From positions 1 through 64,000 of the forward strand of contig NZ_SMMU01000020.1 of NCBI RefSeq assembly GCF_004339665.1: DNA of 64,000 nucleotides. Reading direction: 5' to 3'. Below, in pieces: positions 1 through 64,000 of the stretch. The DNA is from Azotobacter chroococcum (lineage in GTDB: Bacteria; Pseudomonadota; Gammaproteobacteria; Pseudomonadales; Pseudomonadaceae). The position numbers were made by a program, and so were the translations under genes. Each line of letters starts with the position of its first letter. Position 1 is the first letter of the stretch. The notes under the pieces are model-generated. The model ran no database searches, was not told the DNA's origin, and worked only from the letters and a program-made list of their open reading frames with translations.

Positions 1-13
1 ACGTTATGAGAAG

Positions 14-45
14 AAGGCCAGCCATTTCAAGGGAATGCTGGCCTT
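14..45. terminator. inverted repeat, possible terminator of an upstream gene
   Basis: Perfect 9-bp inverted repeat (AAGGCCAGC / GCTGGCCTT) around a 14-nt loop, close to the left edge. It is flanked by A-rich and short T-rich sequence, so it could end a gene lying before the window. The T tract is short, so termination is only a suggestion. Confidence 0.4.
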
Positions 46-159
46 TGCGGCTGCTCTGCTATGGCTACGCTGATACGTCAACAGAACCTAGTCTATTTTG
101 GCCAGCCATGACAGGGGCCGAACCTTGTCACTGTCCCCATCCAACAAGGAGTGTATTTC

Positions 160-480
160 ATGCCCCGCCTGTCCCTACTGATTGCCGCTGCCCTGCTCTC
201 TGCAGCCACCAGTGCCTCGGCCACCAGCCTCGTTGTCACCACCGATGCTGTCGGCCGCGCCACCGTCGGCAGCAGCGATGCCACCTCCGATGCCTCTTCC
301 TCCGACGATGACGATGACAAGCTGGTGCGGGAAGCCCGCGACGACGCCGCCAGCTTCGTCGCCTCCCAGGGCGAGATCCGCGGCGCCAGGCTGGAAGCAG
401 CCCTGCAACATATCCGCCACCAGACGCCCCAGCTCGAAGCTAGCGACATGCAACTGGCCGAGGCCATTCTCGCGCACTGA
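160..480 (+). CDS. DUF2388 family small exported protein
   Basis: A 106-residue protein of unknown function. The first 22 or so residues form a signal peptide (MPRLSLLIAAALL...SASA), so the mature protein is probably periplasmic. A serine/aspartate-rich stretch with five consecutive Asp lies near residues 43-52. It is followed by the family core ARDDAASFVAS-GEIRGA-LEAAL and an alanine-rich end. I chose the ATG at 160, preceded by AAGGA at 146-150, over the in-frame GTG at 151, because the signal peptide starts there. A second copy of the family lies 303 bp downstream. The family is common in Pseudomonas, often as tandem copies; no biochemical role is known to me. Confidence 0.8.
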   Translation: MPRLSLLIAAALLSAATSASATSLVVTTDAVGRATVGSSDATSDASSSDDDDDKLVREARDDAASFVASQGEIRGARLEAALQHIRHQTPQLEASDMQLAEAILAH

Positions 481-783
481 GATTGCATCGGCAGCCGGCC
501 ACGACCGGGTACCCGGGCGTGCAAGGCGCGATCATCGATCTTGCAAGGCACTGGCTGGCCAAACTCCATCGCTGCGGCATGACCAACGAATCCGCACGGG
601 CACAGCTCCCACCGACGTTATCCACCTGTCCCGGGGTACTGGTCCATCCGCCGGGATTCCTTTAGCCTTTCCCACCCCCATGGAGGCCGGCTGTCGCTTG
701 AGCGGCACATGCCATCGAACCATTGGCAAGCCCCGGACCGCCGCTCCAATCAATTGTCTCTTGCCGTAACCGAGATATCCGCC
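481..783. other. 303-bp intergenic stretch between two DUF2388 genes
   Basis: I see no gene, RNA or repeat I can support here. Reading frames crossing it lack start signals and family resemblance. It presumably carries the promoter of the gene at 784. Confidence 0.5.
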
Positions 784-1095
784 ATGCGTCATTCCCTGCT
801 CGCCATCACCCTGCTGCTCAGCGCCACCACCCAGGCCCAGACCCTGAAGGCCACCAGCAACATCGTGGTGCGCGCCCTCGACCGCACCGTCGACTTCACC
901 TCCGACACCACCACCTCGATCCGCGACATGAAGGTGGTGATCGATGCTCGCGACGATGCCGCCAGCTTCGTCGCCAGCGCTGGCGAAATCCGCGGCGCAC
1001 AGCTGGAAGCCGCCCTCGGCGCAATCCGCGAGCGCCTGCCGGAAACCCGCGAAGCCAGCGACCAGGCCCTGGCCGAAGCCATCCTCGCCCGGTGA
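784..1095 (+). CDS. DUF2388 family small exported protein, second copy
   Basis: A 103-residue protein with a signal peptide of about 19 residues (MRHSLLAITLLLSATTQAQ). It shares the ARDDAASFVAS-AGEIRGA-LEAALGAIRERLPE core with the protein at 160-480, so the two are tandem paralogues. It lacks the poly-Asp stretch of its neighbour. Its stop codon overlaps the GTG start of the following DUF4105 gene by 4 bp, which suggests translational coupling. Function unknown. Confidence 0.8.
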   Translation: MRHSLLAITLLLSATTQAQTLKATSNIVVRALDRTVDFTSDTTTSIRDMKVVIDARDDAASFVASAGEIRGAQLEAALGAIRERLPETREASDQALAEAILAR

Positions 1096-3086
1096 GCAAA
1101 CTCGGCGTCAGGCTGCTCGGCGCAGCCCTGCTGCTGGCCAGCGCCGGCCTGCAGGCCGAACTGCGCCTCACCTTGCACACCGCGGGCCTGAACGAGGCCC
1201 AGCGTCAGGCCAGCCAGACCCTGCTCGACCAAGCCCAGGCTGCTCTGCCGCCACGCCTGCGTGAACAGCTGGATCGCACTGTGGAAGTGCGCTGGAGCGG
1301 ACACCTGCCGGAAAACGGCTACGGCCGCGCCAGCCGTCCCGACCGCCTCGAACTCAATGCCCGCCTGCTGCCGGGGCTGGCCGACGGCTCGGCGGCCAAC
1401 GCCCGGACCGGCCGCCCCCACGGCACGGTGCGCCGCGAACTGCTGGCCACGGTGCTGCACGAACTGACCCACCTCTACGACCGCAGCCGCGCCTGGCCGG
1501 CGGAGCACCGGCTGCTGTTGAAGCGCTGCAGCCAGCAGGCCGGCAGTCTCGGCCCGGTCGGCCTGGCGGAGCGCTGCCGCGGCCAGACCGGGCGCCGCTT
1601 CACCCTTTCCGACGACCCGCGCCTGCTGGATCTGGCCGGCTGGCAGCAGGCCGTCGGTCGCCGCGGCGAGCGCGAGCGCGACAACGGCCAGGTGGCGCGC
1701 AGCCCAGATCTCTACGAGCTGAGCAATCCTCGCGAATTCGTCGCGGTGAACTTCGAGTACTTCCTGCTCGATCCCACCTATGCCTGCCGGCGCCCCTCGC
1801 TGTACCGCTACTTCCGGGAGCACTTCGGCTGGGCGCCGGCGGCGCGTACGGAGTGCCCGCCGAGCTATCCCTACCTCAACGCCGGCCGCGACTTCGCCCG
1901 CCAGCCCCTCGGCCAGCTCGATCCAGAACGGGTCTACGAGGTCGACTACCTGTTCGCCGAGGCCAACGACAACTGGGTCAGCCGCTGGGGCCACAGCATG
2001 CTGCGCCTGGTGATCTGCGCCCCCGGCCGCCCGCGCGGACCGGCCTGTCGCCTGGATCTGGAGCATCATCTGGTGCTCTCCTACCGCGCCTTCGTCGGCG
2101 ACGTGCAGCTTTCCAGCTGGGATGGCCTGACCGGCAGCTACCCCTCGCGCCTGTTCGTTCTGCCGCTGTCCCAGGTGATCGACGAATACACCAAGGTCGA
2201 GCTGCGCGGCCTGGCCTCGGTCCCGCTTCGGCTCAGCGACGAGGAGCGCCGTGCGCTGGTCGAGCGCGCCGCCGAACAGCACTGGAGCTACGACGGCGAC
2301 TACTGGTTTCTGTCCAACAATTGCGCGGTGGAAACCCTCAAGCTGCTGCGCACCGGCACTGCCCACGACGAGCTGGAGAGCCTCGACAGCATCATGCCCA
2401 ATGGCCTGCTCGAGCTGCTGGTCGGCCGCGGCCTGGCCGATCGCAGCCGGCTGGACGATCCGCGGGAGGCGCTGCGCCTGGGCTACCGCTTCGACTCCTT
2501 CCGCGAGCGCTATCAGACAATGTTCACGATCCTGCGCCAACGCCTGACGGTGCCCCAGAAAAGCGTCGAGGACTGGCTCACCCTGCCCGCCGACGAACGC
2601 CACCCCTGGTTCGCCCGCGCCGACCTGCGTGCCAGTGCCGCCCTGCTGCTGCTTGAACAGGCCGCCATGCATCGTCAGCTGCTGCTCGCCCAGGAGGAAC
2701 TCAAGCAGCGCTACCTCAGCCACCGCGAGGGCCGCAACACCGGGCCAGACATGGCCAGGGCCGGCGACACCCTGAACAAGATCCTCGCCAGCAGCGGCTT
2801 CCTGAGCCGCCCGGCGGAGCTGCTCGACGGCGGCTATGGCCTGCCGCAGGCCGGCGAATGGCCGCGCCTCGAACAGCAGAGCGCCGCCCGCCACCAGGGT
2901 CTGCGCCAGCTCAACGACGAACTCGACCGAGAATTGCGCGCCCTGCTGCTGCCCGAGCGCCTGGCCGAACTGCAGGCCGTCGAGGCCAATCTCCGTCGAC
3001 TCGGCGAGCACCTGCGTGCCCTGCACAAGGCCGCCGATGGCCTGCAATTGCCCGACGCCGAACTTGTCCGCCCGGCGCCCCTCTGA
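1092..3086 (+). CDS. DUF4105 domain exported protein with an N-terminal HExxH motif
   Basis: A 664-residue protein starting at a GTG that overlaps the preceding stop; a signal peptide follows (LLGAALLLASAGLQA). An HELTH zinc-protease-like motif sits at residues 123-127, and the conserved DUF4105 signatures WGHSMLR and NNCAVETL lie in the middle third. The C-terminal part is rich in Leu, Arg and Glu and is probably helical. DUF4105 relates to the Lnb N-terminal periplasmic family; the substrate is unknown. Expression is probably coupled to the two DUF2388 genes. A very long minus-strand frame across this gene is a codon-bias shadow. Confidence 0.8.
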   Translation: MSKLGVRLLGAALLLASAGLQAELRLTLHTAGLNEAQRQASQTLLDQAQAALPPRLREQLDRTVEVRWSGHLPENGYGRASRPDRLELNARLLPGLADGSAANARTGRPHGTVRRELLATVLHELTHLYDRSRAWPAEHRLLLKRCSQQAGSLGPVGLAERCRGQTGRRFTLSDDPRLLDLAGWQQAVGRRGERERDNGQVARSPDLYELSNPREFVAVNFEYFLLDPTYACRRPSLYRYFREHFGWAPAARTECPPSYPYLNAGRDFARQPLGQLDPERVYEVDYLFAEANDNWVSRWGHSMLRLVICAPGRPRGPACRLDLEHHLVLSYRAFVGDVQLSSWDGLTGSYPSRLFVLPLSQVIDEYTKVELRGLASVPLRLSDEERRALVERAAEQHWSYDGDYWFLSNNCAVETLKLLRTGTAHDELESLDSIMPNGLLELLVGRGLADRSRLDDPREALRLGYRFDSFRERYQTMFTILRQRLTVPQKSVEDWLTLPADERHPWFARADLRASAALLLLEQAAMHRQLLLAQEELKQRYLSHREGRNTGPDMARAGDTLNKILASSGFLSRPAELLDGGYGLPQAGEWPRLEQQSAARHQGLRQLNDELDRELRALLLPERLAELQAVEANLRRLGEHLRALHKAADGLQLPDAELVRPAPL

Positions 3087-3116
3087 TGAAGACACCCACT
3101 CAGCGGAGGACACACC

Positions 3117-3542
3117 ATGAAAAGGACCGGATCGGCCGTCTGGCAGGGCAACCTGAAAGAAGGTAAAGGCAGCCTCAGTACCCAGAGCGGCGCGCTCAAG
3201 AAGCAACCCTACGGCTTCAACACCCGCTTCGAGGACCAGCCCGGCACCAACCCCGAGGAACTGATCGGTGCGGCCCATGCCGGCTGCTTCTCCATGGCGC
3301 TGGCCAAGATGCTGGGCGATGCAGGCCTGACCCCGGAGCGGCTGGAAACCCAGGCCGAGGTCAGTCTGGAAAAGCAGGGCGAGGGCTTCGCCATCACCGC
3401 CGTCGACCTGACCCTCAGGGCCCGGGTGCCGGGCGCCACGCCCGAGCGGTTCGATGAAATCGCCAACCAAGCGAAGGAAGGCTGCCCGGTCTCCAAGCTG
3501 CTGAATGCCCGGATCAACCTGAAGGCCACCCTGGAAGGCTGA
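3117..3542 (+). CDS. osmC: OsmC/Ohr family peroxiredoxin-like protein
   Basis: A 141-residue protein of the OsmC family, cytoplasmic thiol-dependent reductases of organic hydroperoxides. The two expected redox cysteines are visible: one in AHAGCFSMAL near residue 60 and one in EGCPVSKLL near residue 123. Length is normal for OsmC. An 'AGGACACACC' stretch just before the ATG can serve as ribosome-binding site. It stands 30 bp after the DUF4105 gene on the same strand and could share its transcript. OsmC is a better fit than Ohr because of the opening KRTGSAVWQGNLKEGKG. Confidence 0.85.
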   Translation: MKRTGSAVWQGNLKEGKGSLSTQSGALKKQPYGFNTRFEDQPGTNPEELIGAAHAGCFSMALAKMLGDAGLTPERLETQAEVSLEKQGEGFAITAVDLTLRARVPGATPERFDEIANQAKEGCPVSKLLNARINLKATLEG

Positions 3543-3692
3543 GCCCGGGGGCGGCCTTGACCGCGCGGCTGCCTCTGCCCAGGCTATTCGCGGGCAAGTC
3601 CGCTCCCCCACAGCGCTTGTGCACATCGAGCGCTTGCCTCGCATGTCCGCCCCTGCCCAAGATGATCGATCTCGGGAAGTCTGGGGATTTTC

Positions 3693-4673
3693 ATGCCTGC
3701 TCTGCTGTTGGCCCTCTGGCCGCTGTTCGCCCTGATCGTCGGCGGCCACCTGCTGCGCCGCCGGGACCTCCTCGGCGAAGGCTTCTGGCCCGGTGCCGAG
3801 CGACTAAACTACTTCATCCTGTTCCCCGCCCTGCTGTTCCACAGCCTGGCCGGCGCGCCGCTGGACAACCCGGCCCTGCCGCGCCTGGCGGCAGCCGCGC
3901 TGCTGGGGCTCGCCCTGGCCTGGACCGCCCTGCTGCTGGGCCGGCGGCTGCGCGGCTGGCCTGCCGCACGCTTCGGCGCCCTCGCCCAGGGCCTGCTGCG
4001 CTTCAACACCTATCTCGGCCTGGCGGCGATCGGCAGCCTGTTCGGTCCGCCGGGGCTGGCTCTGGCGGCACTGATGCTGGCATTGCTGGTGCCGGCGGTG
4101 AACCTGCTGTCGGTCTGGGCGCTGAGCGCCGAGCGCGGGGTCGGTGCCCGCACACTGCTGCTGCCGATCCTGAAGAACCCGCTGATCCTCGCCTGCCTGG
4201 CCGGCGCACTGGTCAACCTGACGGGACTGGCGCTGCCCGCCGGCAGCGAACGGCTGCTGTCCCTGCTCACCGCCGCCAGCCTGCCGCTAGGCCTGCTCTG
4301 CGTCGGCGCCGCCCTGCAGCCACGGGAACTCGCCGGGGAGCTGCCGACCCTGGCCTGGAACTGCGCCCTGCGCCTGCTGGCCATGCCGCTGCTGGCCTGG
4401 GCCGTGGCCCACCTGCTCGCCCTGCCGGCCCTGGAAAGCACCGTGCTGGTGCTGTTCTTCGCCCTGCCCACCGCCCCAACCGCCTACGTGCTGACCCGCC
4501 AGTTGGGTGGCGACGGCCACCTGATGGCCGGCCTCATCACCCTGCAGACCCTGCTGGCGGCCGCCAGCCTGCCGCTGGTGCTGACACTGCTGCCCTGGAC
4601 CCGGACACAGGCCGAGCCCTCCGCCCAGCGCCCGACAGGCCCCTCCTTTCGGCGAAACAGGACACTTTTATGA
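3693..4673 (+). CDS. AEC-family permease (auxin efflux carrier-like)
   Basis: A 326-residue, very hydrophobic inner-membrane protein with about ten predicted membrane segments. It has the AEC-family start (LLALWPLFALIVGGHLLRR) and an internal repeat of five-helix bundles. Bacterial members export or exchange small carboxylates such as malate, but the substrate cannot be told from sequence. It is preceded by a purine-rich stretch about 10 bp before the ATG. The last 15 residues are polar and probably cytoplasmic. Confidence 0.75.
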   Translation: MPALLLALWPLFALIVGGHLLRRRDLLGEGFWPGAERLNYFILFPALLFHSLAGAPLDNPALPRLAAAALLGLALAWTALLLGRRLRGWPAARFGALAQGLLRFNTYLGLAAIGSLFGPPGLALAALMLALLVPAVNLLSVWALSAERGVGARTLLLPILKNPLILACLAGALVNLTGLALPAGSERLLSLLTAASLPLGLLCVGAALQPRELAGELPTLAWNCALRLLAMPLLAWAVAHLLALPALESTVLVLFFALPTAPTAYVLTRQLGGDGHLMAGLITLQTLLAAASLPLVLTLLPWTRTQAEPSAQRPTGPSFRRNRTLL

Positions 4674-4774
4674 CAGAAATATGATATGAATCAAAAAAGC
4701 GCCCCGGGCATGTTCATTGCTACAGGTGAACAGGTTGGCGTTCCTCATTGTCCTACTGCCAGGGGGGCCTCAGC

Positions 4775-6496
4775 ATGCTAACGCTGCTTCACCTGCTGTC
4801 TGCCATCGCCCTGCTCGTGTGGGGCACCCATATCGTCCGTACCGGCATCCTCCGCGTCTACGGCGCGCAGCTGCGCCGACTGCTCAGCCACAGCATGCGC
4901 CGGACGCCCCTGGCCTTCCTCGCCGGCATCGGCATCACCGCACTGGTGCAAAGCAGCAACGCCACGGCCCTGCTGGCCAGCGCCTTCGTCGCCGAGGGGC
5001 TGATGGCCCTGGCCCCGGCGCTGGCGGCCATGCTCGGCGCGGATGTCGGCACGGCCGTGATGGCGCGGGTGCTGACCCTCGATCTGTCCTGGCTGTCGCC
5101 GCTGCTGCTGCTGTGCGGCGTGAGCCTGTTCCTTGCGCAGAAGCAGAATCCCGCCGGCCAGCTCGGCCGGGTGGCGATCGGCCTTGGCCTGATCATGCTC
5201 GCCCTCGAGCTGATCGTCGCGGCCAGCGAGCCCATCACCCATGCCCAGGGCCTGGGGCAGCTGTTCGCCGCGCTGACCGGCGACCTCCTGCTCGCCGCCG
5301 TGATCGGCGCCCTGTTCGCCATGCTCACCTATTCCAGCCTGGCCACAGTGCTGCTCACCGCCACCCTGGCCGGTGCCGGGCTGATCGATCTGCCGCTGGC
5401 CATAGGCCTGGTGATCGGCGCCAACATCGGCAGCGGCGTGCTCGCCTACCTCAACAGCAGCCTGCTGGCCGCCGCCGGACGGCGGGTCGCCCTCGGCAAC
5501 CTGCTCTACAAGCTGCTCGGCCTGCTGGTGCTGCCGCTGCTCGACCCGCTGGCGGCCTGGATGCAGCAGCTGCCGCTCAGCCTGCAGGACCAGGTGATCG
5601 GCTTCCACCTGGCCTACAACAGCCTGCGCTGCCTGCTGCTGCTGCCCAGCGTCACCCTGATGGCGCGCCTGTGCACCCGTCTGCTGCCGGAACGGGCGAC
5701 GGAAAAGAGCAGCACGGCCCAGCCACGCTATCTTGATCCGGATGCGCTGCCCACGCCGACCCTGGCGCTGGCCAATGCAGTACGCGAGACCCTGCGCCTC
5801 GGCGATCTGGCCGAGCAGATGCTCGGCCATCTGCAGGACGTGCTACAGGCGCCACGGGCTGAGGCGGGCCGCGAACTCCGCCGGCTCGAGGACGATCTGG
5901 ACCGCCTCTACGGGGCGGTGAAGCTGTATCTGGCCAAGCTGCCGCGGGAGGCGCTGGACGAGGCCGAAGATCGCCGCTGGGCAGAGATCATCGAGCTGGC
6001 GGTCAGCCTGCGGCAGGCCGGCTATATCCTCGCCAAGATGCAGCGCAGGGCCGAACGGCAGAGCGTCACCCGCATCGACCTGGAGGAACTGGCGGAACTG
6101 CATGCCGAACTGCTGGCCAACCTGCGTCTGGGGCTGAACGTGTTTCTCTCCGGCGATCCGCGCAGCGCGCGTCAGCTGCTGCGCCAGAAGCGCCGCTTCC
6201 GCGCCCTCGAGCGGCGCCTGGCGCACGCCCATGTCGACCGCCTGCACCGCCAGGTGCTGCACAGCCCCGTGACCGGTTCGGCCCATCTGGAGCTGCTGGA
6301 GGACATGAAGCGCCTCAACTCGCTGTTCTGCTGCAGCGCCTACGTGGTGCTGGAGGCCGAGGACCAGGCCGCCGACCGTCCGGACGAGCAGCCCGGACAG
6401 GACCGGCTGGACGGCGAGTTGCGCCGCCTGCTGCTCGACGACTCGGCGAGCGGGCCGGCGGCGAGTCGGGCCGCGGGCGGCACGGCAGCAGGCTGA
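4775..6496 (+). CDS. Na+/phosphate cotransporter family protein with PhoU-like tail
   Basis: A 573-residue protein of the Na/Pi cotransporter (NptA/YjbB) family. The N-terminal 300 residues contain two inverted membrane repeats. Each carries the QSSNA/TYSS-type motif (ALVQSSNATALLASAF near residue 60; MLTYSSLATVLLTATLAG near residue 185). The C-terminal 230 residues are helical and acidic, like PhoU. The ATG at 4775 follows an AGGGGGG stretch; an in-frame TTG upstream lacks a ribosome-binding site. Role inferred: phosphate efflux or phosphate homeostasis. Confidence 0.8.
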   Translation: MLTLLHLLSAIALLVWGTHIVRTGILRVYGAQLRRLLSHSMRRTPLAFLAGIGITALVQSSNATALLASAFVAEGLMALAPALAAMLGADVGTAVMARVLTLDLSWLSPLLLLCGVSLFLAQKQNPAGQLGRVAIGLGLIMLALELIVAASEPITHAQGLGQLFAALTGDLLLAAVIGALFAMLTYSSLATVLLTATLAGAGLIDLPLAIGLVIGANIGSGVLAYLNSSLLAAAGRRVALGNLLYKLLGLLVLPLLDPLAAWMQQLPLSLQDQVIGFHLAYNSLRCLLLLPSVTLMARLCTRLLPERATEKSSTAQPRYLDPDALPTPTLALANAVRETLRLGDLAEQMLGHLQDVLQAPRAEAGRELRRLEDDLDRLYGAVKLYLAKLPREALDEAEDRRWAEIIELAVSLRQAGYILAKMQRRAERQSVTRIDLEELAELHAELLANLRLGLNVFLSGDPRSARQLLRQKRRFRALERRLAHAHVDRLHRQVLHSPVTGSAHLELLEDMKRLNSLFCCSAYVVLEAEDQAADRPDEQPGQDRLDGELRRLLLDDSASGPAASRAAGGTAAG

Positions 6497-6593
6497 GGGC
6501 GTAGCGGAACGGTCGCCAGACAGGCGACCGGACGGCAGGACCCGAGCACGCCATGCCGCTAGAATTCGCCTCCCGCGCCCCGATGATGCCGTC

Positions 6594-7616
6594 ATGCACT
6601 CCATGCCGTCCTGGAGAATCCGTCTCCAGCCCCTGATCGCCCTAGCCAGCCGCCATCCCCGCCTGCTCGCCCTGTTCGGCTTCGTATCCGGCCTCGCCAG
6701 TTTCCTGCTGGTCGAACGCAAGGAAAGTCTGGCCAGCCTCATCGCCGTGGTGATGCTGGTGAGCTGGGCCTGGCTGCTGCTGGAAAACCTGCTGACCCGC
6801 AGCCTCAGCCGCTGGCTCGGGCTGGAGTTGCCACCGCCGCTGCTGCGCTACGCGACGCAGATGATCCACCAGGAAAGCCTGTTCTTCGTTCTGCCGTTCT
6901 TCTTCACCACCACCACCTGGAACAGTGGCCAGGCAGCCTTCACCGGCCTGCTCGGCCTGGCCGCGCTGGTGTCGATCGTCGATCCGCTGTACTACCGCTG
7001 GCTGGCGACGCGGCGCCTGGCCTTCATGGCCTTCCACTGCCTGACCCTGTTCGCCGTGCTGCTCACCACCCTGCCGCTGATCTACCAGCTGGCGACGCCG
7101 CAAAGCTATCGGCTGGCCTTGGGCAGTGCCGTGCTGCTGGCCTTCCCCAGCCTGCTCGGCGCGCTGCGCGGACAGAACTGGCGACGCAGGCTGGCCCTGT
7201 TCGGCCTGCTCGCCGCGCTGGGCGGCGCCGGCTGGTGGGCGCGCGCCTGGGTGCCACCGGCCACCCTGTGGCTGAACGCAGCGGCGGTGACCCTGGAAGT
7301 GGACAGCCGCAGCCGCGAACCCGGCGCCAGACTCAAGCGCATCGGCCTGGCCCAGCTGCAGGCGCGGGGACTCTATGCCTATACCGCAATCCATGCCCCG
7401 CGCGGGCTGAACGAACGCATCTACCACGTCTGGCGACACGCCGGCCGGGAGGTGGACCGCATTCCCCTGGAGATCCACGGCGGCCGCCAGGAGGGCTACC
7501 GGGCCTGGAGCCGCAAGCAGCGCTTCCCTGCCAACGCCCTCGGCCGCTGGGAGGTTCGCGTGCAGACCGAGGCTGGCCAGTTGATCGGCGTGCTGCGTTT
7601 TAGGGTCGTCGAATAG
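6594..7616 (+). CDS. DUF5924/DUF2914 membrane protein
   Basis: A 340-residue protein. An N-terminal region of about 220 residues carries six or seven hydrophobic segments. The C-terminal soluble domain of about 110 residues has the DUF2914 pattern (YAYTAIHAPRGLNERIYHVW...GRWEVRVQTEAGQLIG). Many Pseudomonas genomes carry it as a stand-alone gene. Function unknown; a periplasmic sensor-like domain anchored in the inner membrane is an inference only. A second in-frame ATG at 6603 could be the true start. Confidence 0.75.
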   Translation: MHSMPSWRIRLQPLIALASRHPRLLALFGFVSGLASFLLVERKESLASLIAVVMLVSWAWLLLENLLTRSLSRWLGLELPPPLLRYATQMIHQESLFFVLPFFFTTTTWNSGQAAFTGLLGLAALVSIVDPLYYRWLATRRLAFMAFHCLTLFAVLLTTLPLIYQLATPQSYRLALGSAVLLAFPSLLGALRGQNWRRRLALFGLLAALGGAGWWARAWVPPATLWLNAAAVTLEVDSRSREPGARLKRIGLAQLQARGLYAYTAIHAPRGLNERIYHVWRHAGREVDRIPLEIHGGRQEGYRAWSRKQRFPANALGRWEVRVQTEAGQLIGVLRFRVVE

Positions 7617-7764
7617 CCCTGCCACCGCCTGAAACGGCCGTCCCAGTCTGCCGGACTGCATCTTTCGTCGTGAGCATGGCAATTAGCTGCAGGCAAATTC
7701 GCTCAATTCGGTTATCGTTGCGGCATTACGCCCCACCCCACCCTTAGGATACTAGGAGATCCGT

Positions 7765-8250
7765 ATGGAATATGCTAACGCGCAGCTGACGATGACCGTA
7801 CTGATGACGCCGGATATGGCCAACTTCTCCGGCAACGTGCACGGCGGCACGCTGCTCAAGCTTCTCGACGAAGTCGCCTATGCCTGTGCCAGCCGCTACG
7901 CCGGCCGCTATGCGGTGACCCTCTCCGTGGACCAAGTGACCTTCCGCCAGCCGATCAAGGTCGGCGAGCTGGTGACCTTCCTCGCCTCGGTCAACTATAC
8001 TGGCAGTTCATCCATGGAAATCGGCATCCGGGTCGTCACCGAGAACATCCGCGAGCGCACCGTACGCCATACCAACAGCTGCTTCTTCACCATGGTGGCC
8101 CTCGACGAAAACCGCAAGCCCACCCAGGTACCGCCGCTGCAGCCCACCACGGAACAGGAAAAACGCCGCTACGAACAGGCCAAGCGGCGCCGCGAGCTGC
8201 GTCAGGAACTGGAAGCACGCTACCGGCAGATCAAGAACAAGGCCTCTTGA
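7765..8250 (+). CDS. acyl-CoA thioesterase, hot-dog fold
   Basis: A 161-residue cytoplasmic thioesterase of the YciA/BFIT type, hydrolysing acyl-CoA to free acid and CoA. The hot-dog motif NFSGNVHGGTLLKLLDE lies at residues 21-37 and contains the catalytic Asp/Glu region. The C-terminal 40 residues are rich in Lys, Arg and Glu and probably helical. AGGAG stands 8 bp before the ATG. It is a single-gene unit; chain-length preference cannot be inferred. Confidence 0.85.
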   Translation: MEYANAQLTMTVLMTPDMANFSGNVHGGTLLKLLDEVAYACASRYAGRYAVTLSVDQVTFRQPIKVGELVTFLASVNYTGSSSMEIGIRVVTENIRERTVRHTNSCFFTMVALDENRKPTQVPPLQPTTEQEKRRYEQAKRRRELRQELEARYRQIKNKAS

Positions 8251-8329
8251 TCCAGACGACGAATGCACAGGCGTCGGCCGGCGGATCGACTAAGCTGGGC
8301 TCGACGTTACAGGTAAAACAACAACAATC

Positions 8330-8737
8330 ATGCTGACTCTCGCCAACCTGTTCATTCTGTTGCTGCTGGCCGGCATCGGTGCCTGGCTGTGGCATACCCA
8401 TGGCCTGCGTGAGCGGGCCTTGGCCGCGGTCAGGCAGCACTGCGCGAAGACCGACGTCGAACTGCTCGACGACAACGTCGCCCTGCGCAGTTTCGGCCTG
8501 CACCCCGACGCCCGCGGCCGCCAGCGCATGGCGCGGATCTACGACTTCGAATTCACCGTCACCGGCGAACAGCGCTACAACGGCAGTATCGTCATGTTCG
8601 GCCGCCATGTCGCGCGCATCGAACTGGGCGCCCATCCCTTTCCCGCTCCCCCCCAGCCACCTCATCAATCCGCCGAGGTGATCCAGCTCGACCAGTGGCG
8701 CCGCGAACATCCCCTGCACAGGCAACACCACCACTGA
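8330..8737 (+). CDS. DUF3301 membrane-anchored protein
   Basis: A 135-residue protein with one N-terminal membrane segment (LANLFILLLLAGIGAWLWH) and a small basic soluble domain carrying the DUF3301 pattern (LRERAL...CAKTDVELLDDNVALRSFGL...RIYDFEFTVTGEQRYNG). The C-terminus is rich in His and Pro. In other Pseudomonas genomes it commonly sits beside the CobW gene, as it nearly does here. Function unknown. Confidence 0.8.
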   Translation: MLTLANLFILLLLAGIGAWLWHTHGLRERALAAVRQHCAKTDVELLDDNVALRSFGLHPDARGRQRMARIYDFEFTVTGEQRYNGSIVMFGRHVARIELGAHPFPAPPQPPHQSAEVIQLDQWRREHPLHRQHHH

Positions 8738-8749
8738 GCCCCGCGCGCC

Positions 8750-9637
8750 TCACCCCTCCTGCAGCAGAAAGGCAGCCACCCGTTCGGCACTCTCCTCGGG
8801 CCGCTCCTGCATGAAGCAGTGCCCGCCCGGCAGTGTACGGGCGGAGACGTGGGAACTCATGGCGCACCAGCGCGCCGTCGAGCGAGCGATGAAGGGGAAG
8901 CTGTACTGGCCGTTGAGCAGCAGGGTCGGCGTGCGCACCCCGGCCAGCGCCGACCAGAGGCGCCGCGGGCAGGAGTTGAAGATCTCGACTTCACGACTGG
9001 GCGGGCATTTTAGTTCGATGCCGCCGTCCGCCGCCTCCTTCAGGGCGTGCCGGACGTAGGCACGCAGCGCCGCATCGCTCCAGCCTCTGAAGACGCCACG
9101 CCCGTGCAGGCAGGCGTAGGCGCTGGCCCGATCCGGCCAGTGCCGGCGGCGCGTCGCCGACTGGCGTGCCAGGGTGTTGAAACGCTGCAGCCCGAAGAAC
9201 TCGGCAAAACCCAGCATGCCGATCATCGCCCGGCCGAACAGCACCGGATCGAGCAGCACCGCGCGCTGAAACAGCGCCGGCTCGCCGGCCAGGATCAGAC
9301 AGCTCAGCACCCCGCCGAAGCTGTGCCCGCAGGCGTGGCGCGGCACCTGGCCAAAACGCCCGAAGCCGGCCTGGAAGGCCTCCAGCGCCAGCTCGGCGGT
9401 ACGGTTCCAGCCCAGGAAGCGGCCGCCGTGGTCGCTGTCGCCATGCCCCTGGACATCGCACAGCCAGAGGTCGAAGTCCGCAGCCAGCGCGCGCAGCAGC
9501 GGCTCGTAGGTCCTGCCGCAGAAACCGTTGCCATGCAGGAAGTGCAGCAGCGGCCTGCCGCTCGGCGCAGTGTGCCAGCCGCGCAGGGTGAAGCCGGCCG
9601 AAGTGGCGTGGGACCAGGGATGCAGGATCATGCGCAC
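8750..9637 (-). CDS. alpha/beta-hydrolase fold protein
   Basis: A 295-residue hydrolase. HGNGFCGRTYEPLL near residue 35 gives the oxyanion-hole strand. The nucleophile elbow GHSFGG is near residue 104, and a C-terminal His occurs in PGGHCFMQE near residue 273. These form a complete Ser-Asp-His arrangement, so it is probably an active esterase or lipase-like enzyme; substrate unknown. Two ATGs (9637 and 9631) could start it. It is convergent with the DUF3301 gene. Confidence 0.75.
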   Translation of the reverse strand: MRMILHPWSHATSAGFTLRGWHTAPSGRPLLHFLHGNGFCGRTYEPLLRALAADFDLWLCDVQGHGDSDHGGRFLGWNRTAELALEAFQAGFGRFGQVPRHACGHSFGGVLSCLILAGEPALFQRAVLLDPVLFGRAMIGMLGFAEFFGLQRFNTLARQSATRRRHWPDRASAYACLHGRGVFRGWSDAALRAYVRHALKEAADGGIELKCPPSREVEIFNSCPRRLWSALAGVRTPTLLLNGQYSFPFIARSTARWCAMSSHVSARTLPGGHCFMQERPEESAERVAAFLLQEG

Positions 9638-9712
9638 CCTCCATGGGCGAAGAAGGACGGCCAGTGTAGCCGCCCAGTCCGGCGCGCGGCCACGCGCCGG
9701 CGGCCAGGAGAC

Positions 9713-10687
9713 TCAGCCGGGCAGGCGACAGGCTGCCATTCCGGCCTTGAGCACGGCCTCGTCCTGGGCCTCGGCGAAGATCAGTTCAAGCCGCGAATCC
9801 CGGCGCCACTCGCTGGACTGCCAGTGGACCGGCTCGCCGTTCAGCGTGTTGCCGGACAGCCAGCCGGCCTCGCTGTGCAGGATCAGCTTGGCGCGCCGCC
9901 AGGGCAGCCCGGCCAGCCAGCGCTGGACACGCGAGCGCTCGAAACGCTGGCTGGCATGCCAGCGCCAGCCGATGCTCCAGCCCCCGGCCAAGGTCTGGCT
10001 GGCACAGACCGGACGGTCCGGATCGAGCCAGAGCTCCGCCAGGGCCGCTGCCGCAGCCGGCAGCTCAGCAGCCGATAGCCCGGCGCCTGGCGCGGCGACC
10101 AGCCCCGGCAGCAGCGCCAGCGGCAATGCGCCCAGGCAGGTCCAGTACAGCGGATGCGGCGGCAGTCGCTCGGCCAATTGCGCACGGGCCGGCCCGTCCA
10201 GCGACTCCGCCTTGTTCAGCACCAGCAGCCCGGCCAGCGCCAGCGCCAGCGCCTCCGCCTGGCTCGGCGGCAATGCCTCGCCGGCGGCCAGCGCAGCGGC
10301 ATCCAGCACCAGCACGACAGGCTGCAGCGCCAGCACCCCGGCCCAGGGCGGCGCGCCGAGCTGGCGCCACAGCGCGGCCGGATGACCGAGTCCGGAAGGC
10401 TCGATCAGCAGGCGGTCGGGCCGGGCCTTGCGCAGCAGGCGCGTCAGGCCGACCTGGAAGGGCGCACCATTGACGCAGCACAGGCAGCCGCCGGCGACTT
10501 CGGCGAAGGCGATGCCGTCCGCGCCGGTGTCCAGCAGGGCGGCATCCAGGCCGATCTGGCCGAATTCGTTGACCAGCACCGCCCAGCGCTCGGCCGCCGG
10601 CTTCTGCGCCAGCAACTGGCGGATCAGGCTGGTCTTGCCCGCGCCGAGAGGACCGGCGATCAGGTGGGTGGGAATGTTCTTCAGCAT
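9713..10687 (-). CDS. CobW/G3E-family GTPase (metal chaperone)
   Basis: A 324-residue G3E GTPase. The P-loop GPLGAGKTS begins near residue 12 and the metal-binding GGCLCC motif lies near residue 67. The C-terminal third has the CobW_C pattern. Family members insert or deliver zinc, cobalt or other metals to client proteins using GTP. I start it at the ATG at 10687, directly before the P-loop strand; the longer open frame upstream is non-coding in character. The client metal and protein are unknown. It lies before the nif cluster but has no nif-type promoter. Confidence 0.8.
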   Translation of the reverse strand: MLKNIPTHLIAGPLGAGKTSLIRQLLAQKPAAERWAVLVNEFGQIGLDAALLDTGADGIAFAEVAGGCLCCVNGAPFQVGLTRLLRKARPDRLLIEPSGLGHPAALWRQLGAPPWAGVLALQPVVLVLDAAALAAGEALPPSQAEALALALAGLLVLNKAESLDGPARAQLAERLPPHPLYWTCLGALPLALLPGLVAAPGAGLSAAELPAAAAALAELWLDPDRPVCASQTLAGGWSIGWRWHASQRFERSRVQRWLAGLPWRRAKLILHSEAGWLSGNTLNGEPVHWQSSEWRRDSRLELIFAEAQDEAVLKAGMAACRLPG

Positions 10688-10805
10688 CCGTGCATGGTGG
10701 GGCTTTTTGCACGGAGCGGGAAGCCCGTCGCGGCGAAGCCGCCCGATGGCGGCGGCGGGCGAACGCGGCGTGCTAGAGTCGCGCGCCCGTACCGGAGGAA
10801 TCCCC

Positions 10806-11159
10806 ATGCGCCCGCTCCTGCTGCTCCTGTCGCTCGCCCTGTCCGGCCAGGCCCTGGCCGATGCCTGCACGGTGCACAGCCGTGGCGAGCGGGTCGAGGT
10901 GCGGATCTGCCAGGAAAACCGCAGCATTCCGGCCAAGCTGTTTCGCGAAGGCTTCTGCCAGCCGCAACTGGCCGGCCAGCAGGTCGAGGTGAGCTTCGCC
11001 GAGCACTGTCCGCAGGATAGCTTCGGCGTCTGCCGCGAGGCCCGAGTCGAGGGCACGCCCTATCGTCAGGATATCCACTACTACGGCGTCGCCAGCGATG
11101 CCCGTTACCTGAAACCCGCCTGCGAAGACCAGAGTGGCGGCCGCTGGATCACGCCCTGA
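10806..11159 (+). CDS. small exported cysteine-containing protein
   Basis: A 117-residue protein with a clear signal peptide (MRPLLLLLSLALSGQALA). The mature part has six Cys and could hold disulfides in the periplasm. An 'GGAGGAA' sequence lies 7-13 bp before the ATG. I do not recognise a family. It is followed within 20 bp by the remnant at 11176-11316. Confidence 0.65.
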   Translation: MRPLLLLLSLALSGQALADACTVHSRGERVEVRICQENRSIPAKLFREGFCQPQLAGQQVEVSFAEHCPQDSFGVCREARVEGTPYRQDIHYYGVASDARYLKPACEDQSGGRWITP

Positions 11160-11175
11160 CGCTCGGCGCCGCACG

Positions 11176-11316
11176 GTGAAGACCGTACGCTCCCCCCACC
11201 GCCGTTTCGTGGTCGGCGATCAGCTCGAAATCCGCGGCAATCGCCTGCACCTCAAGGCGAGCGACAACTCCGCCACCCTGGCCGACGCCAACGCCAGCGT
11301 GCGCTCCCTGCGCTGA
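11176..11316 (+). pseudogene. C-terminal remnant of a paralogue of the glycine-zipper protein at 11801
   Basis: The frame encodes about 46 residues matching the end of the 11801-12181 protein: both have RSP-x5-VVG-x5-RGNRL followed by TLADA near the stop. No signal peptide or glycine zipper precedes it, and the frame upstream runs into the end of the 10806 gene. The simplest reading is a decayed duplicate that kept only its C-terminus. Translation from a local GTG cannot be excluded. Confidence 0.55.
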
Positions 11317-11609
11317 GGGCGGCTGCGGCCCGGAACCTCCGACCGGGCCGCGATACTGCCGGCCAGGCTGAACGCAGGAGTCCGGAGGCAACATGACAGT
11401 TCCGCGCGCCCTCCTCCCTTGCCTTGCCCGGCCCCTCGCATCCGCGCCAAGCGCTTCCGCTCCGAAAACCAGCTGCGCCACATCCTCCTGCGCGAACTTC
11501 CGCCTCGTACTTCCCATTCACGGCAACACGACGCAAAAGCCTGACCGGCCAACGCGGCCCTGCCGAAACCATCCACAGGCGCCAAAAGCACAGAATTGCG
11601 CAGTCTTTC
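11317..11609. other. intergenic stretch without recognised gene
   Basis: Non-coding in appearance. An open frame from 11393 has no family resemblance and no convincing ribosome-binding site. Regulatory sites begin at its right end. Confidence 0.5.
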
Positions 11610-11623
11610 TTGATCCAGATCAC
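11610..11623. promoter_or_regulatory. possible Anr/FNR box
   Basis: TTGATCCAGATCAC matches the Anr/FNR consensus TTGAT-N4-ATCAA with one mismatch at the last position. It lies 178 bp before the start of the glycine-zipper gene, just upstream of two NifA-type sites. No sigma-70 promoter was identified at the right distance, so its role is uncertain. Confidence 0.35.
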
Positions 11624-11639
11624 TGAATGCGTGGATTTT

Positions 11640-11655
11640 TGTGCGAAACCAGACA
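11640..11655. promoter_or_regulatory. NifA-type upstream activator site (TGT-N10-ACA)
   Basis: Exact TGT-N10-ACA, the NifA binding consensus. It is centred about 117 bp before the predicted start of transcription of the glycine-zipper gene, and a second exact copy follows at 11662. Confidence 0.65.
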
Positions 11656-11661
11656 AATCCT

Positions 11662-11677
11662 TGTCGCCATTGCCACA
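11662..11677. promoter_or_regulatory. NifA-type upstream activator site (TGT-N10-ACA)
   Basis: Exact TGT-N10-ACA centred about 95 bp before the predicted transcription start. It is spaced 22 bp (two helical turns) from the site at 11640, as expected if two NifA dimers bind the same face of the DNA. Confidence 0.65.
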
Positions 11678-11708
11678 CTTTGTCGCTCATGGCAGCAGCC
11701 TGTTTTAT

Positions 11709-11721
11709 TAAGTAATTGATT
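11709..11721. promoter_or_regulatory. IHF consensus site
   Basis: TAAGTAATTGATT fits the IHF consensus YAANNNNTTGATW exactly, in an AT-rich tract between the NifA sites and the -24 element. This is the position used by IHF to bend DNA at sigma-54 promoters. Confidence 0.6.
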
Positions 11722-11738
11722 TTTAAAGATTAATTATC

Positions 11739-11754
11739 TGGCACAGTTTGTGGA
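11739..11754 (+). promoter_or_regulatory. sigma-54-like promoter with off-consensus -12
   Basis: TGGCAC at 11739-11744 is a perfect -24 half. Ten bases after the GG the sequence reads GG instead of the invariant GC of the -12. Despite that, the neighbouring NifA and IHF sites give the full nif promoter layout. Predicted transcription start is about 11765, leaving a 36-nt leader. Confidence 0.45.
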
Positions 11755-11800
11755 TATCCAAAGATCAAAGGCTGATGCAACCTTCTTCGGAGGACCCGTC

Positions 11801-12181
11801 ATGAAAAAGCTCGGCACCCTGGCTCTGACCCTCACCCTGCTGGCTGCAGGCGGTGCGCATGCCGCCGAGGTCCTTGAGGAAACCAAGGACCAGACCTCCG
11901 GCAAGTCGGTCGGCGGCATGAGCGGCATGATGGTCGGTGCCATCGGCGGTCCGATCGGCATGCTGGTCGGCGCCGGCATCGGTGCGCTGTTCGGCGGCGA
12001 AGCCCAGGATGCCGCCGGCCTCAGCGAACGGGCCTACAAGGTCCGCACCGCCGACGGCGAGGAGAAGGTGCTGCGCTCTCCGAACAACGAACTGGTTGTC
12101 GGCGAACAGGTCGAAACTCGCGGCAACCGCCTGTATCGCGAAGCCAACACCCTGGCCGATGCCCGCGACAGCTATCGCTGA
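11801..12181 (+). CDS. exported glycine-zipper protein, probably under NifA control
   Basis: A 126-residue protein with a signal peptide (MKKLGTLALTLTLLAAGGAHA). The glycine-zipper segment lies at about residues 45-70 (GGMSGMMVGAIGG...GAGIGALFGG). The soluble C-terminus has RSP-x5-VVG-x5-RGNRL. Glycine zippers typically insert in, or associate with, the outer membrane (SlyB/Rcp-like proteins). CGGAGGA stands 8 bp before the ATG. The gene is preceded by two NifA sites, an IHF site and a TGGCAC -24 element. It lies next to nifF on the opposite strand with its 3' end facing nifF's 3' end. Function unknown; a role during nitrogen fixation is inferred from promoter architecture only. Confidence 0.7.
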   Translation: MKKLGTLALTLTLLAAGGAHAAEVLEETKDQTSGKSVGGMSGMMVGAIGGPIGMLVGAGIGALFGGEAQDAAGLSERAYKVRTADGEEKVLRSPNNELVVGEQVETRGNRLYREANTLADARDSYR

Positions 12182-12489
12182 GTTCGCGTTCGCAACCCTT
12201 TAAGTCGTCGGGTCTGACCGTCCTCCCATCCGGGCAGGCCTGACGCATTTCTACCGCCTGGCCTCGCTCTCTCCGAGGGACGAGGCATCCCGGTAGGCAA
12301 CGAGTCTGCCCGGCAGGCGCGACTGTACGGGTCATGCGCTCGTACGGCGCTGATGTCACGATCAACCAAGAGACGGCAAGACAAGTCGCAAGAGCAGATA
12401 TCCGGCCAAAGCAGCCGGTCGCCTTGCGGCGAGACAGCACGCGCCGAACGGCGCATACAGCAGGGAAGAAAAAGGAAATAGCCGGTCAG
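12182..12489. other. 308-bp intergenic stretch between convergent genes
   Basis: No gene, RNA or long repeat recognised. It separates the 3' ends of the glycine-zipper gene and nifF and ends in the nifF terminator hairpin. Confidence 0.5.
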
Positions 12490-12518
12490 CCGGCCATGCA
12501 GCAAAGCTGCATGGCCGG
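12490..12518 (-). terminator. nifF terminator
   Basis: Perfect 13-bp inverted repeat with an AAA loop immediately after the nifF stop. On the nifF transcript it is followed by a pyrimidine-rich, T-rich tract (TATTTCCTTTTTCTT). It is an intrinsic terminator candidate for nifF and could also stop transcription from the other side. Confidence 0.75.
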
Positions 12519-12526
12519 ATCGGCCC

Positions 12527-13072
<546 letters not shown>

Positions 13073-13154
13073 TTAACCTCTGGCTGCGTGCATGAGATTC
13101 GTGGTCGGGGGCGCCAGTCTCCGGGCTTGCAGACCTGGCTGGCCGGTGATTGGT

Positions 13155-13170
13155 AGCAAGAAGCAGACCA
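13155..13170 (-). promoter_or_regulatory. sigma-54 promoter of nifF
   Basis: On the minus strand the sequence reads TGGTCTGCTTCTTGCT, with GG and GC separated by exactly 10 bases and a good TTGCT -12. Predicted transcription start is about 13144, giving a leader of about 75 nt. Confidence 0.7.
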
Positions 13171-13195
13171 CTCACCGAAACCCGAACACATTTAC

Positions 13196-13208
13196 CAACT
13201 TATTGATT
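13196..13208. promoter_or_regulatory. IHF consensus site, nifF promoter
   Basis: CAACTTATTGATT matches YAANNNNTTGATW exactly and lies between the nifF -24 element and its NifA site. Confidence 0.65.
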
Positions 13209-13282
13209 TACAAGCATTTTTTCTGACTGCAAAAAAACCTGTCGCAAATGCGACGCTAAGAGGGCGGCAGGCAGGCAGGCCT

Positions 13283-13298
13283 TGTCGTTTTTACAACA
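13283..13298. promoter_or_regulatory. NifA upstream activator site, nifF
   Basis: Exact TGT-N10-ACA centred about 146 bp before the predicted nifF transcription start. An imperfect copy (TGT-N10-ACG) lies at 13240-13255. Confidence 0.7.
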
Positions 13299-13313
13299 GC
13301 TCTTTACAACACC

Positions 13314-14636
13314 TCAAAGATCGGCCGACAACACGGATTTTTCCTCCACCGCCACGGGCGAACCGGGCTGGACCCGCTCGCTGCCGTCCTCGGCCTGCCG
13401 GGTCAGGACCTGCAGCGAACTGCTGCCATCCTCGCGCTCGACCAGATCCAGGGTGCAGACCCGCAGCAGCGGCTGCGAGGGCATGTTGAACATGGTCTGC
13501 TGCAGGGACGCCTCCAGCACCGCACGCAGGCCGCGGGCACCGGTCTTGCGGGCCAGCGCCTGGTCGGCGATGTGGCTGAGGGCCGCATCGGTGATCACCA
13601 GCTCGACGCCCTGATAGGCGAACAGCTGCTTGTACTGCCTGACCAGTGCGTTGCGCGGTTCGGTGAGGATGCGCAGCAGGGTGGCGTGGTCGAGTTCCTG
13701 GAGGAAGGTGATGATCGGGAAGCGGCCGATGAACTCGGGAATCAGGCCGAACTCGTGCAGGTCATCCGGCAGCAGCGAGGCCATCAGCTCGTTGATCGAT
13801 GGGGCTTCCCGGCGCGGCTGGGCATGGAAGCCGATGCCGGTGTTCTTCGGCTGGATGCGGCTGGAGACCAGCGCTTCCAGGCCGGGGAAGGCGCCGCCGG
13901 CGATGAACAGGATGTTGCGGGTATCCACCACCTGCTCTTCGCTGTGCTCGTTGCGCCGCCCAGACTTGCTGATGCGCACCTCGGCGCCTTCGACCATCTT
14001 CAGCAGGGCCTGCTGCACGCCTTCGCCGGAGATGTCGCGCACCGCCGTGCCGCCACCGCTGCGCTTGGCCAGCTTGTCCACCTCGTCGAGGTAGACGATG
14101 CCCCACTGCGCCTGCTGCACGTCGCCACCGGCCGCATCGAGCAGGCGGGTGATGATGCTGTCGACGTCATCGCCGACATAGCCGGCCTGGGTCAGGGTGG
14201 TAGCGTCGGCCATCGCGAAGGGAACCCCGAGGATGCGCGCCAGGGTGCGCACCAGCAGGGTCTTGCCGGTACCCGAGGGGCCGGCCATGAGGATGTTGGA
14301 CTTCTCCAGCTCGACTTCTTCGCCGAGCTGGCAGACCGGCTCGCGGTCGCAGTTGAGCAGCCGCAGGTAATGGTTGTAGACCGCGACCGCCAGGGTTTCC
14401 TTGGCCGCTTCCTGGCCGATCACCGATTCGTCCAGGTGCTTCTTGTATTCCGCGGGGGTGCGCAACTGCGGCGCCAGCTGCTGGTTCTTGCGCCGCTGTC
14501 CCCAGCTGCTGACCACCTGATGGGCCAGCTTGACGCAGGCTTCGCAGATCCGCCCGTCATTGCCGGCGATCAGCGGGACGGTCGGGCTCTTTTCCGCACC
14601 GCAGAACGAGCAGCAGGGTTTGTCCGTTTTATCCAT
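13314..14636 (-). CDS. clpX: ClpX-type AAA+ unfoldase, nif-cluster copy
   Basis: A 440-residue ClpX, the substrate-recognising ATPase of the ClpXP protease. The N-terminal zinc-binding domain has CSFCG (residues 9-13) and CEAC (33-36). Walker A is GPSGTGKT near 118, Walker B VYLDEVDK near 183, and sensor and C-terminal AAA+ segments are complete. Its 5' end overlaps nifM by 8 bp, so it belongs to the iscA-nifU operon. Azotobacter is known to carry this second clpX in the nif cluster in addition to the housekeeping clpPX-lon copy. A role in turnover of nif proteins is likely but inferred here. Confidence 0.93.
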   Translation of the reverse strand: MDKTDKPCCSFCGAEKSPTVPLIAGNDGRICEACVKLAHQVVSSWGQRRKNQQLAPQLRTPAEYKKHLDESVIGQEAAKETLAVAVYNHYLRLLNCDREPVCQLGEEVELEKSNILMAGPSGTGKTLLVRTLARILGVPFAMADATTLTQAGYVGDDVDSIITRLLDAAGGDVQQAQWGIVYLDEVDKLAKRSGGGTAVRDISGEGVQQALLKMVEGAEVRISKSGRRNEHSEEQVVDTRNILFIAGGAFPGLEALVSSRIQPKNTGIGFHAQPRREAPSINELMASLLPDDLHEFGLIPEFIGRFPIITFLQELDHATLLRILTEPRNALVRQYKQLFAYQGVELVITDAALSHIADQALARKTGARGLRAVLEASLQQTMFNMPSQPLLRVCTLDLVEREDGSSSLQVLTRQAEDGSERVQPGSPVAVEEKSVLSADL

Positions 14637-15510
14637 GGGCGAGGTTCTCCAAAGTGGCGTTTTGTTGGAGCAGGCTTTCCAGCCATTTGCGCTGATACGC
14701 CTTGCGCTGCCGGAGCTGAAGCCTGTCGCGCAGACGCGGCAGGATTTCCTCGAGGGTGAGCTGTCGGGCGGGGCTCACGCTTTCGCAGAACAGCACGTGA
14801 AAACCGATCGGCGACTCCAGCACGGGACTCAGTTCCCCCTGTGCCATCTGGAACAGGCAGGCGTCCAGTTCAGGATAGAGCGTCCCCGGAACCACCTCGC
14901 CAAGCAACCCGCCCTGCATCGCGGTGGGGCATTCGGAATGCTTCGTCGCCTGTTCCGCGAAGCGCTCCGGCTTGCCGCGCAGCCGCTTGAGGATCGCCTC
15001 GATGCGCGTCCGGGCGGCCTCGCGGGTGTTTTCCGGGAAGTCCTCGTTGATGGTGACCAGGATGTGCCGGGCCTTGTGCCGGGCAGGCACCTTGAACTGC
15101 TCGGCATGGTTGAAGTAGTAGAGGCTCACGTCGGTATCGCTGATCTCCGGCAGGCCGGCGCAGATGCAGTCGAGCACAGCCTGGACCTTGAGCTCCCGGG
15201 CCAGCATGGCGCGCATGCCGACGGCCTCCAGGCCCTGAGCGTCGAGGGCCTGCTGCAGTGCCTCGGCCGACTCGTAGCGATTGGCGATCTGCGTCCAGGC
15301 CTCTTCGACCTGGGACGCCGGAATCACCACGCCGGCCGCATCCGGGCAACGCAGCACGGCATCCTCGATGTGCTTCTGCCGGCCGATGATGCGCTCGGCC
15401 TGCTGGAGCTGCTCCTCGCTGAGCTCACCGGGCGCGCAGCCGAACCGCTCGTGGGCGATCTTCAGCAGGTAGTAACGGCTGTCGCCGTCGCCGGGATGCT
15501 CAAAGCTCAT
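14629..15510 (-). CDS. nifM: NifM, peptidyl-prolyl isomerase for Fe-protein maturation
   Basis: A 293-residue protein needed for stable, active NifH (and NifV/CysE1-type clients in Azotobacter). The N-terminal half is a helical domain. The C-terminal half is a parvulin (PpiC) domain with ARHILVTINEDF near residue 140, QGGLLGEV near residue 206 and GFHVLFCE near residue 245. It overlaps nifZ by 11 bp and clpX by 8 bp. Length is as in A. vinelandii. Confidence 0.95.
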   Translation of the reverse strand: MSFEHPGDGDSRYYLLKIAHERFGCAPGELSEEQLQQAERIIGRQKHIEDAVLRCPDAAGVVIPASQVEEAWTQIANRYESAEALQQALDAQGLEAVGMRAMLARELKVQAVLDCICAGLPEISDTDVSLYYFNHAEQFKVPARHKARHILVTINEDFPENTREAARTRIEAILKRLRGKPERFAEQATKHSECPTAMQGGLLGEVVPGTLYPELDACLFQMAQGELSPVLESPIGFHVLFCESVSPARQLTLEEILPRLRDRLQLRQRKAYQRKWLESLLQQNATLENLAHG

Positions 15511-15976
15511 CGAGCACCTCCATCGCCGCCTCGGTCTCGGCCATCACCAGACTCTGCTCGGGCACCTGCAGCACCAGCCCGTCGCCGAAATGCACGTGGT
15601 ACTGGATACCAAGCTCGGACTCATCGCGCAGCACCTTCATGATGCTGCCGAGCTGGCCCCGCGTCACCAGCACCTGGCCGCGCACGGCGAGGCTGCGGGT
15701 GGCGATCACGTTGTCGCGGAACTCGAACAGGTTGGGAATCCAGGGGGCCGAGGCGAGGATCAGCTCCTCCTCACGGCAACCGACGGTGCGCCCCTCGTTG
15801 AGAAAATGCACGCGATAGATCAGCTGGTCCTGCAGGTAGGTGCCGACGTCGTACACGCAGCCCACCGCACCGCGGCGAATGAGCAGAGCGCCGGTATCCA
15901 TGCCCGGATAGGTGCCGTCGTTACGCACGTTGCGGATCAGGCGTACCTCATCACCATATTCAAACTGCGGCAGCAT
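15500..15976 (-). CDS. nifZ: NifZ, nitrogenase MoFe-protein maturation factor
   Basis: A 158-residue protein. It has two repeats of the NifZ domain, each a small beta barrel (EYGDEVRLIRNVRNDGTYPG near the start and VIATRSLAVRGQVLVTRGQLG in the second half). NifZ helps form the second P-cluster of the NifDK tetramer. Its ATG lies 20 bp after the nifW stop, and its end overlaps nifM. Confidence 0.94.
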   Translation of the reverse strand: MLPQFEYGDEVRLIRNVRNDGTYPGMDTGALLIRRGAVGCVYDVGTYLQDQLIYRVHFLNEGRTVGCREEELILASAPWIPNLFEFRDNVIATRSLAVRGQVLVTRGQLGSIMKVLRDESELGIQYHVHFGDGLVLQVPEQSLVMAETEAAMEVLDEL

Positions 15977-15996
15977 GGCGCCTCCCCCTTCTGTTC

Positions 15997-16344
15997 TCAG
16001 CTCAACAGCTGGTCGATGGAAACGAAGGTCTTCTGCGGCTCGTGCATGCGGAAGACCTTGAACACCTTCTCGGTCAGGGCATCGGATTCGACGAAGTCCA
16101 GGTAGGCGCGCGCCAGCAGCTGCTGGAACACCGCATAGCGGGCCTGCTCGTCATGCTCGTCCAGATCGCCGGCCTTGGTCAGGTAGTCGTGATAGCGCTG
16201 CATGATGTGCAGGCGGTTGACATGCACGACGTCCTGATCGAAGGGCACGCCGAAAAACTCCAGGAAGTCTTCGGCCGAGACCAGCTCGTCCATGGCCTCG
16301 TCCAGGGTCAGGTCGGAATCCGGGGAAAAGGGTTGCACGGTCAT
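15997..16344 (-). CDS. nifW: NifW, nitrogenase stabilising/protective protein
   Basis: A 115-residue protein with the NifW core: DELVSAEDFLEFFGVPFDQDVVHVNRLHIMQRYHDYL split over residues 15-51. Known to associate with MoFe protein during maturation and oxygen stress. ATGA overlap with the preceding TPR-like gene shows translational coupling. Confidence 0.94.
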   Translation of the reverse strand: MTVQPFSPDSDLTLDEAMDELVSAEDFLEFFGVPFDQDVVHVNRLHIMQRYHDYLTKAGDLDEHDEQARYAVFQQLLARAYLDFVESDALTEKVFKVFRMHEPQKTFVSIDQLLS

Positions 16345-16886
16345 GGTCGTATCTCCGCGTTGGCCGCAGTGGGGAAAATCAGGATTTCAGCGCTGTGCTC
16401 GGCCAGCACGTCCAACAGCAGCCTGGCACCCAGGCGGTTGTCCGTGTCCAGCTCGACGACCTTGACGAGCATGGCCTTGCCCTGCTCGAACCGGCCCAGA
16501 CGCAGGCTCAGATAGCCGGCGCCCTTGAGCGCCAGCAGGTAGAAACGCAGGAGACCGATGCCCCGCTCGGCCGCCACGGCAAGGTGGTCGGCATCGATCT
16601 CGCTCCAGCTCGCGGGCAGCAGCAGCCGGGGGCCGACCACCTCCAGCGCCCGCCGGGCGATCTGCAGGGCATCCCCATAGCGGTGCTGGTAATAATAGAA
16701 GCGGTACAGGCCGACCAGCACCGTCAGGTCGTCCGGGGCGAGGGCCTGCGCCTCGAGCAGCGGCTGCTCGGCGGTGCCCTCGGCGTACTGCTCGGCGGCC
16801 GCGGCCAGACGGGCCGCCACCTCCGGGGCGAGCAGCTCGTCGAAATACAGATGGGCGCTGTCGAAATCCTGCAGATCCATACTCAA
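16341..16886 (-). CDS. TPR-like nif-associated protein (paralogue of 25941-26441)
   Basis: A 181-residue helical protein of unknown function. The middle region, LVGLYRFYYYQHRYGDALQIARRALE, is a TPR-like hairpin. A later LLRFYLLALKGAGYLSLRLGRFEQGK segment repeats the pattern. The same two blocks occur in the protein at 25941-26441 (HIGLYKFYFVSRRYEEAEAAV...ERLYLFSLKALGVIRLRRAK), so the two are paralogues in different nif operons. It lies 22 bp after cysE1 and overlaps nifW by 4 bp. A scaffold or chaperone role in nitrogenase assembly is a guess. Confidence 0.8.
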   Translation of the reverse strand: MSMDLQDFDSAHLYFDELLAPEVAARLAAAAEQYAEGTAEQPLLEAQALAPDDLTVLVGLYRFYYYQHRYGDALQIARRALEVVGPRLLLPASWSEIDADHLAVAAERGIGLLRFYLLALKGAGYLSLRLGRFEQGKAMLVKVVELDTDNRLGARLLLDVLAEHSAEILIFPTAANAEIRP

Positions 16887-16908
16887 TCGCTCCCCTCGGC
16901 CCTGCCGC

Positions 16909-17703
16909 TCACTCGATCACCGGCGTGGGCGCGGCCCGCCGGCGGCCGGCCGGCTGGACCAGGGCGCCGGCACCGCCGGCGCAATCGCTCTCGCAGATGC
17001 TGTTGTCGGGATTGCAGCCCTCGTAGAACTGCTGCTGGCTGCCGGCGGCGACCAGCCCGCCCGCCTCGACCCTCTTCTCCAGCGAGTCGATGCGCTCCAG
17101 CAGGCAGGCGATCGCCTTGCCGACCGGGTCGGGAATCAGATGGTGATCGAGGTCGATGCCGTAGGGATTGAGCTGGCCGGCCTCGCGCAGCTTGACCACC
17201 TTGCCGGGAATGCCAACCACCGTGCAGCCCTCGGGCACATCCTGGACCACCACCGAGTTGGCGCCGACCCGGGCATTGGCGCCGATGGTGATCGGGCCGA
17301 GGATCTTCGCCCCGGCACCAACCAGCACACCGTCGCCCAGGGTCGGATGACGCTTGCCCTTGCGCCAGCTGGTGCCGCCCAGGGTGACGCCGTGGTAGAG
17401 AGTCACGTCCCGACCGATCTCGGCGGTCTCGCCGATCACCACGCAGGCGCCGTGGTCGATGAAGAAGCGCGCACCGATGACGGCCCCGGGATGGATGTCG
17501 ACGTTGCTCACCAGGCGCGCGACGAACGACAGCAGCCGGGCGAGGTAACGCCATTCGGCGCGCCACAGACGATGGGCGAGCCGGTAGAGCATGATCGCGT
17601 GCACGCCTGGATAGGTGGTCAGCACCTCGAAGGTGGTGCGTGCCGCCGGATCGCGCTCGAACACGCAGCGGATGTCTTCACGCCATTGCGCAAGCAGGCT
17701 CAT
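16909..17703 (-). CDS. cysE1: serine O-acetyltransferase, nif-specific CysE1
   Basis: A 264-residue enzyme making O-acetylserine, the committed precursor of cysteine. It boosts cysteine supply for NifS and Fe-S cluster synthesis. The N-terminal helical domain precedes a left-handed beta-helix of hexapeptide repeats ([24 protein letters not shown]...). The catalytic DHG and HGVTLGG loops are present. The C-terminal tail is longer than in a minimal CysE and has Cys-rich [13 protein letters not shown], seen also in Azotobacter. The ATG overlaps the nifV stop as ATGA. Confidence 0.93.
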
Positions 17704-18854
17704 GCCATTCCTCCTGCCGCCAGTTCGGCAGTCCCCTGCTCGCACAGCTGGCGATAGAAGTCCTCCAGCTCGGCAGCCTGCGGGCTGCGCTTGGTGCGGG
17801 TGGAGAAGGCGCGGATGCGGCCGAGCAATGCCTGGCTCTGCCAGTCGGCCAGCTCGATGCCCAGCTCGCGGTAGCTGTTGCGCACCATGTGCGCGCCGGA
17901 ATGCTTGCCCAGCACCAGGCTGTGACTACGGCCAAGCTCGTCGGGATTCAGTCCCTCGTAGTTGCGCCGGTGCTTGAGCAGCCCGTCGACGTGGATGCCG
18001 GCCTCGTGGGTGAACACCCCGGCACCGACCACGCTCTTCTGCCAGGCCACCTGACGCCCCGAGGCCCGCTCGACCAGCGCCGAGATGGCCGGGATGCCGC
18101 GGGTGTCGATGCCGGTGTCGATGCCGTGGAGGTTCTTGAGCGCCAGCACGCACTCTTCCAGCGCGGCGTTGCCGGCACGCTCGCCGAGCCCGTTGACCGT
18201 GGTGTTGATATGGGTCGCCCCGCCCATCACCGCCGCCAGGGTGTTGGCGGTGGCCAGCCCGAAATCATCGTGGGCGTGCACCTCCAGCTCCACATCCAGG
18301 CGCTGGCGGAGGAAACGGAAGCGGTCGAGCATGCCGAACGGCTCCATCACCCCGACGGTATCGGCGAAGCGCAGGCGGCGGGCGCCGGCGGCCTGCGCCA
18401 CCGCCCCCACCCGCACGATGAAGTCCTGATCCGCCCGCGAGGCGTCCTCGCAGCCCAGGCACACCTCGAGCCCGGCCATGCGCGCCTCGCTGACCAGCCG
18501 GGCGACCTCGCCCAATGCCCAGTCGCGATCACGATTGAGCTTGTGGCGCAGCATCAGGTCGGAGATCGGCAGCGACAGGTCGACCATGGTCACCCCGGTG
18601 GAGCGCGCGGCCGAGAGGTCGAAGTCGCACAGCCGGCACCAGGCCAGCAGGCGCGACGACAGGCCGAGGCCGGCAATGGCGCGCATCACCTCGCGCTCCT
18701 CCTCGCCCATGCTGGGAATGCCGATCTCCAGCTCCGGCACGCCCAGCTCGGCGAGCGCGCGCGCGATGGCGATCTTCTCGTCGGCATTGAAGGCGACCCC
18801 GGCACTCTGTTCGCCGTCACGCAGGGTGGTGTCGTCGATGATCACGCTAGCCAT
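17700..18854 (-). CDS. nifV: NifV, homocitrate synthase
   Basis: A 384-residue enzyme that condenses acetyl-CoA and 2-oxoglutarate to R-homocitrate, the organic ligand of FeMo-cofactor. The active-site opening [17 protein letters not shown] covers residues 6-22. The metal ligands lie in [17 protein letters not shown] and the conserved [15 protein letters not shown] loop is present. The start at 18854 (MASVIIDD) agrees with the A. vinelandii protein; an ATG 15 bp earlier is less likely. A 76-bp spacer with a hairpin separates it from nifS. Confidence 0.96.
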
Positions 18855-18899
18855 GGCTTTCTCCAACAACTCGGGCGGGGCTCCCCGCGGGGGCGGTTT

Positions 18900-18922
18900 C
18901 CTGCGGGATGCGCTCCCGCAGG
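18900..18922 (-). repeat. hairpin in the nifS-nifV spacer
   Basis: Perfect 8-bp inverted repeat CCTGCGGG / CCCGCAGG around a 7-nt loop, directly after the nifS stop. No T tract follows, so it is more likely an mRNA-stabilising or attenuating structure than a terminator. Confidence 0.5.
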
Positions 18923-18930
18923 GCGGCGGC

Positions 18931-20139
18931 TCAGCCGTAGACCGGCGCGAAGGCCTTGCCCGGATCTTCCACCGGACCGTTGCCGCTCCAGTAGGGCGAC
19001 AGCTTGCGCAGCTGGGCCACGATCGGCGGCACTTCGCGGATCACCCGGTCGATCTCCTCCTCGGTGGTGTAGCGCGACAGGGAGAAACGCACGGTGCCGT
19101 GGGCGGCGGTGTAGGGAATGTCCATGGCGCGCATCACGTGGGAGGGCTCCAGGGAGCCGGAGGTGCAGGCCGAGCCGCTGGAGGCGGCGATGCCGACCTT
19201 GTTCAGCAGCAGCAGGATGGCCTCGCCCTCGATGTACTCGAACGCGATGTTGGCGGTGTTGGGCAGGCGGTTGTCCGGGTCGCCGGTGACGAAGGCGTGG
19301 GGCACGACGGCGAGGATGCCGGCCTCCAGCTTGTCGCGCAGGCGCTTGACCTCGGTGTTCTCGTGCTCCATGAAGGCCAGCGCGCGCTCGGCGGCCACGC
19401 CCATGGCGATGATCGAGGCGGCGTTCTCGGTGCCGGCCCGGCGGCCGCGCTCCTGGTGGCCGCCGCGCAGCAGCGGACGGAAGCGGGTGCCGCGGCGCAG
19501 GTAGAGCACGCCGACGCCCTTGGGCGCATGCAGCTTGTGGCCCGACAGCGAGAGCATGTGGATCGACGAGTTCTTCAGGTCGATCGGCACCTTGCCGACG
19601 GCCTGCACGGCGTCGGTGTGGAACATGATGCCGGCCTCGTCGGCCATGCGTGCCATTTCCTCGACCGGGAACAGGGTGCCGGTCTCGTTGTTGGCCCACA
19701 TCACCGACACCACGGCGACGTCGTCGCTCAGCAGGCTGGCGTAGTGGTCCAGATCCAGGCGGCCCTTCTTGTCCACCGGCAGCTTGTGTACGGTGTAGCC
19801 CTCGCTGGCGAGGTAGTCGCACAGGCTCAGCACTGCCGGGTGCTCGACCACGGTGGTGATCACAGTCTTGCGCTCGGGCTGGGCCTTGAGCGCCGAAAGG
19901 ATCGCGGTGGAGTCCGACTCGGTGCCGCAGGAGGTGAAGATGATTTCCGAATCATGCTCGGCGCCGAGCAGCGCCTGCACGCTCTGCCGCGCCTTCTTCA
20001 GCGCCAGGCCGACCTGGTTGCCGAAGCTGTGCAGCGACGAGGGGTTGCCGAACTGCTCGGTGAAGAACGGCAGCATGGCCTGGACGACTTCCTCGTCCAC
20101 CCGAGTGGTGGCGTTGTTGTCGAGATAGACGTCAGCCAT
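18931..20139 (-). CDS. nifS: NifS, cysteine desulfurase
   Basis: A 402-residue pyridoxal-phosphate enzyme. It removes sulfur from cysteine and passes it as persulfide to NifU. The PLP-binding Lys is in [13 protein letters not shown] near residue 202, and the catalytic Cys is in [16 protein letters not shown] near residue 325. Length and motifs are those of group I desulfurases. It follows nifU by a single base, so the two are translationally coupled. Confidence 0.97.
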
Positions 20140-20140
20140 G

Positions 20141-21082
20141 TCAGACCTCCATCTGCGCGTGGGCCGCGGCGCTGACCGGGATCACCTTGACGAATTCGCC
20201 GAGCTCCTCGATCAGGCGCTGCTGGATGCCGCCGAGGGTCATGGAGGCCATCTGGCAGCCGGTGCAGGCGCCGGTGAGCTTGACGTAGATGTTCTTGCCG
20301 TCGACATCGATCAGCTCGACATCACCCTTGTCGCGCTGCAGGGTCGGACGAATCGCCGCCAGCACGGTTTCGATGCGGCGGATGCGCTGCAGGTTGCTCA
20401 GCTTCGGCGGTGCCGGCGGAGCCTCCTCGGCCACCGGAGCGGGAGCCGGCTCGGGGGCGAGCACCTTGACCTTCTTCTTGGCCTTGGTCGGCGCAGCGAC
20501 GAAGACCTCGCCACGGGCGGCCAGCTCCTCGCTCAGCACGCGCTCGATGCCCTCATGACAGGCCGAGCAGCCGCCGCCGGCCTTGGTGTAGTTGGTCACG
20601 TCCTCGACGGTGGACAGCTTGTTGGCGCGAATGGTGTCGCGGACCATCACCTCGTCGATGGCGAAGCACTTGCAGATCAGGGCGCCTTCCTCGTGGTCGT
20701 CCTCGAGCTCTTCGCCACGGTAGTTGGCCACGGCGGCCTGCAGGGCTTCGCGGCCCATCACCGAGCAGTGCATCTTCTCCGGCGGCAGGCCGTCGAGGAA
20801 GTCGGCGATGTCCTGGTTGCTGATCTTCAGCGCATCGTCCAGGGTCAGCCCCTTGACCATCTCGGTCAGTGCCGAGGAGGAGGCGATGGCGGAGCCACAG
20901 CCGAAGGTCTGGAAGCCGGCATCCAGGATCACGTCGGTTTCCGGATCCACCTTCAGGGTCAGACGCAGCGCGTCACCGCAGCTCAGCGATCCGACGTCGC
21001 CGATGGCGTTGGCGCCTTCCACGGCTCCGGCATTCTTGGGGTTGTAAAAATGCTCTTTGACTTTTTCCGAATAATCCCACAT
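20141..21082 (-). CDS. nifU: NifU, Fe-S cluster scaffold
   Basis: A 313-residue three-domain scaffold. The N-terminal IscU-like domain has cysteines in LSCGDAL, FGCGSAI and MHCSVMG. The central permanent [2Fe-2S] domain has ICKCFAI and GGCSACHEG. The C-terminal Nfu domain has the CTGC pair ([10 protein letters not shown]). A flexible Ala/Pro-rich linker lies around residues 200-235. It assembles clusters for NifH and NifB/NifEN precursors with NifS. Confidence 0.97.
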
Positions 21083-21146
21083 GTCGGCTTCATCTCCCGG
21101 TGAGTCTTTGGGGGCCGGCCCAGCCGGCGACCTCAGGGTTGCCTAA

Positions 21147-21470
21147 TCAGCAAGCAAAAGACTTGCCACAACCACAGCTGTTGCTGGCATTCGGATTGAC
21201 GAAGGTGAAACCGCTACCTTCCATGCTTTCCACAAAGTCCATGGTCACGCCATTGAGCAGAGGGGCACTGGCGTCGTCGACCAGCAGGGTGATGCCGTCG
21301 CAGTCGATCAGCTGATCGCCTTCGGCACCGGCCTCCTCCAGCTTCAGGCTGTACTTCAGACCGGAGCAGCCACCACCCTCGACCCGGATACGCAAACCGG
21401 CGACCGGCTTGCCAGTGCTGCTGATGAAGCGGGTAACCGCGCTCTTGGCGCTCTCTGTCAGGGTAATCAT
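21147..21470 (-). CDS. iscA: IscA-type Fe-S carrier, nif-specific
   Basis: A 107-residue A-type carrier with the three conserved cysteines: GGCSGLKY near residue 35 and CGCGKSFAC at the end. It is the first gene of the iscA-nifU-S-V operon and has its own sigma-54 promoter 60-70 bp upstream. In Azotobacter this gene is known as iscA(nif). It is proposed to carry Fe-S clusters to targets during nitrogen fixation and is not essential under all conditions. Confidence 0.95.
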   Translation of the reverse strand: MITLTESAKSAVTRFISSTGKPVAGLRIRVEGGGCSGLKYSLKLEEAGAEGDQLIDCDGITLLVDDASAPLLNGVTMDFVESMEGSGFTFVNPNASNSCGCGKSFAC

Positions 21471-21526
21471 CGGCTTGTCTCCTCAAAACTTGGCGGTTGC
21501 ATGCTCAACCTGTCGCAGTTCATCGC

Positions 21527-21542
21527 TGCAACCGGCATGCCA
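21527..21542 (-). promoter_or_regulatory. sigma-54 promoter of iscA-nifU operon
   Basis: On the minus strand TGGCATGCCGGTTGCA has GG and GC exactly 10 bases apart and near-consensus flanks. Predicted transcription start is about 21516, 46 nt before the iscA ATG. Confidence 0.8.
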
Positions 21543-21570
21543 CGCCGCACTTATAAAATTTTTACTTATA

Positions 21571-21583
21571 AATCAATAGCTTA
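21571..21583. promoter_or_regulatory. IHF consensus site, iscA-nifU promoter
   Basis: AATCAATAGCTTA matches WATCAANNNNTTR exactly and lies in an AT-rich stretch between promoter and NifA site. Confidence 0.65.
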
Positions 21584-21635
21584 ACTTTATGCCCAATAGC
21601 CTTTGGCTGTAGCGAACAATACCTGTGGCAATGAA

Positions 21636-21651
21636 TGTCTGATTTCCGACA
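21636..21651. promoter_or_regulatory. NifA upstream activator site, iscA-nifU
   Basis: Exact TGT-N10-ACA centred about 127 bp before the predicted start of iscA transcription. Confidence 0.7.
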
Positions 21652-21711
21652 AGGCTTGTCGGTCTGTCCCGCCGCGGCCCGCCCGACAGCCCGCGGCGCT
21701 CCCCGGAGCGC

Positions 21712-22476
21712 TCAGTCGCCGGCCAGGGCCGCCTCGCTGAAATAGGGGTTGCGATGCAGCTGCGCCGCCCCATAACGGACCACCAGGCAACCGTTGCGCT
21801 CCACCCGCTCGGCCGCACCGAGCAGGCCCTGCTGGCGGATCAGCACGTCGCCCTTGCGCAGCGCCAGGAGGCGCATGGCCTGGCCGCCCGGCGGCTCCTG
21901 GGCGCGCGCCCGCTGCAAACGCACCTCGAGCTGGCGCCAGCACTCCAGACTCGCACCCTCCTCGTGCATCCGCTGCAACTGGCTGGCCAGCGCCGGATTG
22001 CCGGCGAGCAGCCGGCGCAGCGAGCGGCGGCTGTCCAGGTGGCTGCCCGGCTGAACCTTGAGCCCGGCCTCGAGGGGAATCGGCCGCAGGGCGATCAGTA
22101 CACTCAGATGAGGCGCACTGCCCGCCCAGGCATTGCAGGCGAGCAGCCCCGGCGTACCACCGTCCAGGGCATCGATGCCGAGCAGGTAGCTTCTCTCGCC
22201 GGCCAGCATGTTCAGCGGCGCGAGCAGCCGCTCGTGCAGCACCAGACCGAGAATGCCGGCTGCCTGCAGATGAAAGGCGCCGCGCTGGGGCTGCGCCTGC
22301 GGATGGACCTGGCGCTGCCCGCGGGCCGGCTCGCAGCGCAGGCGGTAGGCGGCCACCGCGGCGGCGTGACGGTCGACCAGGCTTTCGGGGAGACAGCCGC
22401 GCAGCAGGACGAAGCCGTCGCGGGCGAAGGCGAAGCTGTCGATCGGCGGTGCGATGGCGGAGCGTGCTTCCAGCAT
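21712..22476 (-). CDS. PhyH-like (phytanoyl-CoA dioxygenase fold) protein lacking visible metal ligands
   Basis: A 254-residue protein resembling the PhyH family of Fe(II)/2-oxoglutarate oxygenases. It opens with FARDGFVLLRGCLPESLV. The mid-region reads LSVLIALRPIPLEAGLKVQPGSH, and the late block GDVLIRQQGLLGAAERV resembles GDvl...llH. I cannot find the HxD iron motif, and the third His expected after GLL is Gly. An active dioxygenase is therefore doubtful. The ATG at 22476 follows GGAGG by 8 bp. A sigma-54 promoter and NifA site lie upstream, so it is probably expressed with nif. Function unknown. Confidence 0.6.
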   Translation of the reverse strand: MLEARSAIAPPIDSFAFARDGFVLLRGCLPESLVDRHAAAVAAYRLRCEPARGQRQVHPQAQPQRGAFHLQAAGILGLVLHERLLAPLNMLAGERSYLLGIDALDGGTPGLLACNAWAGSAPHLSVLIALRPIPLEAGLKVQPGSHLDSRRSLRRLLAGNPALASQLQRMHEEGASLECWRQLEVRLQRARAQEPPGGQAMRLLALRKGDVLIRQQGLLGAAERVERNGCLVVRYGAAQLHRNPYFSEAALAGD

Positions 22477-22585
22477 GATCCTGGACCTCCTGCGGCAATG
22501 GCATGACGGCTCGACACCGGACAGGCCGGACACGGACCGCATGCGTTATATATTTTTATATATCGATAACAACTGACAAACCTGA

Positions 22586-22603
22586 GTGCAAGGACTTTGC
22601 CAA
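22586..22603 (-). promoter_or_regulatory. sigma-54 promoter of the PhyH-like gene
   Basis: Minus strand TTGGCAAAGTCCTTGCAC: GG and GC 10 bases apart, with a perfect TTGCA -12 and TTGGCA -24. Predicted transcription start is about 22576, leaving a 100-nt leader. Confidence 0.7.
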
Positions 22604-22648
22604 TACGTTAAATTACGGAAATTCAGCGGGTTGCGCTGTCTCCCGGCG

Positions 22649-22664
22649 TGTCTGGTTATACACA
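22649..22664. promoter_or_regulatory. NifA-type upstream activator site
   Basis: Exact TGT-N10-ACA centred about 80 bp before the PhyH-like transcription start, in the divergent region shared with the ModC-like gene. No convincing sigma-54 promoter was seen facing the ModC-like gene, and no exact IHF site between this element and the promoter. Confidence 0.6.
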
Positions 22665-22864
22665 AAACTACACATATAAACCGGCCTTGTGCCCTAGCCG
22701 ACAAGCCCTCCGGGAAACCCGCGCCAGCAGGATTGCGAGGGGCGGCCGGCGCCTCCCCGGTATGCCCGGACGCGCCAGCGGCGCTCCGCCCGGCCCCTTC
22801 GCGCCCCTCTGCGAGCAGCCTGCTTCCCTTACCTTTTCCGCCCCCTGGGCACGGGAGACTTCAG

Positions 22865-23941
22865 ATGCCAGAACAGGGCCTAGACGCGCAGCTGCGCCTG
22901 CAGCAGGGCACCTTCCAGCTCGACGCCCGCCTGCAACTGCCGAGTGACGGCATCAGCGTGCTGCTCGGCCGCTCCGGCAGCGGCAAGAGCATCCTGCTGC
23001 GCGCCATCGCCGGACTGGAACGGGCCGAAGGCTTCCTGCGCGTCGGCGGACAGCTCTGGCAGGAAGGCGCCCATTTCCGCCCCAGCCACCTGCGCCCGCT
23101 GGGCTACGTCAGCCAGAGCGGCGAGCTGCTCCCGCACCTGGACGTGCGGGCCAACCTCGAGTTCGGCTACCGGCGCGTACCCCGCGCCCGGCGCCGCCTC
23201 GGCCTCGACGAGGTGGTCGCCCTGTTCGGCCTGGAGACGCTGCTCGGCCAGCATGCCGCGCAGCTTCCCAACAGCCAGCGCCAGCGCGTCGCCATCGCCC
23301 GCGCGCTGCTGACCAGCCCCGACCTGCTGCTGCTCGACGCGCCGCTGGCCGGCCTGGATCGCCACAGCCGGGCGGAAATCCTCCCGCTCCTCGAACAGCT
23401 GCGCGAGCGGCTGCAGATCCCGCTGCTCTACGTCACCGACCGGCAGGACGAAGTCACCCGCCTGGCCGACCACCTGGTGCTGCTGGACAAGGGACAGACG
23501 CTCGCCAGCGGTCCGCCGGAGCGGCTGCTGAGCGATCCGCGCCTGCCGCTCGGCCACCCCGACGAAACCGCAGTGGTGCTCATCGGCCAGGTGGAAAGCC
23601 ATGACCCCCATTACCAGCTGAGCAGCATCCGGGTGCCCGGCGGCACCCTCCGCGTCGCTCTCAGCCGTCTGCCGCCGGGCGCGGAGACGCGGGTGCGCAT
23701 CTTCGCCCGGGACGTGAGCCTCTCCCTCGAGCCGCCGCACAACAGCAGCATTCTCAACACCCTTGAGACACGCATCATCGACCTGTTCCACGAGCACGAC
23801 TCGGCGCGGGTCATGGTGCGCCTGGACCTGGGCAGCGCCTGCATCCTCGCGCGGATCACCCGCCTGTCGGCCGACCGGCTGGAGCTGGCGCCGGAGCGGC
23901 GGGTGTATGCGCAGATCAAGTCGGTGGCGCTGATGGAGTGA
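22865..23941 (+). CDS. ModC-like ABC ATPase with degenerate catalytic motifs and a Mop/TOBE tail
   Basis: A 358-residue protein aligned over its whole length with ModC, the ATPase of the molybdate importer. Walker A is intact (GRSGSGKS, residues 35-42) and so is the Q-loop (YVSQ). The signature LSGGQ/E is LPNSQ (134-138). The catalytic Glu after Walker B is Ala159 (LLDAPLAGLD). The switch His is Asp192 (YVTDRQDE). The C-terminal 120 residues keep the Mop/TOBE repeats that bind molybdate. No modA or modB is nearby. The frame is intact, so it looks like a maintained pseudo-ATPase; a molybdate-sensing or storage role is speculation. The ATG at 22865 follows GGGAG. Confidence 0.75.
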   Translation: MPEQGLDAQLRLQQGTFQLDARLQLPSDGISVLLGRSGSGKSILLRAIAGLERAEGFLRVGGQLWQEGAHFRPSHLRPLGYVSQSGELLPHLDVRANLEFGYRRVPRARRRLGLDEVVALFGLETLLGQHAAQLPNSQRQRVAIARALLTSPDLLLLDAPLAGLDRHSRAEILPLLEQLRERLQIPLLYVTDRQDEVTRLADHLVLLDKGQTLASGPPERLLSDPRLPLGHPDETAVVLIGQVESHDPHYQLSSIRVPGGTLRVALSRLPPGAETRVRIFARDVSLSLEPPHNSSILNTLETRIIDLFHEHDSARVMVRLDLGSACILARITRLSADRLELAPERRVYAQIKSVALME

Positions 23942-23981
23942 GCAAAAATCTGTCGCAATTGCGCCAAGGCGCCTTGGCGAT

Positions 23982-23997
23982 TGTCGCCAACACGACA
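23982..23997. promoter_or_regulatory. NifA upstream activator site, Nif11 gene
   Basis: Exact TGT-N10-ACA centred about 78 bp before the predicted transcription start of the Nif11-like gene. Confidence 0.65.
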
Positions 23998-24009
23998 ACC
24001 ACCCCATAG

Positions 24010-24022
24010 CAAATCATTGATT
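24010..24022. promoter_or_regulatory. IHF consensus site, Nif11 gene
   Basis: CAAATCATTGATT matches YAANNNNTTGATW exactly, between the NifA site and the -24 element. Confidence 0.6.
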
Positions 24023-24041
24023 CACAAGGATTATTTATTGC

Positions 24042-24058
24042 AGGCACTGTGGTTGCAT
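24042..24058 (+). promoter_or_regulatory. sigma-54 promoter of the Nif11-like gene
   Basis: AGGCACTGTGGTTGCAT has GGCAC and TTGCA with GG and GC 10 bases apart. Predicted transcription start is about 24068, 54 nt before the ATG. Confidence 0.75.
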
Positions 24059-24121
24059 AAGGCCAACACCCCCGGATCCGACGACCCGGGATTTCTGCAA
24101 CCATCGAAAAGAGAAACCTGC

Positions 24122-24340
24122 ATGTCCATCAAGGAAATCAAGGCCTTCGCCGAGAAGGCCAAAGCGGACCCGGCCCTCGCCGAAAAACTGAAAACCTGCG
24201 AAAAAGTCCGCGACATCCTCGCCCTGATCAAGGAATCCGGCTTCAGCGTCATCGAGGATGCGCTGTACCCGCCGAACGAGCCGCAGTTCAGCAAGGACCA
24301 GCTGTCGCCGAAGATGGCCAAGGCCCTGCTGCCTGCCTGA
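24122..24340 (+). CDS. Nif11-domain small protein
   Basis: A 72-residue protein with the Nif11 pattern in its first 45 residues: MSIKEIKAFAEKAKADPALAEKL followed by a valine/isoleucine-rich SGFSVIEDALY segment. The C-terminal 25 residues are proline- and lysine-rich. The family was first noted in nitrogen fixers and is best known as the leader region of RiPP precursors elsewhere. No RiPP-modifying enzyme lies nearby and no double-Gly cleavage motif is visible, so a free-standing role is more likely. It has a complete sigma-54/NifA/IHF promoter and its own transcription unit. Confidence 0.8.
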   Translation: MSIKEIKAFAEKAKADPALAEKLKTCEKVRDILALIKESGFSVIEDALYPPNEPQFSKDQLSPKMAKALLPA

Positions 24341-24348
24341 GTCCTTCC

Positions 24349-24369
24349 GCCGGGGCATCACGCCCCGGC
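24349..24369. terminator. hairpin between convergent genes
   Basis: Perfect 8-bp GC-rich inverted repeat GCCGGGGC / GCCCCGGC with a 5-nt loop, located between the stop codons of the Nif11 gene and the convergent minus-strand operon. No strong T tract, but its position suggests a bidirectional terminator. Confidence 0.55.
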
Positions 24370-24383
24370 ACCCATTCCGGCGA

Positions 24384-24815
24384 TCAGCCGAAACCAATCA
24401 GCACCTCGTAGATCCGTCGCAGCAGTTCGCGGTCGAGCCAGGGCATGCCGATGCTCTGCGGCAGCTCGATCCAGCGGGTGCCGGGCGGCGCCGGAGGGAG
24501 CTCGTGCCCGGACAGGGCCGCCAGATAGACTGGCAGAATCTGCCCCGGCACCTCCATGTTCAGCTGGAACTCGCCGACCAGCTCCAGCTGCCAGTCGAGC
24601 GCCATCGCCTCCTGCAGGCTGCGCAGCGCGCTGGCCGGATGGCACTGCACCGGCGCCTCCTGCGCCTCGGCGATCACCGCCAGCCTGGGCAGGGCCTGCG
24701 GCAGCACCACGCCGCCCTCGGTCGGAATCAGAAAGCGCAGCCGCGCGCTCACCGGATGCTTGTGGCAGAGCAGGATCCGCCACGCCAAATCTTCAGGGGT
24801 TTGTTGTTCGTTCAT
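24384..24815 (-). CDS. unrecognised nif-operon protein, 143 residues
   Basis: Last gene of the operon running from the 27073 ferredoxin. The ATG overlaps the preceding stop (ATGA). The protein begins MNEQQTPEDLAWRILLCHKHPVSARL and is mixed alpha/beta in appearance with Trp pairs near the ends. I recognise no family. Its place and coupling argue for a function in nitrogen fixation. The chosen start removes an upstream extension that overlaps the previous gene. Confidence 0.65.
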   Translation of the reverse strand: MNEQQTPEDLAWRILLCHKHPVSARLRFLIPTEGGVVLPQALPRLAVIAEAQEAPVQCHPASALRSLQEAMALDWQLELVGEFQLNMEVPGQILPVYLAALSGHELPPAPPGTRWIELPQSIGMPWLDRELLRRIYEVLIGFG

Positions 24816-25570
24816 GAGTCCAGACCCAACAGGGCATATTCCACCGGCCCGGCGAACAGCCGGGTACCGCCTCCTTCGGCGACCACCTGACACGCGGCCC
24901 GGGCATCCTGTACCCGTACGCCCGCCAGGTAGTTCACCCCGAACCGTCGCCAGTCGTAGATCCACGGCAGACTCGGCCCCATCAGCACCACCTGGGCGTG
25001 CGACGACAGCTCCAGCAGGCGCGGCAGGGTCTTGTTGGCCAGGCTGCTGGCGGTGATGAACACCCAGTCGGCTTCCGGAAGCAGCTGCTCGACAGCCGTA
25101 TCAGGCAGGTCGCCGTCCTGCGGTTCGCGCTCGAAGCAGCGGTACGGCAGGTCCTGCCAGAGCTGCGCGAGCCCCGGATAGTGGCCGATCACCGCGACCT
25201 TCTGCCCGTCCAGACGCGGCCGGAAGTGCTCGAACACGCTCAGGTTGCCGGGCGCCTCGCCGCGCAGCGGCTGGGCCTGGCGCAGACAGGGCGAGGCGCG
25301 GTTGATCACGGCATTGAGCACCGCCAGCCCCACGGCCGACTCGGCAGTGTTCCAGGACCGCAGCCAGGGGTACAGGCGCTCGCAGGCCTGGCCGCCCAGG
25401 GTGCCGGCCCAGCTCAGGGTGCGTGGCACCTGGCGCGGGCCGAAGGCGAAGCCGAGGCTGTCACCGACTTCCGCCAAGGTCCAGCTGAGACCGAGGCAGA
25501 CCCGCTCGACGGGTTCTTCGCGGGCAACGCCGGTGGCATGCTCCAGCAGCCAGTCGTACAGGCCGTTCAT
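24812..25570 (-). CDS. DUF4213/DUF364 protein (putative heavy-metal-chelation fold)
   Basis: A 252-residue protein. The N-terminal half is the DUF4213 (enolase-N-like) domain with SWTLAEVGDSLGFAFGPRQVPRTLSWAGTLGG. The C-terminal half is the DUF364 Rossmann-like domain with VAVIGHYP, DWVFITASSLANKTLPRLLEL and VVLMGPSLPW. Family members have been proposed to handle transition metals or metal-bearing compounds. The start at 25570 overlaps the preceding stop as ATGA. Metal handling for Fe or Mo in nitrogenase assembly is a reasonable inference, not shown. Confidence 0.75.
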   Translation of the reverse strand: MNGLYDWLLEHATGVAREEPVERVCLGLSWTLAEVGDSLGFAFGPRQVPRTLSWAGTLGGQACERLYPWLRSWNTAESAVGLAVLNAVINRASPCLRQAQPLRGEAPGNLSVFEHFRPRLDGQKVAVIGHYPGLAQLWQDLPYRCFEREPQDGDLPDTAVEQLLPEADWVFITASSLANKTLPRLLELSSHAQVVLMGPSLPWIYDWRRFGVNYLAGVRVQDARAACQVVAEGGGTRLFAGPVEYALLGLDS

Positions 25571-25944
25571 GAGTCGAGCGCCGGCAGCAGGCGGAGCTCG
25601 CTCTTCAGCGCCCCGCGATAGCCCCACGCGGTAGCCGCCTCGATCACCCATGCGGGCTTGCACGGGTGCGGCAGCAGCACGTCGAACTCGGCAAAGGCCT
25701 GGCCATCGCCATGGATCAGCACGCTGCCCAGATAGCCGTTGCCCGGCGTGCGCCATTCGGCATACAGGGACTGGCTGTGGTCGTAGGCGTCCTCGCGCAG
25801 TTCGACGCGGGTATGCGGCGTGCCGGACACTGCCAGGCCCTGGTCGAGTCCGGCGGCGCGCAGGCTGTCGGCCAGCGCCTGCCAGATTTCCGCAAACAGC
25901 GGCCGGGCATCTTCCAGGCGCTTTTCAAGCATCGCATCGGTCAC
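25567..25944 (-). CDS. unrecognised nif-operon protein, 125 residues
   Basis: Starts at a GTG that overlaps the stop of the preceding TPR-like gene by 4 bp. The sequence is alpha/beta with LREDAYDHSQSLYAEWRTPGNGYLGSVLIHGDGQAFAEFDVL split over residues 49-90. I recognise no family. Coupling to both neighbours argues that all products are made together. Confidence 0.65.
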   Translation of the reverse strand: MTDAMLEKRLEDARPLFAEIWQALADSLRAAGLDQGLAVSGTPHTRVELREDAYDHSQSLYAEWRTPGNGYLGSVLIHGDGQAFAEFDVLLPHPCKPAWVIEAATAWGYRGALKSELRLLPALDS

Positions 25945-26441
25945 GCGGCATCCTCCTCGAAGGAACGGGCGATCTGCAGGAAGGCGCCCCCGCCGATCTC
26001 GTCGCCGGGGTCGAGCTCCAACAGTTTTTCCAGCACCTGCCGGGCCATCGCCACCTTGGCGCGGCGCAGGCGGATCACCCCCAGCGCCTTGAGGCTGAAC
26101 AGGTACAGCCGCTCGGCGCCCTGGCGCCGACTCCAGTCGGCACTGCCCGGGTGCAGGCGGCGGTAGTTGCGGTCGAAGCCGGCCACCCCGGCGGCGGCAC
26201 GCAGCGCCGCCCAGACGGCCGCCTCGGCCTCTTCGTAGCGTCTGCTGACGAAGTAGAATTTGTACAGGCCGATGTGCGCGTCCGGCTCCTCCGGCCAGCG
26301 CCGGCGCGCCTCAAGCAACAGGGCCTCGACGGCATCGGGGGTCCCGGCGCAGAGGGCGTTGTTGAGCAGGTAGCGCAGCGGCTGGGGCGAGCTGTCGGAA
26401 AAGAACGCGCGCTCGCCGGCGAACAGCAGCACATCGGCCAT
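25941..26441 (-). CDS. TPR-like nif-associated protein (paralogue of 16341-16886)
   Basis: A 166-residue helical protein beginning MADVLLFAGERAFFSD. It shares the paired helical blocks HIGLYKFYFVSRRYEEAEAAV and ERLYLFSLKALGVIRLRRAK with the TPR-like gene upstream of nifW. It lies 5 bp after the Shethna-type protein and overlaps the next gene by 4 bp. Function unknown; a protein-protein interaction role is implied by the fold. Confidence 0.75.
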   Translation of the reverse strand: MADVLLFAGERAFFSDSSPQPLRYLLNNALCAGTPDAVEALLLEARRRWPEEPDAHIGLYKFYFVSRRYEEAEAAVWAALRAAAGVAGFDRNYRRLHPGSADWSRRQGAERLYLFSLKALGVIRLRRAKVAMARQVLEKLLELDPGDEIGGGAFLQIARSFEEDAA

Positions 26442-26446
26442 GTCGG

Positions 26447-26770
26447 TTACCAGATCTCGGCAGGGGTGAGCTTGTCCGCGTAGGGCTCGCCACCCAGCAG
26501 ATGCTGCTCGACGATGATCGCGGCGTCGGCAGGCTCCACCCAGCTGTACATGACCGCACCGGGGTAGATCAGCACGTTGGCGCCGGCCTGGCACGGGCCG
26601 AGGCAGCCGGTGGTGGTCAGGGCGATGCGATTGGTCAGGTTCTTCTGGATCAGCACCTGGGCGAAGGCGTTGTAGACCGGCTCGGCGCCCTTGGCGCCGC
26701 AGCTGCCGCGCGGATGCCCGGCGGGACGGTTCTGACCGCAGATGAAGATGTGGAACTCAGGCTTGGCCAT
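26447..26770 (-). CDS. [2Fe-2S] thioredoxin-like ferredoxin (Shethna I type)
   Basis: A 107-residue ferredoxin beginning [24 protein letters not shown]. Cysteines in FICGQ, GSCG and [11 protein letters not shown] give the thioredoxin-like [2Fe-2S] binding pattern. The A. vinelandii Shethna protein I of this family lies at the same place in the nif region. It is an electron carrier, distinct from the oxygen-protective Shethna protein II. It is 12 bp after the dicluster ferredoxin and probably cotranscribed. Confidence 0.88.
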
Positions 26771-26782
26771 GCTCTCGTCTCC

Positions 26783-27073
26783 TCAAGCCGCTGCGGCTTC
26801 GTGGGTGTGGCACTGCTTGGGGCAGACCTTGGCGCACGAGGTGCAGCCGATGCAGTCCTGGCCATCCTTGACGGCCATGACCATCATTTCGTCATCGTCG
26901 TCATGATCGTCGTCGGCTTCCATGAGATCGGCGCGGTCGACCAGCTCGAACACATCGCGCGGACAGACCTTGTAGCAGCGACCGCAGCCGATGCAGGTCT
27001 GCGGATTCAGTGCGGTAACAAACTGCGGAACCCACTCGGCGCCGCCACGGGTACGCCCGGTAATCATAGCCAT
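26783..27073 (-). CDS. fdxB: nif-specific dicluster [4Fe-4S] ferredoxin (FdxB type)
   Basis: A 96-residue ferredoxin. Cluster motifs are CIGCGRCYKVCP near residue 27 and CIGCTSCAKVCPKQC near residue 74. Between them lies an acidic insert (EADDDHDDDDE) typical of nif ferredoxin III. It may give electrons to nitrogenase or to cofactor synthesis. It follows orf6 by a 279-bp spacer, so it might have a promoter of its own, but I found no convincing sigma-54 site in that spacer. Confidence 0.9.
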   Translation of the reverse strand: MAMITGRTRGGAEWVPQFVTALNPQTCIGCGRCYKVCPRDVFELVDRADLMEADDDHDDDDEMMVMAVKDGQDCIGCTSCAKVCPKQCHTHEAAAA

Positions 27074-27306
27074 CTACTTTCTCCTGCCCGCCCCTTCACG
27101 GTGGCGGAGGCCAAACGGTTGTCGAAATCGATAAAGGCGGTTCGAAGGCCCGCTCTCAATGCTGTTGTGCGTTGCCGCCCGGGCTTGGCCGGGCACCGCC
27201 CGGCTTCGTGGGCACGGGCGGCAGCTGCCCGCCGCCAGGGCGGGCGCAAGGATTCGGGCGGTGAAGCCCTGGTGTAGAGGACGCAGACCTCGTGAGCCCT
27301 GGTCCA

Positions 27307-27327
27307 GGCACGCCAGCAAGGCGTGCC
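27307..27327 (-). repeat. hairpin downstream of orf6
   Basis: Perfect 8-bp inverted repeat GGCACGCC / GGCGTGCC with an AGCAA loop, 26 bp after the orf6 stop, at the start of a GC-rich 279-bp spacer with several smaller inverted repeats. Probably attenuates or stabilises the nifENX-orf5-orf6 transcript before the ferredoxin gene. Confidence 0.5.
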
Positions 27328-27352
27328 GTGCTGCGGCCAAGCCGCCGCCCGG

Positions 27353-27562
27353 CTAGGCGGCGCCGGTCGCGTCGAGACGCGCCTTGGCTTCGGCCCACTC
27401 CAGACAGGCCTGGTGGGCCTGCCTGGCCAATTCCGGCAGCGAGTCGTAGTCGTTGAACAGGCGATCCTCGACCAGGTCGTGGATCTGCGAGGCCCACTCG
27501 GTCGCGATGCGCTTCTTCTGGCTGACCTCTTTCTTCAAGGCCTTGATGTCTTCTTCGGTCAT
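27353..27562 (-). CDS. NifX-associated small protein (DUF683/CCE_0567 family)
   Basis: A 69-residue, highly helical protein beginning MTEEDIKALKKEVSQKKRIATEWASQ and continuing into IHDLVEDRLFNDYDSLPELA. The family is found only in nif clusters directly after the DUF269 gene. A cyanobacterial member is a metal-binding helical hairpin. Known as orf6 in Azotobacter. It lies 15 bp after orf5. Confidence 0.9.
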   Translation of the reverse strand: MTEEDIKALKKEVSQKKRIATEWASQIHDLVEDRLFNDYDSLPELARQAHQACLEWAEAKARLDATGAA

Positions 27563-27577
27563 CGGGGTTCTCTCGAA

Positions 27578-28060
27578 TCAGAGCTCGGCGACGGTACGGT
27601 GCTCGTTGACCAGCGTGGTTGCCTTGCCCAGCTGCTTGTTGGCCTCGGTGATCAGCGCCTCGAGGGAGTCGAACCCGAAGCGGTGAACGTCACGCAGCAC
27701 CTTGTCCAGGGCAACCAGCTTGCCGACCAGGATCAGGGCGCGACCGAAACCTTCGTGGGTGATGTTGATCACCGGCACGGCGAGCAGGCCGGTCTCGCGC
27801 TCGATCAGCTGGGCGAGGGCGTTGTAGTAGGCCTTGACCCGGGAAATGGTGGTCTCGTCCGGATCGCCGACCACCGGGATGGCCTTGCGGCGCTCCTTGG
27901 TCAGCACCAGCGGATCGAGCACGCGGGCATCGCTCCAGGTGTCGTAGGTGCCATAGCTGTCCATGGAGCGCAGCTGGATCACCATCTGGCGGATGAGAGG
28001 ATCTTGCAGGGACTTGTCGTCTTCCTGCACCACGGGTTCTTGTTGGTCTTCGTAGTACAT
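27578..28060 (-). CDS. NifX-associated protein (DUF269)
   Basis: A 160-residue helical protein. The DUF269 signature KAYYNALAQLIERETGLLAVPVINITHEGFGRALILVGKLVALDKVLRDVHRFGF is split over residues 77-131. It occurs almost only next to nifX and is thought to help FeMo-cofactor assembly. Known as orf5 in Azotobacter. A gap of 31 bp separates it from nifX. Confidence 0.92.
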   Translation of the reverse strand: MYYEDQQEPVVQEDDKSLQDPLIRQMVIQLRSMDSYGTYDTWSDARVLDPLVLTKERRKAIPVVGDPDETTISRVKAYYNALAQLIERETGLLAVPVINITHEGFGRALILVGKLVALDKVLRDVHRFGFDSLEALITEANKQLGKATTLVNEHRTVAEL

Positions 28061-28091
28061 GTACGCTTCCTCGCTGAAAAAATGATCGGAC

Positions 28092-28568
28092 CTACTCGTC
28101 CCAGCCTTCGGCGGCCATGGCGTCGAAACGCTTCATGTCGGGACCGCGGGTGCGCTGGATGGCCTTGGCCAGCCAGGCCGACGGGCCTTCGCGCAGCTCG
28201 GCCTGGAGGGTTTCGATGAGCTCGGCGATGCGCGCGCCTTCGGCCACCTTGACCGGCTGCACGCCGATGGCCATCAGCTGGCGCACCGCCGAGGCGCCGC
28301 AGGCGCGGCAGTACACCGCGACGCAGCCGTCGAGCAGCTCGATCTTGCTGACCAGCTTGTCCTCGTTGCCGTCCTGCTCCAGCTCGCCGAACTCGACGAC
28401 CGAGAGCAGCTGGGAACGCTCGGGATTGACCCCGTAGAGGACGAAGGAGCGCGACGAGCCGAAATGCTGGTCGACCAGTTCACGATCGGACGAGGCGAAG
28501 GCGACCTTCAGCAGGGTGCCGTCGTCCTCACCATCCAGTACCTGCAATTGTCGGGTCGGGCTGGACAT
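28092..28568 (-). CDS. nifX: NifX, FeMo-cofactor precursor carrier
   Basis: A 158-residue protein with the NifX/NifB-C-terminal (ribonuclease-H-like) fold: LLKVAFASSDRELVDQHFGSSRSFVLYGV near the start and VAVYCRACGASAVRQLMAIGVQPVKV in the middle. NifX holds the NifB-cofactor or VK-cluster while it passes to NifEN. It is 3 bp after nifN and probably translationally coupled. Confidence 0.95.
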   Translation of the reverse strand: MSSPTRQLQVLDGEDDGTLLKVAFASSDRELVDQHFGSSRSFVLYGVNPERSQLLSVVEFGELEQDGNEDKLVSKIELLDGCVAVYCRACGASAVRQLMAIGVQPVKVAEGARIAELIETLQAELREGPSAWLAKAIQRTRGPDMKRFDAMAAEGWDE

Positions 28569-28571
28569 TGC

Positions 28572-29948
28572 TCAGTGCCTCCATTGCGGCTGTTCGGTTG
28601 CGGGTTTCTGCGCATAGATCGAGTGATGGGGCGGGATACCCTGGTGGTTTTCGACCAGCAGGTTGGCCATGTCGAACAGGGCCTGGGTGGTGCCGCGATA
28701 GCCGCACCAGCAACGCTGGAAGCCGCCGACCAGGTCGTACTGCGGGAAGCCGACACGCAGCAGCGGCACGCCCAGACGCTTGGCCGGCTGCAGCGCATGG
28801 CTGTTGCCCAGCACCAGCTCGGCACCCTCGGCGCGCGCGCTGTTTTCCAGGTCTTCCAGATCACCAATCTGGATGGCGGCCAGCGGCGAGCCTTCCAGCG
28901 CCGGGGCACGAGCCGGCACCACCGCAGTCACGGTGCGCGAGCCGACGCTGCGCAGCAGGCGGTCGTAGGCCAGCAGCAGGTCGGGGTCTGCGGCGATGGC
29001 CACCCGGCTATCACCCAGCATGAAATGGGTATCCAGCATGGCGTCCTGCAGTTGCTGACGCTGGCGCTGCAGACGCGGCGGCACCGGGTTGCCGCTCAGG
29101 TTCGACAGCGTGACCAGCCACTGGTCCACGGCTTCCAGCCCCATCAGCAGGCCGAAGCGATGATCCGGCACCCCGGTGCGCTCCTTCAGCAGGTCGGCGG
29201 CCGGGAACAGGCTCTCGCCCACCACCAGGGTGGCGATACTCTGGTTGCAGCTCTTCAGCTCGTCCACGGTCAGGCCGCCAGTGGTCAGCGAGTTGAGGCG
29301 CGACTCTTCCAGGTGGCCGTCCAGCGAGCCGGACAGGTCCGGGATCAACACCGGACGCAGGCCGAAGCCCTCGATGCTTTCGCTGATGAACTCCAGGTCA
29401 CCGGGAGTCAGGCTGGAGGAGCACAGCACGTTGACCTGGCGCTGACGCTGGCCGACCTTGCTGCGGTCTTCCGGCAGCAGGGTATCGATGATCGCCGTCA
29501 CCGTGAGGGCGTAGCCGCTCTCGAAGCTGCCGGAGAAGTCCGGGGTGTTGACGGTCACCACCGGCACGTTGTCGAACTGCGGGAATTTGCTGCGGAACTC
29601 GTGCAGCGCCGAGTGCAGGTCACAGCCCTGGGTTTCCGACAGGCCGGTGGTGACCAGGCCGATCAGGCCGGGCTGGTTCTTTTCGCTGATGACCTTCAGC
29701 GCTTCGACGATGTTGTCGTCGGCGCCCATGATCGAGGTCACCTGATCCATCGCCGTGGTCTGCAGCGGAATCGGCTCACGGAAGTGACGGACGAAGAACA
29801 CCTTGGCAAAGGCGGTGCAGCCCTGGGAACCATGCATGACAGGCATGCTGCGTGCCATGCCGAGGATGGCGAGCACGCCACCCATGGTCTGGCTGGCCTT
29901 CAGCGGACTGACAGCCAGCGCCTTCTTGCGATTGATGATCTCGGCCAT
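28572..29948 (-). CDS. nifN: NifN, cofactor-scaffold beta subunit
   Basis: A 458-residue homologue of NifK. With NifE it forms the scaffold on which the FeMo-cofactor is built. Recognised by [20 protein letters not shown] at the start, [14 protein letters not shown] near residue 40 and the NifK-like order of Rossmann segments. It lacks some of the NifK cluster ligands, as expected. It lies 10 bp after nifE. Confidence 0.96.
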
Positions 29949-29958
29949 GTCTCTCTCC

Positions 29959-31446
<1,488 letters not shown>

Positions 31447-31491
31447 TTAAAGGATTTGCCGCGGGAAACCTTTGTCACAAACGCGCCTTCC

Positions 31492-31507
31492 TGTCAGGTT
31501 TGCAACA
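31492..31507. promoter_or_regulatory. NifA upstream activator site, nifE
   Basis: Exact TGT-N10-ACA centred about 97 bp before the predicted nifE transcription start. Confidence 0.75.
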
Positions 31508-31595
31508 AGCTGGCAACCGGCAACGGGCATTCCCGCCAACGGCGGGCGAAAGACGACAAGGCTACGAAGGCCGGCGCAGGAACGACCGGCGAGGC

Positions 31596-31620
31596 CGCCC
31601 CGTCCGCAAGGTACGGGGCG
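31596..31620 (-). terminator. hairpin after the lrv gene
   Basis: Perfect 8-bp inverted repeat CGCCCCGT / ACGGGGCG with a 9-nt loop starting 10 bp after the lrv stop. No T tract follows, so it may only weaken read-through from the nifHDK operon into nifE. Confidence 0.45.
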
Positions 31621-31630
31621 ACAGCGGGGA

Positions 31631-32365
31631 TCAGGCGCTGCCGAGCCGCTCGGCGATCGCCAGGCGAACTTCCGGATCGGGCTCGTCGAGCTTGCGCAGC
31701 GCGGCCAGCGGCGCGTGCTCCACCGCCGCCAGACGCACCGTCCAGTCAGGGTCGTGGAGCAGTTCGAGCAGATCATCGCCACGCAGGCGCGAGGCGACGA
31801 TGCGCCGGACCTCGGGCTCCGGATCCTGGGTCATCAGCCCCAGGCTTTCCTCGGGCAGACGCCTGGCCACCAGCTTGCGCACCTGGCGGTCCTCATCGCG
31901 CATGAAGCGGAACAGGCGGCCCTGGGGAATGCGCTGGACCACGTAGGCGCGCACCAGATAATCCTTGTCGGCAGCCATCTGCTCCAACTGCTCCAGCGGC
32001 AGGCGGTCGGCCACGGTGATGCGCACCTCGCGGTCCTCGTCGTGCATCAGCGCGCCGAGCTGCTCGCGGGGCAGGCGGTAGGCGACGGCGCGGCGGACCA
32101 CCTCGTCGCTGTCACGAATCAGCGGGGTCAGCGCCTCCACCGGCGAATAGCGTACGGCGATGGCGCGACGCTCCCAGAAGGAGTCGGCCAGGTACTGCAC
32201 GGCCAGCTGCGGATTGTTGCGGAAGAAGCGGTCGATCTGCCGCCCGCTGTCCACCGCCACGCAGGCATCGCCCGGCGTGCAGCGGCCGCCCAGCAGCAGA
32301 TTCATGCGGAAACTGCAGGCCCGGCAGTCGCCTAGGGGCGTGATGTCGCCTTGATCGTCGGCCAT
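31631..32365 (-). CDS. lrv: leucine-rich-repeat-variant (LRV) protein with Fe-S cluster domain
   Basis: A 244-residue protein. The N-terminal Cys-rich domain (GDCRACSFRMN...GGRCTPGDAC, residues 12-38) binds a [4Fe-4S] cluster in the A. vinelandii homologue. It is followed by about seven tandem 24-residue helical repeats (VRRAVAYRLPREQL, VRITVADRLPLEQL, VRKLVARRLPEESL and so on). Last gene of the nifH operon, 8 bp after the 89-residue orf. The physiological role is not established. Confidence 0.93.
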   Translation of the reverse strand: MADDQGDITPLGDCRACSFRMNLLLGGRCTPGDACVAVDSGRQIDRFFRNNPQLAVQYLADSFWERRAIAVRYSPVEALTPLIRDSDEVVRRAVAYRLPREQLGALMHDEDREVRITVADRLPLEQLEQMAADKDYLVRAYVVQRIPQGRLFRFMRDEDRQVRKLVARRLPEESLGLMTQDPEPEVRRIVASRLRGDDLLELLHDPDWTVRLAAVEHAPLAALRKLDEPDPEVRLAIAERLGSA

Positions 32366-32373
32366 GCCTCACC

Positions 32374-32643
32374 TCAATCCTCGATGATTTCCGCCAGGAC
32401 AATGCCGGAGGCGGAGCCCAGGTCGTTGCTCAGCACCGAGCAGTGATCGCTGGAGTTGACCAGATAGACGTTGAAACCCGGACGCTCGGCGACCGGCTTG
32501 GCGTTGACCACGATGTCGTCGTCCATGCAGCAGGTGAAGTGCACACCGGGATGGGCGCTGCGCAGGCTGGCGAGCAGGCTTTCGTCCAGAGCCCCCTGTT
32601 CGGCCTGGCGGATGACATCGTCGAGAAGTGTTTGGCTGATCAT
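32374..32643 (-). CDS. small nif-operon protein (DUF6129-like), 89 residues
   Basis: Begins MISQTLLDDVIRQAEQG; carries HFTCCMDDDIVV and ends GSASGIVLAEIIED. A conserved small orf between nifY and lrv in Azotobacter-type clusters; I assign DUF6129 from memory. It has a CC pair that might bind metal. It lies 23 bp after nifY. Function unknown. Confidence 0.8.
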   Translation of the reverse strand: MISQTLLDDVIRQAEQGALDESLLASLRSAHPGVHFTCCMDDDIVVNAKPVAERPGFNVYLVNSSDHCSVLSNDLGSASGIVLAEIIED

Positions 32644-32666
32644 GGCTGTGTCCTCATCCGGAGCAG

Positions 32667-33395
32667 TTACTGGGTGAAACGTACGCGCTGGTCGGGCTCG
32701 GCGCCCATCGCCTTGGCCAGCCAGGGAGGCGGCGCGGTGGCCAGCACCCGCTGCAGTTCCTCGACGATCTCGCGGGCCGGCTGGGCACGCGCCAGACGCA
32801 CCGGATGGACCCCGGCGCGGACCACCTTGGCCGCCGCCGGACCGCCGATGCTCAGGGTGTAGAGCAGCTGGCAGTCGGCGAGCAATTCTGCCCGGCGCGC
32901 ATGACGGTCTTCATCGTCGCGGCCGGGACCGGGCTCGCGCAGATCGACCAGGCGAGTCTCGCGGGGCGAAATCTGGTAGATGAGAAAGCGCGCGCAGTTG
33001 CTGAAGATGCCGTCCAGGCGCTCGCCGCTGTCGGACGCGCAGGCGATACGCACCGAGTAGGGGAATTCGCCGTCGCGATAGGGCTCGGGGATCGGCAGGG
33101 GATCTTCCGGCATGCGTACGCCGCGGCCCTTGAGCAGGCCGAGCGCGCTGTGCAGCTGACGATCGGTCAGCGTCAGCGGCGCACTGTCTCCGCACGCCTC
33201 GAGCAGACGGGCACGCAGGCGGGAAGCACGCAGTTTGCGCAGACGCGCTTCCGTGATGGGTTCGCCAACGGCGGCAATCAGGGCGCGCAGCAGGTGGGCG
33301 GTGTCCACCCCCTTGAGCGAGCGTGCCGCCAGGGCAATGCGCAGGGCCAGATGGGCCGGCAGGGGGGCCTGGCCGTACGGCGGTTGCGCACTCAT
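32667..33395 (-). CDS. nifY: NifY, apo-nitrogenase-associated cofactor-insertion protein
   Basis: A 242-residue protein with an N-terminal helical domain and a C-terminal NifX-like cofactor-binding fold (FPYSVRIACASDSGERLDGIFSNCARFLIYQI ... LLYTLSIGGPAAAKVVRAGVHPV, each split across the middle). NifY relates to gamma/NafY, which binds apo-NifDK and FeMo-cofactor. The ATG at 33395 lies 4 bp after the nifT stop; longer frames overlap nifT. Confidence 0.95.
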   Translation of the reverse strand: MSAQPPYGQAPLPAHLALRIALAARSLKGVDTAHLLRALIAAVGEPITEARLRKLRASRLRARLLEACGDSAPLTLTDRQLHSALGLLKGRGVRMPEDPLPIPEPYRDGEFPYSVRIACASDSGERLDGIFSNCARFLIYQISPRETRLVDLREPGPGRDDEDRHARRAELLADCQLLYTLSIGGPAAAKVVRAGVHPVRLARAQPAREIVEELQRVLATAPPPWLAKAMGAEPDQRVRFTQ

Positions 33396-33399
33396 GGAA

Positions 33400-33618
33400 T
33401 CAGGCCTCGCCGGCTCGCTTGGCGCGCACGGTGATCGGCAGCTTGGGTTGCGGGATCGGCTCGATGAAGTAGCTCGAACCATCGCCGAGGGTGACTTCGC
33501 CGCCCCACAGCTCGGGGCTGTCATGCTCCAGGGACACCACGATTTCTTCCTGGTCTTTCTTGGCGATGTAGAAGGTCAGCTGACCTGCGTCGTTGCGGCG
33601 GATCATGACACTGGGCAT
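33400..33618 (-). CDS. nifT: NifT
   Basis: A 72-residue protein with the complete NifT pattern: MPSVMIRRNDAGQLTFYIAK, then LWGGEVTLGDGSSYFIEP. Small beta-rich protein of unknown function, always in nifHDKT order in this group. AGGAG stands 8 bp before the ATG at 33618. Confidence 0.95.
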   Translation of the reverse strand: MPSVMIRRNDAGQLTFYIAKKDQEEIVVSLEHDSPELWGGEVTLGDGSSYFIEPIPQPKLPITVRAKRAGEA

Positions 33619-33705
33619 GGGCTTGCTCCTTAGACAGATTTGGCGGTTGCCGCAGGCCGAGGATACTGAAGACCCACCACCTGCAGCCGCCGCCAAGGAA
33701 GTACC

Positions 33706-33725
33706 GGAGCGGCGTATGCCGCTCC
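33706..33725 (-). repeat. hairpin in the nifK-nifT spacer
   Basis: Perfect 8-bp inverted repeat GGAGCGGC / GCCGCTCC with a GTAT loop, 24 bp after the nifK stop. It could protect the 3' end of the HDK message and lower expression of nifT and beyond. Confidence 0.55.
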
Positions 33726-33748
33726 AGCCAGGACCACTGAACTACGAC

Positions 33749-35320
33749 TTAGCGAACCAGGTCGTGGTTGTAGTCGGTAGCCTGCATACCGCGGGTTTCC
33801 TCGTCCAGACGCTCCAGGATCGAGTTCACCAGGGTGGTCAGGATCTGCATGGCGCCTTCGTAGCCCATGGTGGTCTGACGGTGCAGGTGGTGACGGTCGA
33901 AGATCGGGAAGCCGATACGGATCAGCGGAACTTCGAACTCTTTGCCCTTGTGCAGGGTGTCGCGCTGGATGAACTTGCCGTAGCTGTTGCCGATCATGAA
34001 GTCAGGCTTGTCGGTGAAGACCAGCGAACGCAGGTGCCACAGGTCCTTGCCGACGTAGACGGTGGCATTCTTGCCGTAGGGCGAAGCTTCGAGGATGGCG
34101 TCGACCGCCTTCTTCCAGCGCTTGTTGCCGTTGTTGCACAGGATGTGCACCGGCTCGCAGCCCAGTTCCAGCAGGAACTTGACCATGCCCATCACGAAGT
34201 CCGGGTCACCCCACAGGGCGAAACGCTTGCCGTGCAGCCAGGTGTGGGAGTCGGTCATCATGTCGACCAGACGGCCACGCTCCTTGGTCAGGCTTGCCGG
34301 AATCGGCTGGCCGCTGATTTCGCTGACTTTCATCAGGAATTCGTCGGTCCAGTCCAGGCCCATCGGGATGTTCAGCTTCGGAACTTCGTGCTTCCAGGTG
34401 CCTTCGACCAGTTTCTTGGTCTTCTCCAACTGCCAGGGTTGCAGCAGGACGGTGCTGAGAGCGTTCGGCGCGTCCTTCATCTCTTCCTGGGTGGTGCCGC
34501 CCGCGTACATGCGGAACTGACCGTCAGCCGGGGTATCCAGCACTTCTTCCGGATCGGAGAGCAGGCTGTAGCCCACGCCCATTTCCGAGAGCATGCGCTT
34601 GATCACGCGGAAGTTGCCCAGGTAGGTTTCGAAGCCGGGGACGATGTTGAGCTTGCCGTTGCTGCCAACCACCTTGTCGTCCATGGACTTCACGGTGAAG
34701 TAGCGAGCGATGCCTTCGAACATGTTGTCCCAGCCGGTCACGTGGCTGCCCACGAAGCTCGGGGTGTGGGCGAACGGCACCGGGTACTCGTCAGGAATGA
34801 AACCTTCCTTCTTCGAGTTGTTGATGAAGGCGTTGAGGTCGTCACCGATGACCTCGGCCATGCAGGTGGTGGACACTGCGATCATGTCGGGCTTGTAGGT
34901 AGCCTTACAGTTCTGCAGACCGTCCTTCATGTTCTGCTGGCCGCCGAACACCGCCGCGTCTTCGGTCATGGAGTCGGAAACGCAGGAAACCGGCTCGCGG
35001 AAGTGACGGTTGAAGTAGGAGCGGAAATAGGCCACGCAACCCTGGGAACCGTGCACGTAGGGCATGGTCTTCTCGAAGCCCAGTGCGCACAGGACAGCGC
35101 CCAGCGGCTGGCAAGCCTTGGCCGGGTTGATGGTCAGGGCTTCACGCTGGAAGTTCAGTTCCTTGTATTCTTCAGTGGTGGTCCACTGGAACACTTCGTC
35201 GATCTTCTCTTGCGGATGCTTTTCCTCGAAGCCGTCGCGCTTCTTGGCAAGCATGTCCTTGTAATCTTCGTCGAGGAACAGCGGGTAGCTGGCTTTGATG
35301 TTATCGACTTGCTGGCTCAT
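33749..35320 (-). CDS. nifK: NifK, nitrogenase MoFe protein beta subunit
   Basis: A 523-residue beta subunit, the same length as in A. vinelandii. P-cluster cysteines are recognisable in PAKACQPLGA, HGSQGCVAYF and STTCMAEVIGDD (beta-70, 95 and 153). With NifD it forms the alpha2beta2 dinitrogenase that reduces N2 at FeMo-cofactor. It follows nifD by a 101-bp spacer with a strong hairpin. Confidence 0.99.
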   Translation of the reverse strand: MSQQVDNIKASYPLFLDEDYKDMLAKKRDGFEEKHPQEKIDEVFQWTTTEEYKELNFQREALTINPAKACQPLGAVLCALGFEKTMPYVHGSQGCVAYFRSYFNRHFREPVSCVSDSMTEDAAVFGGQQNMKDGLQNCKATYKPDMIAVSTTCMAEVIGDDLNAFINNSKKEGFIPDEYPVPFAHTPSFVGSHVTGWDNMFEGIARYFTVKSMDDKVVGSNGKLNIVPGFETYLGNFRVIKRMLSEMGVGYSLLSDPEEVLDTPADGQFRMYAGGTTQEEMKDAPNALSTVLLQPWQLEKTKKLVEGTWKHEVPKLNIPMGLDWTDEFLMKVSEISGQPIPASLTKERGRLVDMMTDSHTWLHGKRFALWGDPDFVMGMVKFLLELGCEPVHILCNNGNKRWKKAVDAILEASPYGKNATVYVGKDLWHLRSLVFTDKPDFMIGNSYGKFIQRDTLHKGKEFEVPLIRIGFPIFDRHHLHRQTTMGYEGAMQILTTLVNSILERLDEETRGMQATDYNHDLVR

Positions 35321-35374
35321 GACTCTCTCCTACGCCCCACTCATCTGTGGACGGCGATAGCGGATGTCGGCTGC

Positions 35375-35391
35375 GGGCGGGAGGCCCGCCC
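35375..35391 (-). repeat. hairpin in the nifD-nifK spacer
   Basis: Perfect 7-bp core GGGCGGG / CCCGCCC with a 3-nt loop, extended by an outer near-perfect 8-bp stem (GTCGGCTG / CAGCGGAC). No T tract. Probably an mRNA stability or processing element. Confidence 0.6.
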
Positions 35392-35421
35392 ACAGCGGAC
35401 GTTGCGTACGATTGCGGACTA

Positions 35422-36900
35422 TCAGGCGCTGGCGGCGACTTTCTCGGCAGCTTCGGAAGCTTCCCAGGGAGCCTGCAGCTTCTTCCAGCACGGATTGTTC
35501 AGGGTCATGTCCATGTCACGGGCGAAGATGGCGAAGCCGTCGAAGCCGTGGTACGGGCCGGAATAATCCCAGGAGTGCATCTGACGGAAGGGGATGCCCA
35601 TCTTCTGGAAGATGAACTTTTCCTTGATGCCGGAGCCAATCAGGTCGGGCTTGACCTTCTTGACGAACTCTTCGAATTCGTAGCCGGTCACGTCATCGTA
35701 CAGCAGGGTGGAGTCACCCATTTCCTTCATGGTACGGTCGTAGTCGTCGTTGTGGGCGAACTCGTAACCGGTACCCACGACTTCCATGCCCAGATCTTCG
35801 TAGGCGCCGATCACGTGACGCGGACGCAGACCACCGATGTAGAGCATGACGCGCTTGCCTTCCAGGCGCGGACGGTACTTGGCGACCACCGCTTCCCACT
35901 CAGGCTTGTACTTGGCGATGACTTCTTCGCACTTCTTCTGGATGCTCTCGTCGAACTTGGCGGCGATGGCACGCAGCGACTCGATGGTCTTGGTCGGGCC
36001 GAAGAAGTTGTACTCCATCCATGGGATACCGTACTTCTCTTCCATGTGACGGGAGATGTAGTTCATCGAGCGGTAGCAGTGAACCAGGTTCAGCTTGACC
36101 TTCGGGGTCAGCTCGATTTCGGCGATGGAGCCGTCGCCGGACCACTGGGCGACGCAACGCAGGCCCATTTCTTCCAGCAGGATGCGCGAGGACCAGGCGT
36201 CGCCACCGATGTTGTAGTCACCGATGATGGCTACGTCGTACGGGGTGGTTTCGAAGCTGTTGTCGTCGTCACGGTTGCCCAGGACCCAGTCACGGACTGC
36301 GTCGTTGGCGATGTGGTGACCCAGGGACTGGGAAACGCCACGGAAGCCTTCGCAACGCACCGGAACCACGGTGGTGTTGTGCTCGGCACCCTTCACCTTA
36401 GACACGGATTCGATGTCGTCGCCGATCAGGCCGATCGGGCACTCGGACTGGATGGAGATGCCCTTGTTCAGCGGGAACAGGGTTTCCACTTCGTCGATCA
36501 GCTTGGCGAGCTTCTTGTCGCCGCCGAACACGATGTCCTTCTCCTGGAAGTCCGAGGTGAAGTTCATGGTGACGAAAGCGTTCACACCGGTGGTGCCGAT
36601 GTAGTAGTTACGACGGCCGGCACGCGAATACTGGCCGCAGCCTACCGGGCCGTGGGAGATGTGGATCATGTCCTTGATCGGACCCCAGACCACGCCCTTG
36701 GAGCCGGCGTAAGCACAGCCGCGGATGGTCATCAGACCGGGCTGGGACTTCTTGTTGGAAGTGATGCACTTCTTCGACTGGGTCACCGCCGGGTCGTTGA
36801 CGGCCAGGTGCTTGGCGCGGTCTTTACGGGCTTTCTCGGGGTAAACTTCCAGGACTTCCTGGATGAGGGATTCGACCTCTTCGCGCGACATACCGGACAT
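35422..36900 (-). CDS. nifD: NifD, nitrogenase MoFe protein alpha subunit
   Basis: A 492-residue alpha subunit, identical in length to A. vinelandii. P-cluster cysteines lie in [16 protein letters not shown] and [12 protein letters not shown] (alpha-62, 88 and 154). The FeMo-cofactor ligand Cys275 is in [10 protein letters not shown] and His442 in [10 protein letters not shown]. The start MSGMSREEV at 36900 agrees with the family; an upstream extension would enter the nifH-nifD spacer. Confidence 0.99.
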
Positions 36901-36947
36901 TGGGTATGACTCCTCTTGCTTTGCGTTCGTGTGCGGGTAACGGATGG

Positions 36948-36974
36948 GCCGCACTGCGCACTGCGCAGTGCGGC
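36948..36974 (-). repeat. long perfect hairpin in the nifH-nifD spacer
   Basis: A 13-bp perfect inverted repeat (GCCGCACTGCGCA / TGCGCAGTGCGGC) around one base. With the neighbouring hairpin it forms a tandem structure after the nifH stop. No T tract, so partial termination or 3'-end protection of nifH mRNA is more likely. Confidence 0.7.
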
Positions 36975-36979
36975 ACTCC

Positions 36980-37001
36980 GGCAGGGCCCATCTGCCCTGC
37001 C
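36980..37001 (-). repeat. second hairpin in the nifH-nifD spacer
   Basis: Perfect 8-bp inverted repeat GGCAGGGC / GCCCTGCC with a 6-nt loop, 22 bp after the nifH stop and just before the longer hairpin. Confidence 0.65.
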
Positions 37002-37023
37002 CCGTCCTACTGAAGCGGAGCTA

Positions 37024-37968
<945 letters not shown>

Positions 37969-37970
37969 CT

Positions 37971-37989
37971 AATGCAGCGTCTGTGCCAG
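37971..37989 (-). promoter_or_regulatory. sigma-54 promoter of nifHDKTY
   Basis: Minus strand CTGGCACAGACGCTGCATT, a classic -24/-12 element with GG and GC 10 bases apart. As I recall it equals the A. vinelandii nifH promoter. Predicted transcription start about 37962; leader about 66 nt. Confidence 0.95.
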
Positions 37990-38006
37990 CACTCGAGGCA
38001 AACACC

Positions 38007-38019
38007 TAACTTATTGATT
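38007..38019. promoter_or_regulatory. IHF consensus site, nifH promoter
   Basis: TAACTTATTGATT matches YAANNNNTTGATW exactly, between the -24 element and the proximal NifA site. Confidence 0.7.
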
Positions 38020-38099
38020 TAAATGGATTTGATACCTGACGACAGGTCCGACAAGGCGGTTTGATACATAACAATCCACCTACAAACCCCTACGCTGTC

Positions 38100-38115
38100 T
38101 GTTGTAATTGCTACA
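38100..38115. promoter_or_regulatory. proximal NifA upstream activator site, nifH
   Basis: Exact TGT-N10-ACA centred about 146 bp before the nifH transcription start, and about 209 bp before that of the divergent SIR2-like gene. Confidence 0.85.
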
Positions 38116-38169
38116 ACCGAACAATGTCCCTACATCACTTCCCACTTCCTCGCCATCCCCGCCCCTGGA

Positions 38170-38185
38170 TGTGACAAAACCGACA
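38170..38185. promoter_or_regulatory. distal NifA upstream activator site, shared
   Basis: Exact TGT-N10-ACA centred about 216 bp from the nifH start and about 139 bp from the SIR2-like start. The latter is the typical NifA distance, so this site may mainly serve the divergent gene. Confidence 0.75.
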
Positions 38186-38290
38186 ATTGTCGCGAAGCCG
38201 CGCCCCGCCGTGGCCCACAGACGCGACAAGCCCCCTTGCCAAACACCATAAATTGCTTATATTTCAGTTACTTGTTCGCATATCGCTACT

Positions 38291-38306
38291 GGGCGCGGTT
38301 ATTGCA
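38291..38306 (+). promoter_or_regulatory. sigma-54 promoter of the SIR2-like gene
   Basis: GGGCGCGGTTATTGCA aligns with TGGCACGNNNNTTGCA: GG and GC 10 bases apart, a perfect TTGCA -12, and two mismatches in the -24. Predicted transcription start about 38317; leader about 32 nt. An AT-rich tract lies upstream but I found no exact IHF consensus there. Confidence 0.7.
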
Positions 38307-38348
38307 AGTGGTTGTCGATTCTTGCCCTTCTTTCCGCAGGAGAGTCCA

Positions 38349-39212
38349 GTGAACAACAGCTTATTAAAGGAAATCCTCGCCCAGCTCGGCTCGGGCGAAA
38401 TCGTTCCCTACCTGGGCCAGGGCGTCCTGCGTGGAGTCGTCGACCGCGACACGGGCAAGCCGATCCCCGCCGACAGCGACAGCCTGATCCTCGCCATGAC
38501 CGGCGGACAGCCGATGTCGCCCCGTCTTATGTATGAGTTCTCCCGGGCCGCCATGCACCTGGAGAACAAGAAGGGCCGCAGCTTCATCGAGCGCTTCCTG
38601 ACCCAGGTCTACGGCGGCGACAACTGGACCCCCTCGGCGGTCCACCAGTGGCTGACCAGTCTCGACCTGCCCTATATCATCGACTGCAACCGCGACACCC
38701 AGCTGCAGCACTGCTATATCGCTGCCGAGCGCAAGCACACCTTGGTGGTCGGCGCCGCACGCCTCGCCGCGACCCCTTACCGCTTCGACCTGTACCACTT
38801 CGCGGACGGCAAGTACCGCAAGATCGCCCTGGAGCAGGTCGACACCGCCCTGCCGGTGATCTTCAAGCCGCACGGCACGCCGCTGCCCAAGCCCGGCTAC
38901 GTGGCCTCCGATGCCGACTTCGTCGACTACATCACCGAGCTGATGGGCGGCTTCGCGATTCCCGACTGGCTCAAGCTGCACCGCAAGAACAAGCGCTACC
39001 TGTTCCTCGGCCAGCACTTCAACCGCGACACCGAGCGCATGGTGATGAGCGATATGATCTACGATGCCGCCGAACCGGCCGGCTGGGTCCTGATCGATCA
39101 GCCGAGCGACAAAGAACGCAAGGTCTGCGAGCGCAAGAACCTGCAACTGATCGAGGCCGACTGGAGCAGTCTCCTCGCCCTCGCCAACCCCAGTGCCACC
39201 GAAGTGGCCTGA
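38349..39212 (+). CDS. SIR2-fold protein divergent from nifH
   Basis: A 287-residue protein with the SIR2-like Rossmann pattern: EIVPYLGQGVL near residue 18 (nucleotide loop), LPYIIDCNRDTQLQ near residue 105, KPHGTPLP near residue 178 and YLFLGQHFNRDTERM near residue 218. Related folds bind or hydrolyse NAD+, for example in bacterial defence proteins; activity here is untested. It starts at a GTG preceded by AGGAGAG. A sigma-54 promoter and NifA sites place it in the nif regulon. It is cotranscribed with the 187-residue gene 33 bp downstream. Confidence 0.75.
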   Translation: MNNSLLKEILAQLGSGEIVPYLGQGVLRGVVDRDTGKPIPADSDSLILAMTGGQPMSPRLMYEFSRAAMHLENKKGRSFIERFLTQVYGGDNWTPSAVHQWLTSLDLPYIIDCNRDTQLQHCYIAAERKHTLVVGAARLAATPYRFDLYHFADGKYRKIALEQVDTALPVIFKPHGTPLPKPGYVASDADFVDYITELMGGFAIPDWLKLHRKNKRYLFLGQHFNRDTERMVMSDMIYDAAEPAGWVLIDQPSDKERKVCERKNLQLIEADWSSLLALANPSATEVA

Positions 39213-39245
39213 CTCCTCTTCCTTCACCTAGACGAGAAGCCAACC

Positions 39246-39809
39246 ATGCTGTTGAAAAGCTACGAAGACCAATCCCTGCTGTGCAACCTCAGCGTCAAGG
39301 GCGCAACCACCGAAGCCGGCGTTGAAGCCTTCCGCGGCGATCTGGTCGTGATCGAAGGCGACATCGCCGACGACGCCGGCCGCCGCCTGCCGCCGAAAGC
39401 CGTGCTGAAGCAAGCCGGCCTGCTGTTCAAGAACGACAAGCTGAGCATGGTTTCCGGTGGCCTGGACCAACTGGCCCACATCCAGCCCTTGTTCGAGCGC
39501 TACAAGGGCGACCTGGCTGCCGACGTACAGGTGATCTTCTACGTTGGCAACCTGAGCAAGCCGGTCTACACCGAGCTCGACGGCGTCAAGATGATCCTTC
39601 AGCCCCACGAAGAAGGCGCCATCTGGAACACCATGATGGACGACCTGCGCCTGGACAAGGAAGACTTCAAGGGCCAGAGCGCCGAAGACAAGGTCATCAC
39701 CATGGCCCAGGGCCTGGCCGACTACAAGCCGAAGTACGAAACCGTCGCCTTCGCCGATGCCCTGAGCTTCGTCTCCACCGTTCAGCGCGAGCACCGCGGT
39801 CCGGTTTAA
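39246..39809 (+). CDS. unrecognised 187-residue protein, partner of the SIR2-like gene
   Basis: An acidic, soluble protein beginning MLLKSYEDQSLLCNLSVKGA; I recognise no family. The middle, LAADVQVIFYVGNLSKPVYTELDGVKMIL, suggests a beta-rich domain; the C-terminal 60 residues look helical. It lies 33 bp after the SIR2-like gene and is followed by a strong terminator, so the two form one nif-controlled unit. Codon use is like nif genes, with many AAG Lys and GAA Glu codons. Confidence 0.7.
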   Translation: MLLKSYEDQSLLCNLSVKGATTEAGVEAFRGDLVVIEGDIADDAGRRLPPKAVLKQAGLLFKNDKLSMVSGGLDQLAHIQPLFERYKGDLAADVQVIFYVGNLSKPVYTELDGVKMILQPHEEGAIWNTMMDDLRLDKEDFKGQSAEDKVITMAQGLADYKPKYETVAFADALSFVSTVQREHRGPV

Positions 39810-39869
39810 TCGACCGCACGGTTTTCCCCTTTTTCTTTCGGCAAGGATGCCCCACTAGGCCTGTTCGCC

Positions 39870-39900
39870 ACTCCCCCTCCCCGCAGGGGGAGTTTTCTTT
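39870..39900 (+). terminator. intrinsic terminator of the SIR2-like operon
   Basis: Perfect 9-bp stem ACTCCCCCT / AGGGGGAGT followed by TTTCTTT on the plus strand, 60 bp after the stop of the 187-residue gene. Confidence 0.85.
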
Positions 39901-39926
39901 CCGGGCCCCGCCTTTCCCTCCCCCGC

Positions 39927-40664
39927 TCAGGCCTTGCGCCGCAGCCGGGTGAAGGCACCCAGCTCCCACTCGCGCAATGCCAGCAACATCCCCGTGCCAT
40001 GCCGCTTCGCCAGCGGCGCGACCAGGCTTTCCTCGTGCAACTCGGCGAAACGCCGGCGCAGCGTGCGGATCTCCGCCTGCAGCTTGGCCAGCGCCGACTC
40101 GGTGAGCATGCCGTGGGAAAAGGCCATGACCTCGTCCGCGGCGGCGAAGTCGCTGTGCAGGAAATCCCCCAATCCCTGGCGACGGAAGAAGCTGCGGATC
40201 GGCCCTGCGGGCAGCCAGTCGAAATCCCGTGCGACGTTGAGGCGCACGCGGTTGCCCGGCAGTAGGTCGAGCAGGCGCAGGCGGTCCAGCCGGGCCAGGC
40301 GCTGGATGCACTCCGCCTCGCCGAGCCGATAGACGGCGAGGATCTCGTCGAACGTCCAGTGGTTCAGCACGCAGACCGCCACCAGCAGCAGCTTCTCGTC
40401 GGAGACCAGCTCGCGCTCCTGGACTTCGCTCAGGGTGTGCAGGCGGGTGCCGCTCAGCGCCGCCTCCTGGGCCAGCTCGGCCAGGCTGAAGCCGAGCAGG
40501 TGGCCGATCTCGAGCAGCCGGTCGAGACTGAAACGTCGGGTTGCGAACATGCGCTTGACGCTCGCCTCGGACAGCCCGAGGCGCGTGCCCAGCTCGCGAT
40601 AGGTGATGCCCTGGAGTTTCAGGCGCTGCTTGAGGGTGCCTACCAGGCGGTCGAGTTCGCTCAT
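39927..40664 (-). CDS. helix-turn-helix (XRE-like) transcriptional regulator
   Basis: A 245-residue protein. The N-terminal HTH is ITYRELGTRLGLSEASVKRMF at about residues 20-40, Cro/CI type. The long C-terminal domain has no recognised ligand-binding signature. It is divergent from the aas-like gene, which it may control. An ATG upstream at 40769 would run through the intergenic region and is less likely. Confidence 0.75.
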   Translation of the reverse strand: MSELDRLVGTLKQRLKLQGITYRELGTRLGLSEASVKRMFATRRFSLDRLLEIGHLLGFSLAELAQEAALSGTRLHTLSEVQERELVSDEKLLLVAVCVLNHWTFDEILAVYRLGEAECIQRLARLDRLRLLDLLPGNRVRLNVARDFDWLPAGPIRSFFRRQGLGDFLHSDFAAADEVMAFSHGMLTESALAKLQAEIRTLRRRFAELHEESLVAPLAKRHGTGMLLALREWELGAFTRLRRKA

Positions 40665-40783
40665 CGGACAAAGGTATCGTTTTCCGCTACTTGTCTGGCA
40701 ATTCTGCACGACTTTTTCCAACAAGGTTTCGCTTTCATCCATGAGTCGCCATGCTGGCGGCTCCTCCATGCCAGGGATCGATC

Positions 40784-42916
40784 ATGCTCAAGCCCCTTCT
40801 GCGCCTGCTCCTCAAGATCCTCTTTCGGGTCGAGGTCCAGGGCGACCGCAACGTCTTCGGCGATCCGCGCACGCTGATCGTCGCCAACCACGAATCCTTC
40901 CTCGACGGCCTGCTGCTCGGCGTGTTCCTGCCGGTGGATGCGGTGTTCGTGGTGCACACCCAGGTCGCCAGCCGCCCGCTGTTCCGCTTCCTGCTACGCT
41001 TCGTGCCGCACCTCACGGTCGACTCGAGCAGCCCGCTGGCGATCAAGCAGATCGTCAGGCTGGTGGAAAGCGGACGGCCCGTGGCAATCTTCCCGGAAGG
41101 GCGGATCACCCGCACCGGCTCGCTGATGAAGGTCTACGACGGCGCTGCCCTGGTCGCCGCCAAGACCGGCGCCACCGTGGTGCCGGTGCGCATCGACGGC
41201 GCCGCGCGCAGCTACTTCGGCCGCCTGGCCGGCGTGTTCCCGCGCCAGGCGTTTCCCAGGATGCGCATCGCGATCCGCCCGCCGCAGCGCATCCCCATGC
41301 CCGCGCTGCCCTCGGCCCGGCTGCGCCGCCGCCGCGCCGGCGAGCTGATGCGCCACATTCTGCTCGACATGCTGGTCGCCACCCGCCCGCCGCGCACCCT
41401 CTACGAGGCCTTCCTCGACGCCAAGGCGACCTTCGGCACGCAGTACCGGCTGGTGGAGGACATCCGCCTGCAGGAGGAGACCTACGGCTCGCTGCTGAAG
41501 ATGGCGCTGGCCCTGGCCCGCCTGACCTCGCGCCTGAGCGCACCGGGCGAGACGCTCGGGGTGCTCGCCCCCAACGCCGCGCCGACCCTCGGCCTGCTGC
41601 TCGGCCTGTCGCTCGGCCGGCGCATCCCCGCCCTGCTCAACTACACGGCCGGCCCCGAGGGGCTGCGCGCCGCCTGCCAGGCCGCCGACATCAAGACCAT
41701 CGTCGCCTCGCGCACCTTCGTCGAGAAGGCGCATCTCGGCCCGCTGCTCGCGGCCGTGGCGGAGATCCGCGTGCACTACCTGGAGGATCTGAAGGCCGAC
41801 TTCGGTCTCGCCGACCGCCTGTGGCTGCTCTGGCACCTGGCCTTTCCGCGCCACGCCGCGCTGCCCCAGCAGCCCGAGGATGCCGCCGTGGTGCTGTTCA
41901 CCTCGGGCTCGGAAGGCAAGCCCAAGGGCGTGGTCCACTCGCATGCCTCGCTGCTGGCCAACGTCGCACAGATCCGCGCGGTGGCCGACTTCACCCCGCA
42001 GGACAAGTTCATGATGGCCCTGCCGCTGTTCCACGCCTTCGGCCTGACCTGCGGCGCGCTGCTGCCGCTGGTGTCCGGCTGCCAGGTGTTCCTCTACCCC
42101 AACCCGCTGCACTACCGGGTCATCCCCGAGCTGGTCTACGACCGCAACTGCACCGTGCTGTTCGGCACCTCGACCTTCCTCGGCAACTACGCCAAGTTCG
42201 CCCATCCCTACGATTTCGGCCGCCTGCGCTACGTGATCGCCGGCGCCGAGCGGCTGGCCGAGAGCGTGCGCGAGCACTGGCTCGACAAGTTCGGCATCCG
42301 CATCCTCGAGGGCTACGGGGTCACCGAGTGCGCGCCGGTGGTGGCGGTCAACGTGCCGATGGCCTGCCGCAACGGCAGCGTCGGCCAGCTGCTGCCCGGT
42401 ATCGACTACGAGCTGGAGCCGGTGCCCGGCATCGTCGAGGGCGGCGCCCTGCACCTGAAGGGACCGAACCTGCTCAAGGGCTACCTGCTGTTCGACCAGC
42501 CCGGGGTCATCCAGCCGCCGCCGGCGATCCGCCCCGGCTGGTATGCCACCGGCGACATCGCCAGCGTCGACGCCGACGGCTTCCTGTACATCCGCGGCCG
42601 CCTCAAGCGCTTCGCCAAGATCGCCGGCGAGATGATCTCCCTGGAAGCGGTGGAAGGCCTCGCCGCAAGCGCCGCCCCGGACTTCATCCACGCCGCGGCG
42701 ACACGCAGCGACGCCGCCCGCGGCGAAGCACTGGTACTCTTCACCACCGCCCCGGAACTCGGCCGCGAACGCCTGCTCGCCACCGCCCGGGCACTCGGCC
42801 TGCCGGAGCTGGCAGTGCCGCGCGTGATTCGCCGGATCGACGCACTGCCCCTGCTCGGCACCGGCAAGACCGACTACCAGAGCCTCAAGCGCATGGCCGA
42901 GGAGATTCCCGCATGA
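40784..42916 (+). CDS. aas: acyltransferase/acyl-ACP synthetase fusion (Aas-like)
   Basis: A 710-residue two-domain protein. The N-terminal PlsC domain has the catalytic NHESFLDG (His36, Asp41) and FPEGRITR motifs. The C-terminal ANL domain has FTSGSEGKPKGV near residue 372 and GYGVTECAPVV near residue 513. Such fusions re-acylate lysophosphatidylethanolamine using acyl-ACP made in situ. It overlaps lplT by 4 bp, the classic functional pairing of a lysophospholipid flippase and acyltransferase. The ATG at 40784 is preferred over 40751 because the hydrophobic start follows it. Confidence 0.88.
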   Translation: MLKPLLRLLLKILFRVEVQGDRNVFGDPRTLIVANHESFLDGLLLGVFLPVDAVFVVHTQVASRPLFRFLLRFVPHLTVDSSSPLAIKQIVRLVESGRPVAIFPEGRITRTGSLMKVYDGAALVAAKTGATVVPVRIDGAARSYFGRLAGVFPRQAFPRMRIAIRPPQRIPMPALPSARLRRRRAGELMRHILLDMLVATRPPRTLYEAFLDAKATFGTQYRLVEDIRLQEETYGSLLKMALALARLTSRLSAPGETLGVLAPNAAPTLGLLLGLSLGRRIPALLNYTAGPEGLRAACQAADIKTIVASRTFVEKAHLGPLLAAVAEIRVHYLEDLKADFGLADRLWLLWHLAFPRHAALPQQPEDAAVVLFTSGSEGKPKGVVHSHASLLANVAQIRAVADFTPQDKFMMALPLFHAFGLTCGALLPLVSGCQVFLYPNPLHYRVIPELVYDRNCTVLFGTSTFLGNYAKFAHPYDFGRLRYVIAGAERLAESVREHWLDKFGIRILEGYGVTECAPVVAVNVPMACRNGSVGQLLPGIDYELEPVPGIVEGGALHLKGPNLLKGYLLFDQPGVIQPPPAIRPGWYATGDIASVDADGFLYIRGRLKRFAKIAGEMISLEAVEGLAASAAPDFIHAAATRSDAARGEALVLFTTAPELGRERLLATARALGLPELAVPRVIRRIDALPLLGTGKTDYQSLKRMAEEIPA

Positions 42917-44286
42917 GTTCTTCCCTTTCCCTGCTCAGGACCCGCCGCTTCGGCCCGCTGTTCGTCACCCAGTTCCTCGGTGCCTTCAACGACAACCTGT
43001 TCAAGAACGCCCTGGTGGTCCTGCTGACCTTCCAGACCACGCAGTGGACCAGCCTGTCCCCCGGCCTCTTGGCCAACCTGGCGGCCGGCCTGTTCATCCT
43101 GCCGTTCTTCCTGTTCTCGGCGAGCGCCGGGCAGTTGGCCGACAAGTACGACAAGGCCCTGCTGGCGCGCTGGGTCAAGCTGCTGGAGATCCTCATCGTG
43201 CTGCTCGCCGGCACCGGCTTCTGGCTGCACAGCCTGGAGATCCTGCTGGCCAGCCTGTTCCTCCTCGGCCTGCAATCGACCCTGTTCGGCCCGGTGAAGT
43301 ACGCCATCCTGCCCCAGCACCTGGGCGAGGCCGAGCTGGTCGGCGGCAATGCGCTGATCGAGGCCGGCACCTTCGTCGCCATCCTGGTCGGCACCCTGTC
43401 CGGCGGCCTGCTCGCCGGCGTCACCGGCGGCACCCTGTGGATCACCGCCGGCTGCCTGGTCGTCGCCGTGGTCGGCTACCTCGGCAGCCTGCGCATCCCG
43501 GTGGCGCTCCCGCCGGAACCCGGCCTGCGCCTCAATCCCAACCCGCTCGGCGAAACCTGGCGCGGCATCGGCTTCGCCCGCGCCGACCGCCTGGTGTTCC
43601 TGGCGATCCTCGGCATCTCCTGGTTCTGGCTGTACGGCGCGCTGCTGCTCGCCCAGCTCCCGGCCTACACCAAGGACGTGCTCGGCGCCGCGGAGGGCGG
43701 CGTGACCCTGCTGCTCGCCGTCTTCACCCTCGGCATCGGCAGCGGCTCGCTGCTCTGCGCACGCCTTTCGAAGCAGCATGTGGAGATCGGCCTGGTGCCG
43801 CTGGGCGCCCTCGGCCTCAGCCTGGCCGGCCTCGACCTGGCCCTCGCCTCGCCTGCCACGGCGCCGAGCGTCACGCTCGACCTGGCCGCGCTGCTGGCGG
43901 CGCCGGGCACCCTGCGCGTGCTCGCCGACCTGTTCGCCCTCGGCCTGTTCGGCGGCCTGTTCATCGTCCCGCTGTACACCCTGATGCAGCTGCGCTCGGC
44001 CGCCGCGCAGCGCGCGCGGGTGGTCGCCGCCAACAACATCCTCAACGCCCTGTTCATGGTCGCGGGCGCCCTCGCGGCGGCGCTCCTGCTGGCGGCGGGC
44101 CTGTCGATCCCCGTGCTGTTCGGCGTCGCCGCGCTGGCCAACGCCACGGTGGCGCTCTGCCTGTTCCGCCTGCAGCCGGACTTCCTGCGCCGCTTTGCCG
44201 CCTGCCTGCCAGGCCTCGGCGGCCTGCTGCGACGCGGCGCACCACGCCCGTCGGCAGCTGCGGAAAAACCGGAGGAACGGCCATGA
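42913..44286 (+). CDS. lplT: LplT-like lysophospholipid transporter (MFS)
   Basis: A 457-residue MFS protein with about twelve membrane segments. The typical start LLRTRRFGPLFVTQFLGAFNDNLFKNALVVL is split over residues 6-36, and the motif QSTLFGPVKYAILPQHL lies near residue 117. LplT flips lysophospholipid inward for re-acylation by Aas. Start overlaps aas (ATGA) and its end overlaps the cupin gene, forming one unit. A longer frame in the same register upstream is a shadow of aas. Confidence 0.9.
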   Translation: MSSSLSLLRTRRFGPLFVTQFLGAFNDNLFKNALVVLLTFQTTQWTSLSPGLLANLAAGLFILPFFLFSASAGQLADKYDKALLARWVKLLEILIVLLAGTGFWLHSLEILLASLFLLGLQSTLFGPVKYAILPQHLGEAELVGGNALIEAGTFVAILVGTLSGGLLAGVTGGTLWITAGCLVVAVVGYLGSLRIPVALPPEPGLRLNPNPLGETWRGIGFARADRLVFLAILGISWFWLYGALLLAQLPAYTKDVLGAAEGGVTLLLAVFTLGIGSGSLLCARLSKQHVEIGLVPLGALGLSLAGLDLALASPATAPSVTLDLAALLAAPGTLRVLADLFALGLFGGLFIVPLYTLMQLRSAAAQRARVVAANNILNALFMVAGALAAALLLAAGLSIPVLFGVAALANATVALCLFRLQPDFLRRFAACLPGLGGLLRRGAPRPSAAAEKPEERP

Positions 44287-44651
44287 AGCCGGCCATCCTG
44301 CGGGCCGATCCCGCCACGGCCTTCCGGACCACGGAACGCTGCCGCATCCTCGAGCTGTGCAACAGTGCCGGCGACCCGGCGCTGTCCATCGCCCTGGCGA
44401 CGGTGGCGCCGGGCGAGACCACCCAGCTGCACCGCCTGCACGGGGTCGACGAGCGCTACCTGATCCTCCACGGCGAAGGCCAGGTCAGCCTCGGCCGGCA
44501 ACCGCCCGAGGCGGTGGGTCCCGGCGATCTGGTGGTCATCCCGGCCGGCACCACGCAGCAGATCGCCAATACCGGCGACCGCGAATTGGCCTTCTACTGC
44601 CTCTGCACGCCGCGCTTCACCCCCGCCTGCTACGAGGCGCTGGGGGACTAG
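44283..44651 (+). CDS. small cupin-domain protein
   Basis: A 122-residue single-domain cupin. Motif 1 is in HRLHGVDERYLILHGEGQVSLG near residue 41 and motif 2 in PGDLVVIPAGTTQQIAN near residue 80. Several metal-binding His positions are partly kept. Substrate unknown. ATGA overlap with lplT suggests cotranscription. Its end overlaps the 3' end of the convergent Dyp gene by 4 bp. Confidence 0.8.
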   Translation: MKPAILRADPATAFRTTERCRILELCNSAGDPALSIALATVAPGETTQLHRLHGVDERYLILHGEGQVSLGRQPPEAVGPGDLVVIPAGTTQQIANTGDRELAFYCLCTPRFTPACYEALGD

Positions 44652-45529
44652 CCCAGCACCGCCCGCAGATCCAGCCGCCCCTCGCGCAGCGGCGGGCACC
44701 AGTAGTAGCCGCCGCTGACCGGCTTGCTGAAGCGGAACAGCGCATCACTGATGCCGTCCTCCAGACCGGCCATGCGGCGCAGCTGGGCTTCGAAGGCATC
44801 GAGGCTGTGACCGAAGGCGAGGAACAGCAGGCCGGCCTGCCGGTCGTCGTTCCAGGGCATCGAGCGGCGCACGACGAAGGCCTCCGGGGCGAAACTTTCC
44901 TGGGCGGTGCGCTTGACGTGGGCGGAGGCCGGCGCGTCTTCCAGCTCCTCGTTGTCGCTCTGGCGCCGGCCGACGATATGGTCCTGCTGGTCCGGCGACA
45001 GGCTGCCGAAATGGTCGAGGTCGTGCACCCAGTGCTGCACGGCGGCGAAGCTGCCACCCCGCTCGCCCTCGGGACCCGCACCGACGATGGCGGCCGCAAC
45101 GGCTTGTTCGCCTTCGGGGTTTTCGGTGCCGTCCTCGTAGCCGGTCAGGTCGCGGCCCTCCCGATAGCGGAAGGCGTCGCTGCTCTGCACCAGGCGCAGC
45201 GCCGGGGCCAGGGCGGCGACGAGCTGGCGGCCGAGCTGCAGCAGCTCGCCGCGATCCTCGCCGCGCAGCCAGCACCACAGGGCATGCTGGGTCGAGGGGA
45301 CGTCCACGCCGGCACCGCTCAGCGCCGGGAACACGCGCAGGCCGGCCAGCTGGCGCCCCTGTGCCTGCAGCAGCGATGCGCCGAGGCCGACGACGATCGT
45401 CTCGCCGTCGGCCAGGCTGCCGAGCCGGTCGAGCGCGACAGGCAGGGCATCTGCCGATTCGAGGGAGAAGAACAGGTGGCGTGCCTGCGAGGGTACGGCG
45501 GCCAGGATGCCCGGCTGGGAAACTGTCAT
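44648..45529 (-). CDS. Dyp-type heme peroxidase
   Basis: A 293-residue dye-decolourising peroxidase. The family motif GYEDGTENPEG (GxxDG) is near residue 142, and the heme-region FVVRRSMPWNDDRQAGLLFLAFG lies near residue 220. No Tat or signal peptide is present, so it is cytoplasmic. The ATG at 45529 is followed by the family-like PGILAAVPSQARHLFFS. Peroxide detoxification is the likely role. Confidence 0.88.
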   Translation of the reverse strand: MTVSQPGILAAVPSQARHLFFSLESADALPVALDRLGSLADGETIVVGLGASLLQAQGRQLAGLRVFPALSGAGVDVPSTQHALWCWLRGEDRGELLQLGRQLVAALAPALRLVQSSDAFRYREGRDLTGYEDGTENPEGEQAVAAAIVGAGPEGERGGSFAAVQHWVHDLDHFGSLSPDQQDHIVGRRQSDNEELEDAPASAHVKRTAQESFAPEAFVVRRSMPWNDDRQAGLLFLAFGHSLDAFEAQLRRMAGLEDGISDALFRFSKPVSGGYYWCPPLREGRLDLRAVLG

Positions 45530-45631
45530 GACGGCTCCTTCAGAAAAGTGCTGATTCCGAAAGGCCATTGTGCCGGAGTTCCTGCCGGCTCCGCAGCCAG
45601 GGGAGCCCCCGCTGGAACGGAGCAGCGACGC

Positions 45632-46723
45632 TCAGGCGCCGCCGTCTTCTGCCAGGGGCCGGCCCAGCGCGGCCCGTGCCCGGCGGTATTCGCTGCGGTA
45701 GACGGCGAAGATTTCGGCGATCGCTCCGTCCGCCATGCCCAGCCGGGCCAGGATTCGCTGCAGGTAGGCACAGCTTTCCGCGAAGCGGAAGGATTCGCAG
45801 AGCAGCTGCCGGCCGAGGGCGAGATCGCCCGGCGCCTCTCTCTCTCCGCCGCCGAGGAGCCGGCGCAGGACGGCATTCATCAACCCGGCGACTGTCCGGG
45901 CGTCCGCCCGGCGGCGCCCCTGCCGCCAGGCGCCGAGCAGGTGCTCCCGGGCCTGGGCATCGGCCCTCTCGCCGGCCCAGACCCTGGCCAGGCCACTGCA
46001 GTCGGACGGCTGCTCCGGACAGCCACAGCCGACCATGCCGGCGAGATGGGCGAGATAGTCCTCCACCGGGTTGCTCCACTGCCCGCCCTCGGCATCGAAG
46101 GCCGGCAGAAAGCGCTCGAGCAGCACCTCGTCCTGCTCGCCGTCCCCGCTCAGCAGCTCCCAGTGCTGGAGGCTCAGATCGACCACCCGCCAGGCCGCCA
46201 GGCGCAGCGCCGCGGCGAACACGTCGGCGAGCCGGGTCTCGAGCAGCAGCTCGCTTTCCAGCAGGGCGTCGCTTTCCGAGGCCTCCTGCAGATGGCGGCG
46301 CAGGCGCTCGCCAGCCGGCGGGCAACCGAGTTCGCCGGCCAGCGGGCTGAGGGTCAGGCAGCGCAGCCGCTCGAGGGCGTCCTGCTGCGGCAGGATCTGG
46401 CCGGCCAGCCGGTGCTCTTCCTCCAGGCGCTGCTGCCAGTAGTCCTGGGCGGCAGGATGGGCGAACAGGCCATCGGCCAGCAGCCGCTGCCACTGCGCAT
46501 GGGCAGGCCAGTAGCCGGCGCCGCCGGACGCGCCGTCCGGCAGCGCGTCCGCTGCCGGCAGGTTGAGCAGTGCCAGGAGCTGCGGCAACGGCAGGAAGAA
46601 CAGCGTGCCCTCTTCGACCAGCGCCTCCGGCAGCGGAACGTTTCCATCGGCAGTCATGACAAGGACATCCCGCTCGCGGACTTCCTGCCGGTTCGACGGC
46701 AGGGGAAGCGGTGACGACGGCAT
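45632..46723 (-). CDS. unrecognised acidic helical protein, 363 residues
   Basis: Leucine-, alanine- and glutamate-rich, probably all-helical; six Cys, of which three cluster in GCGCPEQPSDC. I recognise no family. The start is uncertain: ATG 46723 gives an odd Pro/Ser-rich leader, while ATG 46657 gives MTADGNVPLPEALVEEG, which looks more like a real N-terminus. It lies between the Dyp peroxidase and plsC genes on the same strand. Confidence 0.6.
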   Translation of the reverse strand: MPSSPLPLPSNRQEVRERDVLVMTADGNVPLPEALVEEGTLFFLPLPQLLALLNLPAADALPDGASGGAGYWPAHAQWQRLLADGLFAHPAAQDYWQQRLEEEHRLAGQILPQQDALERLRCLTLSPLAGELGCPPAGERLRRHLQEASESDALLESELLLETRLADVFAAALRLAAWRVVDLSLQHWELLSGDGEQDEVLLERFLPAFDAEGGQWSNPVEDYLAHLAGMVGCGCPEQPSDCSGLARVWAGERADAQAREHLLGAWRQGRRRADARTVAGLMNAVLRRLLGGGEREAPGDLALGRQLLCESFRFAESCAYLQRILARLGMADGAIAEIFAVYRSEYRRARAALGRPLAEDGGA

Positions 46724-46802
46724 TGGGCGGTGTAATCCATGGGAAGGTTCCGGCTACGTCTGGTCTGGCGAGAGGATCTATGGGGCGGCATGCCGTGCAG
46801 GG

Positions 46803-46816
46803 GTTCCACGTGGAAC
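46803..46816. other. parS: parS-like ParB-binding palindrome
   Basis: GTTCCACGTGGAAC is a perfect 14-bp palindrome matching the parS core GTTNCACGTGNAAC. Pseudomonas chromosomes cluster such sites near oriC. It is the only match I found in the window and lies in the intergenic region before plsC. Confidence 0.8.
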
Positions 46817-46894
46817 GAGGCCCGGCGGCAGCGGACTTCGTCCACGGGAAGGTCGGCATGGGAGACGGCCTGGTCCGGAGTGCATGCCGGGATG

Positions 46895-47656
46895 TTAAAC
46901 CTTGGCCGGTCCATCCACCACCGGGTTGTCGGCCAGGACGCCGAGCTGCCGCTGGGTCTGCTCGACCCAGGCGAAGGCGCGCTCGTTGAGGTCGGCGATG
47001 GCCCGCGGACCCTCGCCCTCGGCCTGCAGCGGCGGGCCGAAGACCACCCGGACGGTGCCGGGGGTCTTGCCCCAGCCTTCCTTGGGCCAGTAGAGGCCGG
47101 CGTCGTGGGCGACCGGCAGCACCGGCAGACCGGCGTTTACCGCGAGGGCGGCGCCACCGCGGGAGAACTTGCCGATCTGGCCGACCGGCACGCGGGTGCC
47201 CTCGGGGAAGATCAGCACCCAGGCGCCCTGCTCCAGGCGCTTGTGGCCCTGCTCGGCCAGCTGCTTGAGCGCCGCCTTGGGGTTGCCGCGGTCGATGGCG
47301 ATCGGCTTGAGCAGGGCGATCGCCCAGCCGAAGAACGGGACGCGCAGCAACTCGCGCTTGAGCACCTGGCTGAGCGGCTCGAAGTAGGCGGAGAGGAAGA
47401 AGGTTTCCCAAGTGCTCTGGTGCTTGGCGAGAATCACGCAGGGGCGCTGGGGGATGCTCTCCACGCCATGCAGTTCATAGCGGATGCCGAGGATGTGCCA
47501 GGCCAGCCAGACGGCGCAGCGGCACCAGGTCTGCACGACGAAACGGTAGCGGGCGCGGAACGGCAGGAAGACCGCGACCACCAGACTGATCAGGCACCAG
47601 ATGACGGTGCTCAGGGACAGCAGCAGATAGAAGATCGGAATGCGAAGGGATTGCAT
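46895..47656 (-). CDS. plsC: 1-acyl-sn-glycerol-3-phosphate acyltransferase
   Basis: A 253-residue membrane enzyme converting lysophosphatidate to phosphatidate. One or two N-terminal membrane segments precede the catalytic KHQSTWETFF motif (NHxxxxD variant with KHxxxxE) and the FPEGTRV motif. It corresponds to lptA/PA0005 of P. aeruginosa by position. The start MQSLRIPIFYLLL at 47656 leaves 4 bp to gmhB; ATG 47668 would overlap gmhB. Confidence 0.9.
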   Translation of the reverse strand: MQSLRIPIFYLLLSLSTVIWCLISLVVAVFLPFRARYRFVVQTWCRCAVWLAWHILGIRYELHGVESIPQRPCVILAKHQSTWETFFLSAYFEPLSQVLKRELLRVPFFGWAIALLKPIAIDRGNPKAALKQLAEQGHKRLEQGAWVLIFPEGTRVPVGQIGKFSRGGAALAVNAGLPVLPVAHDAGLYWPKEGWGKTPGTVRVVFGPPLQAEGEGPRAIADLNERAFAWVEQTQRQLGVLADNPVVDGPAKV

Positions 47657-47660
47657 GGGC

Positions 47661-48203
47661 TCAGCCATCGGCCTTGAGAAGATGATCGACGACGGCCGCC
47701 AGGTCATCGAACACCTGGGTGCCGGGCGGCAGGATGTTTTGCAGGGTGCGCAGGCCCTTGCCGGTCTTCACCAGATAGGGGCTGCCGCCGAGCACCAGGC
47801 CGGCGTGCAGGTCGCGGTGGCTGTCGCCGACCACCGGCACGCCCTTCAGGTCGGGCAGCCGGAAGTGTTCGGCGATGCTGTGGAACATGCCGGGCAGCGG
47901 CTTGCGGCAGCTGCAGCCGTCCTGCGGGCCGTGCGGGCAGTGCACGATCAGGTCGATCCGCCCGCCCTGCTCCATCACCAGTTGCTGCAGCTTCAGGTGC
48001 ATGTCGGTGAGGGCGGTCATGTCGAACAGGCCGCGGGCCAGGCCCGACTGGTTGGTGGCGACCGCCACCGTCCAGCCGGCCTTGCTCAGACGAGCGATCG
48101 CCTCGATGGAGCCGGGGATGGGAATCCATTCCTCCGCGGATTTGACGAAGGCGTCGGAGTCCTCATTGATGACCCCGTCGCGATCGAGCACGATCAGCTT
48201 CAT
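47661..48203 (-). CDS. gmhB: D-glycero-beta-D-manno-heptose 1,7-bisphosphate 7-phosphatase
   Basis: A 180-residue HAD phosphatase of the LPS inner-core heptose pathway. HAD motif 1 is VLDRDGVINEDS (residues 5-16). The zinc-binding region CPHGPQDGCSCRKP lies near residue 93. GDSHRDLHAGL near residue 130 is motif 4. It sits 3 bp after glyS on the same strand. Confidence 0.93.
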   Translation of the reverse strand: MKLIVLDRDGVINEDSDAFVKSAEEWIPIPGSIEAIARLSKAGWTVAVATNQSGLARGLFDMTALTDMHLKLQQLVMEQGGRIDLIVHCPHGPQDGCSCRKPLPGMFHSIAEHFRLPDLKGVPVVGDSHRDLHAGLVLGGSPYLVKTGKGLRTLQNILPPGTQVFDDLAAVVDHLLKADG

Positions 48204-48206
48204 CGC

Positions 48207-50264
48207 TCACTGTCCCAGCACGGAGATGTCGGCGACGCAGAGGAACAGGCCGCGCAGCTGCGCCAGCATGGCGTGGCGGTTGGCGCGGATCGCCGGGTCC
48301 TCGGCGTTGACCAGCACCGCCTCGAAGTAGGCGTCCACCGGATCGCGCAGGCTGGCCAGGCGCTCCAGCGCCTCGCGGTAGCGGCGTTCGGCGGCCAGCG
48401 GCCGGACCGCGTGCTGGGCTTGCTGCAGCGCCGAGTACAGGGAGAACTCGCAGGCGTTGTCGAAGTAGCGGGCCTCGATGGTCGCCGGCAGCTTGCCCTC
48501 GTACTTGCCGAGCAGGTTGGAGACGCGCTTGTTCACCGCGGCCAGCGCCTCGGCTTCCGGCAGCCGGCGGAAGGCCTGCACCGCCTGCACGCGCAGGTCC
48601 AGGTCGTAGGCCGAGGCCGGCTGCAGGGCACGCACCGCCAGGTAGCTGGAGACGTCGACGCCCTCGTCCTCGTAGCGCGCGCGCAGGCGGTCGAAGACGA
48701 ACTCGCTGACCTGCTCGGCGAGGCCGGCGGCCTTGACCTTGGCGCCGTACTGGGCGACCGCGAAGTGGCTGGCCTCCTCGAGGTTCAGGTCCAGCTGCTT
48801 CTCGATGAGGATGCGCAGGATGCCCAGGGCGGCCCGGCGCAGGGCATAGGGGTCCTTGCTGCCGGTGGGCGGCATGCCGATGCCGAAGATGCCGACCAGG
48901 GTGTCGAGCTTGTCGGCCATCGCCACCGCGGCGCCGGTCAGCGTCGACGGCAGCTGGGCGCCGGCGCCGCGCGGCATGTACTGCTCGTCGAGGGCGCGGG
49001 CGACGTCTTCCGGCTCGCCGTCGTTGAGCGCGTAGTGGTAGCCGGCGATGCCCTGCAGCTCGGGGAATTCGCTGACCATCTCGCTGGCCAGGTCGCTCTT
49101 CGACAGGATGCCGGCACGGATGGCGTGCTCCGGATTGCCGCCGATGCGCTCGGCGATGAAACCGGCCAGCCGCGAGACGCGCTCGGCCTTGTCCAGCACG
49201 CTGCCCAGCTGGGCCTGGAAGACCACGCTGGCCAGGCGCTGGTTGAAGCTTTCCAGATTCTGCCGCTTGTCCTGGTTGAAGAAGAACTCGGCGTCGGTCA
49301 GCCGCGGGCGCACCACCTTCTCGTTGCCGGCGACGATCTGCGCCGGGTCCTTGCTCTCGATGTTGGCCACGGTGATGAAGCGCGGCAGCAGCTTGCCATT
49401 GGCATCCAGCAGGCAGAAGTACTTCTGGTTGTCCTGCATGGTGGAGATCAGCGCTTCCTGGGGCACGGCGAGGAAGCGTTCCTCGAAGGAGCAGACCAAG
49501 GGCACCGGCCATTCGACCAGCGCGGTCACCTCGTCGAGCAGCTCCTCGGGGACGATGGCGCTGCCCTGCTGCTGCGCGGCCAGTTCGGCGACGCAGCCGG
49601 CGATCAGCTCGCGGCGCTCGGCGAAGTCGGCCAGCACGTAGGCGCTGCGCAGGTCTTCCAGGTAGCTGGACGGCTGGCTGATGCGCACCGCGTCCGGGTG
49701 GTGGAAGCGGTGGCCCATGGATTCGCGGCCGGCCTTCTGGGCGAGGATCTCGCAGTCGACCACCTGGTTGCCGAGCAGCATCACCAGCCACTGGCTCGGG
49801 CGGACGAACTCGTCCTTGCGCGCGCCCCAGCGCATGCGCTTGGGAATCGGCAGCTCGTCGAGCGAGGCCTGGACGATCGCCGGCAGCAGCGCGGCGGCCG
49901 GCTGGCCGGGAATCTGGCGGCTGTAGCGCAGCTTGGCGCCGCTGCTGTCGATCTCGCTCAGCTCGACGCCGCACTTGCGGGCGAAGCCGAGGGCGGCCTG
50001 GGTCGGATTGCCCTCGGCGTCGAAGGCGGCCGCCAGCGGCGGGCCGTCGAGGTTCTGGGTGCGGTCCGGCTGCTGGGTGGACAGTTGCTCGACCAGCACC
50101 GCCAGGCGGCGCGGCGCGGCGTAGACGCGGGCGACCCGGTAGTCGAGGCCGGCGCTGGCCAGCCCCTTCTCGATGCCGGCGAGGAAGGCGGCGGCGAGGT
50201 TCTTCAGGGCTTTCGGCGGCAGCTCTTCGCTGCCCAGTTCGACCAGGAAATCTTGTGCACTCAT
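48207..50264 (-). CDS. glyS: glycyl-tRNA synthetase beta subunit
   Basis: A 685-residue subunit beginning [21 protein letters not shown], the typical GlyS start. With GlyQ it makes the alpha2beta2 synthetase that charges tRNA-Gly. HD-like and anticodon-binding regions are in normal order. It overlaps glyQ by 4 bp. Large frames on the opposite strand (to 903 codons) are shadows of its GC-rich codon use. Confidence 0.97.
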
Positions 50265-51208
50265 TCTGCAGCCTCCAGCTTGGCCAGGACTTCGTCACGC
50301 AGTTCGGGGGGGGCCATCGGGAAGCCGAGCTTGGCGCGCGCCAGCAGGTAGCTCTGCGCCACGGCGCGGGCCAGGGTGCGCACGCGCAGGATGTAGCGCT
50401 GGCGCTCGGTCACCGAGATGGCGCGGCGGGCGTCCAGCAGGTTGAAGGTATGCGAGGCCTTGAGGACCATCTCGTAGGTCGGCAGCGGCAGCTCCAGCTC
50501 GATCAGGCGGTTGGCCTCGGACTCGTAGAAGTCGAACAGCTCGAACAGCTTGGCCACGTTGGCGTGCTCGAAGTTGTAGGTGGACTGCTCCACCTCGTTC
50601 TGGTGGAACACGTCGCCGTAGGTGACCTTGCCGAACGGGCCGTCGGTCCACACCAGGTCGTATACCGAATCGACGCCCTGCAGGTACATGGCCAGGCGCT
50701 CCAGGCCGTAGGTGATCTCGCCGGTGACCGGGTAGCACTCGACGCCGCCGACCTGCTGGAAGTAGGTGAACTGGGTGACCTCCATGCCGTTCAGCCAGAC
50801 TTCCCAGCCCAGGCCCCAGGCGCCCAGGGTCGGCGACTCCCAGTTGTCCTCGACGAAGCGCACGTCGTGCACGTGGGTGTCGATGCCGATGCGCCGCAGG
50901 GATTCCAGGTAGAGATCCTGGATGTCGTCCGGGTTGGGTTTCAGGACCACCTGGAACTGGTAGTAGTGCTGCAGGCGGTTGGGGTTCTCGCCGTAGCGAC
51001 CGTCGGCCGGGCGGCGCGAAGGCTGCACGTAGGCGGCGTTCCAGGTTTCCGGGCCGATGGCGCGCAGAAAGGTGGCGGTGTGGAAGGTGCCGGCGCCCAC
51101 TTCCATATCGTAGGGCTGCAGCACCACGCAACCCTGTTCGGCCCAGTAGTTCTGCAGGGCGAGAATCAGGTCTTGGAAGGTGCGCACGGCAGGCGTAGTC
51201 TGGCTCAC
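50261..51208 (-). CDS. glyQ: glycyl-tRNA synthetase alpha subunit
   Basis: A 315-residue catalytic subunit with class II motifs ([29 protein letters not shown] near residue 26, [23 protein letters not shown] split after residue 60). The start is a GTG at 51208 giving [19 protein letters not shown], which aligns with the family N-terminus; frames beginning upstream run into non-coding sequence. Confidence 0.96.
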
Positions 51209-51293
51209 AAAAATCACCCTGTCCTGAGGCTGCGACGTAAAGGGCTGCGAGTATACCCGATTCCCGGCGGCCTCCACCCTGATGCGAACGCCC

Positions 51294-51878
51294 ATGCCAC
51301 GCTGCTTCTGGTGCTCCGACGACCCGCTGTACCAGGCCTATCACGACGCGGAATGGGGCGTGCCCCTGGACGATCCGCAACGCCTGTTCGAGCTGCTGCT
51401 TCTGGAGGGATTCCAGGCCGGACTGTCCTGGTTCACCGTGCTGAAGAAACGCGAGCACTACCGCCGGGTGCTGTTCGGTTTCGATGCCGGGCGCCTGGCT
51501 GTCCTCGACGATGCCGGGATCGAGCGCCTGCTGCAGGACCCCGGCATCATCCGCAACCGCCGCAAGCTCGAGGCGGCCCGGCAGAACGCCCGCGCCTGGC
51601 TGCAGCTCGAGGACCCGGCCGGCTGGCTGTGGTCGTTCGTCGGCGGCGCGCCGCGGATCAACCGCTTCCGCACGCCGGCCGAGGTGCCGGCGACCACCCC
51701 GAAGGCCGAGGCGCTCAGCCGGGCGCTGAAGAAGGCCGGCTTCGCCTTCGTCGGTCCGACCATCTGCTATGCCTTCATGCAGGCGTGCGGGATGGTCATG
51801 GACCACACCGTCGACTGCGACCGCCATGCCGAACTGGCGGAGCCGGCCGCCCGGCCCATCCCCGCGCCACGCCGCTGA
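51294..51878 (+). CDS. tag: DNA-3-methyladenine glycosylase I
   Basis: A 194-residue base-excision repair enzyme removing 3-methyladenine. The family start [22 protein letters not shown] at 51294 is present with the zinc-ligand Cys4 and His17. The other two ligands lie in DHTVDCDRH near the end. Divergent from glyQ, as in Pseudomonas. Confidence 0.94.
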
Positions 51879-51966
51879 GCGGCACCTCCGACCAAAGGCC
51901 GGTTCCGCCTGCCCTGCCGGCGGGCTGCATTACACTATGAGCCGTTTTCAACCCAGGAGTCCGTTT

Positions 51967-52854
51967 GTGGAAAAGCTCAAGGGCGCAGTGGTGATCACCT
52001 CCCTGCGCCTCTTCGCCCTGCTGCCCTGGCGCGCCGTACAGGGCGTCGGGACAACCCTCGGCTGGTTGATGGCGCATGTGCCGAACCGTTCGCGCGAGGT
52101 GGTGCGGATCAACATCGGCCAGTGTTTCCCCGAACTCGACGCCCGGGCGCGCGAGCGCCTGGTGCGCCGGAGCCTGCGCGACATCGGCAAAACCCTCACC
52201 GAAAGCGCCTGCGCCTGGATCTGGCCGGCGCGCAAGTCCCTCGCCCGGGTGCGCGAGGTGCAAGGCCTGCAGGTGCTCGAGCAGGCGCTGGCCTCCGGCA
52301 AGGGGGTGGTCGGCATCACCAGCCACCTGGGCAACTGGGAAGTGCTCAACCACTTCTACTGCAGCCAGTGCAAGCCGGTCATCTTCTACCGGCCGCCCAA
52401 GCTGCGGGCGGTGGACGAGTTGCTGCAGCGCCAGCGCGTGCAGCTGGGCAATCGCGTCGCCCCCTCGACCCGCGAAGGCATCCTCAGCGTGCTCCGCGAG
52501 GTGCGCCGGGGCGGCGCGGTGGGCATTCCGGCCGACCCCGAGCCGGGCGAGGGCAGCGGCCTCTTCGTGCCCTTTCTCGGCACCCGGGCGCTGACCAGCA
52601 AGTTCGTGCCGAACATGCTCGCCGGCGGCAAGGCGGTCGGCGTCTTCCTGCACGCCGTGCGCCTGGCCGACGGCTCGGGCTACCGGGTGATCCTCGAGGC
52701 CGCGCCGCCGGAGATGTACAGCCAGGACACGGAAACCGCCGTGGCGGCGATGAGCGCGGTGATCGGCAAGTACGTGCGCACCTATCCCAGCCAGTACATG
52801 TGGACCATGAAGCGCTTCAAGCGGCGTCCGCCGGGCGAGCGGGAGTGGTATTGA
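51967..52854 (+). CDS. lauroyl/myristoyl acyltransferase family protein (lipid A biosynthesis)
   Basis: A 295-residue LpxL/LpxM-type enzyme. The acyltransferase motif HLGNWEVLNH near residue 119 carries HxxxxE/D chemistry, and IPADPEPGEGSGLFVPFLG near residue 186 is typical. I choose the GTG at 51967, preceded by AGGAG with 7 bp spacing, rather than the ATG at 51937. It matches the position of PA0011 in P. aeruginosa. Confidence 0.88.
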   Translation: MEKLKGAVVITSLRLFALLPWRAVQGVGTTLGWLMAHVPNRSREVVRINIGQCFPELDARARERLVRRSLRDIGKTLTESACAWIWPARKSLARVREVQGLQVLEQALASGKGVVGITSHLGNWEVLNHFYCSQCKPVIFYRPPKLRAVDELLQRQRVQLGNRVAPSTREGILSVLREVRRGGAVGIPADPEPGEGSGLFVPFLGTRALTSKFVPNMLAGGKAVGVFLHAVRLADGSGYRVILEAAPPEMYSQDTETAVAAMSAVIGKYVRTYPSQYMWTMKRFKRRPPGEREWY

Positions 52855-52885
52855 GGGCACCGCACGACGCCCGTCTTCGCCGCTC

Positions 52886-54259
52886 TCAGAAGAAGGTCAG
52901 CCCCACCTGGAACAGCCGCTCCACGTCGCGGATGTGCTTCTTGTCGACCAGGAAGAGGATCACGTGGTCGCCGGACTCGATCAGGGTATCGTCGTGGGCG
53001 ATCAGCACCTGCTCGGCGCGGATCACCGCACCGATGGAGGTGCCCTGGGGCAGCTCGATCTCGCCGATCATGCGCCCGACCACCTTGCTCGACTTGGCGT
53101 CGCCGTGGGCGATCGCCTCGATGGCTTCCGCCGCGCCGCGGCGCAGCGAGTGCACGCTGACGATGTCGCCGCGGCGCACGTGGGTCAGCAGGGTGCCGAT
53201 GGTGGCCAGCTGCGGGCTGATGGCGATGTCGATCTCGCCGCCCTGCACCAGGTCGACGTAGGCCGGGTTGTTGATGATGCTCATCACCTTGCGCGCGCCG
53301 AGGCGCTTGGCCAGCAGCGAGGACATGATGTTGGCCTCGTCGTCGTTGGTCAGGGCGAGGAAGATGTCGACCTCGTTGATGTTCTCCTCGACCAGCAGGT
53401 CCTTGTCCGAGGCGTTGCCCTGCAGCACGATGCTGCTGTCCAGGGTGTCCGAGAGGTAGCGGCAGCGCGCCGGATTGGCCTCGATGATCTTCACCTGGTA
53501 GCGGCTCTCGATGGCCTCGGCCAGGCGCTCGCCGATGTGTCCGCCGCCGGCGATGACGATCCGCTTGTTGCTGATCTCGAGGCGTCGCAGCTCGCTCATC
53601 ACCGCGCGGATATGGGTCTTGGCGGCGATGAAGAACACCTCGTCGTCGGCCTCGATCACCGTGTCGCCCTTGGGCAGGATCGCCCGGTTGCGGCGGAAGA
53701 TCGCCGCCACCCGGGCATCCACGGTGGGCATGTGCTCGCGGATCTGCCGGAGTTGCTGGCCGACCAGCGGGCCGCCGTAGTAGGCGCGCACCGCCACCAG
53801 CTGGGCCTTGCCGTCGGCGAAGTCGATCACCTGCAGGGCGCCGGGGTATTCGATCAGCCGCTTGATGTGGTTGGTCACCACCTGCTCCGGGCTGATCAGC
53901 ACGTCCACCGGAATCGCCTCGTTGCTGAACAGCCCGGCGCGGGTCAGGTAGGCCGACTCGCGCACCCGGGCGATCCGCGTCGGGGTGTGGAACAGGGTGT
54001 AGGCGACCTGGCAGGCGACCATGTTGGTCTCGTCGCTGTTGGTCACCGCCACCAGCATGTCGGCGTCGTCGGCGCCGGCCTGGCGCAGCACGGTGGGGAA
54101 GGAGCCCTTGCCGGCGATGGTGCGGATGTCCAGGCGGTCGCCGAGGTCGCGCAGGCGCTCGGTATCGGTGTCCACCACGGTGATGTCGTTGGCCTCGCTG
54201 GCCAGGTGCTCGGCCAGGGTGCCGCCGACCTGGCCGGCACCGAGAATGATGATCTTCAT
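52886..54259 (-). CDS. trkA: TrkA, NAD-binding potassium uptake regulator
   Basis: A 457-residue peripheral membrane protein with two RCK units. The first Rossmann motif is [15 protein letters not shown] (residues 5-19); the second is [16 protein letters not shown] near residue 236. It gates TrkG/H-type K+ channels in response to nucleotides. It is 13 bp after rsmB on the same strand. Confidence 0.95.
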
Positions 54260-54272
54260 CGGACTGCGTTCC

Positions 54273-55604
54273 TCAGCCGCGCGGACCGGCGGCGATCTTG
54301 ATCAGCTTGGCATAGTAGAAGCCGTCGTGGCCCTGGGGCTGCGGCAGCAACTGGCGGCCGTGGCGCTGCGCCAGGCCCGGCTTGGCGCCGATGAAACTGG
54401 CGGCGATGTCCAGTTCGCGGGCGCCGGGCGTGCGGGCGAGAAAGGCGGCGATGGTGTCGCTGTTCTCCGCCGGCAGAATCGAACAGGTGGCGTAGAGCAG
54501 GATGCCACCGACCTCCAGGGTCGGCCACAGGGCGTCCAGCAGCTCGCCCTGCAGCGCGGCCAGGGCGGGGATGTCGCTGGCCTGGCGGGTCAGCTTGATG
54601 TCCGGGTGGCGGCGGATCACTCCGGTGGCGGAACAGGGCGCATCGAGCAGGATGCGCTGGAAGCGGCGGCCGTCCCACCAGCTCCCGGTGGCCCGCGCAT
54701 CGGCGGCGATCAGCCGGGCCGCAAGGCCCAGCCGGTCGAGATTCTCGCGGACCCGTTCGAGACGCCGTTCCTCCAGGTCGATGGCGACCAGCTCGGCCAG
54801 CCGCGGCTCGCTTTCCAGCAGGTGGCAGGTCTTGCCGCCGGGCGCGCAGCAGGCATCCAGCACGCGCTGGCCGGGCATCGGCTCGAGCAGGTAGGCGGCC
54901 AGTTGGGCGGCCTCGTCCTGCACGCTGATGCGGCCCTCGGCGAAGCCCGGCAGGCTGCGCACGTCGCGCGGTTCGCCGAGCAGGATGCCATCACGGCTGA
55001 AGCGGCAGGCGCTGGCCGGAATGCCGGCCGCCGCCAGCTCGGCGAGATAGATATCGCGCGAGGCCAGCCGGCGGTTGACCCGCAGGGTCAGCGGCGGATG
55101 CTCGTTGTTGGCGGCGCAGATGGCTTCCCAGTGCTCCGGCCAATTTGCCTTCAGGGCCTGCTGCAGCCAGCGCGGATGGGCGGTGCGCGCCACCGGATCG
55201 CCCTTCAGGCCGGCGAGCAGCGCCGCGCCCTCGCGCTGCACGCGGCGCAGCACGGCGTTCAGCAGACCCTTGGCCCAGGGTTTCTTCAGCTGCTCGGCAC
55301 AGGCCACGGTTTCGCCGATCGCCGCATGGGCGGGGATGCGGGTGTGCAGCAGCTGGTACAGGCCGATCAGCAGCAGCGCCTCGAGATCCCGGTCGGCGGC
55401 CTTGAACGGCTTGCGCAGCAGCTTTTCCGCGAGCAGGGCCAGGCGCGGCTGCCAGCGGGCGGCACCGAAGGCCAGCTCCTGGGCCAGCGCGCGGTCGCGC
55501 GGCTCGACCTGCTCCAGCTGGGCCGGCAGGGCGGCGAGCGACGCCTTGCCGGCGAGCACCGCCGCCAGTGCGCGGGTGGCGGCCAGGCGCGGATTCAGGC
55601 TCAT
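54273..55604 (-). CDS. rsmB: 16S rRNA m5C967 methyltransferase
   Basis: A 443-residue protein with an N-terminal NusB-like RNA-binding domain and a C-terminal methyltransferase domain. The SAM motif is [16 protein letters not shown] near residue 250. The catalytic Cys lies in [16 protein letters not shown] near residue 322 and the second Cys in [11 protein letters not shown]. The fmt stop overlaps its start by 4 bp. Confidence 0.95.
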
Positions 55605-56545
55605 GTCCCCAGCACCTGGCCGACGGCGAACTGCTCGCGGCGGCTGTGGTACAGCTCGGCGAAGGCCAGCGGCTTGCCACCCGGCAGCTGCAGGCGGGTC
55701 AGGCGCAGGGCGCCGCTGCCGCAGGCGACGGTCAGGCCGTCGCGGCGGGCGGCGAGGATGGTTCCCGGCGCCCCCTCGCCCGCCTCGACGAGCGCGCCGA
55801 ACACCTTCAGCGGCGTGCCGTTCAGGCTGCTGTGGCAGACCGGCCAGGGATCGAAGGCGCGGATCCGCCGCGCCAGCTCGTCTGCCGGGCGGCTCCAGTC
55901 GAGGCGTGCCTCGTCCTTGTTCAGCTTGTGCGCGTAGGTGGCCAAGGCGTCGTTCTGCACCTCGCCGGCGAGTTCGCCGGCGGCCAGCCGGGCGACGGCC
56001 TCGACCAGGGCCTGCGCCCCCAGCCCGGCCAGGCGGTCGTGCAGGCTGCCGCCGGTCTCGTCGGGCTGGATCGGCGTGGCGACCTTGAGCAGCATCGGCC
56101 CGGTGTCCAGACCTGCTTCCATCTGCATCACGGTGACCCCGGATTCGCCGTCGCCGGCCTCGATGGCGCGCTGGATCGGCGCCGCGCCGCGCCAGCGCGG
56201 CAGCAGCGAGGCATGGCTGTTGATGCAGCCGAGGCGCGGGATGTCCAGCACCGCCTGCGGCAGGATCAGCCCGTAGGCGACCACCAGCAGGAGGTCGGGT
56301 TCGAGCGCCGCCAGCTCCGCCTGGGCGGCGGGATCGCGCAGGCTCGAAGGCTGCAGGACGGGGATGGCGTGCTGCAGGGCGAGCTGCTTCACCGGACTGG
56401 GCATCAGCTTCTGCCCGCGTCCGGCGGGGCGATCCGGCTGGGTGTAGACGGCGATCGGCCGCTGGCCGGCGGCCAGCAGGGTCTTGAGGTGTTCGGCGGC
56501 GAATTCGGGCGTGCCGGCGAAGACGATGCGCAAAGGCTGGGTCAT
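55601..56545 (-). CDS. fmt: methionyl-tRNA formyltransferase
   Basis: A 314-residue enzyme that formylates initiator Met-tRNA. Typical start [17 protein letters not shown]; formyl-THF site in [23 protein letters not shown] near residue 106. Co-operon with def and rsmB, as in most bacteria. Confidence 0.96.
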
Positions 56546-56602
56546 GGTCGCTCGCTCAAGAAAGAAAAAGGCTTGCCACGGCAAGCCTGCGCAGGGACGG
56601 GC

Positions 56603-57109
56603 TCAGCCGTGCTGGCGATGCTGCTTCTCCAGCTTCTTGCGGATGCGGTCGCGCTTGAGCGTCGACAGGTAGTCGACGAACAGCTTGCCGTTCAGATGGT
56701 CGCACTCGTGCTGGATGCACACCGCCAGCAGGCCTTCGGCGACCAGCTCGAAGGGCTGGCCGTCGCGATCCAGGGCGCGGATGCGGACCTGCAGCGGACG
56801 CTCGACGTTCTCGTAGAAGCCGGGCACCGACAGGCAGCCCTCCTGGTAGGGCCCCAGCTCCGCGGTGAGCGGCTCGAATTCCGGGTTGATGAACACCCGC
56901 GGCTCGCTCTTGTCCTCGGACAGGTCCATCACCACCAGGCGCTGGTGCACGTTCACCTGGGTCGCCGCCAGGCCGATGCCGGGCGCGGCGTACATGGTCT
57001 CGAACATGTCGTCGATCAGCCGGCGCAGGTCGTCGTCCACCGACTCGACGGGTTTGGCGACGGTGCGCAGGCGCGGGTCGGGGAATTCGAGGATGTTCAG
57101 TATCGCCAT
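56603..57109 (-). CDS. def: peptide deformylase
   Basis: A 168-residue Fe(II) hydrolase that removes the formyl group from new proteins. All three motifs are intact: [17 protein letters not shown] and QHECDHLNG. Start at the ATG at 57109 ([15 protein letters not shown]); longer frames upstream are non-coding. Confidence 0.97.
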
Positions 57110-57262
57110 ATGCGTTTGTGATGCACTTGGGGAATTGATCGAAACGGCTGCTGATAAGATGCTGAGCAGCATTGAAAAAACGGCTTTACGCCGCGATCCC
57201 GAAGGGAAATACGGCGGCGCTCGACGTTTCACGCGAAGGCACATGATAAAGGGATTCACCGC

Positions 57263-58291
57263 ATGAGGAAATCACTACTCGCCCTGCTGCTGCTGGCTGC
57301 CGGCGGCTCCCTGGCGCAGGCCGAGGTGCAGCTTCGCGCGGGTCATCCGCAGAGCTACACGGTCGTCCGGGGCGACACCCTGTGGGACATCTCCGGCAAG
57401 TTCCTCCGCGCCCCCTGGCAATGGCCGCAGCTCTGGCACGTCAATCCGCAGATCGAGAACCCGCACCTGATCTATCCAGGCGACGTGCTGAGCCTGGTCT
57501 ACATCGACGGCCAGCCGCGCCTGATGCTCAACCGCGGCGCCAGCCGCGGTACCATCAAGCTGTCGCCGCAGATCCGCCGCACGCCGATGGTCCAGGCCAT
57601 TCCGACCATTCCGCTGGAGAAGATCAACAGCTTCCTGCTCAGCAACCGCATCGTCGACGACGCGGCGGAGTTCGAGGGCGCGCCCTACGTGGTCGCCGGC
57701 AATGCCGAACGGGTGGTCAGCGGCGCCGGCGACCGGGTCTACGCGCGCGGCGACTTCTCCGCCGGCGAGGCGGCCTACGGCATCTTCCGCCAGGGCAAGA
57801 CCTACGTCGACCCGGAAACCAAGGAAGTCCTCGGCATCAACGCCGACGACATCGGCACCGGCGAAATGGTCGCCGAGGAAGGCGACATCGCCACCCTGGT
57901 GCTCAGGCGCTCGACCCAGGAAGTGCGCATCGGCGACCGGCTGTTCGCCACCGAGGAGCGGGCCGTCAACTCCACCTTCATGCCCAGCGAGCCGGCCAGC
58001 CCGATCGACGGGGTGATCCTCGACGTGCCGCGCGGGGTGACCCAGGTCGGCAACTTCGACGTGGTCACCCTCAACAAGGGCAGCCGCGACGGTCTGGCCG
58101 AAGGCCACGTGCTGGCGGTGTACAAGACCGGCGAGACCGTGCGCGACCGCATCACCGGCGAGCCAGTGAAGATCCCCGACGAGCGCTCCGGCCTGCTGAT
58201 GGTGTTCCGCACCTACGAGCGGCTCAGCTACGGCCTGATCCTCACCGCCAGCCGCCAGCTGGCGGTGCTGGACAAGGTGCGCAACCCGTAA
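57263..58291 (+). CDS. LysM-domain exported protein
   Basis: A 342-residue protein with signal peptide ([16 protein letters not shown]) and an N-terminal LysM domain ([18 protein letters not shown]..., residues 33-80), implying binding to peptidoglycan. The C-terminal 240 residues are beta-rich with no recognised fold. Divergent from def and upstream of dprA, as PA0020 in P. aeruginosa. GGATTCACC lies before the ATG. Confidence 0.88.
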
Positions 58292-58383
58292 CCCCTGCTT
58301 CCTGCCCCCTCCCGCCGGAGGGGGTGCCGGACCAAGTGCCGGCCCCGCCCGTTTCGTTCCGTAGATCAAGGATGATCGCTCCC

Positions 58384-59484
58384 ATGCCCCTCCCGCCCGC
58401 TGAACTGGAAGCGCGCCTGCGCCTGCACGCCCTGCCCGGCTTCGGGCCGCGCCGCCATCGGCGCCTGCTCGAGGCCTTCGCCAGCGCCTCGGCGGCGCTC
58501 AGCGCGCCGGCTTCCGCCTGGCGCGCGCTGGGACTGCCGGCCGGCTGCGCCGAGGCGCGGCGCAGCGCCGAGGTCCGCCAGCAGGCTGCGATGGCGCTCG
58601 CCTGGCTGGAGCAGCCGCAGCGGCAGCTGCTGCCGCTCGGCGAGCCCGGCTATCCGGCCCTGCTGGCCGAGCTGGACGATGCTCCGCCGCTGCTCTTCGT
58701 CGAAGGCGAGGCGGCCCTGCTCGAGCAGCCGCAGCTGGCCATGGTCGGCAGCCGCCGCGCCTCGAAACCCGGGCTGGACACCGCCCGCGCCTTCGCCCGG
58801 CAGCTCGCCGGCGCCGGCTTCGTCATCAGCAGCGGACTGGCCCTGGGCATCGACGGCGCCGCCCACCGGGGCGCGCTGGAGGCGTCCGGCAAGACCGTGG
58901 CGGTGCTCGGCACCGGCCTGCAGCGCATCTATCCGCCCCGCCATGCGCCCCTGGCGGCGGAGATCCTCGCCGGCGGCGGCGCGCTGGTTTCCGAACTGCC
59001 GCTCGACTGCCCGCCCCAGGCAGGCAATTTCCCGCGCCGCAACCGCATCATCAGCGGCCTGTCCCTCGGCGTGCTGGTGGTCGAGGCCAGCCCCTCCAGC
59101 GGCTCGCTGATCACCGCCCGGCTGGCCGCCGAGCAGGGCCGCGAGGTCTATGCGATTCCCGGCTCGATCCACCATCCCGGCGCCCGCGGCTGCCATCAAC
59201 TGATCCGCGACGGCGCGACTCTGGTGGAAAGCATCGAGCACATCCTCGAGGCGCTGCGCGGCTGGCAAAACCTCGCGCCGGCGCCTCGGCCGCCGGCCGT
59301 GCCAGCCCCGGCCGGCGAGCGGCATCCACTGCTGGCGCTGCTCCACGCCGCCCCGCAGACCAGCGAGGCGCTGGCCCTGGCCAGCGGCTGGCCGCTCGCC
59401 CGGGTGCTGGGGGCGCTCACCGAGCTGGAGCTGGACGGCCTGGTCGCCTGCGAGGGCGGCCGCTGGCTGGGCTGCGCCGGCTGA
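58384..59484 (+). CDS. dprA: DNA processing protein DprA
   Basis: A 366-residue protein that loads RecA on incoming single-stranded DNA in transformation. Rossmann motif [20 protein letters not shown] near residue 120; [15 protein letters not shown] near residue 155; [12 protein letters not shown] near residue 217. A C-terminal winged-helix-like domain follows. The start is uncertain between ATG 58372 and 58384. Confidence 0.93.
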
Positions 59485-59528
59485 CGGGCTTGGTACACTG
59501 CGCCGAATCTTTTTTCCGGAGGCAGGCG

Positions 59529-60086
59529 ATGCACGGCAGTTGGCGGGTGCGACAGGTGGCGCGGGTGCTGCGCGCTGGCGGGGTGATCGCCTATCCGACC
59601 GAGGCGGTCTGGGGCCTGGGCTGCGACCCGTGGAACGAGGCCGCGGTGCGCCGCCTGCTGGCGCTCAAAGGGCGGCCGCAGGAGAAGGGCCTGATCCTGG
59701 TCGCCGCCGACATCCGCCAGTTCGACTTCCTGCTCCATGACCTGCCGCCGGCCTGGCGGGAGCGCCTGGCCGCCACCTGGCCGGGGCCGAACACCTGGCT
59801 GGTGCCGCACCGGGGCCGCCTGCCGGCGTGGATCACCGGCCGCCACGCGAGCGTCGCCCTGCGCGTCAGCGACCACCCGCAGGTGCGTGCGCTGTGCGCC
59901 CTCGCCGGCCCGCTGGTGTCCACCTCGGCCAACCCCGCCGGCCGCCCGGCCGCGCGCTCGCGGCTGCGCGTCGAACAGTACTTCCTGCGCCGGCTCGACG
60001 CCGTGCTCGGCGGCGCCCTGGGCGGGCGGCGCAATCCCAGCCTGATCCGCGACCTGGCCAGCGGCCAGGTGATCCGCCCGGCTTAG
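59529..60086 (+). CDS. tsaC: threonylcarbamoyl-AMP synthase, YrdC type
   Basis: A 185-residue YrdC/TsaC protein making the L-threonylcarbamoyl adenylate used for t6A in tRNA. Motifs: [19 protein letters not shown] near residue 17, [14 protein letters not shown] near residue 47, [12 protein letters not shown] near residue 135. CGGAGGCAGG precedes the ATG. Confidence 0.94.
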
Positions 60087-60127
60087 GGCTGCCGCCGCGG
60101 CCTACGCCAAAACATCAACAGCCCCTA

Positions 60128-62201
<2,074 letters not shown>

Positions 62202-62407
62202 GCTTCGTGCAGCAAACCGGGCATCGTCTCGGAGTACAGTTCCTGTAGGTTGGGAAACGGCCGCCGGCCTTTCCCGCCAGCGGGGGGACAACGCCGCAAG
62301 CGCTTTCCTCCCGGCCGTTAAGGACGAACCCTTCAGCATGGACAGACCACACACTCGTTGAGGCGGGCGCCACAGGCGCTCCCTCGTTGCCGGAGGATCT
62401 TCTTCCC

Positions 62408-63220
62408 ATGGACCGCTACGCCGTGTTCGGCAATCCCATCGGCCACAGCAAGTCGCCGCAGATCCATCGCCTGTTCGCCCAGCAGACCGGCCAGGCGCTC
62501 AGCTACGAGCCCCTGCTGGCGCCGCTGGAGGACTTCGCCGGGGCGGCCCGCGCCTTCTTCGCCGACGGCAAGGGCGCCAACGTCACCGTGCCTTTCAAGG
62601 AGGACGCCTTCCGCCTGGCCGACGAACTCACCCCCCGCGCCCGCCGCGCCGGGGCGGTGAACACCCTGATGAAGCTCGAGGACGGCGCGCTGCTCGGCGA
62701 CAACACCGACGGCGCCGGGCTGGTGCGCGACCTCCAGCAGGCCGGCCTGAACCTGGCGGGGCTGCGCATCCTGCTGCTCGGCGCCGGCGGCGCGGTGCGC
62801 GGGGTGCTCGAACCCTTGCTGGCGGAGCGTCCGGCGGCGCTGGTGATCGCCAACCGCAGCGAGGACAAGGCCGAGCAGCTGGTCGGCGAGTTCGCCGAAC
62901 TCGGCCCGCTGAGCGCCTGCGCCTTCGCCGCCCTGCAGGGGCCGTTCGACCTGATCGTCAACGGCACCTCGGCGAGCCTGGCCGGCGAACTGCCACCGCT
63001 GCCCGCCGGACTGATCCAGCCGGGCCGCGGCTTCTGCTACGACATGATGTACGGCCGCGAGGCCACGCCCTTCTGCCACTGGGCCCAGCAGCAGGGCACG
63101 GCGCGGACCCGCGACGGCCTGGGCATGCTGGTCGAGCAGGCCGCCGAGTCCTTCCAGCTGTGGCGCGGCGTCCGCCCGGACACCGCCAGCGTGCTGGCCG
63201 AGCTGCGCCGGGCGCTCTGA
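62408..63220 (+). CDS. aroE: shikimate dehydrogenase
   Basis: A 270-residue NADP-dependent enzyme of aromatic amino-acid synthesis. Start [20 protein letters not shown]; substrate Lys in [11 protein letters not shown] near residue 65; Rossmann motif [16 protein letters not shown] near residue 126. AGGATC lies 10 bp or more before the ATG. Confidence 0.96.
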
Positions 63221-63226
63221 CGGCGC

Positions 63227-63559
63227 TCAGTGATCCCGGCCGCGGGCGAACAGCATCCCGAACAGCGCGGCGGCGCCGACGCCCACCGCCAGGCTGGCCC
63301 AGGGATGGGCACGGACACAGTCGCGGGTACACTGGCCGACCTGGTGACAATGCTGGGCCAGGCTGTGGGCGCCGTCGTGGCAGTGATGGCGGGAGTGCTG
63401 CAGCAGGTCCTCGGCGCGCGCCCTGAGCCGCTCGTAGCCGTGCCGGGTATCGTGCGAGGCGCTGCTCCTGAGATGCTCCAGGGCATGCATCAGGTCGTGA
63501 ATCTCCTTCTCGAGGCGTTCCTCGGCCAGGGACGTGCGGGGGGTCTTGAACAGCGACAT
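63227..63559 (-). CDS. DUF883/ElaB-like small membrane-anchored protein
   Basis: A 110-residue protein with a long basic/acidic helical region and a C-terminal hydrophobic anchor (WASLAVGVGAAALFGMLFARGRDH). The pattern fits the ElaB/YqjD family, which binds ribosomes at the membrane in stationary phase. His- and Cys-rich middle (HHCHDGAHSLAQHCHQVGQC) is unusual. Convergent with aroE with a 6-bp gap. Confidence 0.8.
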   Translation of the reverse strand: MSLFKTPRTSLAEERLEKEIHDLMHALEHLRSSASHDTRHGYERLRARAEDLLQHSRHHCHDGAHSLAQHCHQVGQCTRDCVRAHPWASLAVGVGAAALFGMLFARGRDH

Positions 63560-63788
63560 GGGGGCAGCTCCAGTCCGGTGGTCATGGATGTGCCGCGGCA
63601 GGCTCCGGCGTGCCGCGCTGTCGAGCAAGCATAGTCCAGTGTGCCGAGGGCCTCGACCGCGGGTCGCCCGACCATCGGCTCCGTCCCCCCTTACAGAAAT
63701 GTAATCACCCGCCGTCGCCGGATATGGCAGTTTTTCGGAACGTCGCCTCGCGCGGCCCTGTTTTTCCGCAAGACTGGACATCAACGGC

Positions 63789-64000
63789 ATGCATTGCAAA
63801 ACCTCGCGGCGGACCTTCGTCAAGGGCCTCGCCGCCGGCGGCCTCCTCGCCGGCTTCGGCCTCTGGCGCCCGCCGGTCTGGGCGCTGGGCGGTCCCGCCC
63901 GGCCCACGCTGCTTTCCGGCAGCGAATTCGACCTCGACATCGGCGAAGTCCCGGTGAACATCACCGGCAGGCCGCGCACCGCCACCGTCATCAACGGCTC
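63789..64000 (+). CDS. copA: CopA-like multicopper oxidase, truncated at the window edge
   Basis: Only the first 70 or so residues are inside the window. The Tat signal MHCKTSRRTFVKGLAAGG has the twin-Arg SRRTFVKG motif. It is followed by a mature start (FDLDIGEVPVNITGRPRTATVING) typical of the copper-resistance protein CopA of Pseudomonas. Copper-site motifs lie beyond the end. Confidence 0.75.
   Translation, partial: MHCKTSRRTFVKGLAAGGLLAGFGLWRPPVWALGGPARPTLLSGSEFDLDIGEVPVNITGRPRTATVING

Follow-up and report, generated by a model that had tools for sequence, protein, structure and literature searches.

The nif cluster of Azotobacter chroococcum raises the question of why an intact gene of the molybdate-importer ATPase type (ModC) is kept there when several of its ATPase motifs are lost and no transporter partners lie nearby. 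The window analyzed here, that is, the whole stretch of 64,000 nucleotides, carries this gene as a frame open from ATG to stop, whose translation gives a protein of 358 amino acids (Table 1). The product matches the ModC equivalog profile TIGR02142 over residues 7–356 with 353.3 bits (cut-off 285.05), which makes it a ModC by descent. Pfam ABC_tran and TOBE are both above their cut-offs in the protein, and the C-terminal TOBE/Mop domain (PF03459) scores 50.3 bits against a cut-off of 22.3. In addition, the AlphaFold model of the product has a pLDDT of 90.5, and its best fold in the PDB is 3D31, the ModC of M. acetivorans. The original prediction of an intact ModC-like gene with a preserved Mop/TOBE C-terminus was, therefore, borne out.

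The gene is taken to be the orthologue of A. vinelandii NafJ (Avin_01580), a locus tag that was assigned by counting from Avin_01520, the 2Fe-2S protein (PMC4465626), and Avin_01560, NafT (PMC9968304), and not from an annotated record. In the A. vinelandii-like genome G003 the gene order is NafT, Nif11, NafJ, PhyH-like and iscA, which places the gene as NafJ. Likewise, NafJ of A. vinelandii is the only ABC-domain gene found in that stretch of the cluster and has Nif11 and NafT as its neighbours, arranged as in the window. In the literature searched, nafJ appears only as uncharacterized, and no paper on its degeneracy or origin was found. As judged from its sequence, this known but uncharacterized gene encodes a pseudo-ATPase that derives from ModC, is conserved and is under selection.

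Table 1. Positions of nafJ, its motifs and its neighbours in the window.
Feature	Position	Strand	Evidence
nafJ-type gene, degenerate ModC, 358 aa	22865..23941	+	Frame, profile matches, orthologues, predicted fold
Walker A GRSGSGKS, residues 35–42, retained	22967..22990	+	Sequence
Q-loop; Gln84 kept; F83, E85, A86 and S87 replaced in 4/4 orthologues	23102..23131	+	Alignment
ABC signature LPNSQ, residues 134–138, degenerate	23264..23278	+	Alignment
Walker B; Asp158 retained, Ala159 in place of the catalytic Glu in 4/4 orthologues	23336..23341	+	Alignment
Switch position; Asp192 in the window alone, His retained in the three other orthologues	23438..23440	+	Alignment
TOBE/Mop domain, residues 294–356	23744..23932	+	PF03459; S295, N298, T332, S335, K352 kept
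NifA-type upstream activator TGT-N10-ACA	22649..22664	.	Conserved 4/4
Second NifA-type upstream activator TGT-N10-ACA	22688..22703	.	Conserved 4/4
Sigma-54 -24/-12 element TGGCAAAGTCCTTGCA, facing the divergent gene 21712–22542	22587..22602	-	Same place 4/4
Divergent PhyH-like gene, common control region	21712..22542	-	Pfam match weak, just under cut-off
Nif11-domain gene, downstream; own activator site (23982) and sigma-54 element (24042)	24125..24340	+	Domain, motif scan
NafT	24384..24788	-	Matches 9CJF and 8ENO chain E, E=2e-76; PMC9968304

Compared with 36 canonical ModCs, all of which carry S135, G136, G137, E159 and H192, the window protein has LPNSQ in the signature, Ala159 and Asp192, just as originally described, so that of the importer-ATPase set (Walker A, signature, Walker B Glu, switch His) only Walker A, correctly reported as normal, is intact. 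The Q-loop had also been called normal, and this holds for Gln84 but not for its flank, which was overlooked and reads YVSQSGE instead of the canonical YVFQEAS. Residue 83, an invariant Phe in the 36 canonical ModCs, is S, D, G or R in the four NafJs, and residue 85, canonically Glu or Asp, is S, S, T and A. Generally, this flank is the permease-facing region in ABC importers.

One orthologue is present in each of the four Azotobacter genomes, with 82–85% identity to the window gene; among them, that of A. beijerinckii DSM 378 was the only one brought by a scan of genome contigs. E159A and the loss of the first signature Gly (G136) are found in all four, while S135 is lost in three (S135P), and the signatures read LPNSQ, LSAGQ, LPNGP and LPNGP. 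H192D and G137S belong to the window sequence, H192 being lost only there and on the basis of one draft genome, and R146C and Q138P occur in the G002 and G003 orthologues. The three losses are, therefore, of different ages, and only those of the Glu and the signature are common to the genus, since the three other species still have the switch His. E159A is not an assembly error because it recurs in all four genomes, and sequencing error was rejected for E159A and the signature alike, but may still account for H192D. Moreover, the Ala159 codon is GCG, GCA, GCT and GCC across the four genomes, so the third base differs in each while Ala is constant. Walker A Lys41, Gln84, Walker B Asp158, D-loop Asp165 and the Mop residues S295, N298, T332, S335 and K352 are kept in all four NafJs. 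Canonical ModCs have 123 columns with a conservation of at least 95%; the four NafJs all keep 98 of these, and the other 25 differ in one NafJ or more, against 5–17 changed columns in canonical control groups. The changed columns are in excess at residues 129–192 (13/41 vs 12/82, p=0.034), a region picked after the list had been viewed.

The four orthologues are of equal length, with no indel or stop across 358 codons. Under a codon likelihood model with F3x4 frequencies and a single omega, fitted to the four taxa, omega was 0.139 for the whole gene, 0.149 for the ATPase part and 0.125 for the regulatory part, and omega=1 was rejected for each (p=1.5e-54, 4e-36 and 5e-19, respectively). The NafJ value is about twice that of the canonical housekeeping ModC of the same genomes (0.064). 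Neighbours in the nif cluster mostly have omegas of 0.02–0.12, with 0.165 for the PhyH-like gene and 0.174 for the ORF at 25567–25944; the 0.36 obtained for the ORF holding NafT is uncertain because this ORF extends far beyond the start of NafT and overlaps its neighbour. The highest estimated omega within NafJ belongs to the window branch (0.25–0.275; p=0.058 vs the other branches, and below 1 at p=0.012). The next closest sequences in a sample of 399 family genomes are those of G103 (63%), G207 (62%) and G359 (58%), which have canonical motifs and sit in ordinary modABC operons; the omega of the NafJ crown is 0.154 vs 0.052 in the G103/G207 relatives (p=2e-5), about threefold less constrained. 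NafJ is a case of retention under weaker constraint, not of neutral decay. A recent pseudogene in the simple sense was ruled out because the main changes are common to the orthologues and selection is purifying. The original prediction had argued for repurposing from three losses, to be checked by comparing orthologues and dN/dS; retention or repurposing stands on the purifying selection, the shared E159A and the broken signature, but only two of the three losses are shared, that of H192 being confined to the window, so that the three do not form one common event.

No significant match to ModA or ModB was found anywhere in the 64-kb window, in keeping with the earlier remark that transporter partners are absent nearby, and no modAB remnants were found upstream of nafJ. 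A complete modABC1 is present elsewhere in the same genome, and the only close ModB (73%) adjoins the canonical ModC on another contig (G000:C4). The A. vinelandii-like G003 carries an extra modABC (L049, G003:C1:126256-127296) about 24 kb from nafJ, which is absent from the other three Azotobacter genomes and whose ModC lies on its own long branch.

The placement of nafJ within the nif cluster was likewise confirmed, with iscA/PhyH-like on one side of it and Nif11/NafT on the other, an arrangement found unchanged in each of the four Azotobacter genomes. Its start region and ribosome site are conserved among these genomes, and no clear conserved candidate for a sigma-54 promoter of nafJ itself was found on the + strand. 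Single activator sites are weak evidence, with 13 motif matches in the window vs 5.25 in shuffles, and their conservation is the stronger argument. Previous studies reported that the nif-cluster genes on the published map are raised under Mo-dependent fixation (PMC6016461), and that in the ancNif strain, which carries an ancestral nitrogenase, nafJ is up about 1.5-fold, as one of two nif-cluster genes, while mod1 is down about 2-fold (PMC10581106). The neighbour NafT (Avin_01560) binds damaged MoFe protein and was solved in complex with the nitrogenase MoFe protein (PMC9968304).

Several further features of this neighbourhood were observed. NafT is the protein seen on homocitrate-deficient MoFe protein (9CJF/8ENO chain E), and the listed ORF bearing it starts 59 codons too early; the assignment of NafT to 25567–25944 proved wrong by the same structural match. 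The gene at 24812–25570 (-), which overlaps the NafT-bearing ORF, encodes a DUF364/DUF4213 "heavy-metal chelation" protein and is a conserved member of nif clusters in related genera. The PhyH-like gene, of dioxygenase fold, occupies in Azotobacter about the position where relatives have modAB. As well, NifN (nifN, 28572–29948, -) is 97–98% identical among three Azotobacter genomes, and that of G003 (G003:C1:144727-146097) is 74% identical to the others, about an other-genus distance; nifN dS is about 0.6 to G003 vs 0.1 among the other three. By its sequence, the nif segment around nifN looks as if it had been replaced in one lineage. The 4Fe-4S ferredoxin gene at 26783–27073 (-) is intact in three Azotobacter genomes and has a match over only 40 residues in G003; at this place, a 4Fe-4S ferredoxin gene was reported missing from A. 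vinelandii DJ (PMC4465626).

In Stutzerimonas-type nif clusters and in some genomes of another genus (g10), the same slot holds a complete modA-modB-modC with a canonical ModC, mostly beside Nif11, while the other g10 genomes and the g12 genomes read through have no mod genes there. In P. stutzeri A1501 the nif-linked modABC is PST1345-1347, with a NifA/sigma-54 promoter ahead of PST1348 (PMC2820453, PMC11332353); like nafJ, these genes are molybdate-related and lie between hesB/iscA and Nif11. In contrast to NafJ, the nif-linked loci of the P. stutzeri group form a complete transporter, with canonical ModC motifs in those read. In-place descent from the Stutzerimonas nif-linked modABC, which the synteny suggests, was not supported by the ModC tree, where NafJ clusters with G103/G207/G359 and a topology that places it in the nif-linked ModC clade is rejected (AU p=8.7e-5; the clade was named after the tree had been viewed, and branches are long). 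It is plausible that a second modABC entered the slot or replaced the first, followed by loss of modAB.

The reading that we tentatively favour is that NafJ would be a ModC-derived, transport-uncoupled, ATP-binding pseudo-ATPase, acting as a nif-associated molybdate binder, buffer or sensor near FeMo-cofactor assembly. It is suggested by the intact di-domain fold of a ModC, by the loss of E159 and G136 in all four orthologues while the Walker A, Q-loop, Walker B, D-loop and Mop residues are kept, by the purifying omega, by the altered Q-loop flank, by the larger number of changed columns than in canonical controls, by the lack of any modAB remnant where a complete modABC1 exists elsewhere, and by the nif context with NafT, the conserved NifA sites and the published expression changes; the constraint on Ala159 also counts for it, since the silent base varies freely while Ala is retained. 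Against it count an omega about twice that of canonical ModC and about three times that of G103/G207, and the lack of a conserved sigma-54 element toward nafJ. The same relaxation would fit slow decay, in which NafJ is a relic of a molybdate transporter that lost its permease and then its motifs stepwise, held by residual constraint only; the losses do look progressive, with E159A and the G136 change common to all, S135P to three, and H192D/G137S (window) or R146C/Q138P (G002/G003) added after that, and the window branch has the highest omega. Decay is nonetheless unlikely, given an untouched Walker A, four species without indel or stop, a conserved start region and ribosome site, and the rejection of omega=1 for the gene as a whole and for its ATPase and Mop parts taken singly.

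A partnership with the housekeeping system, with NafJ bound to ModC1 or ModB1 so as to inhibit or tune the uptake of molybdate while nitrogen is being fixed, would suit the retained ModC fold and regulatory domain, the intact modABC1 of the same genome and the opposite responses of mod1 and nafJ in the ancNif strain. In asymmetric ABC pairs, however, the degenerate chain keeps its own signature. TM287/288 and BmrCD, which are heterodimers with a degenerate site, resemble NafJ in having lost the catalytic Glu in one nucleotide site, but they are transporters with one full site, whereas in NafJ a single chain lacks both the Glu and the signature in all four orthologues, and no membrane partner is adjacent. 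With the permease-meeting residues beside the Q-loop also changed in all four and only 47% identity between NafJ and ModC1, such a partnership appears quite unlikely. That NafJ is an assembly or repair factor on nitrogenase or on another Naf protein, its ligand binding being incidental, recalls the action of NafT on damaged MoFe protein (PMC9968304) and other Naf proteins that are assembly factors (PMC6016461); this evidence comes from the neighbourhood alone, while the kept Walker A and Mop motifs suggest that ligands matter, and a scaffold role must also be thought rather improbable. It is highly improbable that NafJ is still an ATPase or motor, with some unusual route of hydrolysis and a distant permease as its partner. 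Walker A and the Q-loop Gln are kept, as is the switch His in three species, but the catalytic Glu is Ala, the signature is broken in all four and no ModAB lies beside NafJ.

Under the favoured pseudo-ATPase reading, NafJ would fold as a cytoplasmic ModC-type homodimer that binds ATP without hydrolyzing it and no longer docks ModB. Glu mutants of other ABC proteins offer an analogy for a NafJ homodimer locked with ATP bound, if Ala159 were its only defect; a tight ATP sandwich is less likely because the signature is broken. Molybdate would be bound in the paired C-terminal Mop domains, as has been reported for M. acetivorans ModC, whose C-terminal dimer holds molybdate or tungstate (PMC10710835), and the protein would act in Mo buffering or sensing near FeMo-cofactor assembly, not as a transporter motor. 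The originally proposed binding, storage or delivery of molybdate would fit the retained Mop domain, although its residues may have been conserved for folding and not for holding molybdate. A more specific proposal, possible but doubtful, is that NafJ would be a soluble, hydrolysis-dead ABC switch, in which ATP occupancy of the transport-free homodimer would govern when the Mop domains take up and release molybdate, to feed or gate Mo for FeMo-cofactor synthesis. With importer ModCs (TIGR02142, 3D31) NafJ shares the fold, domain order, Walker A, Q-loop Gln, D-loop Asp and Mop/TOBE tail, but it lacks the catalytic Glu, an unbroken signature, the canonical form of the permease-facing Q-loop flank and adjacent ModA/ModB. 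By their descriptions, the ModG/Mop molbindins resemble it in the Mop fold and in the cytoplasmic molybdate binding proposed here, and the MosAB molybdenum storage protein in linking ATP with Mo, although NafJ, as an ABC di-domain protein, is set apart from both.

Since the pump partners and the ATP-burning residues are lost and yet selection keeps the gene, NafJ probably has a new, non-transport molybdenum job for nitrogenase. This role may be subtle, as many nif-cluster genes are reported in a Tn-seq paper on A. vinelandii to matter little for fitness (PMC12811062). The path that Mo takes between uptake and FeMo-cofactor is understood only in part in Azotobacter, and roles are still to be assigned to many naf genes; a nif-linked ModC that is under selection despite the loss of its ATPase motifs would be a candidate Mo handler and, if the reading is true, a case of an importer ATPase of the ABC family that gave up transport and took on a soluble role.
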